Positions 1 through 64,000 of a DNA stretch of 64,000 nucleotides are shown here, piece after piece (positions within the stretch are counted from its first letter, which is position 1; each line of letters starts with the position of its first letter). Origin of the DNA: Rhodospirillales bacterium (GTDB lineage: Bacteria > Pseudomonadota > Alphaproteobacteria > Rhodospirillales > UBA2165). The DNA lies in assembly GCA_022823235.1 (NCBI GenBank), contig JAJDXO010000041.1, positions 62,001 through 126,000 of the forward strand, given 5' to 3'. The notes beneath the pieces were generated by a model. It worked only from the letters and a program-made list of their open reading frames with translations. It was not told the origin of the DNA and ran no database searches. Both the position numbers and the translations under genes were made by a program.

Positions 1-403
1 CTGCATAAACAAAGCCGTCGGGATGGGGCGTGTAGCTGTCCTCTCCTTCCGGCGGGTCACCGCGCAGCGCGACGATATGTTTGATACCCGCCGCCCAATA
101 GTCCCGGGCCACCTCCTCTACTTCCTCCCGGCTCGCCCCGACACACGTAAGGTGGGCGGCGGCCCGCATGCCGCGCTCGTGGGTGATCCGCCGGACGATG
201 TCGTGGGTGCGGGACCGGGTCGAGCCGCCGGCGCCATAGGTCACGGAAACGAAGGCGGGATTGAGCGGCTGAAGCCGGTCCACGGTCTGCCACAGGGAGG
301 CTTCCGCCTTTTCGGTCTTTGGGGGAAAGAACTCGAAGGATACGTTGAGCGGAAATTGCGGCGCGGCGGCAATTGTCGGGAGGGTGCGAGGGTTTTCAGG
401 CAT
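1..403 (-). CDS. metF: methylenetetrahydrofolate reductase, N-terminal part (cut by window edge)
   Basis: This is the 5' part of a gene on the minus strand that continues beyond base 1. The first 134 residues contain the MetF signature SFEFFPPKT near residue 22, then VTYGAGGSTR near residue 54, and ALRGDPP near residue 115. MetF is the cytosolic flavoprotein that reduces 5,10-methylene-THF to 5-methyl-THF, the methyl donor for methionine synthase. The ATG at 403 overlaps the stop of the upstream ArsR-methyltransferase gene by 8 bp, which implies translational coupling in one operon. That pairing is common in alphaproteobacteria and ties the operon to methionine and S-adenosylmethionine metabolism. 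The family call is firm; the C-terminal half is not visible. Confidence 0.93.
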   Translation of the reverse strand, partial: MPENPRTLPTIAAAPQFPLNVSFEFFPPKTEKAEASLWQTVDRLQPLNPAFVSVTYGAGGSTRSRTHDIVRRITHERGMRAAAHLTCVGASREEVEEVARDYWAAGIKHIVALRGDPPEGEDSYTPHPDGFVYA

Positions 404-1391
404 CGGCCCCGACCCCCGCCCGCGCGCTTATGGTGAGTGGCGCGTTGTCCTCCGCATGTCGGCCACCGGCTTTGTCACCGTGCCAAACCACGACGGTTAG
501 CCTGCCCCCGGTGAGGTGGGCCACCGGACCGGCATTCAGTCCGGATTGGCGTGCCCATTCGGCAAACTCCTCGTCCGCGAAGCCCAGGCGCCGGTGCTGA
601 TGGCGGTCACGCAATTCCTCGAGATCGTGGGGTGCGAAATCGACGACGACGATCCTTCCGCCGGGACGCAAGACCCGCTCGGCTTCGGCGATCACCCGTT
701 CGGGCTCGCCCGCATAGTGAAGGACCTGATGGATGGTGATGAGATCGAAGCTGTCATCAGGATAGGGCAGCATGTACATGTTGCCGTGCCGGACGCGGCA
801 ATGGGCCGCTTCCCGGCTATCAAGGTTGGACCGTGCGATTGCCAGCATTTCATGGGACAGGTCCACACCTTCCGCTTCGTCGAAATAGGGCCCCAAAAGC
901 TCCAACATCCGGCCCGTCCCGGTGCCGATATCCAACAGGCTTCCGCGGTTGCCGCGATCCGCCAGATCCGTAATCGCCGCCTCCACGGTTTGTTCCTCGA
1001 CATGAAGCGACCGCAGCCGGTGCCAATCCCCGGCGACCTGCTTGAAGTAGGCCGCCGCCGCGGACAGCCGGTCCGCCTTAACCAGCGCCAGCCGCGCGCG
1101 ATCCGATTGAAATTGAGCGTCGTCTTCGGGAATCAGCTCCAGCAGCCGTTCGATCAGTCCGCCCGACAGTTCGGATGCTGGCACCCGATAGAATACCCAG
1201 CTGCCCTCGCGCATCCGCTCAAGCAGCCCCGCATCGGTCAAGACCTTTAGATGCCGAGACACCCGGGGCTGGCTTTGGCCGACGATATGGACCAGTTCGC
1301 TGACCGTCAGGTCGCTATCGGCGCACAAAACCAGAAGCCGCAAGCGGGTGTGCTCGGCCGCGGCACGCAGGCATCGTAAGAGGTCGTCCAT
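396..1391 (-). CDS. ArsR-family regulator fused to SAM-dependent methyltransferase
   Basis: The protein has 331 residues in two parts. Residues 1-90 form an ArsR-type winged helix (SELVHIVGQSQPRVSRHLKVL), and residues 140-260 form a class I methyltransferase with the glycine-rich SAM loop LLDIGTGTGRML. Proteins of this architecture sit beside metF or metH in many alphaproteobacteria and are thought to sense SAM or S-adenosylhomocysteine and control methionine genes. No metal-binding cysteine pair typical of arsenic sensors is evident in the helix-turn-helix region. It overlaps metF by 8 bp. A perfect palindrome upstream (1429-1440) is a likely operator for its own DNA-binding domain. Whether the methyltransferase half is catalytic or only binds SAM cannot be decided from sequence. 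Confidence 0.9.
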   Translation of the reverse strand: MDDLLRCLRAAAEHTRLRLLVLCADSDLTVSELVHIVGQSQPRVSRHLKVLTDAGLLERMREGSWVFYRVPASELSGGLIERLLELIPEDDAQFQSDRARLALVKADRLSAAAAYFKQVAGDWHRLRSLHVEEQTVEAAITDLADRGNRGSLLDIGTGTGRMLELLGPYFDEAEGVDLSHEMLAIARSNLDSREAAHCRVRHGNMYMLPYPDDSFDLITIHQVLHYAGEPERVIAEAERVLRPGGRIVVVDFAPHDLEELRDRHQHRRLGFADEEFAEWARQSGLNAGPVAHLTGGRLTVVVWHGDKAGGRHAEDNAPLTISARAGVGADA

Positions 1392-1867
1392 AGCGGCATC
1401 TCAACTTCGAAAAGATATATGATCGTATAAAGATATCTTTATATTTATCAAGTACCGATTCGGGCAATTGAACAACTCTATTTTACCGCGATTTCCGGTA
1501 GATACCCGGCCTCGGTGCCGCTCGGCTGTTCGCCGGTCTGTTCGGCTCCAATGACCAACGCGGGAAGCGTTCGAAAACGGTATGAATTCCATGGGCTTAG
1601 GGTAAGGTGTGACATACTCGCCACAGGCCTGTTCCCTCCACCAATTGGGGGACTTCCGCCACTGGCGTATTCCATATCTCTATGATATCGACACGGTTGT
1701 GGTTTCGACGTCACATAGTTGGTGCGAACCTTGGTGGCCGGTCTCGGTTACGGGTTTGATTCGCTACCCCTCGATACGAGATTGTCTATGAGGCGTCGGC
1801 GTGGATTTGGCTTCTCTCCGCGCTCGGCGGCGGTGGGTCAACTTGGAGATCGGTGGAATTAGGCGAA
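1392..1867. other. divergent intergenic region (476 bp) without a recognised gene
   Basis: This region separates the minus-strand metF operon from plus-strand mlaA, so it must hold both promoters. Apart from the AT-rich palindromic block at 1411-1440 I see no gene, no RNA gene and no riboswitch that I can defend. Short open frames here lack ribosome sites and family motifs. Confidence 0.5.
1411..1440 (-). promoter_or_regulatory. probable ArsR-type operator upstream of the metF operon
   Basis: Bases 1429-1440 read AAAGATATCTTT, a perfect 12-bp palindrome. The half AAAGATAT recurs as a direct repeat at 1411-1418. The AT-rich block lies 20-50 bp upstream of the ArsR-methyltransferase start in an otherwise GC-rich region. 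ArsR proteins bind such AT-rich palindromes, so autoregulation of the operon is inferred. Confidence 0.55.
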
Positions 1868-2677
1868 ATGACGGGCCCGGGTAACGTAATGGAGTTCGTT
1901 CGGCGCGCCGCCATGGTCTTCGCGGTTGCCGTCCTGGCGGGGTGCGCCGCCGCACCGGCCAACGACCCCGAAGCCCTCGCCGAATACCAAGAGATAAACG
2001 ACCCTGGCGAACGGGTGAACCGGGCCATATTCGGCTTCAACCAGGGCCTCGACAAGGCGGTCATTAAGCCGGTGACCGGCGCTTATCGCGCAGTTGCGCC
2101 TGGCCCCGTCCGCCGGTCGGTACATAACTTCCTGGAGAATCTGGGTTCGCCGGTTACCTTCTTCAACGACATCCTCCAGGGTGAGTTCAAACGGGCGATG
2201 ACCACAGCCGGACGGTTCGTGATCAACTCCACGGCCGGATTGCTTGGTTTGTTCGACCAAGCGACGCCCAGCGGCCTTGAACGTCACCGGGAAGACTTCG
2301 GGCAGACCCTCGCGGTCTGGGGATTTGAGGAAGGCCCCTACCTGATGCTGCCGGTCCTGGGCCCCTCCAACTACCGGGACACCATCGGCTTTGTGGTCGA
2401 TACGCTGATGGATCCCCTGAGCCTTTGGGCCAATAACACCGGCCGCGAGTACGTCGCCTACTCTCGCACCGGCGCTGCCGGCATCGACACCCGTGATCAG
2501 CTCTGGGATGTGCTGGACGACCTCGAGAAAAGCTCCATCGATTTCTATGCCGCCATTCGCAGTCTCTACCGGCAGCGGCGTGCCGACGAAATCAAGAACG
2601 GCGCGGAACCCGACGCCGATCCGGCGCCCGGATTTGGCGGCGACTTCGAAATCGCGGATCCCGGCGCCAAGAAGTAA
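1868..2677 (+). CDS. mlaA: MlaA/VacJ family outer-membrane lipoprotein
   Basis: MlaA sits in the outer membrane and removes mislocalised phospholipids from the outer leaflet, passing them to MlaC and the MlaFEDB complex. The N-terminus has a lipoprotein signal ending in the lipobox LAGC, with cysteine near residue 26 from this start. It is followed by the family blocks INDPGERVNRAIFGFN, RSVHNFLENLGSPVTFFN and FGQTLAVWG. I chose the ATG at 1868, which has AGG four bases upstream. A GTG at 1853 (behind GGAG) and an ATG at 1889 are also possible and change only the signal-peptide length. The C-terminal tail (DADPAPGFGG) is polar and low in complexity. No other mla gene is visible nearby. Confidence 0.9.
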   Translation: MTGPGNVMEFVRRAAMVFAVAVLAGCAAAPANDPEALAEYQEINDPGERVNRAIFGFNQGLDKAVIKPVTGAYRAVAPGPVRRSVHNFLENLGSPVTFFNDILQGEFKRAMTTAGRFVINSTAGLLGLFDQATPSGLERHREDFGQTLAVWGFEEGPYLMLPVLGPSNYRDTIGFVVDTLMDPLSLWANNTGREYVAYSRTGAAGIDTRDQLWDVLDDLEKSSIDFYAAIRSLYRQRRADEIKNGAEPDADPAPGFGGDFEIADPGAKK

Positions 2678-2773
2678 TCCCGACGGGTTCCTCACCCTAC
2701 CTCATTCCGCAAGACACAAGGGTCGGGGTCAGGGGGGACGCAAGAACGGGAAACCCCCAATTGAGTTCGGGCT

Positions 2774-4456
2774 CTAGTCGCGGGTGAGCGGCTTATATTT
2801 GATCCGGTGCGGCTGATTGGCCTTCTCGCCGAGACGCCGCTGCCGGTCGGCTTCGTAATCCTCGTAGTTGCCTTCGAACCAGACCACCTCGCTGTTGCCC
2901 TCGAAGGCCAGGATATGGGTGGCGATACGGTCGAGGAACCAGCGGTCATGGCTGATCACCGCCGCGCAGCCCGGAAACTCCAGGAGGCCCTGTTCCAAGG
3001 CGCGCAGGGTTTCCACATCAAGATCGTTGGTCGGCTCATCCAGCAGAATCACATTGGCGCCGGACTTCAGCACCTTGGCGAGGTGCACCCGATTGCGTTC
3101 GCCGCCGGAAAGCCGGTCGACCTTCTTTTGCTGGTCGGGGCCCCGGAAATTGAATTGCCCGACATAGGCCCGGCTCTGGATCTTGCGGCTGCCGAGATCA
3201 ACTTCGGCCTCGCCCTCGGAAATCTCTTCCCAGACCGTGTTGTCGTCATTGAGGGCATCGCGGGACTGATCGACGTAGCCGAGCGCGACCGTGTCGCCGA
3301 GCCGGATGGAACCGCCATCCGGCTCCTCCTCGCCGGAAATCATCCGGAACAACGTCGTCTTGCCGGCACCGTTGGGTCCGATGATGCCGACGATACCGCC
3401 GGGCGGCAGCTTGAAACTCAGATCGTCGATCAGCAGGTGATTGCCGTAGCCCTTGCGAAGATCGGCCGCCTCGATGACCAGATCGCCCAGCCGGGGACCT
3501 TCGGGGATGATGATCTGAGCGGTGTCGGGATTTCGTTCCGCCGCCTGCGCCCGCAACGCCTCGAAGGCCTGGATTCGGGCCTTGGACTTGGCCTGCCGCG
3601 CCCGCGGCGATTGGCGAATCCATTCCAGCTCGTGGGCAAGGGTCCGCTGGCGGGCCTTTTCCTGCTTCTCTTCAAGGGCCAGGCGTTGCTGTTTCTGCTC
3701 GAGCCATGACGAATAATTGCCTTCGTACGGGATGCCCCGTCCCCGGTCGACCTCCAGGATCCACCCCGCCACATTATCGAGGAAGTAGCGGTCATGGGTG
3801 ACGGCGACCACCGTGCCTTCGTACTCCTGCAGATGAAGCTCCAGCCAACCCACGGATTCGGCGTCCAGGTGGTTGGTCGGCTCATCGAGCAGGAGAAGAT
3901 CCGGCTTCTGCAGCAACAGGCGGCACAGCGCCACGCGCCGGCGCTCGCCGCCCGAAAGTTTGGTCACATCGGCATCGCCCGGCGGGCAGCGGAGCGCATC
4001 CATGGCGATTTCCACGGTGCGCTCGATTTCCCATCCGTTGACCGCGTCGATCTTCTCCTGCAACTCTCCCTGCTCGGCGAGCAGGGCATTCATTTCGTCA
4101 TCCTCCATGGGCTCGGCGAATTTTTCGGATATTTCGTTGAACCGGGCGATCAGCCTGGTGGTTTCGCCAAGTCCTTCGACCACGTTCTCCTCGACGGTCT
4201 TGTCCGGATCCAGTCCCGGCTCCTGGGGCAGGTATCCGACCGTCGCGCCGTCGGCCGCCCAGGCTTCACCGTTAAATTCCCTATCGATCCCGGCCATGAT
4301 CTTGAGCAGGGTCGATTTGCCGGCGCCATTGACGCCGAGCACCCCGATTTTCGCACCGGGAAAAAACGACAGCGAGACATCCTTGACCAATTCCCGCCCC
4401 CCGGGCAGGACCTTGGTCAGCTGTTTCATCACATAGACATATTGGTAGGAGGCCAT
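2774..4456 (-). CDS. ettA: energy-dependent translational throttle protein EttA (ABC-F)
   Basis: The 560-residue protein has two ABC ATPase domains and no membrane segment, which is the ABC-F layout. Domain 1 has Walker [10 protein letters not shown] and signature [16 protein letters not shown]. Domain 2 has Walker [10 protein letters not shown] and signature [15 protein letters not shown]. The arm between the walkers and the length match EttA. The C-terminal RIKYKPL is typical of EttA in particular, and the protein starts with ASYQYVYVM as EttA does. EttA binds the ribosomal E site and gates entry into elongation according to the ATP/ADP ratio. It converges with mlaA, and no clear terminator is seen in the 96 bp between them. 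Confidence 0.95.
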
Positions 4457-4537
4457 GGAATTTCCGCGGTCCGAGTTGTCGTGGACCGGGCTCTTTTAGC
4501 CCTGCCCCGGGCGTGAATCAAACCTCGACGACGGCGC

Positions 4538-5605
4538 CTATTTGCGTGCCGGGAACGGATCGGCATAGGCCGGGTCGGTCAGAAACGCCTCATCGGTCAG
4601 GCTCTCCAGAAACGCGATCAAATGGCGAATTTCGTTCTCGCCGATCTCAAATCCGCGGACCAGGGAGCTCCGGCCCGGGGCGCCTCCGGGGCGTCCGGCG
4701 GCGGCATAGAGTTCGATCACCCCGCGCAGGGTTTCGACGCTGCCGTCATGCATGTACGGCGCGGTGACGGCGACATTGCGCAAACTGGGCGTGCGGAACC
4801 GGCCGCGATCTTCCGCCCGGCCGGTCACCGCCGCCAATCCCGGATCATCCGGATCACCGAGCCCGGTGTTGTGAAACGCCGCCTCGTCAAAGGCCAGCCG
4901 CCGGTCCCGATGCGTGTCGGTGAAGTGCAGTCCGCCATGGCACTGAAAACATTGCAGGCGTTCCGAGAAAAACAGGTCGGCGCCGGCCCGGGCAGCAGGC
5001 AAAATGGCCCGCCGGTCACCGGCCCGAAACCGGTCGTAGGCGGAGCGGGCGGATATCAGCGTGCGTTGAAATTCGGCCACGGCGGCGGCCATCTGTTTCA
5101 ACCGGTCTCCACCGGCACCGAAGGCCGCATCGAACATTCGCCGGTAGGTTTCGTCCCGCCGGAACAGCCGGCGCAGTTGATCCTCCCGCCCGTTCATCCC
5201 CATTTCCGGCGGATCGGCGCCAAATAGCGGCCGCAGCAACTGGTCCTCCAATCTGCGGACATCGGGATTGGCCCAAAGGAGTACGGGCCGGTAGGCCACG
5301 TTTGCAAGGCTGGGGGCGTTCCGCCGAAGCCGATCGCCGTGGACACCGACCGATACGCCGCGCGGGTCCGAAAACGCCCGGTCCTGGCGATGACACGTTG
5401 CGCACGATACGTTCCCGGTCGCCGACAGCCGGGTGTCGTAGAACAGCCGCCGGCCAAGCTCGGCCTTCCCGGGCGACAGCCGCTCCCAGCCGGCTGGGGG
5501 CGGCAGCCATTCGGGCAGGTCGGGAACGGGACCCGTGGCGCGCGCCGGTGCGGTCTCGGTCAACAGCCAGACAAGGCCGGCAATCAGGGGAACGAACGGC
5601 TTCAT
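4538..5605 (-). CDS. di-heme enzyme of the MbnH/MauG family
   Basis: The protein has 355 residues with an N-terminal signal peptide (hydrophobic residues 5-17, cleavage near ARATG), so it is periplasmic. Two c-type heme sites are visible: CATCH near residue 68 and CFQCH near residue 218. The blocks NAPSLANVAYRPVLLWANP, FQRTLISARSAYDRF and APYMHDGSVETLRGVIELYA match the MbnH-like branch of di-heme cytochrome c peroxidase/MauG enzymes, which carry out oxidative tryptophan or protein modification through a bis-Fe(IV) state. The usual MbnP partner gene is not seen next to it. It follows phoB in the same direction with a 50-bp gap, but whether it belongs to the Pho cluster is unknown. A plain cytochrome c peroxidase role remains possible. 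Confidence 0.82.
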   Translation of the reverse strand: MKPFVPLIAGLVWLLTETAPARATGPVPDLPEWLPPPAGWERLSPGKAELGRRLFYDTRLSATGNVSCATCHRQDRAFSDPRGVSVGVHGDRLRRNAPSLANVAYRPVLLWANPDVRRLEDQLLRPLFGADPPEMGMNGREDQLRRLFRRDETYRRMFDAAFGAGGDRLKQMAAAVAEFQRTLISARSAYDRFRAGDRRAILPAARAGADLFFSERLQCFQCHGGLHFTDTHRDRRLAFDEAAFHNTGLGDPDDPGLAAVTGRAEDRGRFRTPSLRNVAVTAPYMHDGSVETLRGVIELYAAAGRPGGAPGRSSLVRGFEIGENEIRHLIAFLESLTDEAFLTDPAYADPFPARK

Positions 5606-5655
5606 GGCGGAAGCCTAGAGCAGTTTCCGGCCGAATTGGATCAATTTGACCGGGA

Positions 5656-6354
5656 TTAGTTCGTCCTGGCGTCGATGGCGTAGCCGCCGCCGCGGACCGT
5701 GCGGATGAGGTCGGCCTCTTCCGCTCCGTTCAAGGCCTTGCGCAGGCGGCGAATATGGACGTCGACGGTACGTTCCTCGACGTAGACATCCCGGCCCCAG
5801 ACCGCGTCCAGAAGCTGCTCGCGGGAAAATACCCGGGTGGGGCGTTCCAACAACACCCGCAGCAGCCGGTATTCGGTCGGGCCCAGATGGATCGACCGTC
5901 CTTCGCGGCGCACCTTGTGGGCGGCGAGGTCCATCTCGACGCCGCCATAATTAAGCACCTCTTCGGCCAGCGCCGGGCGGGTACGCCGGATAACGGCGCG
6001 CGCGCGGGCCACCAATTCGTTGGGCGAAAACGGCTTGACCACGTAGTCGTCGGCGCCGGCATCGAGACCGCGAATCCGGTCGCCTTCCTCGCCGCGGGCC
6101 GTCAGCATGATGATCGGTGACGCCCGGGTTTTCCGCCGCTCCCGGATCATCCGGCAAACCTCGATCCCCGACAGGCCGGGCAGCATCCAATCGAGCACGA
6201 TCAGGTCGGGGCTTTCCTCCTCGACCATGATCAGGGCTTCCTCGCCGTCCATCGTGGTCAGCGTATCGAAACCGGCGCTCTGAAAGTTGTATCGCAGCAC
6301 CTCCGCGAGAGGCGGTTCATCTTCAACGATCAGGACCAGGGGTTTCACATTCAA
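5656..6354 (-). CDS. phoB: phosphate regulon response regulator PhoB
   Basis: The 232-residue OmpR/PhoB-type regulator has a receiver domain in residues 4-120, with acidic pocket EDE at 11-13, phospho-acceptor Asp55 in LIVLDWMLPG and conserved Lys in DDYVVKPF. A winged-helix DNA-binding domain follows in residues 130-230 (LGPTEYRLLRVLLERPTRVFSREQLL and VDVHIRRLRKAL). When phosphorylated by PhoR it binds Pho boxes such as the one upstream of pstS. It is the last gene of the pst-pho cluster, seven bases after phoU, with GAGG before the ATG. Confidence 0.96.
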   Translation of the reverse strand: MNVKPLVLIVEDEPPLAEVLRYNFQSAGFDTLTTMDGEEALIMVEEESPDLIVLDWMLPGLSGIEVCRMIRERRKTRASPIIMLTARGEEGDRIRGLDAGADDYVVKPFSPNELVARARAVIRRTRPALAEEVLNYGGVEMDLAAHKVRREGRSIHLGPTEYRLLRVLLERPTRVFSREQLLDAVWGRDVYVEERTVDVHIRRLRKALNGAEEADLIRTVRGGGYAIDARTN

Positions 6355-6361
6355 CCTCGCG

Positions 6362-7090
6362 TCAGCCGTTGGACCCGCCGCCCGTTTCGACGACGGTGAA
6401 GCTCGAGCTGTCTCCCTTGGGCCGGTCGTCGGACGGGAAGGTCCCGTGGACCATGAAGTGAATCTGCTCGGCGATGCTGGTTACGTGATCACCGATCCGT
6501 TCGACATTCTTGGCGATGAACAGAAGGTGTGTGCAGGTTCCTATCTTCCGCGGATCTTCCATCATGTAGGTCAGGAGTTCCCGGAACAGGCTGGAGTGGA
6601 TCTGGTCCACCTCCTCGTCCCGGCGGCGAACGTCCTCCGCCTTGTCGGCGTCGCGGGCCACATAGGCATCGAGCACGTTCTTGATCATCCCCTGAACCAC
6701 GCCGCCCATCCGGGCGATGGTATTTACCGAAGACCCGATGGTCGGGGTCTTGGCCAGCGTCATGGTCCGCTTGGAAATGTTTTTGGCGTAGTCTCCGATC
6801 CGTTCGATATTGGATGCGATTTTCAATGCCGTGATCACCACGCGAAGGTCGTCGGCCATGGGCTGACGGAGGGCGACAACCTGTACCGCGAGTTTGTCCA
6901 CCTCGGCCTCCAGATCGTCGATTTTCCGGTCATCGGCGACGATCCGATTGGCGGTTTCGGTATCGAACCGGATTAAGGCATCGATGGAGTCGGCGAGATG
7001 CGCTTCGGCAAGCCCCCCCATCTCGGCGATCAGGTTGTCCAGCCTTTCCAGGTCCTCGTCGTAGCTGCTGACGATATGTTCGTCATTCAT
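6362..7090 (-). CDS. phoU: phosphate signalling protein PhoU
   Basis: PhoU is a cytosolic helical-bundle protein that couples the PstSCAB transporter to PhoR and represses the Pho regulon when phosphate is plentiful. This 242-residue protein has the two PhoU repeats, with metal-binding-type motifs such as RIGDYAKNISKR near residue 80 and ERIGDHVTSIAEQ near residue 185. I start at the ATG at 7090, which has AGGAG eight bases upstream; a longer open frame to 7156 lacks such a site and would run into pstB. The gene lies between pstB (22-bp gap) and phoB. Confidence 0.95.
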   Translation of the reverse strand: MNDEHIVSSYDEDLERLDNLIAEMGGLAEAHLADSIDALIRFDTETANRIVADDRKIDDLEAEVDKLAVQVVALRQPMADDLRVVITALKIASNIERIGDYAKNISKRTMTLAKTPTIGSSVNTIARMGGVVQGMIKNVLDAYVARDADKAEDVRRRDEEVDQIHSSLFRELLTYMMEDPRKIGTCTHLLFIAKNVERIGDHVTSIAEQIHFMVHGTFPSDDRPKGDSSSFTVVETGGGSNG

Positions 7091-7112
7091 CGGCCAAACT
7101 CCTGCGTGTCCG

Positions 7113-7928
7113 TCAACCAATTCGCCCGGTGATGTAGGCCTTGGTCCGGTCGTCATCGGGGTTCGTGAAGATGTGCTCGGTGTCGCCCTGCTCGACCAGG
7201 TTGCCGAGATGAAAGAATGCCGTTCTCTGCGACACCCTGGCGGCCTGCTGCATGGAGTGGGTCACGATGACGATGGTGTAGTTCTGCCGCAGCTCGTCGA
7301 TCAATTCCTCGATCTTGGCGGTGGCAATGGGATCGAGAGCCGAGCACGGCTCGTCCATCAAGATAACCTCAGGCGATACGGCAATGGCCCGGGCAATGCA
7401 CAGCCGCTGCTGTTGGCCGCCGGAGAGTCCCGTGCCGGGTTCGGCGAGACGGTCCTTTACCTCCTCCCAAAGACCCGCCGACCGAAGGCTGCCTTCGACA
7501 ATTGCGTCGAGTTCGCCGCCGCGAGAGGCCATGCCGTGAATGCGGGGTCCATAGGCGATATTGTCGTAAATGGACTTCGGAAACGGATTCGGTTTCTGGA
7601 ACACCATGCCCACCCGTGCCCGCAGTTCCACGGGATCGACATCTCTCGAGTAGATGTCACGGCCATCCATGATGATGGAACCGACAACCCTGCATGAATC
7701 GATGGTGTCATTCATTCGGTTGAGGCATCGGATAAAGGTCGACTTTCCGCAACCCGACGGACCAATGAGCGAGGTGACCTGATTAACCTTGAAATCGATA
7801 TTCACGTCGCGGAGCGCATTCGCTTCTCCGTAAAAGACGCCAACATCCCTGGCCGACACCTTCGTTTCCTCGGTGACCGCTGGTTCATCGTTCACTGGTG
7901 AGTCCAGAGCCATCGCCATGTTTTCCAT
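7113..7928 (-). CDS. pstB: phosphate ABC transporter ATP-binding protein PstB
   Basis: The 271-residue ATPase energises high-affinity phosphate import. It shows Walker [10 protein letters not shown] near residue 57, Q-loop [21 protein letters not shown], signature [16 protein letters not shown], Walker [14 protein letters not shown] and the switch histidine in [11 protein letters not shown]. The [10 protein letters not shown] segment is characteristic of PstB among ABC ATPases. The start lies one base after the pstA stop. A second in-frame ATG at 7919 is possible. Confidence 0.97.
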
Positions 7929-7929
7929 T

Positions 7930-9231
7930 CTACCAACGCCTCTCGAATTTCTTTCTTAGTAAAATTGCCGCAAGATTCATAGCGACCAGAAACACGAGCA
8001 GTACAAGCGTTGCCGCGGACGTACGCTCGACAAACGCTCTCTCCGGCGCATCGGCCCAAAGAAATACCTGCACGGGGAGAACGGTGGACGCGTCCGTGAT
8101 GCTTCCGGGTATATCGACAATGAAGGCGACCATGCCGATCATCAGCAAGGGCGCCGTTTCTCCCAACGCGCGCGCCATGCCGATGATCGTTCCGGTCAAC
8201 ATGCCCGGCAGCGCCAAGGGAAGCACGTGATGCGCGACCGTCTGCATGTGGCTTGCTCCGACACCCAGTGCGGCTTCCCTGATCGAAGGCGGAACGGCCA
8301 TGATGGCCGAACGGCTGGCGATGATGATCGTCGGCAGGGTCATCAGGGCCAGCACGATGCCGCCGACGAGCGGCGCCGAGCGGGGCAGCTCGAAGAAGTT
8401 CAGGAACACGGCAAGGCCCAACAATCCGAAGACAATGGAGGGGACGGCCGCGAGGTTGTTGATATTGACCTCGATAATGTCGGTCCATTTGTTCTTGGGT
8501 GCGAATTCCTCGAGATAGACCGCGGCCGACACCCCGACCGGAAAAACCAGGACAAGGGTAACCGCGAGGGTCAGAAATGACCCGACGAGCGCCCCCAAAA
8601 TACCCGCCTGCTCGGGCTCGCGGCTGTCGGCGGCAGTGAAGAAGGTCGTGTTGAATCGCCGTGATACGAGCTGCTGTTCGTCCAATCGGTCATACCAACC
8701 CAGACTCTTGTCGTTTACCCGGCGATTGGATTCCGGCACATCCCGGTCGATGAACCCCTTGGTGAGCATGTCGATGTCGGCGCCCGCCTTCAGCCAGACC
8801 TGCCGGGTCGTGCCGATCACCGACGGGTCGTCCCGCGCCATCCGCATCAATTGGAAATCGATCTCGGAACTGAATATGCGGTAGAGCTGCCGCCGGTCCC
8901 GGCGGCTGGTCACCTCCGGGAACATCTTCCGGATTGCGCCTCTTGCAATACCCCGGAAATTGGCCTGCGAAATGACCTCCGGGTCATTGGTGTCGTCCGG
9001 ATCGATCACCTCGCGGTCAAATGTCACCTCGACCAATATGTGGGTTTGAACAAACGCCGAGTAACCCTTCGAGACAATCACAACCATCAGCAGCGCGAGC
9101 ATGAATATCGCCACCGCAATGGCAACCAGGCCATACAGGCGAAACCTGCGCTCGGCGGCGTAGCGGCGGCTTATGCGCTCCGGGGAAAGATCGGGTTTCA
9201 GCGCCCGGATATCGACAACCTGATCAGTCAT
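7930..9231 (-). CDS. pstA: phosphate ABC transporter permease PstA
   Basis: PstA is one half of the membrane channel of the Pst importer. This 433-residue form is longer than the roughly 300-residue E. coli protein. After a first membrane helix (residues 31-52) it carries a large soluble insertion (about residues 60-210) before the permease domain with five further helices. The permease part shows the EAA-type loop [21 protein letters not shown] and the family motif [10 protein letters not shown]. Long PstA versions of this type are known in alphaproteobacteria. The start at 9231 overlaps pstC by 8 bp and has GGGA upstream, so the two subunits are probably translationally coupled. Confidence 0.94.
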
Positions 9232-10606
9232 ATTTTTCCCGGTACTTGCGCACCACCGTCAGCGCGATCACGTTGAGGATGAGGGTGACGACGAAGAGCA
9301 CCAGACCGAGGGCGAACGCCGCCAATGTCTTGGCGCTGTCAAACTCCTGGTCGCCGACGAGCAGGGTAACGATCTGCACGGTAACGGTGGTTACGGCTTC
9401 CAACGGATTCGCCGTGAGGTTGGCCGACAGGCCGGCCGCCATGACTACGATCATCGTCTCGCCGATCGCCCGGCTGACGGCCAGGAGGATGCTGCCGACG
9501 ATTCCCGGCAACGCGGCCGGAATGACCACCTGCTTGACGGTCTCCGATCTGGTTGCGCCGACGGCATAAGCACCATCACGCAGCGACTGCGGCACGGCAT
9601 TTATGATGTCGTCCGATAGGGACGAGACGAAGGGTATGATCATGATCCCCATGACCAACCCGGCCGCCAGCGCGCTCTCGGATGCGACGGAAAGGCCGAC
9701 GCTATCGCCAAAGTCGCGAATAAAGGGACCGACGGTGAGCGCCGCGAAAAATCCGTATACGACCGTTGGAACGCCGGCGAGTATCTCAAGCAAGGGCTTC
9801 ACGATGCCTCGAACCTTGGGCGTCGCATACTCCGCCATATAGATCGCCGACATCAGACCGACCGGCACGGCGACGAGCATGGAGATCATCGTAATCAGCA
9901 GCGTGCCGGTAAAAATCGGCACCGCGCCAAAGGCGCCGGTCGAGCCGACCTGGTCCGCCCGCAATGCGGTCTGGGGGCTCCAGTGAAGACCAAACAGGAA
10001 CTCCAGGGCCGAGACTTTGGCAAAGAAGCGCATGGCTTCGAACATCAGGGACAGAACGATGCCGATGGTCGTCAAAATCGCGATGGTGGAGCAGATGACC
10101 AGCATAATCCTGATCATTCGCTCGACACTGTGCCGGCTGCGGAATCGGGCGGAAATTTGACGCTTCGCCAGCGCCAATCCCACGCCACCGGCAATCAGCA
10201 CAAGAACGACCTGAAGCCCGGTGCTCACCAGACTCAAATTGGAATATTGCCGGGCGGCGGCAATCTTATACGGATCGATATCCGCCCCTTGCCGGGTGCC
10301 GGCGGCGATATTTGCGATCTCGTTCAGAAGCAACTCCAGCTGAGATTTGGGGAGCGCCTGCTGCTCGGTCGGCAGCGAAGTGACAAGTATGCCGTTGATA
10401 ATCGTGGTTTCGAAGATCAGCCAGGCAAAGACGATGATCACGACGGGAACAAGGCACCAAAGCGCGACATAAGCGCCGTGATATTCCGGTAGGGAATGAA
10501 GCCGGCGGCGTTCGCCGTTCACGGTGCCGAGGGCCCGGCGGCGGCCAATCTGATAACCGTATGCCGTCAAACCGAGGATCGCGATTAGAAGAATAACGGT
10601 GTTCAC
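9224..10606 (-). CDS. pstC: phosphate ABC transporter permease PstC
   Basis: The partner permease to PstA has 460 residues. It has a membrane helix at the extreme N-terminus, a periplasmic-type segment, and then the permease core with about six helices. Visible family features are FLFGLHWSP, VPIFTGTLLITMISMLVAVPVGLMSAIY (cited by position, about residues 235-262), the EAA loop SLRDGAYAVGATRSETVKQVV, and GETMIVVMAAG. Like PstA it is longer than the enteric homologue because of an N-terminal extension. It follows pstS after a 143-bp gap containing a strong hairpin. Confidence 0.94.
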   Translation of the reverse strand: MNTVILLIAILGLTAYGYQIGRRRALGTVNGERRRLHSLPEYHGAYVALWCLVPVVIIVFAWLIFETTIINGILVTSLPTEQQALPKSQLELLLNEIANIAAGTRQGADIDPYKIAAARQYSNLSLVSTGLQVVLVLIAGGVGLALAKRQISARFRSRHSVERMIRIMLVICSTIAILTTIGIVLSLMFEAMRFFAKVSALEFLFGLHWSPQTALRADQVGSTGAFGAVPIFTGTLLITMISMLVAVPVGLMSAIYMAEYATPKVRGIVKPLLEILAGVPTVVYGFFAALTVGPFIRDFGDSVGLSVASESALAAGLVMGIMIIPFVSSLSDDIINAVPQSLRDGAYAVGATRSETVKQVVIPAALPGIVGSILLAVSRAIGETMIVVMAAGLSANLTANPLEAVTTVTVQIVTLLVGDQEFDSAKTLAAFALGLVLFVVTLILNVIALTVVRKYREKYD

Positions 10607-10710
10607 GTCCTAGTCCCCGATCCCCGGCGCTTGGGGCAATGTACGCATTTCGCTGGGCGGTAAATTTTCTTGTACGATTTCCGGGTCGCACCCGGGTTTG
10701 GATGAAGTGC

Positions 10711-10741
10711 GGGGCGGCGACACCTTGCCCGTCACCGCCCC
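10711..10741 (-). terminator. hairpin between pstS and pstC (attenuator or mRNA stabiliser)
   Basis: Arms GGGGCGGCGAC (10711-10721) and GTCACCGCCCC (10731-10741) pair with one mismatch around a 9-base loop. The hairpin begins nine bases after the pstS stop. No U-run follows, so full termination is doubtful. A structure here would let much more PstS than PstCAB be made, as known for other periplasmic-binding-protein operons. Confidence 0.5.
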
Positions 10742-10749
10742 GAAGTCCG

Positions 10750-11763
10750 CTACATGCTCAGCGGCGCGAGGCCACGCGCGCTGGTCATGACTTTCTTGCG
10801 GTCGGCGTCGGGAAGCGGGATCAGGCCCTTGTCGACCAGATATCCGTCCGGCCCCCAGGCCTTCTCGGAGGTGAACTCGTTCACGTACTCCTTGATGCCG
10901 GGGATCGCACCGACGTGCTGTTGCTTGACGTAGAAGAACAGGGAGCGGGAAACGGCGTACTTGCCCGACGCAATGTTGTCGAAAGTCGGTTGAACGCCGT
11001 CAACGCGGGCGCCCTGAATCTTGTCGGAGTTCTGATCGAGGAAGCTGAACCCGAAGATGCCGACCGCGGCGGGGTTGGCTTCGAGCTTCTGAACGATCAG
11101 GTTGTCGTTTTCACCGGCCTCGACGAAGGCGCCGTCCTCGCGAATGGCGTGGCACTTCTTCTTGGCCAGGCCGAGGGCCTTGGCGGCCGGGACGGCCTTG
11201 CAGCCGCCTTCCATGGCCAATTCCACGAACGCGTCGCGGGTACCGGAGGTCGGGGGCGGGCCGAGAACCTCGATTTTGGTCTTCGGCAGGCTCTTGTCGA
11301 TGTCGCTCCAGTTCTTGTAGGGGTTGTCTACCAGCTTGCCGTTCCGCGGAACCTTGTGGGCCAGGGCCAGGAAGATCTGGGCCTTGGTCAGGCTCATCGG
11401 CCGGGCCTTCTTGGAACTGCCGAGAACGATGCCGTCAAAGCCGACCTTCACCTCGGTGATGCCGATGCCGGCCGCCTTACACTTCTCGAACTCGGACTTC
11501 TTGATCCGGCGGGACGCGTTGGTGATGTCTGGATGGTTGACGCCGATACCGGCGCAGAACAGCTTCATGCCGCCGCCTGAACCGGTGCTCTCGACAACCG
11601 GGGTCTTAAACTTCGCCGACTTGCCGAAGGCTTCGGCGACGGCCGCCGAGAACGGGAAAACCGTGGACGAACCGACAATGCGAATCTGATCCCGGGCTTC
11701 CGCTGCACCCGCGAAGGCGACCGTCACGGCCGCGGCGGCGAGTACGAAGGACTTCCTCATCAT
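10750..11763 (-). CDS. pstS: periplasmic phosphate-binding protein PstS
   Basis: PstS captures phosphate in the periplasm for PstCAB. The 337-residue protein has a signal peptide (residues 1-19, cleavage near AEA-RD), then IRIVGSSTVFPFSAAVAEAF with the phosphate-binding SST. Further phosphate-contact blocks are VVESTGSGGGMK and GPPPTSGTRDAF (SGTRD type). I chose the ATG at 11763, which has AGGAG ten bases upstream; a GTG at 11772 is too close to that site. A three-unit Pho box lies 90-122 bases upstream. The gene is the first of the Pst operon proper, after phoR. Confidence 0.95.
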   Translation of the reverse strand: MMRKSFVLAAAAVTVAFAGAAEARDQIRIVGSSTVFPFSAAVAEAFGKSAKFKTPVVESTGSGGGMKLFCAGIGVNHPDITNASRRIKKSEFEKCKAAGIGITEVKVGFDGIVLGSSKKARPMSLTKAQIFLALAHKVPRNGKLVDNPYKNWSDIDKSLPKTKIEVLGPPPTSGTRDAFVELAMEGGCKAVPAAKALGLAKKKCHAIREDGAFVEAGENDNLIVQKLEANPAAVGIFGFSFLDQNSDKIQGARVDGVQPTFDNIASGKYAVSRSLFFYVKQQHVGAIPGIKEYVNEFTSEKAWGPDGYLVDKGLIPLPDADRKKVMTSARGLAPLSM

Positions 11764-11852
11764 AATAGACACTCTCCTGTGAGATCCTGTGATCGAACGG
11801 TCAATGGCGTTTCACGCCTGATGAGCCGCGACTCTAGGAACCGGCCGAGCAT

Positions 11853-11885
11853 CTTTTATGACATTGTCATTACAATTTTATGACA
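11853..11885 (-). promoter_or_regulatory. Pho box with three tandem 11-bp PhoB sites
   Basis: Read on the minus strand, 11885-11875 is TGTCATAAAAT, 11874-11864 is TGTAATGACAA and 11863-11853 is TGTCATAAAAG. These are three head-to-tail 11-mers, the spacing PhoB requires, with units 1 and 3 matching the consensus TGTCATAAA and the middle one degenerate. The array lies 90 bp upstream of the pstS start, so PhoB activation of pstSCAB-phoU-phoB is strongly indicated. Confidence 0.88.
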
Positions 11886-11919
11886 CTCCCAACCCATATA
11901 TTTCAATAGGTTGCGACGG

Positions 11920-13065
11920 TTAACCCTGGGCTGATCGTGGTTCTGATTCGATGGGGAGATGCACCGTGAACGTGGCGCCCTCACCGACCTCGCTCCGGAT
12001 CGCCAAATGACCCCGGTGACGGTTGACGATGTGCTTGACGATCGCCAGCCCGAGACCGGTCCCGCCCAACTCCCGGGAGCGCCCTTTGTCGACCCGATAA
12101 AACCGTTCCGTAAGGCGGGCCAGGTGTTCCTGCGCGATCCCGCCGCCCTCGTCGGTAACGGCGATGGACAGGCCGGGTTCCCGTGATCCCGGGACCGGGA
12201 CCGCCGGGGTAACCCTGACGTTCACGACCGTTCCCCGCCGGCCGTATTTGACGGCGTTGTCGAACAGGTTGTGAAAAACCTGCACCAGCTCGTCGTGGTC
12301 GCCGATGACCGGCGGCAGGTTCGCGGCGCAATCCACCTTGATCATCATGTTCTTTTCTTCGGCGCGCAGCGTCAGCATTTCCGCCGTCGACCGAAGCACC
12401 ATACCGATATCCAGCATATCGCCGGGGCGCACATGCTCCATGGTTTCGACCCGGGACAGCGACAGCAGGTCATCGATCAGCCGGGACATGCGCCGGGCTT
12501 CCTCGGCCATCATCGCAAGAAACTTTTCCCGTGCACCCTCGTCGTCGGCCGCCGGGCCCCGTAACGTCTCGATGAAGCCGACGAGCGATGAGATGGGTGA
12601 GCGCAATTCGTGGCTGACATTGGCGATGAAGTCGGCCCGCATTTCCTCGGCCGCCCGGGCGCCGGTGACATCTTCGAAAATCAGCATGGCCGCCGCCGCC
12701 TCGTCGTCCAGGGCCAAGGCGCGGACCAGGAAGCTCCGTTGCACCGGGGACGGAACCGAAATATCCACGGTCAGGCTTCTGCCCGTCCCGATCACCCGGT
12801 CGGCAATCTCGAGGACCGCCGGGTGCCGGAACGACAATGCCAGATCGCGCCCGGCGAACCGCCCGCTCAGCACGTCGCCCGCGGCGGTATTGGCGAACAG
12901 CACCTCCCGCCGCCGGTTGAGCAAAATAACCGGGTCGGGAAATTGATCGAGGATGACCGTGTCGGGCGTCGGCCCGTGCGCGGTCGGCTGCTGTATGTCC
13001 TGATCGGCCACGCGTGGCTCCGTGGATAGCGGCCGGCTCCGCGATTCGTGCGCGGAATCGCCCAC
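11920..13065 (-). CDS. phoR: phosphate regulon sensor kinase PhoR, without membrane segments
   Basis: The 381-residue histidine kinase contains a PAS-like domain (about residues 35-130), the phospho-acceptor block NVSHELRSPISSLVGFIETL with His152, and a HATPase domain with N box FHNLFDNAVKYGR and G boxes DEGGGI and GGTGLGLAIVK. Context makes it the PhoB kinase. The usual N-terminal transmembrane helices of PhoR are absent. The protein starts with about 35 polar residues, an in-frame stop lies about 30 bases upstream of the GTG start, and no other start codon lies between. It may therefore be soluble and signal through PstB/PhoU in the cytosol. A stop and the Pho box separate it from pstS. Confidence 0.87.
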   Translation of the reverse strand: MGDSAHESRSRPLSTEPRVADQDIQQPTAHGPTPDTVILDQFPDPVILLNRRREVLFANTAAGDVLSGRFAGRDLALSFRHPAVLEIADRVIGTGRSLTVDISVPSPVQRSFLVRALALDDEAAAAMLIFEDVTGARAAEEMRADFIANVSHELRSPISSLVGFIETLRGPAADDEGAREKFLAMMAEEARRMSRLIDDLLSLSRVETMEHVRPGDMLDIGMVLRSTAEMLTLRAEEKNMMIKVDCAANLPPVIGDHDELVQVFHNLFDNAVKYGRRGTVVNVRVTPAVPVPGSREPGLSIAVTDEGGGIAQEHLARLTERFYRVDKGRSRELGGTGLGLAIVKHIVNRHRGHLAIRSEVGEGATFTVHLPIESEPRSAQG

Positions 13066-13116
13066 TTTTAGCGCTTTATGGCCAATTGAGCAAAATCAGA
13101 TGACGATTGATAGAGT

Positions 13117-13147
13117 ACGGCGGCCCTCCATGCCGAAGGGCCGCCGT
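13117..13147 (-). terminator. hairpin terminator after the peroxiredoxin gene
   Basis: Perfect 11-bp arms ACGGCGGCCCT (13117-13127) and AGGGCCGCCGT (13137-13147) enclose a 9-base loop. It begins 22 bases after the peroxiredoxin stop and lies upstream of phoR. The U-run is weak, so efficiency is uncertain, but stem strength and position fit transcription termination. Confidence 0.62.
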
Positions 13148-13168
13148 CCGTTCATCGGGGTCGACCGG

Positions 13169-13831
13169 CTACTTGCCGGGATCGGGAACGTACCGGAGAT
13201 ACGGGAGCGGCGCGTTCCAGCCGTCCGGGTACTTCTCTTTCGCCTGTTCGTCGGAGATGGCCGGCAGAATCACGACGTCTTCTCCGGGATTCCAGTTGAC
13301 CGGCGTCGCAACCTGCTCCTTCGCCGTCAGTTGAATGGAATCCAGCAGGCGCAGAATTTCGTCGAAGTTCCGTCCCGAACTCATCGGATAGGTGAACGTC
13401 GCCTTGATCTTCTTGTCGGGCCCGATGATGAACACGGATCGCGCCGTGGCGTTGTCGGCGGCCGTCCGGCCTTCCGAAGTGTCTCCGGTGTCCGCCGGCA
13501 GCATGTCATACGCCTTGACCACCTTGAGCTCGGGATCGCCGACCAGGGGATAATTGAGTTCATTGCCCTGGGAACTCTTGATGTCCTCGGACCACTTCTC
13601 ATGCTCGGCGACGCCGTCGACGCTTATACCGATGATCTTGCAGCCGCGCTTTTCGAATTCGGGTCTCAGTCCGGCCATATAGCCGAGTTCGGTGGTGCAG
13701 ATCGGCGTGAAGTCCTTGGGGTGCGAGAACAAGATCGCCCAGCCCGATCCGATCCAGTCGTGGAAATCGATCGTGCCTTCCGTCGATTCGGCCGTGAAAT
13801 CCGGCGCTTCGTCATTGATTCTGAGTGCCAT
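13169..13831 (-). CDS. peroxiredoxin of the Prx6 (1-Cys) type
   Basis: The 220-residue thiol peroxidase reduces hydrogen peroxide and organic hydroperoxides. The active-site block SHPKDFTPICTTELG places the peroxidatic Cys at residue 45, and the conserved Arg/Trp elements of the Prx6 class follow later (TARSVFIIGPDKKIKATFTYP). The length and the long C-terminal dimerisation region (NWNPGEDVVILPAISDEQA) match Prx6 rather than the shorter AhpC/Bcp classes. The only other cysteine, in KRGCKIIG, is not at a resolving position. The start at 13831 is preceded by GGAGG; a longer open frame to 13984 has no ribosome site and an arginine-rich nonsense-like N-terminus. Confidence 0.93.
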   Translation of the reverse strand: MALRINDEAPDFTAESTEGTIDFHDWIGSGWAILFSHPKDFTPICTTELGYMAGLRPEFEKRGCKIIGISVDGVAEHEKWSEDIKSSQGNELNYPLVGDPELKVVKAYDMLPADTGDTSEGRTAADNATARSVFIIGPDKKIKATFTYPMSSGRNFDEILRLLDSIQLTAKEQVATPVNWNPGEDVVILPAISDEQAKEKYPDGWNAPLPYLRYVPDPGK

Positions 13832-13889
13832 GGGTCCCTCCGGGGTGCTTGGTTTGGCTGAATTATAGGCCGCGCGGCCATGCACGGCA

Positions 13890-14213
13890 TCAAAAAATCT
13901 GTTTGGTCGCCGCGTTTGCGAACACCTCCGCCGATGACGCCGCGATGCCGATGTCCGACCGCTGGTGGGCGGACAGGCGCTCAACCTCCAGGACGATCCG
14001 GCGCTCGGCGTTGCGCTCGAGGATGAAGCGGATACCGTCGACCACGCCGGCGGCGAACCGCTTGATATCGTCGATCGTCAGCCGCAGGCCATTGCTCAAA
14101 TGCCGGTAGCGCGCGTAGTCCCGGGCGGAATCCGGGTCCAGCCGCAGGGCCGGGAGGCCGGCGAGACTCAGCCGGCCGGCATCGATGGAAGCGTCTTTCG
14201 ACAGGGCGTTCAT
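13890..14213 (-). CDS. small protein of unknown function
   Basis: This 107-residue reading frame starts at the ATG at 14213 with GAGAG upstream, and diverges from the acyl-CoA ligase gene. The sequence has a helical, charged segment (DDIKRFAAGVVDGIRFILERNAERRIVLEVERLSAHQ) and ends with a small-residue run. I do not recognise a family. Third-position GC looks like the neighbouring genes, and the frame has no competing longer frame, so it is probably real. There is no signal peptide or membrane segment. Confidence 0.5.
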   Translation of the reverse strand: MNALSKDASIDAGRLSLAGLPALRLDPDSARDYARYRHLSNGLRLTIDDIKRFAAGVVDGIRFILERNAERRIVLEVERLSAHQRSDIGIAASSAEVFANAATKQIF

Positions 14214-14389
14214 GGTAGACTCTCTTTCTTTTTGATTGTCATTGCCGTTACGGGGGATATAGCCGAAAAGTTCAACAGTTCGAGCCGCTTGCGAGTCATT
14301 TCTGCCTTGCAGAAAATGCATGGCTCGTCGAATTCGGGCGGAAATCCGGGATGGTTGCGAAGCCACGCCAATGGGGTAAGCTTCTCATC

Positions 14390-16054
14390 ATGAGCAACGA
14401 CGACAAGGTTCCAGGCGGTGGTCCGAGCGCTCATTCGGACACTTTCGCCGCCGACAGTCTGCCGCCCGAGGAGCTGTGGCCGGACTTCGAATATTCGCTC
14501 CCCGAACTCGCCGCCTACCCGGACCGGATCAACGTCGCCAAGGTCCTGCTCGACGATCAGGTCGCCGCGGGCAAAGGCGGCAATCCCGTCCTGCACCTGG
14601 CCGAGGAGACGTGGACGTACGCCGGACTGCAAAAGCGCGTCAATCAAATTGCCCGGGTGCTGGCCGAGGATCACGGCCTGGTTCCCGGCAACCGGGTGCT
14701 GCTGCGCGGCGCCAACACGCCCATGCTGGTCGCCTGCTGGTTTGCCGTCCTGAAAGCCGGCGGCATTTGCGTCACCACCATGCCGCTGCTGCGCGCCCGG
14801 GAGTTGATCTACACCATGGATCGGGGAGGCGTCACCCATGCGCTCTGCGAGGCCGGCCTGTCGGACGAAATGGAGGAAGCCGCCGCCGGCTGGCCGGAGC
14901 TCAAACACCTCGCGTTCTTTTCCCCGGCCGGCGACGGCGCGGGTTCCCTCGAGACCGCCATGGAGAGCAAACCCTCGGATTTCGAGGCGGTGGACACCTC
15001 GGCCGGCGATGTCGCCCTGATCGCCTTTACGTCCGGGTCCACCGGCGGGGCGAAAGGCACCATGCATTTCCATCGGGACGTGCTCGCCACCTGCGATTGC
15101 TTTCCCCGCCATATCGGCAAGATCGGGGAAACCGACGTCGTGACCGGAACCCCGCCGCTGGCGTTCACTTTCGGTCTCGGGGGCCTGACGGTATTTCCCA
15201 TGCGCTACGGCGCCTCGACCCGCTTCCTCACCGCACCGGCGCCCGATGAGGTGCTGGACACCATCCAGCGCTACGGCGTGACACAGATCTACACCGCGCC
15301 GACCGCCTACCGGGCGATGGCCGACTTGTGGGGCAAATACGATATTTCATCGCTGCGTCAGGGAATTTCGGCGGGAGAGACATTGCCCAAGGCGACGTGG
15401 GAAGCCTTCAGGGACGCCACCGGCATCCGGCTGATCGACGGCCTCGGCGCCACCGAGATGTTCCATATTTTCGTGTCCGAGACCCCCGGCAACATGCGGG
15501 CCGGCTTTACCGGCCGCGCGATTCCCGGTTACCGGGCCAAGGTGGTCGGCGACGACGGAAACGAGGCGCCGCCGGGCACGCCGGGCCAACTCGCGGTCAA
15601 GGGCCCCACCGGCTGCCGCTACATCAACGACATCGAGCGGCAGAAAATGTACGTGAAGGACGGCTGGAACTATCCCGGCGACGTCTATGAAATGAGCGAC
15701 GATGGCTACTTCCGCTACGTGGCGCGGGGCGACGATATGATCATTTCGTCCGGCTACAACATTTCCGGCCCGGAGGTGGAGGCGATGCTGCTCGAACACC
15801 CGGCGGTCGCCGAGTGCGCCGTCGTCGCTTCGCCGGATCCCGACCGCACCAACATCGTCAAGGCGTTCATCGTGCCGCGGCCCGGCACCGAGACCGGCGA
15901 GGCGTTGAGCGCCGAACTGCAGGATTTCGTCAAGAACGGGATCGCGCCCTACAAGTACCCCCGCGCCGTGGAGTACATCGACGAACTGCCCAAGACCCAG
16001 ACCGGCAAGGTCCAGCGCTTCGTGCTTAGGCAGCGGGAATGGGAGAAGAGCTAG
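14390..16054 (+). CDS. acyl-CoA synthetase of the benzoate/2-aminobenzoate-CoA ligase group
   Basis: The 554-residue ANL-superfamily enzyme activates a carboxylic acid with ATP and CoA. The P-loop AFTSGSTGGAKGTMHFHRD lies near residue 210, motif DGLGATEMFHIF near 350, and the C-terminal-domain hinge GRDD-type segment ARGDDMIISSGYNISGPEVE near 450. The catalytic lysine follows in LPKTQTGKVQRF at the end. The overall pattern resembles aryl-CoA ligases (benzoate, 2-aminobenzoate, 4-hydroxybenzoate), but the substrate cannot be read from sequence. The start at 14390 was chosen over 14351 because it gives the usual N-terminus. The gene converges with, and overlaps by 4 bp, the ThDP enzyme on the other strand. 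Confidence 0.85.
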   Translation: MSNDDKVPGGGPSAHSDTFAADSLPPEELWPDFEYSLPELAAYPDRINVAKVLLDDQVAAGKGGNPVLHLAEETWTYAGLQKRVNQIARVLAEDHGLVPGNRVLLRGANTPMLVACWFAVLKAGGICVTTMPLLRARELIYTMDRGGVTHALCEAGLSDEMEEAAAGWPELKHLAFFSPAGDGAGSLETAMESKPSDFEAVDTSAGDVALIAFTSGSTGGAKGTMHFHRDVLATCDCFPRHIGKIGETDVVTGTPPLAFTFGLGGLTVFPMRYGASTRFLTAPAPDEVLDTIQRYGVTQIYTAPTAYRAMADLWGKYDISSLRQGISAGETLPKATWEAFRDATGIRLIDGLGATEMFHIFVSETPGNMRAGFTGRAIPGYRAKVVGDDGNEAPPGTPGQLAVKGPTGCRYINDIERQKMYVKDGWNYPGDVYEMSDDGYFRYVARGDDMIISSGYNISGPEVEAMLLEHPAVAECAVVASPDPDRTNIVKAFIVPRPGTETGEALSAELQDFVKNGIAPYKYPRAVEYIDELPKTQTGKVQRFVLRQREWEKS

Positions 16055-17688
16055 ACTCCCCGCACCCTCTTCCTTGGGAAAAACGCCTGCCAGGGATCGA
16101 ATTCGCCCACCGGAACGTCGATGAGCACCGGGGCCGGGCGGCTGACGGCCTCCCGAAGCGCGGCGGTGAGCCCGGCCGGTCCCTCGGCCCGCATGGCCTC
16201 CATTCCGAAGACCCCCGCCAACTCGACGAAATCGGGGTTTTCCAAATCGCACGCGATGTAGGCTTCATCGTAGTTGAGTTTCTGGTAGCGGCGGACGCTG
16301 CCGTAGCCGCCGTCGGTTAGCACCACGACAATCAGGTTGATCCCGTTCTGGACCGCGGTCGCCAACTCCTGAACATTGAACATGAACCCGCCGTCACCGG
16401 TGATGCAGACCACGGGCCGGTCGGGGTGCGCCACCTTGGCGCCGAGCGCGGTTGGAAACGCGTAGCCGAGATTGCCCTGGTACCCCTGGCGGATGACGGT
16501 GCCCGGCTCATGCACCGGAAATCCCCACCATGCGTGATAGCCGACCTGGGTGATATCGAAGGCGACAAAGGCATTGTCCGGCAGGCCGGCCCGGATGGCG
16601 GCCGTCAGCGCGTGCTGGCCGGACATCCTGTCGGCCATCGCCGCCTCGGCCTCGGCCTTGAGTCGCAAGAGGTCGTCTCGGTTCCACCCCGACGACCCAT
16701 CGCCGGCCAGGGCGTGATTGAGCCGCGCCAGGACTTGCTTGGCGTCGGCCGACAAATGAACGTCCGCGGTCCAGGGCTCGGCCGACTGGCGGGGATCGAC
16801 GTCGATCCGGATGAGTTTCAGATCGTCGTCGTAACCCCAGTCGAACAATGGCTGCATGAGCCGCGTGCCGACGGCCAGCACGACATCGACCTCAGACCAG
16901 ATTTCGTGACCCGAGATCAGGGTGTGCGCGAGCTCGTGCCGGGTATCCAGCACGCCGATCCCGTTCTGGGTCATGATCACCGGCGCTTTGAGCCGTTCGG
17001 CGAGCGTCCGGACCTCCCGCGCCGCGCCGAACGCACCGCCGCCCGCATAGATGACCGGCCGCTTGGCCGCGGCGAGGAGCGATGCCGCGGCCGCCACGGA
17101 GTCATCATCCAATACGGCCCCGGCAATCGCCACATCGAACTCGTCGAAGTCCACCTCGCCTTCGGCGGCCAGCACGTCGGGCGCCACCTCCACGACGACC
17201 GGTCCCTGACGGCCCGACAGCGCCGTTCCAATGGCATCCGAGACGACGTCCGGCACCTCCGCCGGGTCGGTGATCGGGAGCTGCTCCTTGGTCACGGACC
17301 TGAGCGCCCCCATCTGATCGGTCACTTCGTGGAGGATGCCGTAGCCCTTGCCGATAAACCGGCTCGGGATTTGGCCGGTGATGCACAGCACCGGCGTGTT
17401 GCATCCGAAGGCGGTGGCGAGCGCCGCGCCGGCGTTCAGCAGGCCCGGCCCGGGCACCACGGCGCAGACACCCAGCTTGCCCGTGGTCTGGGCGTAGCCG
17501 GACGCCATATAGGCGCAGGCCTGCTCGTGCCGGGGATTGATCAGCCGGATGTGATCGCGGGCGTGGTATAAGGCGTTGAACAGCTCGTCCATCTGCACGC
17601 CCGGCAGTCCGAACACCGTTTCAACGCCGTGCCGGCGCAGGCACGCGACGATCGCCCGCGCGGCGGTGAGTGTTTTACTGTCGGACAT
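16051..17688 (-). CDS. thiamine-diphosphate-dependent enzyme (acetolactate synthase-like)
   Basis: The 545-residue protein has the three-domain ThDP fold. The N-terminal pyrimidine-binding domain has the catalytic Glu in NPRHEQACAYMASGYAQ, a central domain follows, and the C-terminal domain has the ThDP motif ITGDGGFMFNVQELATAVQN (GDG to N). It resembles acetolactate synthase large subunits and related decarboxylases of 2-oxo acids. No regulatory small subunit is adjacent, which argues for a catabolic decarboxylase or lyase. The start at 17688 is preceded by a G-rich GGGGGAG stretch. It diverges from the cupin gene. The precise substrate is unknown. Confidence 0.82.
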   Translation of the reverse strand: MSDSKTLTAARAIVACLRRHGVETVFGLPGVQMDELFNALYHARDHIRLINPRHEQACAYMASGYAQTTGKLGVCAVVPGPGLLNAGAALATAFGCNTPVLCITGQIPSRFIGKGYGILHEVTDQMGALRSVTKEQLPITDPAEVPDVVSDAIGTALSGRQGPVVVEVAPDVLAAEGEVDFDEFDVAIAGAVLDDDSVAAAASLLAAAKRPVIYAGGGAFGAAREVRTLAERLKAPVIMTQNGIGVLDTRHELAHTLISGHEIWSEVDVVLAVGTRLMQPLFDWGYDDDLKLIRIDVDPRQSAEPWTADVHLSADAKQVLARLNHALAGDGSSGWNRDDLLRLKAEAEAAMADRMSGQHALTAAIRAGLPDNAFVAFDITQVGYHAWWGFPVHEPGTVIRQGYQGNLGYAFPTALGAKVAHPDRPVVCITGDGGFMFNVQELATAVQNGINLIVVVLTDGGYGSVRRYQKLNYDEAYIACDLENPDFVELAGVFGMEAMRAEGPAGLTAALREAVSRPAPVLIDVPVGEFDPWQAFFPRKRVRGV

Positions 17689-17824
17689 CTCCCCCCTAGC
17701 ACCCCGCTTCCTGCATCCGATCATGGCAGGGAACATTGCGCGCACCAAGCGCCGCTGCGTTTCTCCGGCCCCAATGCCCCGCTATAGTGGTACACGGCAG
17801 AGACAGGCAGCGGGAGAGAACGGC

Positions 17825-18289
17825 ATGCAGAAACTGCGTTTAGTGGAACCGGAAGGCGGCAACCTGATCGCCGCCGGCGCCAATAAGCTCAACATCATGG
17901 TCGGCGCCGGCGATACGGGCGGGTCGTTCGAGCTCATCGAAGAGACCTGTCAGCCGGGTTTCGTCTCCCGCATGCACAAACACGACACGCGCTCCCAGAC
18001 CTTTTACATCATCGAAGGCTCCGCCGAGGTGACCGTCGGAGCAAAATTCTTCGCCGCCGAACAGGGCGCCTGCGTCCATGTGCCGCCGGGCGTCCCCCAC
18101 CAGATCGAATCCGAGGGCGGGATGAAGATGCTGATGATCTTCTCGCCGGGCGGCATGGAGGCGTTGTTTCAGGCGGTCGAAGACCTGACGCCCGAGCAGA
18201 AGGCCGATCCGGAATTCACCAAGGCCCTCTCCGCGTCTCACGACACCATCATGATGGATAGCGAGAGCAAGGGCACGGTCCTGGGGTAG
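17825..18289 (+). CDS. cupin-domain protein
   Basis: The 154-residue single-domain cupin has a conserved metal-site core: motif 1 with HKHDTRSQTFYIIEGSAEVTV and motif 2 with VHVPPGVPHQI. Cupins of this size may be dioxygenases, isomerases or binding proteins; nothing in the sequence fixes the reaction. The start ATG at 17825 has GGGAG upstream. It is followed after six bases by the PfpI-family gene, so the two are likely co-transcribed. Confidence 0.85.
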   Translation: MQKLRLVEPEGGNLIAAGANKLNIMVGAGDTGGSFELIEETCQPGFVSRMHKHDTRSQTFYIIEGSAEVTVGAKFFAAEQGACVHVPPGVPHQIESEGGMKMLMIFSPGGMEALFQAVEDLTPEQKADPEFTKALSASHDTIMMDSESKGTVLG

Positions 18290-18295
18290 ACGGCG

Positions 18296-18994
18296 ATGAA
18301 CGGACAATCCCCCATCCGCATCGGCATGGTGCTGTTCCCGAAGTTGACCCAGCTCGACCTCACCGGCCCCTACGAGGTGCTGAACGCCAGTCCCCGCACC
18401 CGGATCGATCTCCTGTGGCACCGGTTGGAGCCCATCGAGGCACAGGGCGGCCTGATCCTGACGCCGAGCGCGACGTTCGAGGATTACGGCCGGCCGGATG
18501 TGCTCTTCGTCCCCGGCGGCCCCGGCGTCCTGGATGCGATGGACGACGAGCCGCTGCTCGATTTCATCCGGGGCACGGCCGGCCACGCCCGATACGTTAC
18601 GGCGGTGTGCACCGGCTCGCTGGTACTTGCCGCGGCGGGGCTGCTCGTCGGCAGGCGCGCGACCTGCCACTGGAGTTCCATTCATCTGCTGGAACTCATG
18701 GGCGCGACGCCGGTAAACGAGCGTGTCGTCGAGGACGGAAAGTTCATCTCCGGCGGCGGCGTGACGTCGGGCATCGATTTCGGGCTGGTGCTGGCTTCCC
18801 GGCTGTTGGGCGAGGATGCCGCCCGGCGCATCCAGTTGCTGCTGGAATACGATCCGGCGCCCCCGTTCGAAGGCGGCCACCCGGACCCCGCACCGGCGGA
18901 GACCGTCGACGCGGTCACCGGGCTGATGTCCGAGGTTATCGAAAAACGCCGCCAGGCGGCCGAACGCATCGCCCGGGAACGGCTGAAACTGTAG
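18296..18994 (+). CDS. DJ-1/PfpI family protein (isonitrile hydratase-like)
   Basis: The 232-residue class I glutamine-amidotransferase-like protein has the nucleophile elbow AVCTGSLVLAAAG with Cys105, an upstream acid-type segment QLDLTGPYEVL and a histidine region GRRATCHWSSI. This branch contains cyclohexyl-isocyanide hydratase (InhA) and AraC-like GATase domains; no DNA-binding domain is attached here. It follows the cupin gene in an apparent two-gene operon. A role in detoxification or in hydration of a small molecule is possible but not demonstrable from sequence. Confidence 0.84.
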   Translation: MNGQSPIRIGMVLFPKLTQLDLTGPYEVLNASPRTRIDLLWHRLEPIEAQGGLILTPSATFEDYGRPDVLFVPGGPGVLDAMDDEPLLDFIRGTAGHARYVTAVCTGSLVLAAAGLLVGRRATCHWSSIHLLELMGATPVNERVVEDGKFISGGGVTSGIDFGLVLASRLLGEDAARRIQLLLEYDPAPPFEGGHPDPAPAETVDAVTGLMSEVIEKRRQAAERIARERLKL

Positions 18995-19008
18995 CCCGCG
19001 GCGGCGGC

Positions 19009-20250
19009 CTAACCGTCCACCAGAATGGCGCGGAAATCATTGACGTTGGTCCGGGTGGGTCCGGTCATGACCAGATCATCGAGCCCGGCGAAAAAATCGT
19101 ACGAATTGTGATCCCGGAGATACCGGGCGGGGTTCATGCCCTTTCGCCCGGCCCGGACCAGGGTATCCGGGCCGACGAGGGCGCCGGCATTGTCTTCACT
19201 GCCGTCGATTCCGTCGGTATCCGCCGCCAGCGCGTGGACCGGCCGTTCTCCGCCGAGCGCTTCCGCCAAGGCAAGCGCATATTCGGCGTTGGGGCCGCCG
19301 CGGCCCCGTTTGTCCAGGGTTACGGTCAATTCACCCCCCGACAGTATGATCGTGCCGGCCTCCGCCCCGAGGGCCATTTGCGCGTGCTCCCGGCCGACCT
19401 CGCGCGCCTCTCCCTCGATCCGGTCGCCGAGGGAAATCACATCGTATCCGGCGGCCCGCGCCAACGCCGCGGCCGCCTCGATGGAGGCGGACGGCGCGGC
19501 AATAATCCTCGTCTCGGCACGATCGAATACCGGATCGCCCGGCTTGGGCGTCTCGTCCGCTTCCTCTTCGAGAATCTTGATCGATGCCGCGGGCAGTTTG
19601 ATGTCGTAGCGCTCGACATGGGCACGGGCATCGGCGTAGGTGGTGGGATCCGGCACCGTGGGTCCGGACGCGATGGTCGAGAGGTCGTCGCCGACCACAT
19701 CCGATATCACCATGGTATGAACCGGCGCGCCGCCGGACGCGGCGGCAAGCCGCCCGCCCTTGATCTTCGACAGATGCTTCCGGATGCAGTTCATGGCCTC
19801 GATGGGCGCCCCGGAATTCAGCAGCGCCCCATTGACGGCCTGTTTGTCCGCCAGCGTGAGGCCGTCCGCCGGCAGGGTCAGCAGGGCGGACCCGCCGCCC
19901 GATATCAGCACCAGAAGCAGATCGTCCGGCCCCGCCTGTCCGGCGATTTCGATGATCCGCCGGGCCGCAGCCAGCCCGGCCCGGTCCGGGACCGGATGAG
20001 AGGCGCAGGCAATTTCGATTTGGTCGCAGTCGGCCTCGAAGCCATACCGCGTCACGACCAGGCCCGATATCGCGCCGGACCAGTTTCGTTCCACCGCCCG
20101 CGCCATGGCGGCGGATGCCTTCCCTGCGCCTACGACATATGTCCGGCCGGTCGGCGGTTCGGGCAGATTGGCGGGCACGCAGGCGGCGGGCTGGGCAACC
20201 TCGACGGCCCGATGAAATAGATTCAGAAGGATTGAACGCGGATCCGCCAT
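19009..20250 (-). CDS. gckA: glycerate 2-kinase (GckA/MOFRL family)
   Basis: The 413-residue enzyme phosphorylates D-glycerate to 2-phosphoglycerate in the serine cycle or in glyoxylate and tartrate use. It has the N-terminal DUF4147 blocks VVGAGKASAAMARAVE, LISGGGSALLTLPADGLTL and MNCIRKHLSKIKGGRLA, and the C-terminal MOFRL domain with ILSGGELTVTLDKRGRGGPNAEYALALA and AADTDGIDGSEDNAGA. The start at 20250 gives the typical N-terminus; the frame extends to 20277. It converges with the PfpI gene only 14 bp away. Confidence 0.92.
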   Translation of the reverse strand: MADPRSILLNLFHRAVEVAQPAACVPANLPEPPTGRTYVVGAGKASAAMARAVERNWSGAISGLVVTRYGFEADCDQIEIACASHPVPDRAGLAAARRIIEIAGQAGPDDLLLVLISGGGSALLTLPADGLTLADKQAVNGALLNSGAPIEAMNCIRKHLSKIKGGRLAAASGGAPVHTMVISDVVGDDLSTIASGPTVPDPTTYADARAHVERYDIKLPAASIKILEEEADETPKPGDPVFDRAETRIIAAPSASIEAAAALARAAGYDVISLGDRIEGEAREVGREHAQMALGAEAGTIILSGGELTVTLDKRGRGGPNAEYALALAEALGGERPVHALAADTDGIDGSEDNAGALVGPDTLVRAGRKGMNPARYLRDHNSYDFFAGLDDLVMTGPTRTNVNDFRAILVDG

Positions 20251-20376
20251 ATCTGCCCGTGACTTGGCTCCATTCAAGCGGACAAAGCCAGCCAGGCCCG
20301 CCGGGCCGGCGACCGCCGACGCTCAGGATCACAGAACCGCCCGGGAAAGTGAAGCCGGCCGCTCCACGGGCGACCG

Positions 20377-21072
20377 CTACCGCGCGGCGGAGCGCGTTCG
20401 GACAATCTGATACCCGGGCCGCCAAACGTAGCGCACCGGTGCGCTGAACATGTGCACCAGCCGGGTAAACGGGAAGATCAGGAAGATGGTCAATCCAAGC
20501 AGCAGGTGAAGCTTGAAGATGGGATGCGCCCCGGCAACCAGATCGGCGGCATCGGGGTTGAAGGTGAAGATGCCCTGCGCCCAGGCCATGAACTTGAGCA
20601 TCTCGCTGCCGTCCAGGTGGCCCATGGAAAGCGGGATGGTCGCCAGGCCGAGCACCAACTGCACCCATAACAGGATGATCACCGCATGATCTCCGAATGT
20701 GGAGGTGGCGCGAATCCGGGCATCGAACAGGCGCCGGTGGATGAGCATGGTCGCGCCGATCAACGCCGTGAGCCCGGCAATACCGCCGGCGACGATCGCC
20801 AGTATCTGCTTGGCGCCGTGGGATATGCCAAGCGCGTCAAAGACCTCGATCGGGGTCAGGAGGCCGAAGAGGTGACCGAAGAAAACCACCAGGACACCGA
20901 GGTGGAAGAGCACCGATCCCCAAATCAGCTGGCGGCGGCGAAGAAGCTGGCTCGATCCGGACCGCCAGGTGTAAGGCTCACGGTCGTAACGAATGATGGA
21001 GCCGAGGATGAACACCGCGAGAGCGATATAGGGGTATATCCCGAAAGCGAGCGTATTTAGGAAATTTTCCAT
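20377..21072 (-). CDS. narI: respiratory nitrate reductase gamma subunit NarI
   Basis: The 231-residue membrane-embedded cytochrome b subunit oxidises quinol and passes electrons through two hemes to NarH. Five membrane helices are visible. Histidine ligands are in the helices containing LFHLGVLVVFFGHLFG and in the C-terminal LHLLLGLTIFLIFPFTRLVHMFSAP. The start has GAGGAG upstream and lies 11 bp after narJ. It is the last gene of the nar operon. Confidence 0.96.
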   Translation of the reverse strand: MENFLNTLAFGIYPYIALAVFILGSIIRYDREPYTWRSGSSQLLRRRQLIWGSVLFHLGVLVVFFGHLFGLLTPIEVFDALGISHGAKQILAIVAGGIAGLTALIGATMLIHRRLFDARIRATSTFGDHAVIILLWVQLVLGLATIPLSMGHLDGSEMLKFMAWAQGIFTFNPDAADLVAGAHPIFKLHLLLGLTIFLIFPFTRLVHMFSAPVRYVWRPGYQIVRTRSAAR

Positions 21073-21083
21073 TCGCCGTCTCC

Positions 21084-21776
21084 TCAGTTGACCGGGTTGC
21101 CGCCCGGACGTTCTCCGCCGCAGGCCGGACCGCGGCTCTCGATGCCCTGCCCGGCCGAGTCGGGGCCGAACTGGACGGCTTCCTCTTCCCAGATTTCGTC
21201 AAGCGCCTCGAGGTCATCGGGGTCGTCTTCGGGCTGCGACAGCAGTTCCGCGACCACCAGTTCGTTGGGCTCCGTCGCGGCAAGCGCCTCCAGCACCTGG
21301 AACACGGGCGCATAGACGGTGCCGCGTTTCCGGTGGCGCTGATGGAGGGTGGCGAGGACGTCCACCGGTTCGGCCAACAGCGCGCGCGCCTCGCCGGCCG
21401 GCAGGGTCGACAGGAATTCGAGGAACAGGGGCAAATAGTCGGGGAGCTCCCTGGCCGACAGCTCGAGGCCATGCCGCTCGTACAGCAGGCCCAGATCGAC
21501 CATCGCCTGCCCGCGGTCCCGGCTTTCGCCCCAAACGTGCTCGAACAGGTGCAGGGACAGGGACCGGGTGCGGTCGAACAGCATCACGTAGCGTTCCTGC
21601 ATGTCGATCAGATCGCCGGCAGCCAATTCGTCGATGAAGGACAACAGCGCCCTGCGGCCGTTGGACGGCAGTTCGGCGGCATCCTTCACGACAGTCCGCA
21701 TGGCCGGCGCGGCCTCCGCGATTTCCGCGGTCGGATAGCTGAGAAGCGCCGACAGTACTTTGTAAATCCGGCTCAT
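21084..21776 (-). CDS. narJ: nitrate reductase assembly chaperone NarJ
   Basis: The 230-residue cytosolic TorD/NarJ-family chaperone is needed for molybdenum cofactor insertion into NarG and membrane attachment of NarGH. The family pattern YVMLFDRTRSLSLHLFEHVWGESRDRG lies near residue 65, followed by ELPDYLPLFLEFLS and an acidic C-terminal tail. Its start codon shares one base with the narH stop (TAATG), indicating coupling. Confidence 0.95.
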   Translation of the reverse strand: MSRIYKVLSALLSYPTAEIAEAAPAMRTVVKDAAELPSNGRRALLSFIDELAAGDLIDMQERYVMLFDRTRSLSLHLFEHVWGESRDRGQAMVDLGLLYERHGLELSARELPDYLPLFLEFLSTLPAGEARALLAEPVDVLATLHQRHRKRGTVYAPVFQVLEALAATEPNELVVAELLSQPEDDPDDLEALDEIWEEEAVQFGPDSAGQGIESRGPACGGERPGGNPVN

Positions 21777-23314
21777 TATCCGCGCTCCTTTTCCAGGGCA
21801 TCGATCGGGGTCAGATGCCGCTTGGGTGTGTTGCCGAACAGGTTCGCGGTGCTGGTGCCGCCGGAGCAGCCATTGCCGAAACTGAACCCGCAGCCGCCGC
21901 GCAAATCGTACGCATCCTCGGTGACCTCGCGGTGCGAGGTGGGAATGACAAAGCGGTCCTCGTAATTCGCGATGGCCATCACGTGGTACATGTCTTCGAT
22001 CTGCCGGGGCGTCAGGCGGACCCGCTCCGCCATCGAGATATCCGGTTCGCCTCTGATTTTCTTGGTCCGCATATAGGCCCGCATGGCCAGCATGCGTTCC
22101 AGGGCAAGGACGACCGGCTCCTCCTCGCCGGCGGTCAGCAGGTTGGCGAGATACTTCACCGGAATGCGCAGCGAGCGCACGTCGGGAATCTCGTTCTCGA
22201 GATCAACCAAGCCCGAATTGGCCGCCGACTGGATGGGCGACAGGGGCGGCACGTACCACACCATGGGCAGCGTCCGGTATTCGGGATGCAGCGGAAAGGC
22301 GACCTTCCAGTCCATGGCCATCCTGTAGACCGGCGAGGCCTGCGCCGCCGTCAGCCAGGCCTCGGGCACACCGTCCTTGCGCGCCTGAGACCGCACCTCG
22401 GGATCGTCGGGGTCGAGAAAGACACCCAACTGCGCTTCGTAGAGGTCGGCCGTGCTTTCCGTCGCCGCCGCCTTTTCGATGCCGTCGGCGTCATAGAGCA
22501 CCACGCCCAGGTAGCGGATGCGGCCGACGCAGGTCTCGGAACACACCGTCGGCTCGCCGGCCTCGATGCGCGGATAGCAGAAGGTGCACTTCTCGGATTT
22601 TCCGGTCGACCAGTTGTAATAGATCTTCTTGTAGGGGCAGCCCGACACGCACATTCGCCAGCCCCGGCACTTTTCCTGATCGATGAGCACGACCCCGTCT
22701 TCCTCGCGCTTGTAGATGGCGCCAGAGGGACATGCCGCGACACAGGTCGGGTTGAGGCAGTGCTCGCACAGCCGCGGCAGATACATCATGAAGGTGTTCT
22801 CGAACTCGCCGTAGATGGATTTTTCGATCTCGTCGAAGTTCTTGTCCGCCGACCGTTTGGAAAACTCGCCGCCGAGAATCTCCTCCCAGTTGGGTCCCCA
22901 TTCGATCTTCTCCATCCGTTCGCCGGTGATCGCCGAACGCGGCCGGGCCGTCGGAGTCGCTTCCAGTTCGGGGGCGGTTTGCAGGTGCTCGTAATCGAAG
23001 TCGAACGGTTCGTAATAGTCGTCGATCTCGGGCAGGTCAGGATTGCCGAAAATCTTGGCGAGGATCTGCCATTTATTGCCCATCTTGGGGTGGATCTTGC
23101 CGCCGCCGGTGCGCGTCCATCCGCCGTTCCATTTGTCCTGGTTCTCCCATTCCCTGGGATAACCGACGCCGGGCTTGGTCTCGACATTGTTGAACCAGGC
23201 GTATTCCATGCCTTCGCGGTTGGTCCACACGTTCTTGCAGGTCACCGAACAGGTGTGGCAGCCGATGCACTTGTCGAGATTGAGCACCATTCCGATTTGC
23301 GCGCGGATTTTCAT
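21776..23314 (-). CDS. narH: respiratory nitrate reductase beta subunit NarH
   Basis: The 512-residue iron-sulfur subunit carries electrons from NarI to NarG on the cytoplasmic side. Cysteine clusters for four Fe-S centres are seen: CIGCHTCSVTCK near residue 16, CEHCLNPTCVAACPSGA near 185, CRGWRMCVSGCPYKK near 217 and CTFCYPRIEAGEPTVCSETC near 244. The Trp in CRGW marks the [3Fe-4S] site typical of NarH. The start at 23314 has GAGGAG upstream and overlaps the narG stop (TGATG). Confidence 0.97.
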   Translation of the reverse strand: MKIRAQIGMVLNLDKCIGCHTCSVTCKNVWTNREGMEYAWFNNVETKPGVGYPREWENQDKWNGGWTRTGGGKIHPKMGNKWQILAKIFGNPDLPEIDDYYEPFDFDYEHLQTAPELEATPTARPRSAITGERMEKIEWGPNWEEILGGEFSKRSADKNFDEIEKSIYGEFENTFMMYLPRLCEHCLNPTCVAACPSGAIYKREEDGVVLIDQEKCRGWRMCVSGCPYKKIYYNWSTGKSEKCTFCYPRIEAGEPTVCSETCVGRIRYLGVVLYDADGIEKAAATESTADLYEAQLGVFLDPDDPEVRSQARKDGVPEAWLTAAQASPVYRMAMDWKVAFPLHPEYRTLPMVWYVPPLSPIQSAANSGLVDLENEIPDVRSLRIPVKYLANLLTAGEEEPVVLALERMLAMRAYMRTKKIRGEPDISMAERVRLTPRQIEDMYHVMAIANYEDRFVIPTSHREVTEDAYDLRGGCGFSFGNGCSGGTSTANLFGNTPKRHLTPIDALEKERG

Positions 23315-26300
23315 CAGACGATCTCCTCGGCATCGGGCGCCGGGCGCTCGAGCCAATCAATGTTTTCCATTTTGCGGACAATGACGAACTCGTCCCGGTT
23401 GGAGCCGACGGTGCCGTAGTAATTGAAGCCGTACGACTGCTGGGCGTACCCGCCGATCATATGGGTGGGCTTGACGATGGCGCGGGTCACCGAATTGTGG
23501 ATGCCGCCCCGGTTGCCCGTCGTCTCCGCGCCAGGCGTATTAATGGTCTTCTCCTGGGCGTGGTACATGAAGACGGTGCCCTCCCGCATCCGCTGGGAGA
23601 CCACCGCCCGCGCCGTCAACGCGCCGTTGACGTTGTAGGCCTCGACCCAGTCGTTATCCTCGATCCCCGCCTTCCGGGCGTCGACCTCGGAAATCCAAAC
23701 CACCGGCCCGCCCCGATTGAGGGTCAGCATCAGCAGATTGTCGGTATAGGTCGAGTGGATGCCCCATTTCTGGTGCGGGGTGATGAAGTTCAGGACCACC
23801 TGGTCGTTGCCGTTCGGTTTCTCGTCGATGATCGGTTTGACCGTCTTGAGATCGACCGGCGGACGGTAGACGCAAAGCGCTTCGCCGAACGCCCGCATCC
23901 ACAAATGATCCTGATAGAGCTGCTGCCGTCCGGAGAGGGTCCGCCACGGAATCAGCTCGTGGACGTTGGTGTAGCCCGCGTTGTAGCAGACCTTCTCCGA
24001 TTCCAGGCCCGACCAGGTGGGCGACGAGATGATCTTCCGGGGCTGCGCGACCACGTCCCGGAACCGGATCTTCTCATCCTCCTTGGGAGCGGCGAGGTGG
24101 GCGTGGTCGCGTCCGGTGTTCCTGGACAATGCCTCCCACGCCTTCACGGCAACCTCGCCGTTGGTTTCGGGCGCCAGCATGAGGATCACCTCGGTGGCGT
24201 CGATGTCGCTTTCGATCCGGGGCATGCCCTTGGTCGGACCCTCCTCGGTCACGACCCCATTGAGCTCCGCCAGGTTCTCCACCTCGCGGTCGGTGTTCCA
24301 GTTGATCCCCTTGCCGCCGTTGCCCAACTCGGTCATCAGGGGTCCGAGCGCCGTAAACCGCTTGTAGAGGTTCGGATAGTCCCGCTCGATCACGGCGATT
24401 TGGGGCATGGTCTTGCCGGGGATTGGATCAACCTCACCCTTCTTCCATTCCTTCACGTCGAGGGCCTGGGCGATCTCCGCCGGCGTGTCGTGCTGGATCG
24501 GCACCATGACCACGTCCTTCTCGACCCCCAGGACCTCGGGCGAAACCTCGGAGAATTTCTCCGCGATCCCCTTGTAGATGTCCCAATCCGAACGGCATTC
24601 CCAAACCGGATCCACCGCGCCGGTCAACGGATGGATGAACGGATGCATGTCGGAGGTATTGAGGTCGTTTTTTTCGTACCAGGTGGCCGTCGGCAGAACG
24701 ATGTCCGAATAGACGCAGGTGGTGGACATCCGGAAGTCGAGGGTCACGAGAAGATCCAGTTTTCCTTCCGGCGCTTCGTCGTGCCAGGTCACATCGTCGG
24801 GTTTGGCGCCCCCCTGTTCGCCGAGGTCCTTGTTCATCACCCCGTGGGACGTTCCGAGCAGATGCTTGAGGAAATATTCGTGCCCCTTGCCCGACGACCC
24901 CAACAGGTTGGACCGCCAGACGAAGAGATTGCGGGGCCAGTTGGCGGGATCGTCCGGGTCCTCGCAGGACATCTGCAATTCGCCCGAACGCAGGGCATCG
25001 ACCACGTACTCCTTCGGCTCCTTGCCGGCCTTGGCGGCCTCATCGGCGATGGTGAGCGGATTGCGCTTTAGCTGGGGCGCCGACGGCAGCCAGCCCATGC
25101 GCTCGGCGCGGACGTTGTAGTCGATCAGCGCCCCGTCCCACGGTCCCTCGGGCGCCGTCGGGGAGATGATTTCGTCGACGCCCAAGGTCTCGTAGCGCCA
25201 CTGGTCCGTGTGCGCATACCAGAAGGACGTGGAGTTCATATGCCGGGGCGGGCGCCCCCAATCGAGGGCGAAGGCCAATGGCAGCCAGCCGGTCTGGGGC
25301 CGGAGCTTTTCCTGCCCCACATAGTGGGACCAGCCGCCCCCGGACTGGCCGACGCACCCGCACATCACCAACAGATTGATGATGCCCCGGTAGTTCATGT
25401 CCATGTGGTACCAGTGGTTGAGACCCGCCCCGAGGATGACCATGGACTTGCCGTTGGTCTTCTCGGCATTGCCGGCAAAGGCGCGGGCGACCGAGATGAT
25501 CTGCTCCGCCGGAACGCCGGTGATCGCTTCCGCCCAGGCCGGCGTGTAGGGAACGTCGTCCTCGTAGCCGGTGGCGACATGTGGGCCCCCGAGGCCCCGG
25601 TCGAGACCGTAGTTGGCGACAAACAGGTCGAACACGGTTGCGACCAGCGCCTTGCCGTCCTTGAGCGCGACCTCTTTCACCGGCAGCCGGCGATAGAGCA
25701 CGTCCGGATGGTCGGTGCCCTTGAACACGTCGTGTTCGCGATTGCCGAAATAGGGGAAACCAACCTCGATTACGTCATCGTGGTCCTCGTCCATGATGAA
25801 GGTCAGGCTCAGTTGGGTATCCCGCCCGGCCGCATCCTTTTCCTCCAGGTTCCACTTGCCCGGTTCATCCCAGCGGAAGCCGACCGAGCCTCGGGGCACC
25901 ACGGGCTCCCCGCTCTTTGCGTCGACGCCAACGGTCTTCCAGTCGGCGTTGGCCGTCTCGCCCAGGCCATCGGCGAAGTCGGATGCCCGGAGCATCCGGT
26001 CGGGCACGTAGCGGCCGTCCTTTTCAACCAGCCGCACCAGCATGGGCATGTCGGTGTACTGACGGACGTAATCCTCGAAGTACCGCGTTTGACGATCGAT
26101 ATGGAACTCGCGCAGGATGACGTGTCCCATGGCCATGGCGAGGGCCGAATCGGTGCCTTGCTTGGGATGCAGCCACAAATCGGCGAACTTGGACGCCTCC
26201 GAGTAATCCGGGCAGACGACCACCGATTGGGTGCCGTTGTACCTGGCCTCGGTATAGAAGTGGGCGTCGGGGGTTCGGGTCTGCGGGACGTTGGACCCCC

Positions 26301-27057
26301 ACAGCATGAGGAACCCGGAATTGTACCAGTCCGCGCTTTCGGGAACGTCGGTCTGCTCACCCCAGGTCTGCGGCGAGGCCGGCGGCAGATCGCAGTACCA
26401 GTCGTAAAACGACATGCAGACGCCGCCCATGAGAGACAGGTACCGCGATCCCGCGGCGTAGGAGACCATGGACATGGCCGGGATCGGCGAGAAGCCGATC
26501 ACCCGGTCGGGTCCGTGGGTTTTCGCCGTATAGGCATTTGCCGCGGCGATGATCTCGTTCACCTCATCCCACGATGAGCGGACGAACCCGCCGAGGCCGC
26601 GCTTTTTCGTATAGGCGGCGCGCTTCTCCGGGTTCTCGACAATGGATGCCCACGCGGCCACGGGGGTTTGGACCGCGCGGGCTTCGCGCCACAGCTTGAC
26701 CAGCCGCGAGCGGACAAGCGGGTATTTCACCCTGTTGCCGGAATAGAGGTACCAGGAGTAGCTGGCCCCCCGGGAACAGCCGCGAGGCTCGTGGTTGGGC
26801 AGGTCCGGGCGGGTGCGGGGATAGTCGGTCTGCTGGGTCTCCCAGGTCACGATGCCGCCCTTCACATAGATCTTCCAGGAACACGAGCCCGTGCAGTTGG
26901 CGCCGTGGGTGGAACGGACGATCTTGTCATGCTGCCAACGGCTTCGGTATCCGTCCTCCCAATCCCGATTTTCGCGGCGGGTCACCCCGTGACCATCGGC
27001 GAACTTGCCGACGTTGGCCGGTTTGAAGAAGTTCAGTCGGTCCAGAAGATGGCTCAT
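23314..27057 (-). CDS. narG: respiratory nitrate reductase alpha subunit NarG
   Basis: The 1247-residue catalytic subunit reduces nitrate to nitrite at a molybdenum bis-MGD cofactor. The length equals that of E. coli NarG. The N-terminal FS0 cluster segment THGANCTGSCSWK (His plus cysteines) lies near residue 50, and the molybdenum-coordinating Asp region YNSGFLMLWGSNVPQTRTPDAHF near residue 245. There is no Tat signal peptide with twin arginines before a hydrophobic stretch, which fits the cytoplasm-facing NarGHI type. It lies 20 bp after narK2. Confidence 0.97.
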   Translation of the reverse strand: MSHLLDRLNFFKPANVGKFADGHGVTRRENRDWEDGYRSRWQHDKIVRSTHGANCTGSCSWKIYVKGGIVTWETQQTDYPRTRPDLPNHEPRGCSRGASYSWYLYSGNRVKYPLVRSRLVKLWREARAVQTPVAAWASIVENPEKRAAYTKKRGLGGFVRSSWDEVNEIIAAANAYTAKTHGPDRVIGFSPIPAMSMVSYAAGSRYLSLMGGVCMSFYDWYCDLPPASPQTWGEQTDVPESADWYNSGFLMLWGSNVPQTRTPDAHFYTEARYNGTQSVVVCPDYSEASKFADLWLHPKQGTDSALAMAMGHVILREFHIDRQTRYFEDYVRQYTDMPMLVRLVEKDGRYVPDRMLRASDFADGLGETANADWKTVGVDAKSGEPVVPRGSVGFRWDEPGKWNLEEKDAAGRDTQLSLTFIMDEDHDDVIEVGFPYFGNREHDVFKGTDHPDVLYRRLPVKEVALKDGKALVATVFDLFVANYGLDRGLGGPHVATGYEDDVPYTPAWAEAITGVPAEQIISVARAFAGNAEKTNGKSMVILGAGLNHWYHMDMNYRGIINLLVMCGCVGQSGGGWSHYVGQEKLRPQTGWLPLAFALDWGRPPRHMNSTSFWYAHTDQWRYETLGVDEIISPTAPEGPWDGALIDYNVRAERMGWLPSAPQLKRNPLTIADEAAKAGKEPKEYVVDALRSGELQMSCEDPDDPANWPRNLFVWRSNLLGSSGKGHEYFLKHLLGTSHGVMNKDLGEQGGAKPDDVTWHDEAPEGKLDLLVTLDFRMSTTCVYSDIVLPTATWYEKNDLNTSDMHPFIHPLTGAVDPVWECRSDWDIYKGIAEKFSEVSPEVLGVEKDVVMVPIQHDTPAEIAQALDVKEWKKGEVDPIPGKTMPQIAVIERDYPNLYKRFTALGPLMTELGNGGKGINWNTDREVENLAELNGVVTEEGPTKGMPRIESDIDATEVILMLAPETNGEVAVKAWEALSRNTGRDHAHLAAPKEDEKIRFRDVVAQPRKIISSPTWSGLESEKVCYNAGYTNVHELIPWRTLSGRQQLYQDHLWMRAFGEALCVYRPPVDLKTVKPIIDEKPNGNDQVVLNFITPHQKWGIHSTYTDNLLMLTLNRGGPVVWISEVDARKAGIEDNDWVEAYNVNGALTARAVVSQRMREGTVFMYHAQEKTINTPGAETTGNRGGIHNSVTRAIVKPTHMIGGYAQQSYGFNYYGTVGSNRDEFVIVRKMENIDWLERPAPDAEEIV

Positions 27058-27077
27058 GGTTTATCTCCTTCCTCCGC

Positions 27078-28472
27078 TCAGCACGGAACCGGTGCGCTGC
27101 GCCGGGTGTAATAGAACCAGGTGATGACCACACAGACGGCGTAGAACGTCATGAACACCCAGAGCGCGAGCTCCGGGCCGCCGGAGAGCGTGATGGACGT
27201 GCCATACGCCTTGGGAATGAAGAACGCGCCATAGGCCGCGATGGCCGAGGTGAAGGCGATGATCGCCGCCGACTCCCGGTCGGCCTGCCGCCGGAACCCG
27301 GTTCCCTGCAACTCGGGCATCAGCCGGCCGACCTCCTGGCCCATGATCATCGGGATCATCTGGAAGGTGGAGGCGTTGCCGACGCCGGTGGCAAAGAACA
27401 GCACCATGAACATGGCGAAAAAGCCCCAGAAGGCGCCCGGCGTCTCCTTGATGCCGAGGAAGAACAACACCCCGGCAACGGCCAGAATCATCACCAGAAA
27501 CGTCCAGAAGGTAACCCGTCCGCCGCCATACTTGTCCGACACCCATCCGGTGGCGGCCCGGCTGAGCGCGCCGATCAGCGGTCCCAGGAACACGAACTGC
27601 AACGAGTTGACGTCTGGGAATTGGGTCTTCGCGAGAAGCGGAAATCCCGCCGAATAGCCGATGAACGAACCGAAGGTCCCGGTGTACAGAACGCACATGA
27701 TCCAGTTGTGCTTCCGTTTGAAGATGATCGACTGCTCCTTGAACGAGGCGCGGGCGCTTTCGATGTTGTCCATTCCGAACCAGGCGGCGATGGACGTGAT
27801 CAGAAGGAACGGCACCCAAACGAAGCCGGCATTCTGCAGCCACAGCTTAGTCCCGTCGGCGGCGGTCTGCGGCTCGCCGCCCATGGCGCCGAACACGCCG
27901 GCGGTGATGACCAGCGGCACGACGAACTGCATGACGCTCACGCCGGCGTTGCCGAGCCCGGCGTTCATCGCCAGCGCATGGCCCTTTTCCGATTTGGGAT
28001 AGAAGAAGCTGATATTGGCCATCGACGAGGCGAAGTTGCCGCCGCCCAGTCCGCAGAGCAGGGCGAGCGCCAGGAACAGCACATAGGGCGTGTCGGGATT
28101 CTGCACGGCGAAGCCGATGCCCACCGCCGGGATCAGGAGGGAGGCCGTGGACAGCGCCGTCCACAGCCGGCCGCCGAATATGGGCACCATGAAGGAATAG
28201 AAAATGCGGAGTGTCGCACCGGACAGACCCGGCAGCGCGGCGAGCCAGAACAGCTGGTTGGTGTTGTACGCAAAACCGATGGACGGCAGCTTGGCAACCA
28301 CCACGCTCCACACCAGCCACACCGAAAAGGCCAGGAGCAGGCACGGGATGGATATCCAGAGATTCTTGGACGCGATCCTATGGCCGGAGGATTTCCAGAA
28401 TTCCGGATCGTCGGGCCGCCAATCGGTCAGCGTATGTCCCTGCCGTCCCCCGGTCCGGTCTGTTGTGCTCAT
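27078..28472 (-). CDS. narK: nitrate/nitrite transporter, NarK2 type
   Basis: The 464-residue major facilitator protein has about twelve membrane helices and the NNP family signatures FASSMANISFFYPKSEKGHALAMNAGLGNAGVSV and GALSRAATGWVSDKYGGGRVTFW. The long soluble N-terminus with WRPDDPEFW is typical of the NarK2-like (nitrate/nitrite antiporter) branch. It sits between narK1 and narG, as in Paracoccus and Pseudomonas where K1 imports nitrate with protons and K2 exchanges nitrate for nitrite. Function is inferred from family and position. Confidence 0.92.
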   Translation of the reverse strand: MSTTDRTGGRQGHTLTDWRPDDPEFWKSSGHRIASKNLWISIPCLLLAFSVWLVWSVVVAKLPSIGFAYNTNQLFWLAALPGLSGATLRIFYSFMVPIFGGRLWTALSTASLLIPAVGIGFAVQNPDTPYVLFLALALLCGLGGGNFASSMANISFFYPKSEKGHALAMNAGLGNAGVSVMQFVVPLVITAGVFGAMGGEPQTAADGTKLWLQNAGFVWVPFLLITSIAAWFGMDNIESARASFKEQSIIFKRKHNWIMCVLYTGTFGSFIGYSAGFPLLAKTQFPDVNSLQFVFLGPLIGALSRAATGWVSDKYGGGRVTFWTFLVMILAVAGVLFFLGIKETPGAFWGFFAMFMVLFFATGVGNASTFQMIPMIMGQEVGRLMPELQGTGFRRQADRESAAIIAFTSAIAAYGAFFIPKAYGTSITLSGGPELALWVFMTFYAVCVVITWFYYTRRSAPVPC

Positions 28473-28511
28473 CTCGTCTGCTCCTCCATGCGTTGGCGGG
28501 CGCCGTCCGGA

Positions 28512-29909
28512 TTACTGCGCCGGAGTGGGCCGGCTGGCCGGACCGGAAGGCGGAGCTCCCGGCTCGGTGCCCCGCGGCCCCAGCGCGCCCTCGTGCTCCG
28601 GCCGGTGGACGTGAGCGAGCTCGGGAAGTTGCGGCAGGCTGGCGCGCTGCGTCACCGTGGCCTTCTTCTCCATGTGCAGGATGGCGCCGTGCATCCAGAC
28701 GAACGCGGTGGCGACCAAAATGAACAGCAGCATGAAGCAGCTGGTCCAGACGCCGGTAAGGTCATTCATCATGCCGAAGGCGATGGGCAGCACGAAACCG
28801 CCGAGGCCGCCGATCATGCCGACAAGGCCGCCTACCGATCCCACATGGTCGGGATAGTAGACCGGGATATGCTTATAGACCGCCGCCTTGCCGAGGCTCA
28901 TGAAGAACCCAAGGACAAACACCAGTGCGACGAACGGGACCAAATTCATCGTGATGGTGAAGCCGATGGGGCCCTCGATCCCCCGCACGACATAGTCGGT
29001 GTCCGGATAGGACAGCAGGAAGCAGCACACCGCCGAGACGCCGAATGTCCAGTACATGACCGTCCGGGCGCCGTATTTGTCGGAAAGGTGACCGCCGTAG
29101 GCCCGGAAGATACTCGCCGGCACCGAATAGAACGCCGCCAGGATACCGGCCGTCTTGATGTCCAGTCCGTAGACGCCGACCAAGTAGCGCGGCAGCCAGA
29201 GGGCCAGCGCGACGAAGGCCCCGAAAACGAAGAAATAGTAGATCGCGAAGCGCCAGACCTGTTGATACTTTAGCGGTTCGAGCTGCAGAAAAGCGCTTCG
29301 GGCCTTTTCCCCTTGCTGCTTCCGCGACGCGAGCTCCGGGTCGTCGTCGGTGGTGAACCAGAACACGACCGCCATGACCACCAGGGCGGCGGCCCACACC
29401 TGGGCGACCATCTCCCACCCGAACGCCACAAGGACGAAGGGCGCGGTAAACTTGGTGACCGCCGCACCGACGTTGCCGGCGCCGAAAATGCCGAGGGCGG
29501 TTCCCTGCTTGTCGGGCGGGTACCATTTGGAAACGTAGGCAATACCGACGGCAAACGAGCCGCCGGCCAGTCCTACGCCCAAGGCGGCCACGAGCATGAG
29601 CTCGTAGGTCGTCGCGAAGGACAGCAGGAAGGTGGCCACGGCCGCGGCCACCATCGTGAGGACATAAACGATCCGGCCGCCATATTGATCGGTCCAGATG
29701 CCCAGGAAAATCCGGCTGAGGGAGCCGGTCAGGATCGGCGTGCCGACAAGCAAACCGAATTCCGTGTCGGACAGCCCAAGGTCCTGTTTGATCTTCACGC
29801 CGATGATGGAAAAGATGGTCCACACCGCGAAACACACGGTGAAAGCCAGCGTGCTCATCCCGAGAATACGGTTCTGTGTCGGGCGGCTCACCCCATCCAG
29901 TTCATTCAT
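28512..29909 (-). CDS. narK: nitrate transporter, NarK1 type
   Basis: The 465-residue major facilitator protein with about twelve helices is the first gene of the nar operon. Family motifs are SLSRIFLGIWTDQYGGR, GGSFAVGIAYVSKWYPPDKQGTALGIFGAGNVG (nitrate signature, about residues 125-157) and RAYGGHLSDKYGARTVMYW. The branch is likely a nitrate/proton symporter. The start at 29909 has GAGGTAAGG just upstream. A proline-rich tail follows the last helix. The promoter region contains two FNR-like palindromes. Confidence 0.92.
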   Translation of the reverse strand: MNELDGVSRPTQNRILGMSTLAFTVCFAVWTIFSIIGVKIKQDLGLSDTEFGLLVGTPILTGSLSRIFLGIWTDQYGGRIVYVLTMVAAAVATFLLSFATTYELMLVAALGVGLAGGSFAVGIAYVSKWYPPDKQGTALGIFGAGNVGAAVTKFTAPFVLVAFGWEMVAQVWAAALVVMAVVFWFTTDDDPELASRKQQGEKARSAFLQLEPLKYQQVWRFAIYYFFVFGAFVALALWLPRYLVGVYGLDIKTAGILAAFYSVPASIFRAYGGHLSDKYGARTVMYWTFGVSAVCCFLLSYPDTDYVVRGIEGPIGFTITMNLVPFVALVFVLGFFMSLGKAAVYKHIPVYYPDHVGSVGGLVGMIGGLGGFVLPIAFGMMNDLTGVWTSCFMLLFILVATAFVWMHGAILHMEKKATVTQRASLPQLPELAHVHRPEHEGALGPRGTEPGAPPSGPASRPTPAQ

Positions 29910-29980
29910 CGCCTTACCTCTCAATGACGCCATCAGCGGGCTGAACGGATCGACGTTGAACGAAACGGGACGAGATGGGC

Positions 29981-29994
29981 TTGACGGCGGTCAA
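29981..29994. promoter_or_regulatory. FNR/DNR-type palindrome proximal to narK1
   Basis: TTGACGGCGGTCAA is a perfect palindrome of TTGAC half-sites with a 4-bp spacer, close to the FNR consensus TTGAT-N4-ATCAA. Its centre is about 79 bp upstream of the narK1 start, a position suitable for a class II activator site at -41.5 with a leader of about 37 bases. Confidence 0.55.
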
Positions 29995-30094
29995 GGATCT
30001 GGGCTGCCGGCGACGAAACAAGTGTCGCCGAAGCAAATGTCCGGTTGCCGATTGATCGAGCTGTTGTGACCGGTTCGGTTTTCTGAAAAGCTGT

Positions 30095-30108
30095 TTGACA
30101 ATTATCAA
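30095..30108. promoter_or_regulatory. FNR/DNR-type palindrome between narK1 and the regulator
   Basis: TTGACAATTATCAA has half-sites TTGAC and ATCAA spaced by four bases, one mismatch from the FNR/DNR consensus. It lies 33 bp before the regulator start and about 190 bp before narK1, so it could serve autoregulation of the regulator as well as the nar operon. Confidence 0.72.
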
Positions 30109-30141
30109 GAGGCCGCTTGCCGCGTATGGGGGAGGCACAGG

Positions 30142-30840
30142 TTGCGACCAGATGATTTGCCGGTGATTCGGGAGCTTGAGCTGTTCGCCGGGATGGCCGG
30201 GGACAACTTCGAGGAAGTCATGCGGCCGGCGTACCTGCAACGGTTCCCGCCGCAGGTCGAACTCATCGCCGAGGGAGACGCCGCCGACTTTCTCCATGTG
30301 GTGGTCGAAGGCAGCGTTGAATTGTTTGCCCATGACAACGGCCGCGAAACGACACTGGCCATCATTCATCCGGTGGCCACGTTTATCCTCGCCGCCGTAC
30401 TCCGCGATGCGCCCTATCTCATGTCGGCACGGACACTGGCCCCGTCGCGAATTCTCATGATCCCCTCGGAAAATGTCCGCGCGGTCTTTGAACGCGACGC
30501 CGAGTTCGCGCGGTCAATCGTTCAGGAACTGTCGATCCGTTATCGCGACATGGCGAAATCGCTGAAGAACCAAAAGCTGCGCACCTCGGTGGAACGGCTC
30601 GCCAACTATCTGCTCCGTGAATATGAGGAACAGGGAACGACCGGCATCGTCAATCTCGCAATCGACAAGAAGACGCTTGCCGCCCTGCTCGGCATGACCC
30701 CGGAAAATCTGTCGAGGGCGTTCAACACGCTGGCGCCCTACGGCGTGATCGTGGACGGCGCCAAGATCAGCCTGACGAAAGTGCCGGATCTTCGCCAGCT
30801 GGCGAAGCCCAACCCGCTCACCGACGATCCGGGCACCTGA
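30142..30840 (+). CDS. CRP/FNR-family regulator, DNR-like (no Fe-S cysteines)
   Basis: The 232-residue protein has a cyclic-nucleotide-binding-like sensor domain (residues 15-125), a dimer helix and a C-terminal winged helix. The recognition helix TPENLSRAFNTL carries the E..SR pattern that reads TTGAT half-sites. No cysteine occurs anywhere, so it cannot bind the [4Fe-4S] cluster of FNR; this fits the DNR/NnrR class that senses nitric oxide via heme. It diverges from the nar operon, and matching palindromes lie between the two. The start is a TTG at 30142, eight bases after GGAGG; the nearby ATG at 30126 is out of frame. The NO-sensing role is inferred. Confidence 0.85.
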   Translation: MRPDDLPVIRELELFAGMAGDNFEEVMRPAYLQRFPPQVELIAEGDAADFLHVVVEGSVELFAHDNGRETTLAIIHPVATFILAAVLRDAPYLMSARTLAPSRILMIPSENVRAVFERDAEFARSIVQELSIRYRDMAKSLKNQKLRTSVERLANYLLREYEEQGTTGIVNLAIDKKTLAALLGMTPENLSRAFNTLAPYGVIVDGAKISLTKVPDLRQLAKPNPLTDDPGT

Positions 30841-30916
30841 ACCTGGATTTAATCTCGGAGATATTTTGGGGTGGAGGCGGTAAATTCCGTTACCATCCCT
30901 GGGGGAGGAAGCAGGC

Positions 30917-30952
30917 GTGACATTATTGGCGGTCGATATCGGCGGCACTTAA
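30917..30952 (+). pseudogene. 5' stump of a ROK/glucokinase-like gene broken after 11 codons
   Basis: A GTG preceded by GGGGGAGGAA opens a frame reading MTLLAVDIGGT and then stops. LLAVDIGGT at the very N-terminus is the ATP phosphate-binding loop of ROK kinases and glucokinases, where a lysine and some 300 residues would normally follow. After the last codon the sequence turns AT-rich and non-coding, and an integrase gene follows 258 bp later. I read this as the core-genome side of the junction of an integrated island. A chance match of a short peptide cannot be excluded, but the ribosome site and motif together make that unlikely. Confidence 0.6.
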
Positions 30953-31209
30953 ATGGAGTAGCATTTTCGGATATCTGGACAGGAGCCGCCTGGAGATACA
31001 TTTGGAACGCAACAGACGACATTTCTTGAATTATTGCTTATTGCACAATGACTTCCGACCATATCGACACCCCTTGAACCCCACCATCAGCTACGGTACA
31101 AGACACCGGAGTATGACCCCGGTCGCTTGCGATACGCTTACGCTTACGGCGTATAGGAAACCGGCAAGCGGCCGGGGCAACCAGAACAGTTCTCAAACAG
31201 GGGTATCGC
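30953..31209. other. island left end, non-coding, upstream of integrase
   Basis: These 257 bp between the broken kinase gene and the integrase are AT-richer than the core genome. They contain a short inverted repeat ATACGC/GCGTAT near 31133-31154 that could be an integrase arm site. No gene is supported here. Confidence 0.4.
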
Positions 31210-32397
31210 ATGGCCAAGCTCAAGTACCGCACCATCTCCAAACGCACCGTCGAAGCGCTCTCGGTAGAGGACCGCGACGCGGTCTTCTGGGACGACCGCA
31301 TTCCCGGCTTCGGGGTGAGGGTCTATCCGAGCGGGTCGAAGGTGTATGTGGTCCAGACCCGGCACCGGGGGAAGTCGCAGCGGGTGACGCTCGGGCGTCA
31401 CGGGGTGATCACCGCGGATGCGGCGAGGAAGAAGGCGGCCGAGACCATCAACCGCATCAAGAGCGGCGAGAACCCGGTGGAGCGGGGCTCGGTAACGGTG
31501 GCCGAGCTTGCCGCACGCTATCTGGATGAGCACGTCGACGTGCGCTGCAAGGAGAGCACGCAACGGATGTACCGCAGCGTGGTGAGGCGCTTCATCGTGC
31601 CGTCCTACGGCGGCGTGGCGGTGGAGGACGTGGAGCGCAAGCACATCAACGCCCTTCACCTCGATCTCCGCCACATCCCCTATCAGGCGAACCGGGCGCT
31701 GGAGATCGGCAGCAAGCTGTTCAACCTCGCCGAGGAGTGGAAGGTGCGCACCGGCGGCAACCCCTGCAAGTACGTACGCAAGTATCCGGAGAAGAAGCGC
31801 GAGCGGTTCCTGACCGAGGCGGAGTTCCGGCACCTGGGCGCGGTGCTGAACGAAATGGAGGCGGAGGGACGGCTGCCGGTCTACCCGGCGGCGGCGATCC
31901 GGCTGCTGATGCTGACGGGGTGCCGACGGAATGAGATCGTCGAACTTCAGTGGAAGCACGTGGACCTCACGTCGGGCGAATTGAAGCTTCCGGACTCGAA
32001 GACCGGTGCGCGTCTGGTGCCGCTGTCGCCGGCGGCGGCGCGGGTACTGGCGGAGCTGCCGCGCATACCGGGCAACCCGTGGGTGATACCGGGCACGAAG
32101 AACCCCGGCAAGCCCCTGCCCGACCTCAACCACTACTGGGATGGGGTGCGGGCGGCGGCGGACCTGGCCGAGGTGCGGCTTCATGACCTTCGCCACTCGT
32201 TCGCGTCCAGGGCGCTGGCGCTCGGGGAGTCGCTGTCGATGATTGGCAAGCTGCTCGGTCACAACAAGATCGAGACGACTTCGAGGTATGCGCATCTGGC
32301 GCGGGATTCGATCAAGGCATCCTCGGCCCGGGTGGCCGACAGCATCGAGTCGGACATTTTCGACCGGCCCCGGGCACGCGCGACCGAGTCGGCCTGA
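31210..32397 (+). CDS. tyrosine-recombinase integrase of the island
   Basis: The 395-residue integrase of the P4/prophage type has an N-terminal arm-binding domain (DUF4102-like, with DDRIPGFGVRVYPSG), a core-binding domain with VAELAARYLDEHV near residue 98, and a catalytic domain. The catalytic residues are visible: Arg in LMLTGCRRNEIVELQWKHVD, His and Arg in LHDLRHSFAS, His in LLGHNKIETTSRY and the nucleophile Tyr in that same block. It lies next to the broken kinase gene at the presumed left end, the usual place for the element's own integrase. Confidence 0.94.
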   Translation: MAKLKYRTISKRTVEALSVEDRDAVFWDDRIPGFGVRVYPSGSKVYVVQTRHRGKSQRVTLGRHGVITADAARKKAAETINRIKSGENPVERGSVTVAELAARYLDEHVDVRCKESTQRMYRSVVRRFIVPSYGGVAVEDVERKHINALHLDLRHIPYQANRALEIGSKLFNLAEEWKVRTGGNPCKYVRKYPEKKRERFLTEAEFRHLGAVLNEMEAEGRLPVYPAAAIRLLMLTGCRRNEIVELQWKHVDLTSGELKLPDSKTGARLVPLSPAAARVLAELPRIPGNPWVIPGTKNPGKPLPDLNHYWDGVRAAADLAEVRLHDLRHSFASRALALGESLSMIGKLLGHNKIETTSRYAHLARDSIKASSARVADSIESDIFDRPRARATESA

Positions 32398-32681
32398 CCG
32401 GCGACGGGATCGATATGTGGTCCATCGAACGCCTGCAACAGGCACTCGCCAAGGGCTCCCTGTGGCCCTAGGGTCGACCGGCGAAACGACGCTTGTGTTG
32501 TGCGGAAAACATGCGCGAACGCGGAGCCATGATTCGCCATGGCTGCGCCGACATGGCGGCGGCACCCGGATTTCGAACTTGATCGTTCGGTGCGTCTCAG
32601 TATGAACAGTCCGAGGCAGCTACACTTCGATCACTTCATCAACCAACTACATCTCAACTTCACTTTGGCAAATAGAGGCGC
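32398..32681. other. intergenic region before the DUF6361 operon
   Basis: These 284 bp lie between the integrase and the first defence operon and must carry that operon's promoter. I see no gene; an 18-codon frame at 32415-32471 has no ribosome site. A weak AGGGC/GCCCT inverted repeat near 32453-32470 might end integrase transcription. Confidence 0.35.
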
Positions 32682-33884
32682 ATGGCCGCAACGCTGACTT
32701 GGCTCGACCTGACGGCAAGCGACCGGGACAGAATGCGACAGGTCCTGGATCTCTTCAAGGAGCAGGGCACCGTCGACGAGATGGGCCTCGGCCGCCTGCG
32801 CGATGCGCTTTCCGAAGCCCTGTTTCCCGGCACCTCGACAATTCAAACCCGACTGCGCTATGTGCTGTTCGTGCCTTGGATATATCGGCAGCTCGAAGCC
32901 AGGAGGGTCGACTCTTCCAGCGTGTCGGCGCAATTGCGCAAAGCGGAGCTCGAACTTATCGGGCCGCTTCTCGAGAACGGCAGGTCACAGGGCGTAATCG
33001 GTGAACGCGCGCGTGGATCTCTGGCCCGGCAACCCAGCTCGGTATACTGGACCGCGCTCGTGCGCTGGGGCCTGTTCCTGCACGAACGTCCCCAAGGTTG
33101 GTACCACGCCCACTTCACCAGCCTCCTGCACGGCCCCACCGCGGAAGATGCGGCGGACGACCCTGGCATCATCCTCGCGCGTCAACCGAACTGGCATCCT
33201 CGCTTGCCCGATCCTCCGAAAGCATTCCCCGATGAAGCGTTCTTTGACCTGACCCGGGAGGAGGCGGTGTTTCTCCAGGGGCGTATCGAGGAGCGCTGCG
33301 CGGGCACCCTGCTTGCCTGGCTTGCCCGAGAAAGATCGGACGCTCCGACGGACGGTTGCTTTTGGGACGACCGCGCCGCAACGCACGCCCCAGCCGGGCT
33401 GAGGGACACGATAGAACTCTCTCGCCGGTTCTCCCTCCATGTCGAGGGCATGCCGCTGCTCTACAATCTGTTGCTTGCGGAACGGTTCCGCTCCGAACAT
33501 GGCGGCGGTGAGGAAAGGGTCGAACAATACCGGCAGGAAATCGACGAATGGGCGACTCGCGAACTCGAAGAAGCTTCATTCGATCCGGCCGAGCTATGGA
33601 CGTTTGCCGCCTCCCGCCAGCTCCTCGTACCTCCTTTGCGCCATTTCGTGGAAGCCTGGACGTCGCGACTCTCGGATATCGGCTCCGCCGCGATCGCCGA
33701 CGATCGCACTTTGCGCAGCCTGATCGAAAGTCGCGAATGCCATCTCAAGGGTCCGAGGGCGCGCCTGCACAACCCGGCCCGGCTCCTTGATTGGAGTGGC
33801 GAAGTCGGAGTCGGCCGAATGAACTTCCGCTGGCACCGGGTTCGTCAGATGCTGCTCGACCTGCATGAAGGACTTGCAGCCTGA
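32682..33884 (+). CDS. DUF6361 family protein, first gene of a coupled defence-type operon
   Basis: The 400-residue protein is soluble, with no signal or membrane segment. The N-terminal pattern LTWLDLTASDRDRMRQVLDLF, GLGRLRDALSEALFPGTSTIQTRLRYVLFVPWIY resembles the DUF6361 family, whose function is unknown. A later block DREEAVFLQGRIEE-like segment (near residue 190) and helical repeats fill the rest. GAGG precedes the ATG. Its stop shares one base with the start of the phospholipase-D-like gene (TGATG), so the two products are made together. The context suggests an accessory or sensor subunit in an antiviral system; no catalytic motif is seen. Confidence 0.68.
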   Translation: MAATLTWLDLTASDRDRMRQVLDLFKEQGTVDEMGLGRLRDALSEALFPGTSTIQTRLRYVLFVPWIYRQLEARRVDSSSVSAQLRKAELELIGPLLENGRSQGVIGERARGSLARQPSSVYWTALVRWGLFLHERPQGWYHAHFTSLLHGPTAEDAADDPGIILARQPNWHPRLPDPPKAFPDEAFFDLTREEAVFLQGRIEERCAGTLLAWLARERSDAPTDGCFWDDRAATHAPAGLRDTIELSRRFSLHVEGMPLLYNLLLAERFRSEHGGGEERVEQYRQEIDEWATRELEEASFDPAELWTFAASRQLLVPPLRHFVEAWTSRLSDIGSAAIADDRTLRSLIESRECHLKGPRARLHNPARLLDWSGEVGVGRMNFRWHRVRQMLLDLHEGLAA

Positions 33885-35695
33885 TGCTGTCACCCGACTC
33901 CAGGACCGTCGCCTTCGACCTGCTTCGCCCGCCAGCCGGCTACGACCTCGATTTCGCCTTACTGACGACCTACACCCTCGACCTGGAGGCGTTGCTCGCG
34001 TTGCCTTTGGGTATTGTCGCGCGGGTGGACAATGGGCTGGAGGAACTGCTCGCAGATCCCCTTCTCCTTCTCGAGGCCTTGCGCCGGGCGGGTGAACGAA
34101 TCCACGTCTTCGTGGATCGGGCCGGTATCGCCATCCCCCGCCAGAGGCGTGAGCTCTATACAATGCTGGAGCAGAGCGTGCATCCCGTGCGCGCGCCAGG
34201 CAGTGGAGCTTTCCACCCAAAGGTCTGGCTGCTGCGCTTCATCTCTGAAGACGGAGAGATTCTGATACGTGTCGCAGTCCTGTCGCGGAACCTCACTTTC
34301 GACCGTTCGTGGGATATCGCACTCGCAACAGAAGCTTCGCCAATGCCCAGGCAACGAACTGCCGGGAGCCGCCCTCTCGCGGAGTTCGTCCGACGCCTTC
34401 CGAAACTTTGCGCTAAACCACCGAAACCTTCCGTGCTCGACAAGATACAGGTGCTTGCCAACGAGGTCTCTCGCACCCGTTTTCCAGCCCCCGACGGGTT
34501 TTTCGACGACCCGGTCGCCTTCCACGTCCTCGGTATGGGCGGGCGAGAGGCGACCAGTCGGCTGTGGCAGCCGATTTCCGGCGGATACGACATGATCGCC
34601 GTTGCTCCCTTCGTCGGAAGTATGGCGCTGAATTCGGTCGCCGGGATGGGCGAGGGCCAGCGCATGCTGGTAAGCTCCCGGGAAGAGCTGGACAAGTTGC
34701 CCAACTGCGTGCTGGAGGGCTGGAATCGCGTCTGCGTGATCTCGGATGCCGCTCTCGACGAGATGGAGGACGACAACGTCAGCAGACCTTCCGGCCTGCA
34801 TGCCAAGTTCATTGCGGTAGAGCACGGCTGGGACGTCACTTGGCTGGTGGGGTCCGCAAACCTGACCTTTGCCGCATTCTCCGGCAGGAACGTCGAGGTC
34901 ATGGCCGCCCTGAGCGCCCGCAAGGGTCGCCGCAACGGTAACAGCGGATATGGCATCGGGCGCTTCCTGGAGTCTGGATTCGAGACGCTCTGTGAGCCAT
35001 ATCGACGCGGCGAGCCCGAGGCCGGTTCGGCCGAGATAGCGGAGGCGCTCAAAAGACTCGAGGCTGCCCGGGACGAGCTTCTCGATGCCGACCTCACGGT
35101 CGTCTGCTCTCCATCCAGCGAGAATTGGACGTGGGGCCTTGAAGGTTTCCTCCCCCACCCGGCGTCCGATGTAGATGTCAAGGCTTGGCCGATCTCGTTG
35201 GCCGAGGAACAGGCCCTCACCCTTGAACTCCCCTTGGTCTGGACCCTGCCGATCGAACGGCTCACCCGGCTCGTTGCCTTCCGTCTGCATGTCTCCGTGC
35301 CGGGAGTCGACGACATCGCCCTCACGCTCAGCCTTCCCGTCGAGGGCATGCCTGAAGACCGCCTGCACCATGTTCTCAGAAGCCTGATCGGCGATGCAGA
35401 GCGCTTCATGGCCTTTCTCCGCGCGCTGCTGGGCGGCCTTGATGGCATGATCCAGTGGGCGCACGGCGGCGATGCCAACGTCGACGCCGCGTCCTGGGCA
35501 ACCGTGCCGGGCGAAGGGACTCTTCTCGAGGGGTTAGTGCGCACTGCCTCCCGCGATCCCGGCCGCCTGGAGCCGGTGCGGCGCCTGATAGAGGAATTCC
35601 GCAGCACCGAGGAAGGCCGGCGCATCGTCCCGGATGACTTCCTCGAGATCTGGAGCGCGGTGGAGGAAGTCCTGCGCGAGGACGGCCGCTCATGA
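33884..35695 (+). CDS. phospholipase D-like (HKD) protein
   Basis: The 603-residue protein has two PLD-type half-sites. One is HPKVWLLRF near residue 109, followed by SRNLTFDRSWD. The other is HAKFIAVE near residue 306, followed by GSANLTFAAFSGRN. Each has the HxK pair and the downstream GS/SR-N-LT element of PLD nucleases, although the Asp of a textbook HxKx4D is replaced. Such domains act as nucleases in defence systems (for example DrmC of DISARM) and in restriction enzymes of the BfiI type. A C-terminal region of about 200 residues is unassigned. It overlaps the helicase gene by 4 bp (ATGA), implying a multi-subunit machine. Nuclease activity is inferred. Confidence 0.72.
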   Translation: MLSPDSRTVAFDLLRPPAGYDLDFALLTTYTLDLEALLALPLGIVARVDNGLEELLADPLLLLEALRRAGERIHVFVDRAGIAIPRQRRELYTMLEQSVHPVRAPGSGAFHPKVWLLRFISEDGEILIRVAVLSRNLTFDRSWDIALATEASPMPRQRTAGSRPLAEFVRRLPKLCAKPPKPSVLDKIQVLANEVSRTRFPAPDGFFDDPVAFHVLGMGGREATSRLWQPISGGYDMIAVAPFVGSMALNSVAGMGEGQRMLVSSREELDKLPNCVLEGWNRVCVISDAALDEMEDDNVSRPSGLHAKFIAVEHGWDVTWLVGSANLTFAAFSGRNVEVMAALSARKGRRNGNSGYGIGRFLESGFETLCEPYRRGEPEAGSAEIAEALKRLEAARDELLDADLTVVCSPSSENWTWGLEGFLPHPASDVDVKAWPISLAEEQALTLELPLVWTLPIERLTRLVAFRLHVSVPGVDDIALTLSLPVEGMPEDRLHHVLRSLIGDAERFMAFLRALLGGLDGMIQWAHGGDANVDAASWATVPGEGTLLEGLVRTASRDPGRLEPVRRLIEEFRSTEEGRRIVPDDFLEIWSAVEEVLREDGRS

Positions 35696-38600
35696 TCCGG
35701 CCTCGCCCCAAAGAAATCCTGAAACCACTGAAACCTTTCCAGCGTCGCACCGTCGACCACGCCTTCCGCCGCCTGTTCCTGGATGCGGACAGCACGTCCC
35801 GCTTCCTCGTCGCCGACGAGGTGGGCCTGGGAAAGACGCTGGTCGCGCGCGGCATCATCGCCAGAACCATCGATCACCTATGGGAGGACGTCGATCGGAT
35901 CGACATCGTCTACATATGCAGCAATGCGGGCATCGCCCGCGCCAATCTCCCGAAGCTCCAGATCGGGGGCGCCAACGAGCGCTCGTTCGCGCTGGCGACC
36001 CGTCTCACCATGCTGGCAACTGAGCTGGCGCCCGGAGACGACGGGCCGGGCTTCATGGAGAACAAGCTGAACTTCGTCAGCTTCACACCCGGCACTTCGT
36101 TCGAGATGGGCCATTCGGGCGGCCAACGACGAGAGCGGGAAGTCCTGTTTCATCTCCTAGCACCGCATGTCAAGCGTAGCACGCCCTTGATGAACCTCCT
36201 GCAAGGTTGGGTGACGAAGACGGATGCCTGGCGCAGAGGGCTCGACGCGGAACTCCCCATCGAGCCCACAATTCGACGAGAATTTGATGAGGAATTCGAG
36301 AAGCGAGTCGACCTGCACCGCAAACTGCGCGATCTCCTCGATAACTCGTTCCATCGCTACCGGCGCCACTGGCCCGATGAGGCAAGATGTGGGCGCGACG
36401 AGGTGATCGGCGAACTGCGGCGGTTGCTCGCGGCGGTCTGCATCCACGCCCTTGAGCCGGACCTGGTCATTCTGGACGAGTTCCAGCGGTTCAAACCCTT
36501 AATCGAAACCAGGGAAGACCGTCGCAGTGAGGCCGCCGAGCTCGCCCAATCCCTGTTCCAGACCAAGGCGCATGACGGCCGCCCCGTTCCGACCCTCCTT
36601 CTCTCGGCAACGCCGTACAAGCTCTATACGACAGACGCCGAGATCGAGCAGGAGGACCACTACGAGGACTTCCTGGCCACGACACGGTTCCTGTTCGGCG
36701 TTCAGGAATCCCGTGTGGAGACCCTGGCCAGCGGTCTCGCCCGGTTTGCCAATGCCCTCAAGCGGGCGACACCGGACGACAGAGATTCGCTTCAAGTGGC
36801 CGCCAACGCAAAGACCGGCGTCGAGAACGCGCTTCGATCAGTGATGGCCAGGACCGAGAGGGTTACCGCCAGCGACGAGCGGGACGCCATGTTGAGGGAG
36901 CCCGAAGTCAGGCTGTCGCTCAAGCCGGCTGACGTACGCCAGTATCTCGCCGCAGACGCGCTGTTCGAAGCCGTCGGCGACCGGGACCCGATGCCGTTCT
37001 GGAAGTCGGCACCCTATCTTGTCCATTTCATGCGCGGTTATAAGCTCAACGAGCGCCTTGATGAGATGCTCGAGCTTTCGCCTTCCAAGGTTGCCGCCGT
37101 ACTGCGATCGCATCGCAAGTCATTCCTGTCGGCCGAGACCTTGCACCAATGGTTGGAGCTTGATCCCGCGCACCCCAAGATGCGGGAGATGGTGAGCGAT
37201 CAACTCGACCGCGGCGTCTGGCGATTACTGTGGGTCCCGCCGACTTTGCCCTACTGGCCGCTCGAAGGTCCTTTCCAAGACAAGACCGGGGTAACCAAGA
37301 CACTGCTGTTCTCCGCCTGGAACGTCGTGCCGGACGTCGTCAGCGCCGTCCTCAGCTACGAGGCCGAACGACGCATGACTGGAGGCCGGATCCGCACCTA
37401 CATGGACCCGGCAAGGCAGCAGGTCCCCTTGCTGCGCCTTACCCAGTCCGCGGCACAAATCCGGTCTCGCCACCGTCTTCTGCTGCTTCTACTGCCATGC
37501 CTGCAGTTGGCCGACCGGGCACATCCCCTGAACGCTCCACCAGGGCACGATCGTCGAGAGTGGGTTCACGACTCTGTCGAAACCCTTCTGTCAGCTCCGG
37601 GTCTCCCGGACCCCCAGGACGGCCCCGTCGATGACCGTTGGGAATGGGCGGCGCCGCTGCTTCTCGACCCCGAACTGCGGACCTTCCTGGAGGCATGGCG
37701 TGACGAAGACATTCCGGCAATCAAAGGCGACGAGTCCCTGCCGAGACCGAATCCCGAACTGTTCGGCGCCTATGTCGACGACCTACTCGATCTACCGCTC
37801 GACCAACTCGGGCGTCGTCCGCCCGACCTCGCCGATCTCCTGACGGAGGTCGCTCTGGGCGCCCCCGCGATCCTGGCCCTGCGCAGTCTCAATGTTTCGA
37901 CTGACCTGCCGGCTGACACCCGTCGTCGGCTGGCCGTCACCATCGCCGATGCGTTCTGGAGCCTGTTCAACCAGCCGGCGGTGATTTCGCTTCTGCGCCA
38001 GCTCTCCGTCGGAAAGAAGGCTGCGCGCGACGACAAGGCTTATTGGCGGCTGGTTCTGGAATATTGCCGCCAGGGGAATCTCCAGGCCGTGCTCGACGAG
38101 CAGTGGCACCTGCTGTGGGAGCAGCATGCCTGGTCCGAGTCCGCTGACGCTGCCGAGGTGGCGACGGAATGCGTCAAGACGCTTGTAAACGTGGTGCAAC
38201 CCGTGAGGTCGCGGGTTCACGGCCGTTTTCTCGAAACCCGCGACACCGATCAGGTCGACCCGGAACAAATCCGCATCCGCACCGTGTTTGCCCTTCGCTT
38301 CGGCCATCTGCGCGCGGAAAACGACGAGAACATCAGCGAGGATATGGTTCGAGCCGCGTTCAACAGCCCGTTCCGGCCCTTGGTGCTCACCAGCACCTCG
38401 ATCGGGCAGGAGGGGCTGGATTTTCATCCCTGGTGCCACCGCTTGGTGCACTGGAACCTGCCAGGTAATCCGGTCGACCTCGAACAGCGTGAGGGTCGTG
38501 TCCACCGCTACAAGGGCCATGCCGTCCGGCGCAACGTCGCCGCCGTGCATGGCGAAGCCGCGCTCGCATCGTGGCAGCCGGGCAACGACCTCTGGGCACT

Positions 38601-38904
38601 GATATTCCAAGCCGCAGATCGGGCTGCACGCAAGGCCGGGGATTCCGATCTGGTTCCCTACTGGATCGCTTCCGGAAATTACCGAGTGGAGCGCCATGTG
38701 CCGCTGCTGCCTTATGCGAGGGAGGTCGAAGCCTTCCGACGCCTAAAACGGCAGCTTGCCGCTTATCGCGTCGTCTTCGGCCAGCCGCGACAGCAGGAAC
38801 TGGTTGCTCTGCTCGAACGGGCTGATTTTTCGGACGTTCAACTCAGAGAGTTGATAATCGATCTATCTCCGCCAGACGCAGCAGATGGGCGTCCAGTTCA
38901 ATGA
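35692..38904 (+). CDS. SNF2/superfamily 2 helicase, third gene of the DUF6361-PLD operon
   Basis: The 1070-residue superfamily 2 ATPase shows motif I ADEVGLGKT at residues 41-49, motif II ILDEFQRF near residue 262, motif III LLLSATPYKLY near 303, and motifs V-VI STSIGQEGLDFHPWCHRLVHWNLPGNPVDLEQREGRVHR near 905-940. The last is typical of SNF2-type translocases. A long insert (about residues 450-820) separates the two RecA lobes. It is translationally coupled to the PLD-like protein, so ATP-driven DNA translocation probably feeds the nuclease. Related helicases occur in DISARM and other restriction-like systems, but this three-gene set lacks a methyltransferase. Confidence 0.82.
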   Translation: MIRPRPKEILKPLKPFQRRTVDHAFRRLFLDADSTSRFLVADEVGLGKTLVARGIIARTIDHLWEDVDRIDIVYICSNAGIARANLPKLQIGGANERSFALATRLTMLATELAPGDDGPGFMENKLNFVSFTPGTSFEMGHSGGQRREREVLFHLLAPHVKRSTPLMNLLQGWVTKTDAWRRGLDAELPIEPTIRREFDEEFEKRVDLHRKLRDLLDNSFHRYRRHWPDEARCGRDEVIGELRRLLAAVCIHALEPDLVILDEFQRFKPLIETREDRRSEAAELAQSLFQTKAHDGRPVPTLLLSATPYKLYTTDAEIEQEDHYEDFLATTRFLFGVQESRVETLASGLARFANALKRATPDDRDSLQVAANAKTGVENALRSVMARTERVTASDERDAMLREPEVRLSLKPADVRQYLAADALFEAVGDRDPMPFWKSAPYLVHFMRGYKLNERLDEMLELSPSKVAAVLRSHRKSFLSAETLHQWLELDPAHPKMREMVSDQLDRGVWRLLWVPPTLPYWPLEGPFQDKTGVTKTLLFSAWNVVPDVVSAVLSYEAERRMTGGRIRTYMDPARQQVPLLRLTQSAAQIRSRHRLLLLLLPCLQLADRAHPLNAPPGHDRREWVHDSVETLLSAPGLPDPQDGPVDDRWEWAAPLLLDPELRTFLEAWRDEDIPAIKGDESLPRPNPELFGAYVDDLLDLPLDQLGRRPPDLADLLTEVALGAPAILALRSLNVSTDLPADTRRRLAVTIADAFWSLFNQPAVISLLRQLSVGKKAARDDKAYWRLVLEYCRQGNLQAVLDEQWHLLWEQHAWSESADAAEVATECVKTLVNVVQPVRSRVHGRFLETRDTDQVDPEQIRIRTVFALRFGHLRAENDENISEDMVRAAFNSPFRPLVLTSTSIGQEGLDFHPWCHRLVHWNLPGNPVDLEQREGRVHRYKGHAVRRNVAAVHGEAALASWQPGNDLWALIFQAADRAARKAGDSDLVPYWIASGNYRVERHVPLLPYAREVEAFRRLKRQLAAYRVVFGQPRQQELVALLERADFSDVQLRELIIDLSPPDAADGRPVQ

Positions 38905-38932
38905 TAACCACAATTCGTGATGGGCATCGCTT

Positions 38933-39270
38933 CTATGTTGACTGTTTCGCGGAGGCCAAGAGAGATGCGGGACCCACCGTCACCGCCGCATGGCGCGCCC
39001 GGTCGGGCGTCTCCGAGAACTCAAATGCCGCCCCCGGCCCCTCTTCGACCGACGCCGGGCTCGGCACCGTAAGCGCGAGCGGAGGACAGAGCGCGCGCTC
39101 GTCCGCCATGCACACCGACTCCGATGCGCCGCACGCTGGCAAATTGGCCGGCGCGAGCGTTACCGCCGCGTTCCCGTTGGGCGCCAGCGTCAGCTCGAAG
39201 CGCGGGTTCAACCCGGCCGCCGCCGAAACAAACGCGTTGTAGCTCGGAGGATTTTCTACTTCGACATCCC
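38933..39270 (-). pseudogene. fragment of a Calx-beta/Ig-repeat surface protein
   Basis: On the minus strand an open stretch with no start codon of its own reads FVSAAAGLNPRFELTLAP, then LPACGASESVCMADERAL, LALTVPSPASVEEGPGAAFEF and ending HAAVTV before losing the pattern. This matches the repeat unit of large secreted proteins in which an Ig-like unit (C-x6-CTADGR pattern) is followed by a Calx-beta unit (VEEGPGA...F.V). Only about one repeat is left, flanked by unrelated defence genes, so it is a relic. The plus-strand frame that starts on the helicase stop codon (ATGA at 38901) is its shadow. Confidence 0.5.
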
Positions 39271-39289
39271 GTCACTATGAAGGTTCCCC

Positions 39290-40687
39290 CTATCCGCCAC
39301 CGACTCCTTCCGGCGCGTTCAGCTTTGGGAGAAAGATAGGGCGGGGATGCTGAAACTCGTTCCATGCTTCGACGAAGAACGGGATCAGCTCCTTATAGGC
39401 GTGTCTGAAGTAGGCGTCGTTTCTCAAGACGTAGTTTTCATGGAATTGCAATTCTGGGCCGGGTTCCGGCTCCAGTGAAACACCTCGGATCGTGGAAACA
39501 ATGTTGGGGATGGCGGCACCTCCGACGCGGTGGTGGCTCCGCACGCCCGGCCGGGGAGGCGGCAGGTAGGTCTGAAATCCCTGTATGCCCGTGAAGCCCG
39601 CAATCACGGTTACGGGAGATGTAACGTCGAGTTGTTCCTTCGCGAATCGGAGGTACTTGCTCAATGCGAGCGCAAAGGCATCCTCGAAGAATCGGACTAC
39701 ATGGTGCGGGGATCGCAAATCGGGGAAATCCAAGTGCTTAAGCTCTTCAGCCTCGAAGTCGACGCGCCGGGATTGAAGCCAGTAATTGTCTATTCCCCAG
39801 ATTTCGCCCTCCCTGGTCACTTGGACAATATAGTCGGCGGCAATTCGATCAGGGTCGCCGGACTCGATCACAACAGCTCCCCATTCGTTGCCCATGCGCC
39901 GGCGCCGACTTTGCCCCGGGCTCCAGAAGGGCGTCAGCGGCATGTTGTCGAGCATTTCAAGAATCTGAAGAGGGTCGAAGGGCCCTCCCAGCCCGGCGGG
40001 AACAACCCTCAGGAAGGCTCGCGGCCCGTCATTCCATACGACCGGCGTGGGTTCCGGGTGGTCCCTGGCCGGAGGCAGTACTCCCAGGACATCGCCCTCC
40101 TTGAGAAAATTCGATACACCGGAGCCTGATTGCGGCGAAGCGAGGGAGGAACCGTCCTCCCGCGAGACCTCAAGCGCGGTCCGGATTGCGTCTTCGAAAT
40201 ATCTGGTAAGATTGCGTTTGACGGAGTTCCGTTCGTCCGCCTCCACATCCTCGCCCAGGTTGAAACAATGCGGCCAACGGGTATGGCGGATGTTGAAGGG
40301 CAGCGTCGTCTCCGTGGGCGGCCCATAGGCCTCATTCATGACCGCCACGATTCTCTCGTGACCGAGCTTTGCAAGCGCCCAGCCGTACTCGATCAGAACG
40401 TTTGCGTTCGGGATCGGTCGGTTCCCCTCGGTCAGGCCGCAGAACGTCAGATCGGGAACGAACACCGAGCATTCCTCGATCTTCCTGAAGATGGTGTCGG
40501 CAACAGGCGGGCTGCCGGGGATGCCTTTGGTGTCCTTGTCGAGTTCCAGGTCTCGCAACGGCGCGTAAATCTCGTTCTTCTCTTCGCCGTGATTTCGTAT
40601 CGCCTGCGCCAGGGCATCCTCAATGAAACCCCGATTGGTCTTGTTCGGGCGATCGCTCTGCCAGGAATAAAAGATCTTGTCGGGCAT
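39290..40687 (-). CDS. TIR-like domain protein, candidate NADase effector
   Basis: The 465-residue protein begins with IFYSWQSDRPNKTNRGFIEDAL, then VFVPDLTF and NANVLIEYGWALAKLG, with Glu100 in the position of the catalytic Glu of bacterial TIR-like nucleotide hydrolases. This NV-xx-E-x-G pattern resembles the CAP12/Pycsar type of TIR-like domain. Residues 190-465 form a second domain that I do not recognise and that could be the sensor. AGGAG precedes the ATG by seven bases. It is transcribed alone, with non-coding DNA on both sides. An NAD-depleting abortive-infection role is inferred from family resemblance and the island context; a different nucleotide substrate is possible. Confidence 0.62.
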   Translation of the reverse strand: MPDKIFYSWQSDRPNKTNRGFIEDALAQAIRNHGEEKNEIYAPLRDLELDKDTKGIPGSPPVADTIFRKIEECSVFVPDLTFCGLTEGNRPIPNANVLIEYGWALAKLGHERIVAVMNEAYGPPTETTLPFNIRHTRWPHCFNLGEDVEADERNSVKRNLTRYFEDAIRTALEVSREDGSSLASPQSGSGVSNFLKEGDVLGVLPPARDHPEPTPVVWNDGPRAFLRVVPAGLGGPFDPLQILEMLDNMPLTPFWSPGQSRRRRMGNEWGAVVIESGDPDRIAADYIVQVTREGEIWGIDNYWLQSRRVDFEAEELKHLDFPDLRSPHHVVRFFEDAFALALSKYLRFAKEQLDVTSPVTVIAGFTGIQGFQTYLPPPRPGVRSHHRVGGAAIPNIVSTIRGVSLEPEPGPELQFHENYVLRNDAYFRHAYKELIPFFVEAWNEFQHPRPIFLPKLNAPEGVGGG

Positions 40688-40919
40688 GTTCTCTCCTGGA
40701 TTCCGTCAGTTGCTGCTACGATGCGGCAAGTACGGCAAGTTTGGAGTCGATACCAGGTCCGGCACTCACTAACCCGATTGCTCAGCCCGGTTCAGCCTGT
40801 CTGCCGGCCCTTCAATGTTATCGGTGAACAACGCCTATAGCGCCATGGCGTCTCACCGCACGCCGCCCAGCTCCGCAATCGCCAGATTCAGATATCTGTT
40901 GATCCCGACAAAATCACCT

Positions 40920-41834
40920 TCACCGCCAAGCCGCCTCCGAAGTGATCCGACCCAGAAGTTGCTCCATCACGCTGTTGACCTCCCGCTGCCTCAGCACCCG
41001 CGCTTCGCGCTGATTGGCCTCATCACCCGCGCCCAGTTCGAACAGGGCCACTGCTACCGGACCGTCCCTCCGGTACCCCTCGACTTCGTCGTCCCCGGCG
41101 AACCGATTGCGAAGAATCGACAGGCAGTCCCGGATCACCTCGCCATGTTCACCCTCCAAGGCCTTGTGGAACATCTGCGCAGCACCGTCCAGGCCTTCTT
41201 CAGCGTGTTCAATGCAATAGACCAGGTCATGGGCGTCTTTCCGCTCGAAGCGCTGATCAAAGGCCAAAGCCTTCAGGCAAGTGAAGCTCACCAAGTCGGC
41301 GTGCCTCACCACTTCAACGGCGTTTCCCGCGCCGCCAAGGAGCTCTGCCCGAATCTCCGCGACCTGATGCATTTCAAAGACGATGGACGAATGCGGGATG
41401 TTGAGCGCGGAAATATTCCCTTCCGTGGGTAGAGGCTCAACCCTGCCACCAGCGATCTCTGGCGCGTCGGCGAGCAGTTCGACCACCATCAGCGCGCCGT
41501 TTTCGGTGCGAGTCTGCCACCGCCATGAGAGCCTCTGGCCTCTTTCGTTCGTCGACCGCTCGAACCTCATCGCTCGCAGGTTCTCCTCGAGCGTGTGATA
41601 GCCCGCGGTGTCGGCCAGGAGCTGCAAGTCGATGACGATGTCCACATCGAGGGTGCCGGCGTGAGCCGGCACTTCCGGTGGCCGAGCCGCCACAAGGTAT
41701 CTGGGCGTCAGTCCGCCTACCAGAAACACGGACTCCTTCCACGGACCCAGTCCCCGCAGCAAGGTTACGAGGACACGCTCGCATTCGACCGTGTACCGAT
41801 CGCTGTAGCCGTCGAACGTCGCGGGCTTCACCAT
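40920..41834 (-). CDS. AbiEii-like nucleotidyltransferase toxin
   Basis: The 304-residue protein has the nucleotidyltransferase signature of AbiEii-type proteins: FLVGGLTPRYLVA near residue 37 followed by GTLDVDIVIDLQLL near residue 60, which supplies the GG and D-x-D residues. In AbiEii the domain transfers nucleotides to tRNA and blocks growth of infected cells. The start overlaps the stop of the upstream AbiEi-like gene (TGATG), the standard layout of type IV toxin-antitoxin pairs. The long C-terminal helical region is typical. The toxin assignment is by family and pairing. Confidence 0.75.
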   Translation of the reverse strand: MVKPATFDGYSDRYTVECERVLVTLLRGLGPWKESVFLVGGLTPRYLVAARPPEVPAHAGTLDVDIVIDLQLLADTAGYHTLEENLRAMRFERSTNERGQRLSWRWQTRTENGALMVVELLADAPEIAGGRVEPLPTEGNISALNIPHSSIVFEMHQVAEIRAELLGGAGNAVEVVRHADLVSFTCLKALAFDQRFERKDAHDLVYCIEHAEEGLDGAAQMFHKALEGEHGEVIRDCLSILRNRFAGDDEVEGYRRDGPVAVALFELGAGDEANQREARVLRQREVNSVMEQLLGRITSEAAWR

Positions 41835-42934
41835 CAGAAGCCGATCCTTTCGCTCCGCAGGTGCTCGGCCATTTCCCTGGAGCGGCCCTCGCTTCGCATC
41901 AGGTCAAGGTAGACCTGCACGGTACTTGCCAGCCAGACCCCGTTCACGGACTCGCGAAACAGCAACTCGCCCGGTGACTTGACCTCGATGACCGCAAGGT
42001 TCGCGCCTTGGTCAACAACTCGAGCATCCAGTGCACCGAGAGTCCGATCCGCTGCCGGGCTGGCCAGTAACCGACAACGCACCTGGGAAACAGTCGACAG
42101 AAACGGCGCGTACCATTGGCCTGCCGCTTCGTGAGTGATCGCGTACTCAGCCTTGCTCTCTGCGCAGGCCTCGGCGAACTGCTCCACTAGCCCTTCCGCG
42201 CGCGCCGACGGCACGAAGTAGCGCCGCATGGACACCGGTCGCATCATCGCCAACTGATTCACCCATGCATCCAGCAAAGCGCTAGGCTGTTGAAGATGGC
42301 GTTCCTTTCCCGGCCCCTGTCCACGCGACACCACCCATTCGAATTTCTCCAGTTCCGTCAGCACCTGCGAGGCGGTCGCGGGCGATACCCGGGCCTGGTT
42401 GGCGATCTCCTTCACCCCGAACCAGTCTCGATTCCGCATCAGGACAGCATGCAGCACTTGCGCACGACGACTCGAAAACATGGAACGGATGGACCGCGAC
42501 AGGCTTTTCGGGGTCGGTTTGTCCACATACACATAGATGTTTCCGGCGGGAAGAAACAGGCTGCCGCCGCTATCGTAGTAGCCAACCCGCTCCTCCCTCA
42601 GGAACTCCTTGGCTCCAGGTGAAATCGATTGGGCGATCAGGAAGGGCACCGCCTCCCGTGCTTCCGCATCCTCAAACCATTTACGTACAAGTTCCTGTAG
42701 CTGCCAAAGCAACTGCCGCACGTCACGGGGATATACCTCTTTTTTAACTTGGATAAGCAAGGTGGCCGCCTTCCCTCCCACCCGGAGGTCCACCTGTGCG
42801 TCATGTTCTTGATCGGGGCCGCCTAGGCGTTCAATCTCACACAACTCCGCCTGCACCTCGGGCAGCTCCCGTAGGACCTCCAGGAACCCATCAACCAGCC
42901 GTTCTTCCATTACGTCCGAACTGATCATCAGCAT
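41834..42934 (-). CDS. AbiEi-like antitoxin with winged helix and nuclease-fold-like ends
   Basis: The 366-residue protein has a winged helix near residues 155-215 (FGVKEIANQARVSPATASQVLTELEKFEWV), matching AbiEi-type antitoxins that bind operator DNA and repress their own operon. It is larger than a simple AbiEi. The N-terminal 150 residues contain Asp49 and LLIQVKK (62-65), a pattern like a PD-(D/E)XK core with Q replacing E. The C-terminus contains DARVV then AVIEVKSP (about residues 303-321), again like D...ExK. It precedes the AbiEii-like gene by a one-base overlap. A 16-bp palindrome lies ten bases before its start. Alternative starts at 42928 and 42910 exist. Confidence 0.7.
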   Translation of the reverse strand: MLMISSDVMEERLVDGFLEVLRELPEVQAELCEIERLGGPDQEHDAQVDLRVGGKAATLLIQVKKEVYPRDVRQLLWQLQELVRKWFEDAEAREAVPFLIAQSISPGAKEFLREERVGYYDSGGSLFLPAGNIYVYVDKPTPKSLSRSIRSMFSSRRAQVLHAVLMRNRDWFGVKEIANQARVSPATASQVLTELEKFEWVVSRGQGPGKERHLQQPSALLDAWVNQLAMMRPVSMRRYFVPSARAEGLVEQFAEACAESKAEYAITHEAAGQWYAPFLSTVSQVRCRLLASPAADRTLGALDARVVDQGANLAVIEVKSPGELLFRESVNGVWLASTVQVYLDLMRSEGRSREMAEHLRSERIGF

Positions 42935-42944
42935 ACTCGCCCAT

Positions 42945-42960
42945 TTTACTGAACAGTAAA
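42945..42960. promoter_or_regulatory. palindromic operator of the AbiE-like operon
   Basis: TTTACTGAACAGTAAA is a perfect inverted repeat of 7-bp arms with a 2-bp centre, ten bases upstream of the AbiEi-like ATG. A further half-site TTTACTG occurs at 42999-43005. AbiEi proteins repress by binding inverted repeats in this position, so this is the probable site for the winged helix. Confidence 0.65.
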
Positions 42961-42992
42961 TTTACCCACATTAGAAAATATTCAAGAAATTA

Positions 42993-43328
42993 TCAATATT
43001 TACTGCGCAGCGAACAATGCAGACGAAACCCCAACGTCGCGTAGTCCGCCGTCCGGCGAAGGCGTTTCACCTGCACCCGCATCCTAAGCGTCCGCCTCAA
43101 GCCGACGATGTGCCATTCCCAGTCCGCGCCGTTCGTCGCCTCGAATTGCTTCGGGAAGGTGCGGACACGGACGTGCTCCGGATGCCACCGCCTGATCTCC
43201 AGAAGATTGGTCTCGGTGATGGTCTCCTCCCCGTAGCTAACCCAGACTTCGTCGCGGTGCGAGAACCCGAGATTGCGCGACGTCGCATCGCCTAGGTCGA
43301 GGAAGGTGCGTGTGAGGTCAGGCGTCAA
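42993..43328 (-). CDS. DUF6615 family protein, probably truncated
   Basis: The 111-residue protein has the DUF6615-type core ETNLLEIRRWHPEHVRVRTFPKQFEATNGADWEWHIVG and then RMRVQVKRLRRTADYATL, where the usual conserved lysine after RVQxK is followed by more than 100 further residues. Here the frame instead ends with a short unrelated tail (LHCSLRSKY) directly beside the AbiE operator region. It starts with TTG, whose bases overlap the preceding stop (TTGA). I read it as a gene whose 3' half was replaced by the incoming AbiE module. DUF6615 is often found in defence islands; its function is unknown. Confidence 0.6.
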   Translation of the reverse strand: MTPDLTRTFLDLGDATSRNLGFSHRDEVWVSYGEETITETNLLEIRRWHPEHVRVRTFPKQFEATNGADWEWHIVGLRRTLRMRVQVKRLRRTADYATLGFRLHCSLRSKY

Positions 43329-44752
43329 CGCACTTCCTCCTCACTCCCGTCCTCTCCCACGTTCTCCGACGCATTCCAATCCTCCGGCATACCCTCGCGC
43401 AGCATTTTGAACAGGGACCTCCGAGCGATGTCGAAGCCATCGCAAAACGCCGCGTGAACTCTCTCCGGCGTCAGCTTGTGCAACCGGTTGTGAACGATGT
43501 CCGATCGCACACCATAGAGTTCCCTCACAGCATCCTTGATTTCCTGCTCGCTTGTCGCATCGCTTGCCAAAAATCTCGCCGCGCGGTTACGCAACTTGCG
43601 TCCGATGTTGCCCTCGTCCAGCACATACATTCGCTCCAGCGACATCGCGACATCCAGAACCCTGTCGGCCACCGCGAACCGCCCGTCCCTGGCAAGCGCC
43701 TCCGACAGCCGCGTAACGATCGGCGCCATCCTCTCGTAGCGTGCGCTCGTGCGGTTGTGGAACGCCTCAAGCGTTTGTTCCAGTGCTTCTTGGCCCATCG
43801 CCGGACACTCGGCAAGGCCGTCGACGCCCTGAGCCGACCAGCTCTGGTAGAACCCCGGGCTTTGTTCCTCCCGGCCCAGAAGCCGGCCAGCCGAAGCGTC
43901 GGTGCGGTTTGACAACTTGACGAGCGGTGCGACACGCGTAGTGTGACTAACTGCCAGCAGATCCAATAATGCCGCCGCATCAGGGAAAAATGTCGGCGGC
44001 GGCGGTCCCACCGGACCGTTCAAACTGCTTCTTTGCCGGAATTCGGGTCGCCAGCGGAACGGCCGGGCGACCGCGCCCACCGCTCGCCAGTCGTGGAATC
44101 CCGCGAATGACGGAGCGAAGTCCCAGACCGTCTCCTCGTCCACGAACCGCAGCACTTCTTCGTACGGAAGGAGCACCATCCCGTCCTCAACCTCGATTCT
44201 TTCGGACAGGGTAAGGCCATGGAACAACAACATGTCACACGCCACGTCGAGACTTCCGAGTGCCTCTGTTTCCGCCCCGTCTCCGAGCGGCGAGAGAAAT
44301 GCGTTCAACTCTCGGAGAGCCCTCCGGAACCCGTCATCCGGCAGCTCCGCGGCCCGCGCCATCAGCCCGGAAATCAGCGTTCCCGCATAGATATCCCCGT
44401 CGGAACCGAGGATATCCATCGAGAATCGATTGTCGCCGATCAAGCGGCCCGTTACGGCGACCCTCGCGAGCGTCGGATGGGCCAGCAGCGCGTGCCGCAC
44501 CGGATCCAGCACCGCGCGCAAGGGCGCGTAGTGCTCTTCCAAATTCCAGGGCCTGCAGTCGCGAACCTCGTCGTAGAGCAGACGCAGATCGTCGAGCGGG
44601 AAAGGCGGAGGTTTGCCATCCCTCAATTTGATTACGCGCGGATACCGTTCCTGATATTCGTGAAGATAGGATTCCTGCACCTGCGTAAGCGCGGGAAGCA
44701 ATTGCACCAAGCGCTCGATCCAAGCCTCTGAGTCGAATTCTGCCGAGGTCAC
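43325..44752 (-). CDS. protein with C-terminal ApeA-like HEPN domain
   Basis: The 475-residue protein has an N-terminal 330 residues that I do not recognise. The C-terminal part (about 340-450) matches the ApeA-like HEPN type: a helix with LERMYVLDEGNIGRKLRNRAARFL, then VRELYGVRSDIVHNR containing the Rx4xH catalytic motif (Arg416 to His421). HEPN domains of this class are RNases, often targeting tRNA anticodons in abortive infection. The start is GTG overlapping the NYN stop (GTGA), and the end overlaps the DUF6615 start, so all three are made as a unit. RNase activity is inferred. Confidence 0.7.
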   Translation of the reverse strand: MTSAEFDSEAWIERLVQLLPALTQVQESYLHEYQERYPRVIKLRDGKPPPFPLDDLRLLYDEVRDCRPWNLEEHYAPLRAVLDPVRHALLAHPTLARVAVTGRLIGDNRFSMDILGSDGDIYAGTLISGLMARAAELPDDGFRRALRELNAFLSPLGDGAETEALGSLDVACDMLLFHGLTLSERIEVEDGMVLLPYEEVLRFVDEETVWDFAPSFAGFHDWRAVGAVARPFRWRPEFRQRSSLNGPVGPPPPTFFPDAAALLDLLAVSHTTRVAPLVKLSNRTDASAGRLLGREEQSPGFYQSWSAQGVDGLAECPAMGQEALEQTLEAFHNRTSARYERMAPIVTRLSEALARDGRFAVADRVLDVAMSLERMYVLDEGNIGRKLRNRAARFLASDATSEQEIKDAVRELYGVRSDIVHNRLHKLTPERVHAAFCDGFDIARRSLFKMLREGMPEDWNASENVGEDGSEEEVR

Positions 44753-45510
44753 GCCCTCGACCTCTTGCCGGCAGCCGATCCCCTTCGTGCAGCAAGCTTG
44801 CGCCGGATACGCACCGCGCCCGAGCTTCCCTTACTGATTTCGAACCCGCCCGACTCCTCGACCAGGGTGCTCAGGTTCCGGCAACCGTAGCTGCGCGGGT
44901 CGAAGTCGGGCACCAAGGCCAGGATTCTCTTGCCTACATCGCTCAGGTTCGCCCAGCCGTCGTCGTCGGAGCCCTCGATCGCCGTCGCGATGATCTTCAC
45001 GGCCTTAGAGGGCCGCTCCGTTCCTTTTCCGGTATTCTCTTCGCCGCTATCCTTATCCGTACCCGCTTCCGTCAGGTTCTCGACATAGATGAAGCGGTTG
45101 CAGGCGTTGCGGAAGGCCTCGACTGCCTTGCGCTCGCCGAAGCCATATACTTCAAGCCCCTCCTCGCGCAGGCGCTGGGCGAGGCGCGTGAAGTCGCTGT
45201 CCGAACTGACCAGCACGACCCCGTCGAGCGTGCGTTTGTACATGAGGTCCATGGCGTCGATCACCAGCGCAATGTCGGAGGCGTTCTTGCCCTTCGAATT
45301 GCTGCGCTGCTGGTGCTGGAGGATCGCCAGGGACTGGATCGCCTTGTTCCAGCCGGAGAGGCGGGAACCCGAAAAGTCCCCGTAGATACGCCGCACGTTG
45401 GCTTCGCCCAGCTTAACGATCTCGTCGAAGATCGCCTGGGCGTGCTTCGCGCTGGTGTTATCGGCGTCGATCAAAACCGCGAGGCTCTTCGTTTCCCGGG
45501 CTTCAGGCAT
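44749..45510 (-). CDS. NYN-domain (PIN-like) RNase with C-terminal OST-HTH/LOTUS domain
   Basis: The 253-residue protein belongs to the LabA/MARF1-like group. The N-terminal NYN domain has the catalytic aspartates in LAVLIDADNTS (Asp15, Asp17), in ASDIALVIDAMDLMY and in VVLVSSDSDFTRLAQRL. A flexible acidic linker leads to an OST-HTH/LOTUS domain (WANLSDVGKRILALVPDFDPRSYGCRNLSTLVEE), a module that binds RNA. The start at 45510 has AGGAG six bases upstream; the frame extends to 45567 without need. Being first in the coupled operon with a HEPN protein, it would pair two RNase folds in one system. Confidence 0.85.
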   Translation of the reverse strand: MPEARETKSLAVLIDADNTSAKHAQAIFDEIVKLGEANVRRIYGDFSGSRLSGWNKAIQSLAILQHQQRSNSKGKNASDIALVIDAMDLMYKRTLDGVVLVSSDSDFTRLAQRLREEGLEVYGFGERKAVEAFRNACNRFIYVENLTEAGTDKDSGEENTGKGTERPSKAVKIIATAIEGSDDDGWANLSDVGKRILALVPDFDPRSYGCRNLSTLVEESGGFEISKGSSGAVRIRRKLAARRGSAAGKRSRA

Positions 45511-45801
45511 TGGCTCTCCTTGCAGGTGCCCCTTCCCGGGGGTCAGCCCGCGCTGCATGTGGATCAAGGTCGCCGGTGGTACTTACGGCCTGGCCGCCGC
45601 TCGCGCAATGCCTTGCCAGCCATTCCGTTTGCCGGACCGCAATTCTCGTCCGATTCCCGTTATAGACGATGAGGTTCCGCAGAGCAGTGGCGCCCGCTGA
45701 CGGTTATCGCAACGAGATCGGACTCGACATCGCGCCGGAAGGACTTCACATCGGGTGCGTCACAACCGATAAACTGGGGAGAGAATCCTAAGGAGGAATC
45801 A
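45511..45801. other. divergent promoter region between NYN operon and HEPN gene
   Basis: These 291 bp hold the promoters of the minus-strand NYN-HEPN-DUF6615 operon and the plus-strand HEPN gene. I see no gene or recognised regulatory motif here beyond the ribosome sites at each end. Confidence 0.35.
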
Positions 45802-46497
45802 ATGGGTAATCCGCAGCACTATAGTTTGGAACTACCTTCGCGCTGCCTTCAACTGGTGAACGAGCTGTGGCCACTGGTCGAGAAAATTCCGCGACGCGAC
45901 GCCCCGGACCTGGGCCCCTTGACGTCAACATTCTTGATTTCGATTTCCTTTCCTATGATCACGATTCCAGTGGAGCGAATTCAGCGAGCGAGAAATGGCG
46001 GAGACGAGGCGTACGCCAACGACCGAGAGCTTGATAAACAAGTCACGGCCGCATTCGACGCAGTGTTAAACGGGGCGCTGAAAGATGCGCCCTTCTACGT
46101 ATCCGGCCATTGGCGATTTGCTTCTGAGTCCGAAACACTGCCTATCAATATCGCAGATGGCGTTCCTGAATTTATCTCTGACAAATTGAACGAGGAAGAC
46201 GCCGAAGCCGCGGCCAGCGAGATGAACGCCTCCCAATGGGTTAGCATAATTCGAAATTCGCTTGCCCATGGAGGAGTAGCATACTTAGACAACGCCGGCC
46301 GGAGTTCCTTCGGGACCCCGATAAAAATGTATGCATTCGTTAGCGGCACGTACGATCAAGAAGGGTGCAAGTGGCCAGCTCCACTCAAGGGCCTGTACTT
46401 CCTTCGAATTGGAGAGGACCAATACCGCGAATTTCTGAACAGATGGGTAGGTTGGCTAGGCGACATTGGCATGCATCGAGGGATGTCCGCAGCTTAA
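45802..46497 (+). CDS. HEPN-motif protein of unknown family
   Basis: The 231-residue protein starts behind a strong AAGGAGG site. It has no signal peptide. Near residues 146-157 it reads QWVSIIRNSLAHGG, a helix with R-N-x3-H (Arg151, His156), the RNase signature of HEPN domains of the RnlA/MAE_28990 kind. A preceding helical acidic region (DKLNEEDAEAAASEMN) would be the other helix of the four-helix bundle. The gene is lower in GC than its neighbours, suggesting separate arrival. No partner nucleotidyltransferase is adjacent. An RNase effector role is inferred from the motif only. Confidence 0.6.
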   Translation: MGNPQHYSLELPSRCLQLVNELWPLVEKIPRRDAPDLGPLTSTFLISISFPMITIPVERIQRARNGGDEAYANDRELDKQVTAAFDAVLNGALKDAPFYVSGHWRFASESETLPINIADGVPEFISDKLNEEDAEAAASEMNASQWVSIIRNSLAHGGVAYLDNAGRSSFGTPIKMYAFVSGTYDQEGCKWPAPLKGLYFLRIGEDQYREFLNRWVGWLGDIGMHRGMSAA

Positions 46498-46869
46498 TCG
46501 TGGTTTAGTCAGGTCTGGTAAAATTAAATCCAAACCATGACCCCAACGCACTCCACCTGAGTTGATGAGAGCGTGTCCGGTCGGTATCGGACTTATAGAC
46601 GGGAATACCGTGGGTCCGGCATAAATTTGCCCCGCCATTCCGATCCGCATCAGGGGCGCTTGGGACCCGCTTCCCAACACGGATCGAGAGGTTTCGACGC
46701 AGCGGTTGCCTAAAGTCCTCTCATGTCGAGCGTGAAGGGTATGGGCGGGGATTCCCAATTTTAGCATTGGAATAAAATTTTCCTGCCCTTTTCGTTACAA
46801 GGAATACGTTGCATATTGAGGGGAGAAGGGTTATTGTTTCTCTCGATATGTAACGAAATGGAGGGATTG
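46498..46869. other. AT-richer intergenic region, no gene seen
   Basis: These 372 bp between two plus-strand genes show a patchwork composition. The last 100 bp are AT-rich and probably contain the promoter of the next gene. I find no RNA gene, no terminal inverted repeats and no defensible reading frame. Confidence 0.35.
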
Positions 46870-47514
46870 ATGGCTCCAAGAGCAGCTTACGGGGACTCAC
46901 CTTTGTCGCCTGCGGAACGAGTGCGGAGAAGCCGTTGGGCCAACAGGGTCGAAGACACAGCCGATAGGCTCCTAGACTTACTTAACCAGTCTCCCGACCC
47001 ACTACCGCGCAACCCTCAAATCCCCCCAGAGCTAACTGATAAACTAAAGCCGTTTGTCGTTGAGATCGAAAACGAAACATCCGGGCATTCAGTTGTAACC
47101 CGGATCCTCTCTCCAGGAAATGGAAACCAATCCGCAAACAAGAAAATTGCGATGACATTTGTATCCAAATATTTTGACGCGAAGCAAATTGATACTCGTA
47201 CTGTCGAAACTTGTGACTATGGGACCTGTCATGTCGCTGCATTCACTCACGAGAAGGGTGCGATGATCAATGCTCCCAACCGCGGCAGCGGTAAATTTGG
47301 AAGTCGCCCATGGCATTCGAGGGATCACTTCATAATGTTTCGAGACGTTGGAGATGGATCATGCATTGTTTATGTCTCCAGGATTGAGCCGCTATTTGAT
47401 AAACGCACTATCGGTCGGGCGGGAGTATCATGGGAAGACGTTGAAATGCTGTGTACGGATTGTTTTCCAATTAGCGCTGAAGAGGTCCTCAGGGTCCTGG
47501 ACTCAACAGACTAG
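46870..47514 (+). CDS. protein of unknown function next to the DISARM-like module
   Basis: The 214-residue protein starts at the ATG at 46870, with GGAGGG a few bases upstream; in-frame alternatives at 46816 (TTG) and 46858 lack as good a site. The N-terminus SPAERVRRSRWANRVEDTADRLLDLL is basic and helical. The middle has TCDYGTCHVAAFTHEKGAM and SRPWHSRDHFIMFRD. I do not recognise the family. The gene is AT-richer than the flanking helicase and converges with it at 31 bp. It may be a nuclease or an immunity factor, but nothing in the sequence proves that. Confidence 0.55.
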   Translation: MAPRAAYGDSPLSPAERVRRSRWANRVEDTADRLLDLLNQSPDPLPRNPQIPPELTDKLKPFVVEIENETSGHSVVTRILSPGNGNQSANKKIAMTFVSKYFDAKQIDTRTVETCDYGTCHVAAFTHEKGAMINAPNRGSGKFGSRPWHSRDHFIMFRDVGDGSCIVYVSRIEPLFDKRTIGRAGVSWEDVEMLCTDCFPISAEEVLRVLDSTD

Positions 47515-47545
47515 ACGGTAGCTGTTATTTCGATGTCGACCATTT

Positions 47546-50500
47546 TCACAACTGGCCGAATACCTCTGGAAATTTTTGCGCCTGCTTCAGCAATGGCTCA
47601 TCGTATCTAATCGCAATACTGCGAAATCCGTGGTTCTCCAACGCAGAACGCAATTCCATGTCTTTGGCGCTCTGTGTGTCCTCGTCGTGCGCGGGACCAT
47701 CGACAAATATACAAACACCCGGCCTACCGTCCCGCTCATAAAAGAAGTCGGTTTGCACCGCGATTGAGTCGCTTGGCCGGTGTTGGGCGAGATCCGGGAG
47801 TTTGGCTCCCGCTTCATATAGTGTATCCAAAAATTCGCGTTCCAGAGATGATGCGGGGTCGATCCGTTCGAGAAGCCATTCATATTGCTCATCTGGCGAC
47901 CTCCCGGCCCCCTCGGCCTGAACGTCTGAGCGAGACAAGGTCAGCAAAAAATCGGCAACAACAAACCGGTCTAGAAACTTGTGATCTAACTGGTTGGAAT
48001 AGCTGAGGAGACAGTCGTAGCATGCCGCTGAACACCGGCTGTTCCACTCTGGTTCCGGTTCTCCGGTATCTGGATCGAAATGCAGAACTGACAACGCACG
48101 CCGCGCCAGCAATTTCATGACGTCTGGATCATCAACCAAACGCTCCCAAATCCCGATGCCGCCCTCCGCGGCTTCCCAAAATAAGATGCGTCTATGTTCT
48201 CCCCGGCCGATTATCTCTACGGCTATCTCCTGCTCTTCGACCTGGTATTCGATCTGCATCGCACGTTGAATCGCGTAAGCGAATGACCGCAAAAACCCCT
48301 CGAAATTTTCCTCGGGAAGCTCACAGGTCATGAGCCCGATGTTCTTTATGTCTCGAACGAACGGAGTGATCCCGGCAATGGGCGCCGAAAAGGGGGAGTC
48401 GCTATCGAAATCATCCAGTTCCGCTCTGGCAAGCCACCTACCAGTGGCTTGGTCGATCGTAAATCCCGATGGCTCCGATGAACGACGCCACCCATGGTTG
48501 ATCCGCCATAGCTCGGCGTTAGGAACATTTGTAAGAGAGACTAGGGGTTCATCTGCCCCGGTACGGCACCAACTTATTCGCCGACCGCCGACCCCATCCA
48601 CCTGGCGATAGTGGGTGGTAACGTTATACCCCTCTCGAACCCTCTCTTCCTCTTCCGATGATATTCGGACGTAACGAGACAGCCGAACGGCTGGTTGCTC
48701 CAAGAGCTTTTGAGGAAACTCACAACTCGACGCATCCAATCGGGTTCCGCAATTGGTGCACAAGTCGACGGAGGAGGCTTCATCTGGGTGGATATAATTG
48801 CATTCCAAACATGTCTTGGCATGGCGCAACTGCTCCTCGAAACCTCCCACAGGCATCACGCAAGAGGATACTCGATGCTTGCGGCCCTCGTGATAGACCG
48901 TGTTACCGGGCCCAAACTCTGAGAGTGCGAGGAAACGAGGCCTGACGATAGTGTGAGTCTTATTTGTCGAGGAAACCAGCGCCCGCACCGGCAGCCTTGG
49001 GAAGTTGTAGCCGGGAATGAAGCCTTCGCTTGCCAGGTAGCGGTACGTGTAAAAATCCGACTCGGACTGCTGCCCCATGTTAAGTAGCAGCTCGATCTCC
49101 CGCCGAGAGGTTTCCTGGATTCTTCTCGCCCGCTCTCTCTCCTCCCGGTCTCGACTTCGATCTTCAATTCGCCGCGCGTCATCACGTTGTTCACAGGTGG
49201 ACCGGTAGAGAGAACGCCAGCGTTCAAACGCAGCATCGAAATCAGTTGGTGCGTCTCGAACGAATTCCTTGATCCAGTCATCGCTAAGCCAGTCAGGCCT
49301 GGCCACCTCGTGCTCCACCGACTGCGCCAAATTCTGACAAACACTAATTATGGAGGCCGTCATCGTGTCTGATGAAGCTGCTGCTGCTTGTATTTCGGGT
49401 AGGAGTGGCAATGCAGCTTCATTGAGGTCCAAAACATCACCAATAGAGCTTTCCAGTCCCAATCCTGTTTCCCTCAGCCATACCGAGTGCAAATGGGCCT
49501 CTACGAGTTCACGGTTCGACAGGTCCAGCCTCGGCGGGGCGACCGCACCGGCGATCATCTCAACCTTGTTCCGATACTGGTACTGGTCGTGGGAGTTGCC
49601 TTGGCTTGCGAACGCCATGACTAGTGCGGGCCGTCCTCCCCGACCTGCACGCCCGCTTCGCTGTGCATAGTTAGCCGGTGTCGGCGGGATGTTCCGCATG
49701 TGGACCACCGAGAGATCGCTGATATCGATACCCAGTTCCATTGTGGGCGAACAACAAAGGACTGAGATTTTTCCCACCCGAAATTCCCGCTCCCGAGCCT
49801 CTCTATCGTCCGCTGCAACTTGGCCGGTATGTTCGGAGGCGGAGAGACGCGACAACGAACGCGCGCCCTCGGTATAGAGCTTCACAAAATGTTGGTTCGG
49901 CGGCCGCGCGGTAAGGTCATCCCGGATAAGATGAAGCGATTTGCCTCTGACGGGATCCGGTCCGGGCGGAGAACCATCTCCTGGTTGCCAGATCAGGGCA
50001 GTATCCATGATCTGGATTGAATATGGTTGTCCGCGTACTTCATGAACGGTCAGAATCTGGCCGCGAAGCGCTTCAACAATTCCCCTGACTAAATCGTCAG
50101 TCAGTTCAGCACCCAGGTTTTCGTCGATATTCCAAGTCCTGCGAGACCTCAGATAGCGCCCGATTGCCGAGCGCCAGCCAAGCCGCATGGCGATATTCCG
50201 ATCGCCTCTTCGTTGCTCTATCTCCGGTAGGAGCGCGACGGCGCCTCGGCGAAGCCGGTCGCGTTCGTCGAGTCCCCAGGGCTCGCGAAAGTCATTGCTT
50301 AATCGATTGACGAGGCTTCGGGTGTGGTTCTCCTCAAGGCAATTGGCTCGAATGACCAAAACGCTGCGAAGGTGATTCAGGATTGCCTTCAAGATCCGGA
50401 AACGAAGCCCGCGTTCGGCAGAATTCATCATGGGAACCGCGGACCAGGTATCGTCGTCATCCGCAATCGCACTTAGTCCGTCGTACTCGACGGTCATGAG

Positions 50501-52663
50501 CCCGCATTGTTCGAGGTTCGGCTGTGCAACCCTCCACGCCCTGGCCAGATCCTCGAATGCCCGGTACTCGAACAGATCTATCATGCCGCTGCGGGCTCGC
50601 TCATATCCCGGCCCGCCATCCACAGGCTCACGCATGAAAAGCTCGGGGGCAGGGTCGAGAGCATCGAAAATCGCAGCCCCGACCTGATCACCGGTCAACT
50701 GTCCGCGCTGATTAAGCGCAGCAACCAGCGCGTGCCGCAAAAGTACCACTTGCGTAAAGTCGTTGAGGTGACCGGCCTGTAGCGCGGCATCTTGGCGGTT
50801 GTCGGTAAAACTCAGCAACTTCTCGGCATCCGCCGGTACCTGTTCGTCCTCTCGAAGGCCTGTCACCGCAGCGGCGCCGACAACCGTAGTCGCGGTCGAA
50901 CGGCCTGTTTGGCTCAATGTCACCAGTTTCGTGAACTCGCTTCGCTGCCGGAGGTCGTATGAAGCTCGGCACCGCAGACACATCATTAGCGGCCTCGGCG
51001 TCCACCACGCCGCGTTCCCGCTCGCCGTTTCAACACGCGACACACTTCCGTCTGCCTCGATCCACATCTGCTGCGGCAAATGCGGTTGATAACGTTCTTT
51101 CACCCGAGGGCCGCTCTTTCGCCACTCAAGCCAGTTGTCCGGCAGCTCCTCTTCTCCCGGGTTCCATAACTGGCCATCCTCGAGCGCCACGTAGCCGGCT
51201 TCACCGTCCATATCCTCATCGGATGCATTGAGGAGCGGCGAGCGTGGCGTCAAACGCTCATTCTGATTTTCAGTCGTCAGCGTTGCTAGGTAGTACTCTT
51301 GTCCGCATTCGCGGCAAAAGGATAAGGGAAATAGGACTTCCCGTTCTTCGCCTTCACCCGATGCGTAAAACTGGGCTTCGGTGGTGAGTTGACGCTCGTT
51401 CTGATCTCCAATAGTCGCAAATACGCTGGAGCCGGAAGAGAGGAATTGATGAATCCGAAAGGCGAAGGCAGGCTCCCCGCTTTCGAGGCGAACTCTACTC
51501 GCGGCATCAATGGCCGCCCTGAGTTTTGACTCACAGAATTCAGCGTCCAGACCAGACGCAGCCGACAACTGGCCGACCCCATCGGCAAAACTGATCGGCC
51601 GTCTACGAACCAACCGGTCGTCCTGTTGATCAAGTCCAAAAGTTGCCTCGGCCCAGCTGATTAGAGGATGGCCGGTTACCTGATCGGCAACCTCTGACGG
51701 CGGATCCATCTCAACCGCTGCCGCGATATCATTCGATTCGACAGGTGGTTCCACGGACGCGATCCGTTGGAGCGTCTCGTCGACCACGTTGCCATCGGGG
51801 ATTGTGACGCCGAACAGTCGCCCCCCGACCTCGGCGATTTTGCTTCGACGGGCGTTCCTGTCCCCCTCCGATACCAATGTCGCCGAGGTCCCGACACACA
51901 AAAGATCGTCCCGGTCCGCGCGTTGTCGTAGGCGGCGCATCAGCATGGCGACGTCGGCGCCTTGCCGACCCCGGTAAACATGGATCTCATCCATAGTGAG
52001 AAACGCAAGATCTCGGGTTGCCTGCTGAACCAGCACTCGGTCATAGGGCCGGATCAGCATATATTCGAGCATCACGTAGTTGGTCAGCAGGATATGCGGA
52101 GGATTGTTGAGGAGTTGCTCACGCGCCTCGCGCTGGACATCACCGGTGTACTTGCCGAACGTGATGGGACAGTCGTCGGGCCAATTCCGCTCTCGAAACT
52201 GCTCCAGGGCCTCCAACTGGCTGTTGACCAGCGCGTTCATGGGATAGACGACAATTGCCCTCACCGCCGCGCGTTCAGGTTCATTCCGAAAAATGTGATC
52301 CACAATTGGGATCATGTAGGTGAGGCTCTTTCCCGACCCGGTCCCTGTCGAGACGATATAAGGCTCCCGCCTGCGAGCGGCGGCCAGGGCCTCTTCCTGG
52401 TGTCGGTGAAGGCGCAAGTCTTCCCCAAAGTACCGCGCTGTTTCAGAGGTGATCTCGCCCGCCCGGGACAACTCGCCAAGCGTTCTCCCGCTGGCGTAAG
52501 CGGGATTTAGCTGGAGAACGGCGTCAGGCCAAAGTTCGCCTTTCTCGAGATGTTCATTGACGAACTGCTCAATTCGAGGGTCGAGAATATTGATAAAACT
52601 CTCGACGTAGCTCCTGTAGTCGCCAACAACCTTCTCCCGGAGATCAAAGACGTCGAAGGGCAT
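47546..52663 (-). CDS. large DEAD/DEAH helicase with DUF1998 and C-terminal nuclease-like domain (DrmA-DrmB-like or DruE-like)
   Basis: The 1705-residue protein has an N-terminal superfamily 2 helicase with motif I STGTGSGKS at residues 105-113, motif II TMDEIHVYRGRQGADV near residue 225, motif III GTSATLV, and motifs V-VI SPTMELGIDISDLSVVHMRN and YAQRSGRAGRGGRPALV. The DUF1998 region contains EGGIGIWERLV and the four-cysteine cluster CSAACYDCLLSYSNQ near residue 1546. An earlier zinc-ribbon-like CLECNYIHP...LCTNCG lies near 1280. The last 75 residues (CIFVDGPAHDED then GFRSIAIRYDE) look like a Vsr/DUF559-type nuclease fold. DISARM splits helicase and DUF1998 into DrmA and DrmB; Druantia DruE fuses them. 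It lies five bases after the metallopeptidase gene. Confidence 0.83.
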   Translation of the reverse strand: MPFDVFDLREKVVGDYRSYVESFINILDPRIEQFVNEHLEKGELWPDAVLQLNPAYASGRTLGELSRAGEITSETARYFGEDLRLHRHQEEALAAARRREPYIVSTGTGSGKSLTYMIPIVDHIFRNEPERAAVRAIVVYPMNALVNSQLEALEQFRERNWPDDCPITFGKYTGDVQREAREQLLNNPPHILLTNYVMLEYMLIRPYDRVLVQQATRDLAFLTMDEIHVYRGRQGADVAMLMRRLRQRADRDDLLCVGTSATLVSEGDRNARRSKIAEVGGRLFGVTIPDGNVVDETLQRIASVEPPVESNDIAAAVEMDPPSEVADQVTGHPLISWAEATFGLDQQDDRLVRRRPISFADGVGQLSAASGLDAEFCESKLRAAIDAASRVRLESGEPAFAFRIHQFLSSGSSVFATIGDQNERQLTTEAQFYASGEGEEREVLFPLSFCRECGQEYYLATLTTENQNERLTPRSPLLNASDEDMDGEAGYVALEDGQLWNPGEEELPDNWLEWRKSGPRVKERYQPHLPQQMWIEADGSVSRVETASGNAAWWTPRPLMMCLRCRASYDLRQRSEFTKLVTLSQTGRSTATTVVGAAAVTGLREDEQVPADAEKLLSFTDNRQDAALQAGHLNDFTQVVLLRHALVAALNQRGQLTGDQVGAAIFDALDPAPELFMREPVDGGPGYERARSGMIDLFEYRAFEDLARAWRVAQPNLEQCGLMTVEYDGLSAIADDDDTWSAVPMMNSAERGLRFRILKAILNHLRSVLVIRANCLEENHTRSLVNRLSNDFREPWGLDERDRLRRGAVALLPEIEQRRGDRNIAMRLGWRSAIGRYLRSRRTWNIDENLGAELTDDLVRGIVEALRGQILTVHEVRGQPYSIQIMDTALIWQPGDGSPPGPDPVRGKSLHLIRDDLTARPPNQHFVKLYTEGARSLSRLSASEHTGQVAADDREAREREFRVGKISVLCCSPTMELGIDISDLSVVHMRNIPPTPANYAQRSGRAGRGGRPALVMAFASQGNSHDQYQYRNKVEMIAGAVAPPRLDLSNRELVEAHLHSVWLRETGLGLESSIGDVLDLNEAALPLLPEIQAAAASSDTMTASIISVCQNLAQSVEHEVARPDWLSDDWIKEFVRDAPTDFDAAFERWRSLYRSTCEQRDDARRIEDRSRDREERERARRIQETSRREIELLLNMGQQSESDFYTYRYLASEGFIPGYNFPRLPVRALVSSTNKTHTIVRPRFLALSEFGPGNTVYHEGRKHRVSSCVMPVGGFEEQLRHAKTCLECNYIHPDEASSVDLCTNCGTRLDASSCEFPQKLLEQPAVRLSRYVRISSEEEERVREGYNVTTHYRQVDGVGGRRISWCRTGADEPLVSLTNVPNAELWRINHGWRRSSEPSGFTIDQATGRWLARAELDDFDSDSPFSAPIAGITPFVRDIKNIGLMTCELPEENFEGFLRSFAYAIQRAMQIEYQVEEQEIAVEIIGRGEHRRILFWEAAEGGIGIWERLVDDPDVMKLLARRALSVLHFDPDTGEPEPEWNSRCSAACYDCLLSYSNQLDHKFLDRFVVADFLLTLSRSDVQAEGAGRSPDEQYEWLLERIDPASSLEREFLDTLYEAGAKLPDLAQHRPSDSIAVQTDFFYERDGRPGVCIFVDGPAHDEDTQSAKDMELRSALENHGFRSIAIRYDEPLLKQAQKFPEVFGQL

Positions 52664-52668
52664 GCGAG

Positions 52669-53688
52669 CTACGCCTGAGTACTAACGTGCAATGCGAACA
52701 TAGGCTGCTTGTTCTCGGGCCTTTCCACCCGGTCACCGAACTTCTCCAGTACACCTCGACTAATCCGCTCAATGCGATCCGCTGCACGCACAATATTGCT
52801 AACACTGATCTTCGCCCAGTCCGCGGACGTGATCAGATTCGCCAGGTACTCGGAGGATTTGGTCCGAATCCCAAGCCGTTGACAGACGACGTACGCGGTT
52901 GCTTCGGCTTCGAACTCCCGCTGGGGATGCGTCAATTCGCCGCTGCGGCTGGGCCACCAAGGGCGATACTTCTTGCCCTGCGCTTTTGTAGGAGTTGCCG
53001 GTACACCCAAATGCCCACAAAAAATATGGCCGAGCTCGTGCGCGAGAGTTGCGAAAGTCGCGGCCGGCTGCTGACGGCGATCAACGCGCACCACGAAGGA
53101 GGATGGCGTTCCTTCTCCGACCAAGGTCTCACCGTCACCTCCACCGTGGACCCGCGTCGCAAATCCCGCATAGCTGGACCCCAAGTCGTCCCGTTGGATC
53201 AAAATTCCCTCTTCCTCGAGGAAGGCCTTGCTGAGTTCACCCAAGCAGGCCAAGTTGAATACCCGATCACCCAATTCGCTCACGCCGAATGGATCGTGAA
53301 TCCGTAGACGGGGATGATCCGGACCCGTCGTATCCGCCAGTTCATAGACGAATTTAACCGGGCCAAACGGGTGAAGGATCACAATCGGTCTGGCTCCCGG
53401 CAGAATCGTACGCTGAAAATGGTCTCGCCATTCCTTCGGCGTCGCGATGGCAATCGCGCCGGGACGCTGTACCGAAATCAGGAATGCGTTCCAAAGCTTG
53501 TGCCGGCGTATGGAAACAATTTGATCGATCAGCTGCTTGAACTCGCTGGCCCCTTTAACGCTCAGCGCCTGCTGAAACAGGCTGTCGATCGTATCTGCCG
53601 ACAGCTCGAAATTGGACGACGCCGAGTTGGTCGCAATGCCATCCGAAACGGCAGTCAACTCGTGCTCTTGGGTCATGTTAGCTGCCAT
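52669..53688 (-). CDS. ImmA/IrrE-type zinc metallopeptidase (ArdC-like)
   Basis: The 339-residue protein has a zinc-protease site TLAHELGHIFCGHLG near residues 212-226, with the third ligand region REFEAEATAYVVCQRLG about 40 residues later. The N-terminal part, with SIRRHKLWNAFLISVQRPGAIAIATPKEWRDHF, resembles the ssDNA-binding half of ArdC-like antirestriction proteins. Peptidases of this family cleave repressors in mobile elements, or protect incoming DNA when in ArdC. In this coupled series between the methyltransferase and the large helicase it may switch the system on by cleaving a repressor. I start at the ATG at 53688; ATG 53676 and TTG 53706 are alternatives. Confidence 0.8.
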   Translation of the reverse strand: MAANMTQEHELTAVSDGIATNSASSNFELSADTIDSLFQQALSVKGASEFKQLIDQIVSIRRHKLWNAFLISVQRPGAIAIATPKEWRDHFQRTILPGARPIVILHPFGPVKFVYELADTTGPDHPRLRIHDPFGVSELGDRVFNLACLGELSKAFLEEEGILIQRDDLGSSYAGFATRVHGGGDGETLVGEGTPSSFVVRVDRRQQPAATFATLAHELGHIFCGHLGVPATPTKAQGKKYRPWWPSRSGELTHPQREFEAEATAYVVCQRLGIRTKSSEYLANLITSADWAKISVSNIVRAADRIERISRGVLEKFGDRVERPENKQPMFALHVSTQA

Positions 53689-53779
53689 CCAATACCGTGA
53701 CCCCAAATAGGCTGGCGCCCCGGCGGGGCCGGCCGACCAACACTCGGCCTATCAACACCCGTACAATAGCAGTAACAAA

Positions 53780-54121
53780 TCAAGTCTCGCACTCCGCCGG
53801 ATCAAATCCCCGCGCCCGCAACCGGCGTCGCGCAGTTTCAAGTTCCTGTGGCGTGAAAAGAGGCTGAAATCTCTTTTTCAGCACGTTGCATTCAACCGAT
53901 AGATCAAGTCTTTCTTCGAGATGGAGCTCGGTTAACCCGTGGTGGTCCTTGGAATCAGCCAGGAGTTTGCGCGCCGCGCCACTGCCGCCGCGCCCGTGCA
54001 GCAATTGTAGAAGGTAAGTCGCGTTGTATCCCAGATCGTCCTTGCATTCTCGATAGGATGCAAACAGCGCCTCCTGAAATTCTCTTTCTAGATCTGCCAC
54101 TTTTTCCCCGTTTGAATCCAC
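53780..54121 (-). CDS. small conserved-looking protein in the DISARM-like module
   Basis: The 113-residue protein starts with GTG, 17 bases after the methyltransferase stop. It reads DLGYNATYLLQLLHGRGGSGAARKLLADS, HGLTELHLEERLDLSVECNVL and LFTPQELETARRRLRARGF. This pattern (GYN-x-TYLLQL, GL-x-LWELGRLDLSVE-like) recurs as a small protein beside restriction and defence genes, but I cannot name its function. There is no enzyme motif or membrane segment. It could be a DNA-binding or specificity accessory subunit. Confidence 0.65.
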   Translation of the reverse strand: MDSNGEKVADLEREFQEALFASYRECKDDLGYNATYLLQLLHGRGGSGAARKLLADSKDHHGLTELHLEERLDLSVECNVLKKRFQPLFTPQELETARRRLRARGFDPAECET

Positions 54122-54138
54122 CTCGCTTGCGAAGCCGA

Positions 54139-57100
54139 CTACGCCGCTTGATCCGTCGCCGGATCGAGGATCGCTTTGAGCCGCACCAAAATATCCTCGA
54201 AAGCTGCGAAGTTCTCGTGCGTGCGGCGTTCGGCCGATGTCACCCAGTCGGCGAACGCCACCTTGAACTCTGAATCGGGTGCCTGGAGGTAGAACAAGGC
54301 ATTATCTTCCGTGGTGAGGGCTGGCAGCGCCTGCAGCATCCGTTGCGCCACCTCCGGGTTATGGGTGAGGTCGGCATGGGCGCCGGGCGCGAGCCCAAAC
54401 GAACCCTCTTCCATTGCCCGGCGTCGCAATGCGGCCGAAAAGCAGGACTCGATTGTAAACGGCCAGCAGTTCCTGGGAACTTGATAATCCGCCATCGCAT
54501 CAAGGAACTCCTCGGTCGGTTTGAGCAGGCACCAATTGACCCCGTTGGTTTGCTGTTTCCAGACGGCGCCTTTGTGCAGATTTCCATCGTTCCAGAGGGC
54601 GCGGCCGTCAGCGTCGTTGTCTGCAAGGGCGCATACGACGCGATCGCCGATGAGTTCCAGAAGCGCCTTCCCGCGTGTCGCCAACCCGCCCATTTGCGTG
54701 GTGCCGCCGGCGGACTTGAACTCCAGGGGGAATTCCTCGTCGGGGTAAAACACCGACCACGCGGCGGAGAGAATTTTGATGTCGGTTTCGCCCTCGACGA
54801 AGAGCACCGGTTGCTTCGGTTGAGCCTGCTCGATCTGGACTGTAACGCTGTCGAAATCCGCGCCGCCGGACCGCCCGTCGGCGACGGCCTCGGCAATCGA
54901 TGCAATACTCTCCCGCGCCGCAAGTTCGTCCTTGTCGAAGGTGCCATCCTCGGCAAACCGGTCCCAAGCCTCCAGCACCAATCGCCGGGTAAGATATTCG
55001 CCGAATTCTCGCGTCTCCCTCTCTTTCAGCACGCGAAAGGTTTCAGTCGGATAATCAATTCCCAAGATACTTGCAGGGTCGAGAATAAATTCAAGCTCTT
55101 CACGTGTTAAGCCGTATAGATAGGCGATGTAAGCATCTAATTCTGCACGGACCTTCTGTCGCTTCCCGTAGTCCCACCTAGTAATTCGACTGTTGAATCC
55201 TGCGTCAGAAGCGAAACTCTTCAGACTCTCTGTCGTGCAGCTTAAGCCTACTACCCTGTCCGAGATAAACTGTATGTCGTGATCAGCAAATTCCTCGGGC
55301 GGCAACACCGCCAACTGCTTGACAACAAACTGCGACAGACTCGTGCCAGAGATTTTTTGCCTAGCCACATAGTCGACGACCAGGGAGTTAAGGCATCCCA
55401 ATAGGACTGAAACCTTTTGGGGCAACTCATCGGATAAGATGAGAATTATCTTGTGCCCTACAGCACTCTTGGGAATCGCTGAGGAAACAAAGGTACGCTC
55501 ATTGGTGGCGTTGGTAATTTCACGCCATCCCAATAGCCAATTTCTTGCCCAACCCCGAGGGTCGATGCGCTCTGATACAAATTTCTCTTCCACCCAATAA
55601 CGTGGAGAAGTATCGAATTGGATATCGCCTAGTTGTGCCTGAGTTGGATGAGGAATCTCTCGTGGATCGGCATCCGTTGTTAGATCCACGTCTGCAAAGT
55701 CACCATATCGATGGTCATACTGGTGTATCATCTTGGCTTCATAAAGCGGCAACCAAATCTGGTCTCCTAACTTGAAGCGGTTTCCACATTCATTGGCTTC
55801 GTCATCAACCAGATCTTCGCGACTAGCGAACTTGTCGCTGTCGTTCGCCATATGAAACATCGTAAAAAACTGAACACCCCAAGGGTTTATCGGTTCGTCT
55901 GCGGAATCTCGATAGAGGACTCCGGCCCCAGAGTATATTTTTTGGCACAACTCAGCGTCTGCCCTGCTTCGAAACAGAGGGCATGTTTCTGAATTAGGAT
56001 TAATTTCTTTGAAGTCTTGGGCCGAAAGTTTATACCTCCTTCGCTCGTCCTCGAGTTGGGCGGGTTGTGTAAGAAATGACGCTAGCTGCGCCTCTGAACA
56101 TTTTGGTCCGATAACAAGTAACGAGAATCGAACCCTGAAATAGACGTCCGAGAACAGCCTCTCTCTGTTCTCAAAGTCAAACAAACTTACTAGACGCTCG
56201 TTGGATACCAGAGAGGCGAAGTATTTGCTGGTTGTGATATCAGTGCCTATTCCAGTTGGAACAATTATCCCCGCCCTGCCCAAATCCTTTGCAAAGGACG
56301 AGAACGTCTCCGAAAAGATTGAGTAGGTGTTCAAATCGCCTATACCAGTAAGTGCAAATCGACCAGAGCTACGGCAAAATTCCGTCTGTGCTTCTGCCGA
56401 TCGTTTTGCGATCAGATATGAGGTTGCTAGATCACGTTTGTCAGCAGGGGCAGCTTCCTCGAACAAAGCTTTGATCAACCTTTTCCTTGCTGCGGCATTG
56501 GGAGCATTAGCAATCTCAGATTCCCGCGTTGAAAAAAACTCCTTCTCCTGGAGCTTTAATCTTTCCCAAGGCGGGTTTCCCAACATCACATCGAACCCAC
56601 CCGCGACAAATACTTCTGGGAACTCCAAAGGCCAGTGAAAAAAACCGCCGTCCAACGCCAAATCCACGGCATACGCAGCCATTCGGTTAGGGGGCGCGTG
56701 GCCCGCCCGCGCTTCACGAACAATTTCCGTCGTCGGCACGGTTTCTTGGCCCGAACCTGTAGTCGGCACTTTCTTGGCAAAGAAGGCTGCACACCACAGA
56801 TCACAGGAAAGCTTCAGTAGATGCCCGGCAGAGTCTTTTGCGTGAAGTCGTCGATAGCGTTCTTCCTTGGCATGCACGTCATCGGGCGAAGTCTCCGGGG
56901 CGCCCGCTAATGCGGCCTGCGCTATCGCCAAACCCTTTGTCACCTCAGTTGGATCAATCTCTACCAAACTGATTAGAGTTCTTTGACCATCACGCTCTTC
57001 CCTATTTCTACGCTTAAGATCATTAGCCGTATCTCGATCGTCGCCAGTGAGTGCCTTATAGGCCCCGTCGGGAATTCCCTGATCGAGCACCGCTAGATCC

Positions 57101-58866
57101 GCAACCCCTATAAGAGAGTTTCCGTGCTTGATCCGGTGATCGAGGAACGAGAGTGGCATGCCAACGGTATGGCCCTCGATCCAAAGAGCCACCTTACAAA
57201 GATCAACGGCAAGCGGGTTCATATCGACCGCGTAGATACAGTGCGCGATCACATCGCGAACCGCCTTCCGGTATTCACTCGGTGTCGGTTCTGCCTCTCC
57301 GGAGCGGACCCGCGCAAGCTCACGGCCGAGGCGGCGAGCGGCAGCCAGCAGGAAATGGCCCGAACCGCTGGCCGGGTCGCAAACGCTCATTCCCAGAACA
57401 GCCTGTTCTTTGGCGTCCTTGCCGTCGGCGGCCGCGAGCCGATCGGCGAGGACCGGCTCCAGCGCGCTCTTAATCAATTCGGCGACCAAGGCCGGCGGCG
57501 TATAATAGGACCCGGTGGATTTGCGTTCGCTGCCCTTAACCAGGTGGAACTTCCACGGATCCCGGACCACCTGCGGGTGATAATCCAGCAAACTCTCATA
57601 GACGGAGCCGAACTCCTCCACGTCGAGCGCGGAATAATTGACGCGGCGGCGAACACCGCGGCGCCGGCGTCCCTCCTGTTCCTCGAAGGTCGAGATCGCG
57701 TGGATGGCCCGAAGCAAATCAAGGTTTTGAATGCCGGCCAGCTCGAGTTCACGACATGCGTCCGTACCGAACAGCTCGCCATTCAGCGGTGTCAGGCCCA
57801 GCCGATCCGCATCTTCGGTTTTCCGGAACAACCGGAAGGTGACTTTAAGCGACTCCCAAAGATCCGGCTGCGCGTCGTCGATGACCCGTGCCTCGGCCCG
57901 ATCTCTCAGGCGGGAGACCGAATACCATCTCAGATAGGCATCGTGTTTGCTTTGATTGGCGTGGCCGGGAAGCAGAAGCAGTTTCCGTTCTTCCGCCACC
58001 ATCAAGAAGAGCAGCCGATAGATCAGGCGCAGCAGCTGCCTGTAAAATTGTAAGTCGGTTATCCGGCCGCTCTCGATGGCGTTCCGGAGGTCCCCGCTAC
58101 TCTCGTGCGCGAGGAAACCCGTTCCCAGAATTTCGAGCGCGAGTTCGACGCCGTCTCGCAGTTTGTCCCGGACACGGCCGCCCTCTTCGATTCCGAGTTG
58201 ATGATAGTGCTCCAGGTAACATTCGTGGTTGTCGTCAATACCTCTGGGCAACCTTGAACGGTGACAGAGCCGCCAAAGGACGGAGAAATCCGCATAGAGG
58301 TCCTGTTCGAAAATGGCTTCGAGGTCGAACTCAATGTATGTGGGTTTTGCTATCCGCTGGGTATTGCGCAGCAACCGAAGCAGCCGGCCGTTTGTGACGA
58401 CCCCCCACAAACAATCGGATCGGTTCAGGTACTCCTGGACCAATGCGTGGGGACTGCGGCGGCCGTTCCCCGTATCCAAATCATCGTCGAAGGCCACGAT
58501 GTGAACCGGCGGCGCATCCTCGTTGTCTTCGGGACGATGGGAGATGGTGAAATTTTCGCCGCCGACCACCGCGCCGGACTGCTGATACGCAAGATCGAAC
58601 GACAAGATGGAGAACAGCGGCACCATCCAAAGATTGCGGGTTGGTCCGGTCGTACCACCGTCCTCCCGCTCCCGACGGTGCGCAAAGGTTTTCCACTGGG
58701 CTCCGGAATCGGAGAATGCCGTTTGGATTTCATCCAGGACCCGGACGCCGTCGATCCCGAAGTCGACAGCGGTCTGACCCGGAATTTCATCCGGCTTCGC
58801 GCCAAGCCGGTCAAGAATATCGGCGGAGAGCAAGCCGCCCTCGACGGTGATCGCCGGGTACGCCAT
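54139..58866 (-). CDS. Eco57I/DrmMI-type adenine methyltransferase with C-terminal TOPRIM-like domain
   Basis: The 1575-residue protein has a long N-terminal helical region. An N6-adenine methyltransferase domain follows, with SAM motif VCDPASGSGHFLLAAARRLG near residue 492 and catalytic motif LGNPPWERLKL near residue 762. A target-recognition region comes next (about 800-1270). Residues about 1350-1430 read PVLFVEGETDIKILSAAW and VCALADNDADGRALW, the acidic Glu and D-x-D pattern of an OLD-type TOPRIM domain. In class 1 DISARM the methyltransferase DrmMI marks self DNA; the TOPRIM-like addition is not part of the usual description. The start at 58866 shares a base with the DrmD stop. The bases encoding the recognition region (about 55,050-57,050) are visibly AT-richer. 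Confidence 0.82.
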   Translation of the reverse strand: MAYPAITVEGGLLSADILDRLGAKPDEIPGQTAVDFGIDGVRVLDEIQTAFSDSGAQWKTFAHRREREDGGTTGPTRNLWMVPLFSILSFDLAYQQSGAVVGGENFTISHRPEDNEDAPPVHIVAFDDDLDTGNGRRSPHALVQEYLNRSDCLWGVVTNGRLLRLLRNTQRIAKPTYIEFDLEAIFEQDLYADFSVLWRLCHRSRLPRGIDDNHECYLEHYHQLGIEEGGRVRDKLRDGVELALEILGTGFLAHESSGDLRNAIESGRITDLQFYRQLLRLIYRLLFLMVAEERKLLLLPGHANQSKHDAYLRWYSVSRLRDRAEARVIDDAQPDLWESLKVTFRLFRKTEDADRLGLTPLNGELFGTDACRELELAGIQNLDLLRAIHAISTFEEQEGRRRRGVRRRVNYSALDVEEFGSVYESLLDYHPQVVRDPWKFHLVKGSERKSTGSYYTPPALVAELIKSALEPVLADRLAAADGKDAKEQAVLGMSVCDPASGSGHFLLAAARRLGRELARVRSGEAEPTPSEYRKAVRDVIAHCIYAVDMNPLAVDLCKVALWIEGHTVGMPLSFLDHRIKHGNSLIGVADLAVLDQGIPDGAYKALTGDDRDTANDLKRRNREERDGQRTLISLVEIDPTEVTKGLAIAQAALAGAPETSPDDVHAKEERYRRLHAKDSAGHLLKLSCDLWCAAFFAKKVPTTGSGQETVPTTEIVREARAGHAPPNRMAAYAVDLALDGGFFHWPLEFPEVFVAGGFDVMLGNPPWERLKLQEKEFFSTRESEIANAPNAAARKRLIKALFEEAAPADKRDLATSYLIAKRSAEAQTEFCRSSGRFALTGIGDLNTYSIFSETFSSFAKDLGRAGIIVPTGIGTDITTSKYFASLVSNERLVSLFDFENRERLFSDVYFRVRFSLLVIGPKCSEAQLASFLTQPAQLEDERRRYKLSAQDFKEINPNSETCPLFRSRADAELCQKIYSGAGVLYRDSADEPINPWGVQFFTMFHMANDSDKFASREDLVDDEANECGNRFKLGDQIWLPLYEAKMIHQYDHRYGDFADVDLTTDADPREIPHPTQAQLGDIQFDTSPRYWVEEKFVSERIDPRGWARNWLLGWREITNATNERTFVSSAIPKSAVGHKIILILSDELPQKVSVLLGCLNSLVVDYVARQKISGTSLSQFVVKQLAVLPPEEFADHDIQFISDRVVGLSCTTESLKSFASDAGFNSRITRWDYGKRQKVRAELDAYIAYLYGLTREELEFILDPASILGIDYPTETFRVLKERETREFGEYLTRRLVLEAWDRFAEDGTFDKDELAARESIASIAEAVADGRSGGADFDSVTVQIEQAQPKQPVLFVEGETDIKILSAAWSVFYPDEEFPLEFKSAGGTTQMGGLATRGKALLELIGDRVVCALADNDADGRALWNDGNLHKGAVWKQQTNGVNWCLLKPTEEFLDAMADYQVPRNCWPFTIESCFSAALRRRAMEEGSFGLAPGAHADLTHNPEVAQRMLQALPALTTEDNALFYLQAPDSEFKVAFADWVTSAERRTHENFAAFEDILVRLKAILDPATDQAA

Positions 58867-61739
58867 CAACTGCTCCCGCCCGGCAGAAGGACGAAACACC
58901 CGAGAATATCCGGCGGGACCTTGGGGTCGATGGCCAATGCGCCGGCACCGGACATGGCCCGCAAGCGTTCATGGGCCTGTTCCAGTTCCGATTGGCGCCA
59001 ATCAAGAATGGGCCGGAACCACTGCGGATCGGCGTCGAGCATAGACAGCGCCCAGGAGACCTCCGTGGCTCTCTCCGCATCCCACAGGTTTGCCACCGCC
59101 TCCGCCCTCTCGACCAGCGCCCGCGGTTCAGCGTCCAGAGGCTCAAGCCATTCGGGCTTGCCGTCCGCAGCGGTGAACGCGGCGAGCACCACCTCCTCGG
59201 CAAACTCCTGCCGTTGCTCCTCGGCGAAAAGGTAACGAAACCTGAGCAAAAGGATCGCGGTCCGGATGCCGACCGCCGAGGTGACCATCGCCCCCGCCCG
59301 GGCAAGTCCCGGGCGAGACTTGTTGGCAAACGCATCTCCAAGGACCGAATCGCAGACGCGTTCCACCAGAGGGTGGGTTCGTCCGATATAGAGAGAATTT
59401 TCATCCTTGAGACGATCAAACGTGATATCGACTCCATCGCCTTCCGCGAGGAACTCACCGAGCTTGCCCCTGAGTTCGCCCGTACTCAGCCGAAAAGTCG
59501 CAGCATCGCTCTCCCGCAGACTGCCGCCAAACCGCTGAACGGCGTCGCCAAGAAACCGCTGAACCGCCACCGAATCACCGAGCACATGATCCGTGGCCTT
59601 AATTTCTTTATCGACCTCGTTTGGTTGAACGCCCGACTGCGCGAAAAACCCGCGTTGCTCCTGCTCCCGGTTTGCGGCCTCGTCCCAGGATCCGTGGAGC
59701 AGCCCGACGTGTTCCTCGCCCAAACCCAGGTCCAATTGCTGCGGCCCGCCCGTACCTCGAAGCAATACCGTGTCGACGATGGTGGAGATCACTTCGTCGG
59801 AATTCAGCGGCGCCGGCACCGCAATACCCAATCGATCTCGGATTTCCCGGGCCTTTCTGACCAACACCTCGAGCACGACCTGATCTACATCGTTGTTGCG
59901 TCCCCAAATCAGGGTGGTGCGAACCTCGGGCTTGATTTGGCCGTACCGATCAACGCGGCCTTCACGCTGTTCCAGCCGATTGGGGTTCCAGGGCAGGTCG
60001 TAGTGCACAACCGCATCGAAATGCTCCTGCAGATTTATGCCTTCGCTCAGGCAATCGGTAGCAATAAGCACGCGACAGTCGTGCTCGACAAGCTCGTCAA
60101 TTCTTGCCCGCCGCTCCTCATCACCTATCTCCCCGGTGACCGTTTGGTATCGGATTCGTAACCCCCTGACCTTTACCAGCTCCGGTAGCTGTTTCGCGAG
60201 ATAGTGAGCGGTCGGGATAAAGCGGCAGAAAATGATTGGGCGAAATCCATCCCTTAGCAGCTGTTTCACTTTTTCGGCGAGCCCGACCAGCTTCGTATCC
60301 TTCTCGGGGCCCATCAGTGCCTCCGCCCGCCGGCGGAACTCCCTTAGGCGACGACGTTCCGAGGCCGACCAATTTGCATTTTCATCATCAAACGGCGCGG
60401 TGGGAGCGTAGTCGATGGAGCTGGCATCCCCCAGCGCGTCTAGCACTTGTGGGGACAGCTGTTCGTCTATCTCTTCGGCCGAAGGGTTTTGAGCCTCTTC
60501 ATCTGTTTGTTCCTCCAACCGTCGTTGACGGTTCTCGAGAACAGTCACCGCCGTTTGAGGGCTGGAGAGCAGGCACCTTAAGAGGGCAATCGCAGCCCAA
60601 TGCCTAACTCTTTGCTGGGGCTCTCTTATCGCTGCGTCGGTTTGGACTGCCTCGCGGCAATACTGAAGAACGTCGACGAACAACTGCCGATACTCTTCGT
60701 GGAGGTCATAGATGCCCTCGTCGTTTACTCTGTCCGGAAACGGCGTATCGGTGCCCAACCAATCTTCGACGTCGCTCCGCTTCCGTTGAACAAGATGCGG
60801 AACCAGTTTGTCCTGCTGAACTCCCCGGCGGCTCGCTCCCGTATCGAATTCGCCATTGAGCAGGCCGAGAAGCGACCGGAAGCTCTCGTCAACGCCGCTA
60901 TGTGGCGTCGCCGTTACCAGAATTATGTGGCGTTCAGGATCGGCGGCGAGTTCGCGTAGCAGCTCGTACCGCTGATGGACCACCGTCGTCTTGTCACCCG
61001 GTGGCCGCGCGGCCATATGCGCCTCATCGACGATGATGATGTCCGGGGCATCGGCGAGAAACAGGGGCTTGTGACGCTGAGACTTTACATAGTCGATACT
61101 GGCGACCAGGTGAGGGTAGTGGGCGTAAACGGACTGGTCGGACCTTGGCAGCGCCCGTTCCAAACGAAGAAAATTGGCCGGCTGGATCCGCGCCGTATCG
61201 ATAACGAATTTTTCCCTTAGCTCCCGCTCCCACTGGTCTGCGAGGTGCGCGGGACACAATACCCCGAGGCGTTTTCCAATACCGCGATCGAGGAGTTCGC
61301 GCGCAATCATCCCTGCTTCGATGGTCTTGCCCACCCCCACATCGTCAGCAATCAGGAGACGCACGGGGTCCAGCCGCAGCGCCATAATCAGAGGTACAAA
61401 TTGGTAGGGACGCGGGACGACGGAGATGCGGCCCAAAGACCGAAATGGGGCGGCGCCGGATCGGAGAGACAGGCGGGCGGCATCGAATAATGCCATGACG
61501 CCGGAGGCATCGCCGCAAGCGTTGGGGTTCGGCCAATCGAATTGTGCTGGTTTTACCTGGTTCCCTTCAAGGGGAAGAAACACGCCTTCTTCAGCTTCCT
61601 GGGCGCTGGTAAGCGGCCGGAGCCGGAGGACATCTTGGTCATCGTTGGGGAGGACAATCCAGTCCCTTCCCCGCACCGCAACGAGAGATCCTGGCGTGAA
61701 GTCCGTCACGAAAGTTTGCTTCTCTGATTTGCTGCCCAA
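58866..61739 (-). CDS. drmD: DISARM-type SNF2 helicase DrmD
   Basis: The 957-residue SNF2 translocase has the DrmD-type N-terminus FTPGSLVAVRGRDWIVLP, then RSLGRISVVPRPYQFVPLIMAL and motif I ADDVGVGKTIEAGMIARELL at residues 131-150. Motif II IIIVDEAHMAA lies near 234, motif III LVTATPHSGVDESF near 280, and motifs V-VI DCLSEGINLQEHFDAVVHYDLPWNPNRLEQREGRVDRYGQ near 565-605. DrmD defines class 1 DISARM together with the adenine methyltransferase that follows directly here. The open frame begins with TTG at 61739; a GTG at 61709 is a possible alternative. A promoter should lie in the 378 bp upstream. Confidence 0.85.
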   Translation of the reverse strand: MGSKSEKQTFVTDFTPGSLVAVRGRDWIVLPNDDQDVLRLRPLTSAQEAEEGVFLPLEGNQVKPAQFDWPNPNACGDASGVMALFDAARLSLRSGAAPFRSLGRISVVPRPYQFVPLIMALRLDPVRLLIADDVGVGKTIEAGMIARELLDRGIGKRLGVLCPAHLADQWERELREKFVIDTARIQPANFLRLERALPRSDQSVYAHYPHLVASIDYVKSQRHKPLFLADAPDIIIVDEAHMAARPPGDKTTVVHQRYELLRELAADPERHIILVTATPHSGVDESFRSLLGLLNGEFDTGASRRGVQQDKLVPHLVQRKRSDVEDWLGTDTPFPDRVNDEGIYDLHEEYRQLFVDVLQYCREAVQTDAAIREPQQRVRHWAAIALLRCLLSSPQTAVTVLENRQRRLEEQTDEEAQNPSAEEIDEQLSPQVLDALGDASSIDYAPTAPFDDENANWSASERRRLREFRRRAEALMGPEKDTKLVGLAEKVKQLLRDGFRPIIFCRFIPTAHYLAKQLPELVKVRGLRIRYQTVTGEIGDEERRARIDELVEHDCRVLIATDCLSEGINLQEHFDAVVHYDLPWNPNRLEQREGRVDRYGQIKPEVRTTLIWGRNNDVDQVVLEVLVRKAREIRDRLGIAVPAPLNSDEVISTIVDTVLLRGTGGPQQLDLGLGEEHVGLLHGSWDEAANREQEQRGFFAQSGVQPNEVDKEIKATDHVLGDSVAVQRFLGDAVQRFGGSLRESDAATFRLSTGELRGKLGEFLAEGDGVDITFDRLKDENSLYIGRTHPLVERVCDSVLGDAFANKSRPGLARAGAMVTSAVGIRTAILLLRFRYLFAEEQRQEFAEEVVLAAFTAADGKPEWLEPLDAEPRALVERAEAVANLWDAERATEVSWALSMLDADPQWFRPILDWRQSELEQAHERLRAMSGAGALAIDPKVPPDILGCFVLLPGGSS

Positions 61740-62117
61740 AAAGCGGCTGTCATTCCCTTCTCAACCAGCTCAACCTCACCACGATTGTCGGGGCCGGTGA
61801 TCCGACCGCCAAAACTCTTCCTATCCCGCAATAATCCGGACCAAATCTTGTGTTCTATCGGCAAGTTCTCTTCACCCCTTTTGCCGGTTGCTGGTACGAG
61901 AGTTTCATTCCTCCGAACCGCTGTCACGCGGCTTTTTCCGCCAGGATCTCCGTCAAAACGTAGTGCCTAAATCGCCCCATCATCGTACCGCCCTACACCG
62001 AATCATCGGAAAACGGAATCACGATCTCAATTCTCAAGCAACAGAGACTTTATTGACGGTATCGACCCATAGCAGCTGTTCGTAGGACAGCCACTCTTTG
62101 TTCGATGTCATGGTATG
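61740..62117. other. intergenic region between the pAgo and DrmD genes
   Basis: These 378 bp separate two minus-strand units and should hold the terminator of the Argonaute operon and the promoter of the DISARM-like operon. A 25-codon frame (62111 to 62034, minus) and a 73-codon frame (61927 to 61706) are present, but neither has a good ribosome site or a motif, so I do not call genes. Confidence 0.4.
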
Positions 62118-63620
62118 CTAGGTATGAAACCTGAATGACGGGTTGGGTCTGACGTTGTCAGACATTTCAGTCATCAGTTCACCAACCCTCTTTGCAAATA
62201 ACAGTGTTACGGGCAATTTAGTAACCCCATCACTGGAATTCCAGTTCATCTTAGAGAGTGCCAATATTTCACTTGCACGGGCTTCTATGTTGGTCGGCCC
62301 CGAGCTACCAATTTGTAGCGGAGCAGGGATGTGTGCGCCGGGAAATTCATCCCACCAAGGCACATACCCGCTAGTGAAAAGGTAGTGATCATCTCCCGAC
62401 CGAAACAACGTTCCTCGCCAGGGCTCCTCCGTACCCTTCCTGACCATTCGGAAGGAAGTATTCCTTAACCAGACCAAGTCGCACTGCGGCACTACACCCT
62501 CTGCCGCGGCCCGAAAGCCGGTCTCTTCCTCGGACTGATAAAGAGAAGTTTTGTGAACGACCACTCTCTTGGGGTTAACGCCGGTGCGATGCTGGTACCC
62601 GGCCAGCACTTCCTGCATTAACCCCTTGGCCTGTTTTTCATTTAAGTATGGCTGCCGATCAATTCGCTGGTCGTGGTCAATATGTGCTCCTTGAAGGCAA
62701 AACGGTTCATGGTCAGTTGAAAAAGCCTGCGCAACGCTCGCGTAGACCAAATGCCCACTTCGTTTTTTCAGATGATGGAATGAGATACCCACAAAGCAAA
62801 CGCCTTCTGGCAATCCTGCCGGACGCCACGGAAGGCCACCTGATTTGTAGTAAAGCGCAGTGCAGAAGTTCCATGATCTCGTCGCAAAACTGTGTCCGAT
62901 GCCGTCATCCCGTTCGATTGTCCCCCTTCTTAGCACCTGAATCGGCACGGGATTGTCGTGGGAGTGTATTCTGGCCTTGAGAGCACGATAAAAGGTTCGA
63001 AACAGCAAATCTTCCGCAGCTGTCCTCAAAGCCTCGGCTTGCACAATTTCCTCTTCGGTCGGCTCAAACAATCCCAGTTGGTCGCTCTCTTCCTCACGCT
63101 TCAAAGTCTCCAAAGCGTTGCGTTCTTCATGGGACAGTCCGGGATTCTCAACGCGTAGATCGCCGAGTTCATCTGGTATGCATACGACAACACAATCAGG
63201 TCTTACATCACCAAATAGGCTCGTGATGGGACCGTCATAGATGTCGACAAGTTCCTCAAATTCACGGTTCGAAATCCGTGGCCGATGGAGATGCTCAAAA
63301 CGCGCTCTATCCACGTTGCGGATAAATCTGTCTTCTATGCAAAGCTCAATCCCAAAGGCTTGCGCAATACCCGGCCAATCTCGAAAGCGACGAGCATTCT
63401 TTTCTTTCGCTGGCTTGAACGCTGATAGTCCCTGGATCCAGTCGATCGCAGCGCGAATGTCATCGGCAAGTCCCACTATAGCAACTTGAACCGGACGAAC
63501 TCCGCGATTGTCTACGGGACCCGCCGTTGCCAGAGCACGGCGAGGGTCTACATCCTGCATTCGATTCCCGAAGAGGAGATTCGGTTCAGGCAGACATCTT
63601 ATTTGAATCGGAATCGTCAT
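62118..63620 (-). CDS. short prokaryotic Argonaute (MID-PIWI, degenerate catalytic site)
   Basis: The 500-residue protein has the size and order of short pAgos, with only MID and PIWI domains. The MID side shows LLFGNRMQDVDPRRALATAGP at residues 15-35 and PDCVVVCIPDEL near 141. PIWI shows CTALYYKSGGLPWRP near 253, VCFVGISFHHLK at 274-285 and RVVVHKTSLYQSEEETGF at 352-369. The catalytic aspartates expected in the VGID and HRD-type positions are Ser280 and the HKTS block, so slicing should be absent. This is the hallmark of short pAgos, which use guide-target recognition to switch on a partner effector. The ATG at 63620 overlaps the end of the APAZ gene by 35 bp, giving one operon. Confidence 0.85.
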   Translation of the reverse strand: MTIPIQIRCLPEPNLLFGNRMQDVDPRRALATAGPVDNRGVRPVQVAIVGLADDIRAAIDWIQGLSAFKPAKEKNARRFRDWPGIAQAFGIELCIEDRFIRNVDRARFEHLHRPRISNREFEELVDIYDGPITSLFGDVRPDCVVVCIPDELGDLRVENPGLSHEERNALETLKREEESDQLGLFEPTEEEIVQAEALRTAAEDLLFRTFYRALKARIHSHDNPVPIQVLRRGTIERDDGIGHSFATRSWNFCTALYYKSGGLPWRPAGLPEGVCFVGISFHHLKKRSGHLVYASVAQAFSTDHEPFCLQGAHIDHDQRIDRQPYLNEKQAKGLMQEVLAGYQHRTGVNPKRVVVHKTSLYQSEEETGFRAAAEGVVPQCDLVWLRNTSFRMVRKGTEEPWRGTLFRSGDDHYLFTSGYVPWWDEFPGAHIPAPLQIGSSGPTNIEARASEILALSKMNWNSSDGVTKLPVTLLFAKRVGELMTEMSDNVRPNPSFRFHT

Positions 63621-64000
63621 CGTCCAACAAGCCCTCCTCCGGAATTTCAATTGTTAGAAAGCTCCCCTCAAGAAGCAAATCGGTTACGTGCTCGTGACCC
63701 AAACTAATGACCTGTAATCCATTTGATAGGAATCGACCCCAGAAGGTTAAGTCAGCTCGGACACTATCATTCCGGTCATACTTAATTCTTCGCGTCGCTC
63801 TTGAGGTGCGCAGGTAACTTGGCAATGGGGTTTTGGCATCACGTCCAGTAAACATGTAGAAAGGCTTTATCCGAATGCCCCATTTGCCGCCAAGACGCAC
63901 AATTTCATAGGCAATACCTTCGTTCTCGAACCACGCCTTGGGTTCGTCGCCTCTCTGCTTTACCACCTCATGAGAAATCGCTTTGCGTCGAGGTGTATCG
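63586..64000 (-). CDS. APAZ-domain partner of the short Argonaute, C-terminal part (cut by window edge)
   Basis: The minus-strand frame is open to the last base of the window and ends at 63586; 137 residues are visible. It reads AYEIVRLGGKWGIRIKPFYMF, TGRDAKTPLPSYLRTSRATRR, IKYDRNDSVRADLTFWGRFLS and an acidic end (LLDDDDSDS). The KPFYMFTGRD and KYDRN-x-SV-x-x-DLTFW blocks are those of the APAZ domain that takes the place of the missing N and PAZ domains in short pAgo pairs. The N-terminal effector (SIR2, TIR or nuclease) lies outside the window, so SPARTA, SIR2-APAZ or SPARDA type cannot be distinguished. A GTG at 63966 is internal, not the start. Confidence 0.8.
   Translation of the reverse strand, partial: DTPRRKAISHEVVKQRGDEPKAWFENEGIAYEIVRLGGKWGIRIKPFYMFTGRDAKTPLPSYLRTSRATRRIKYDRNDSVRADLTFWGRFLSNGLQVISLGHEHVTDLLLEGSFLTIEIPEEGLLDDDDSDSNKMSA

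Follow-up and report, generated by a model that had tools for sequence, protein, structure and literature searches.

The genes for a HEPN-fold protein and a DUF6615 protein form a translationally coupled pair that is not a chance junction, and a damaged copy of this pair lies in an alphaproteobacterial defence island, where a gene for a NYN-LOTUS protein overlaps its upstream end. On balance, we favor the reading that the HEPN protein is a sensor-linked abortive RNase, that DUF6615 is its coupled PD-(D/E)xK partner, broken here, and that the NYN gene is a lineage-specific addition. The array was found in a 64,000-nucleotide stretch of DNA (hereafter the window), which is part of a 154-kb contig from a 3.8-Mb genome. 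A first-pass annotation had proposed that two RNase folds in one coupled array within a defence island constitute an RNA-targeting system. The predicted domains and the coupling are borne out by our analysis, but the combination of all three genes as one system is seen only here; the triad is not a recurring system, and the HEPN–DUF6615 pair within it probably is one.

Organization of the array and its genomic setting

The three open reading frames all lie on the minus strand and are joined by overlaps of 4 bp (Table 1), as the first-pass annotation had described, with GTGA shared by the NYN and HEPN genes and TTGA shared by the HEPN gene and the third gene. An alternative TTG start for the NYN gene at position 45567 is possible and would yield a protein of 272 aa. 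Scanning the array for a sigma-70-type promoter or a terminator gave nothing above chance. The NYN gene shares the leader of the array and is probably co-expressed with the HEPN gene.

Table 1. Features of the three-gene array and of the surrounding island, in window positions.
Feature	Position	Strand	Remarks
NYN-LOTUS (OST-HTH) gene, predicted RNase	44749..45510	-	253 aa from ATG at 45510
HEPN protein gene	43325..44752	-	475 aa, GTG start
Truncated DUF6615 gene	42993..43328	-	111 aa, TTG start within the TTGA overlap
Leader of the array (5′ UTR and ribosome-binding site, AAGGAGAGCCAATG)	45511..45720	-	homologous to the L025 leader directly upstream of HEPN
AbiEi relic, divergent	45701..45745	+	45 bp, 89% identity to L025 2838-2881
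Tyrosine integrase	31213-32397		start of the island
ZacA-ZacB-ZacC homologues	32682-38904		complete, directly behind the integrase
AbiE-like two-gene array	40920..42934	-	behind the DUF6615 break, outside the module
AbiEi_2-like gene	41834-42934	-	weak Pfam AbiEi_2 match, E 0.004
Partner of the AbiEi_2-like gene	40920-41834	-	

The closest related locus, designated L025, provides a view of how the upstream end of the array may have changed. The counterpart of the AbiEi relic in L025 is an intact AbiEi gene in the equivalent place (PADLOC AbiEi, 8.9e-79), which indicates that the window and L025 derive from one ancestral island. The leader alignment between the two loci scores 165.5 and is continuous through the ribosome-binding site and ATG of the NYN gene, and L025 retains an ATG and a 13-codon remnant (3640-3681) overlapping its HEPN start. 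Therefore, loss of an upstream gene in L025 is the simplest reading. The sequences suggest that the lost gene was possibly NYN, a lead only, as the UTR stretch is short: when the UTR part is taken by itself, 0.65% of shuffles reach the same score, and a comparable score with the NYN 3′ end (0.6%) is a sign of how little sequence is available. We also considered insertion of the NYN gene into an L025-like locus and dropped it, because homology that takes in both the ribosome-binding site and the ATG of NYN is more readily explained by a deletion in L025.

The defence island spans ~31.2 to 64 kb of the window. In addition to the features listed in Table 1, it includes a weak match to the TIR model of a CAP12/Pycsar effector, a DruE-like helicase gene, DrmMI- and DpdE/DrmD-like genes, and a gene for a class I prokaryotic Argonaute. 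The Zac, AbiE-like, DruE-like, Drm-like and Argonaute neighbors thus agree with the defence setting that had been assigned to the array. The divergent neighbor at 45802-46497 (plus strand, 231 aa) carries the sequence RNSLAHGG, a possible Rx4H HEPN motif, and its product may be another HEPN protein, with no Pfam HEPN match.

Predicted folds of the three proteins

The HEPN protein consists of an N-terminal portion of ~330 aa without a recognized domain and a C-terminal HEPN domain (residues ~336-455) that carries R416-x4-H421. Its gene product matched no Pfam, NCBIfam or PADLOC model, and searches with five members of the family matched no Pfam model, that of ApeA included, even at E 10. The first-pass label "ApeA-like" could therefore not be kept, and ApeA membership was dropped in the absence of a match to either Pfam ApeA model (HEPN or NTD). 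An AlphaFold2 model based on an alignment of five sequences has a mean pLDDT of 49.6, with residues ~337-455 modeled fairly and the remainder poorly. When residues 336-455 were compared with the PDB by VIA-align, HEPN entries occupied the top ranks, with Z values that are moderate for a helical domain: the HEPN toxin 8xdj (Z 8.6, 111 residues aligned, 3.4 A), Csm6 (6tug, 8.2), 1wwp (8.0), HepT (6m6u/7bxo, 7.7), YutE (7.7), and 7ae8 (7.3). Foldseek with the whole model returned noise, with no match below E 1, and a PDB sequence search with the HEPN profile gave nothing relevant.

R416 and H421 are invariant in the five aligned members, which share 29-73% identity. Both the all-helical fold and the conserved R-x4-6-H motif of the HEPN superfamily are thus present, in keeping with the earlier assignment of a HEPN domain with these two residues, and RNase activity is predicted from this fold and motif. 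Values of dN (0.18) and dS (0.60) between the window and L025 indicate purifying selection on the HEPN gene. The poorly modeled N-terminal region is, at a guess, the sensor.

By described features, the window HEPN resembles Tha, a tail-activated anti-phage protein of Staphylococcus aureus prophages whose C-terminal HEPN domain (R265/H270) is a non-specific RNase in an abortive-like defence (PMC11087260). Both have an N-terminus without a recognizable domain and a C-terminal Arg-x4-His HEPN domain (R265/H270 in Tha-1), and both are single-gene RNases, predicted in our case. Unlike the window protein, Tha is 301 aa in length, prophage-encoded, and paired with the inhibitor Ith, and no DUF6615 partner is described for it (PMC11087260). 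In the excerpts of the 2013 HEPN survey by Anantharaman et al. (PMC3710099), ApeA-type proteins likewise have two parts, with a C-terminal Rx4-6H HEPN domain, and are encoded near restriction-modification genes. However, ApeA-NTD1 is described there as mostly beta strands, whereas the part of the window protein that precedes the HEPN domain is mostly helical in a model whose pLDDT is below 50 for most of this region.

The NYN-LOTUS protein matches the Pfam NYN (1.2e-37, residues 10-143) and OST-HTH/LOTUS (4.8e-16, residues 169-232) models, so that the first-pass description of an NYN protein with an RNA-binding LOTUS domain agrees with the profiles. Its acidic active-site motifs, as read from the sequence, are LIDADN, NASDIALVIDAMD and SSDSDF. 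An NYN domain with an acidic active site followed by an OST-HTH domain is the arrangement of the NYN-LOTUS single-gene RNase family (TIGR00288-like/LabA-like), and the window protein is ~50-54% identical to Rhizobium, Microvirga and Sphingomonas plasmid proteins of this family. It is single-copy in its genome. Of 114 other alphaproteobacterial genomes sampled, 5 contain a relative, as do 365 plasmid records. The nine neighborhoods of relatives that were viewed contain repABC, IS21, an EAL-domain gene and housekeeping genes, with neither HEPN nor DUF6615 beside the NYN gene in any of the nine. These unrelated surroundings imply that NYN is usually mobile as a gene on its own; unlike the lone relatives sampled, the window copy overlaps the HEPN gene by 4 bp. 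Most likely, NYN is a lineage-specific addition to the array that accompanies HEPN only in the window lineage. One homologue (L061:4947-6389, genome G481; 63% over residues 3-165) lies inside a long open frame that may reflect a gene fusion or an artefact of the frame.

The third gene belongs to DUF6615 (PF20320, an unnamed family), as first annotated, but only as a fragment comprising the first ~92 of ~290-309 residues. It scores 24.1 bits against a Pfam cut-off of 23.8 and covers only profile positions 28-90 of 289. By comparison, a full-length relative (L018) covers positions 1-284, and full-length relatives have 285-309 residues. Homology is confined to residues 1-92 (about 43328-43053), and the rest is new sequence past a break. 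Over the first 99 residues of a 285-aa Martelella plasmid protein the identity is 58%, with no further similarity to that protein downstream in the window in any frame. The 309-aa DUF6615 protein of L026 (6739-7668) is ~80% identical to the window copy over the first 92 codons.

A model of full-length DUF6615, built from 10 sequences, has an alpha-beta-beta-beta-alpha-beta core (helix 34-48; strands 53-57, 70-75 and 80-89; helix 109-119; strand 123-129). Its nearest solved structures by Foldseek and VIA-align are human Rep15, the Holliday junction resolvases Hjc and RecU, and R.SwaI, and on these matches to the model we assign DUF6615 to the PD-(D/E)xK nuclease fold. Residues E34/E35, D69 (in GADWEW) and Q86-x-K88 are invariant in 10 members, the window copy among them. 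The window copy therefore displays the catalytic E, D, (E/Q)-x-K pattern while most of the profile length is uncovered, and judged by the L026 model its homology ends before helix 109-119 and strand 123-129, leaving incomplete a core that is complete in full-length proteins. Because the last core helix and strand are absent, we infer that the window DUF6615 is inactive. The remnant is probably dead; all predicted catalytic residues are kept, so that a residual function is conceivable.

Two further observations concern this family. Away from HEPN-like genes DUF6615 stands alone, for example as cargo between structural genes, in an equivalent place, in several prophages (L039, L040, L041 and L043), and it may be a prophage defence gene by itself; none was found in the phages searched. 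Rep15, a vertebrate Rab15 effector, is the top solved-structure match of full-length DUF6615 (Foldseek 1.2e-6, Z 10.6). The top matches of the DUF6615 profile among PDB sequences share a GADWxW motif (E 0.16), and Pfam Rab15_effector against the window fragment gives 0.018. Likeness to Hjc only is noted in the excerpted text of the Rep15 paper (PMC9308819). A family of bacterial PD-(D/E)xK nucleases may have given rise to this trafficking protein of eukaryotes.

Distribution and history of the gene pair

A search of 84,980 species genomes with a three-row HEPN alignment profile recovered six loci. With the window protein alone as the query, no close relatives were found in genome contigs, and the alignment found none in viral contigs. 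The six loci are from a Rhodospirillaceae MAG (L025, the same locus as L016; HEPN 74% identical), a Pseudomonadales MAG (L026, 54%, with an intact DUF6615 gene behind), a Deltaproteobacteria MAG (L027, 53%), an alphaproteobacterial MAG in which the HEPN frame is broken (L028), Shimia, where it contains one stop (L029), and a Maritimibacter MAG whose HEPN is identical to a Sagittula plasmid gene (L030 and L005, respectively). IS elements lie on both sides of the Sagittula copy. No NYN gene lies beside HEPN in any of these loci, and all three genes occur together in no other HEPN, DUF6615 or NYN locus examined. Five loci with weak HEPN matches (L021, L022, L023, L065 and L066) have no adjoining DUF6615 or NYN gene by profile. 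Furthermore, the 199 other genomes of the same order, two of them from the same genus, yielded no strong HEPN relative; the array was thus probably acquired recently and locally.

DUF6615 directly follows HEPN in one of the other loci, L026, where the junction (GGAGG..GCGTTGA) has a ribosome-binding site and a TTGA overlap identical to those of the window. The dS values between the window and L026 are 1.53 for HEPN codons 1-410, 0.68 for HEPN codons 411-475, and 0.51 for DUF6615 codons 1-92. The low values in the HEPN tail and in DUF6615 show a mosaic junction: a single exchanged segment covers the HEPN end, with R416/H421 in it, together with the first part of DUF6615. The first-pass annotation had held that occurrence of the triad only here would make it a chance junction of separate relics; the triad is indeed restricted to the window, but the L026 pair contradicts a chance junction for HEPN and DUF6615. 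The pairing is not obligatory, as DUF6615 is absent next to HEPN in L025, L027, L029 and L030, the last two being Rhodobacterales homologues.

Among seven DUF6615 loci from genomes sampled irrespective of HEPN, two have a gene for an Rx4H HEPN-like protein within less than 2 kb (L024 in G265, convergent; L019 in G410, divergent), and both are distant relatives. This proximity is suggestive, with the proviso that defence genes cluster in any case. Neighbors of the HEPN gene include a type III methyltransferase and a UvrD helicase in L026, and AbiE, a TIR-Argonaute-associated gene and an Mrr endonuclease in L025. Other genes occupy the region upstream of HEPN in two loci. In L026, a 51-aa SEC-C motif protein (5163-5318; Pfam 2.1e-4) takes the place that NYN has in the window, with ATGA shared between its gene and the start of HEPN. 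In L027, the HEPN homologue is immediately preceded by a distant second HEPN-family gene (1172-2530) and a 391-aa gene (2681-3856), neither of which has a Pfam or PADLOC match.

Weighing the explanations

The reading that we favor is based on the HEPN fold with its invariant Arg and His, the L026 junction, the block of shared low dS, and the DUF6615 fold, together with the HEPN-like neighbors of DUF6615 in L024 and L019, the restriction-modification and other defence genes beside L025 and L026, and the occurrence of DUF6615 as prophage cargo. In this mechanism, the N-terminal ~330 residues of HEPN, a probable sensor, would detect infection. The triggered HEPN domain would then cut RNA through R416/H421, and growth of host and phage would stop as with Tha. 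DUF6615 would be the original translationally coupled partner, a Hjc/RecU-like nuclease with DNA as its expected substrate, such that an intact module like that of L026 would pair an RNase with a DNase. In the window, a deletion or recombination event appears to have cost DUF6615 its final two thirds, and only the HEPN part likely works, perhaps with help from NYN. Against this reading is the fact that the coupled pair is tight in only one other locus. A stronger version, in which HEPN and DUF6615 constitute a two-effector anti-phage module of RNase and DNase that once also included NYN-LOTUS in the lineage of the window and L025 and is now decaying, is one that we hold only tentatively.

A patchwork, in which HEPN is a stand-alone defence gene and NYN and the DUF6615 fragment are functionally unlinked leftovers of island shuffling, we regard as rather unlikely. 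HEPN does occur without DUF6615 or NYN in L025, L027 and the Rhodobacterales copies, with the Sagittula copy between IS elements; relics are many (the AbiEi relic, the truncated DUF6615, and the broken HEPN frames of L028 and L029); and HEPN was not found in two other genus members or in the other sampled members of the family. Nevertheless, random shuffling would not be expected to produce the identical overlap and co-inherited HEPN tail of the L026 pair. Slightly lower still do we rate the proposal of a single functional abortive system aimed at RNA, with NYN and HEPN as its two RNA-cutting enzymes and the short DUF6615 protein as the factor that regulates or targets these enzymes. Both overlaps are real, and the leader homology through the NYN UTR and start, with the L025 remnant looking as if a preceding gene, NYN for example, had been deleted, would mean that NYN-HEPN predates the split of two loci whose HEPN proteins are 74% identical. 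This proposal has to contend with the absence of the triad from every other locus, of NYN from beside every other HEPN relative, and of partners from beside the close NYN relatives, as well as with a DUF6615 of which only about one third is left. Toxin-antitoxin genes are typically translationally coupled, and the shortened DUF6615 has been kept as an open frame, as would suit a HEPN toxin restrained by this coupled protein or by NYN. Because full-length DUF6615 is nuclease-like rather than antitoxin-like and HEPN exists without it, we find such an arrangement very improbable.

As the first-pass annotation had supposed, the system has no known name: PADLOC 2023 contains no named system that matches HEPN-DUF6615, and no mention of DUF6615 was found in the literature searched. 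The intact pair is most likely an uncatalogued variant of known arrangements of HEPN with restriction endonucleases. Passages of the 2013 survey report that many HEPN genes adjoin restriction-modification genes and propose a multi-pronged defence (PMC3710099). As in those arrangements, a HEPN RNase is here coupled with a protein of restriction-endonuclease fold; unlike them, the families are not the HEPN and endonuclease families named in these passages (PMC3710099).

The window copy is an example of module shuffling and breakage inside defence islands. If the favored reading is correct, an unnamed HEPN family would be linked to DUF6615, a family that is widespread but uncharacterized. DUF6615 would gain a testable role as a PD-(D/E)xK nuclease that prophages carry as cargo and that also partners a HEPN RNase, and an RNase and a DNase under one trigger would be a useful case of ensured arrest in the infected cell.
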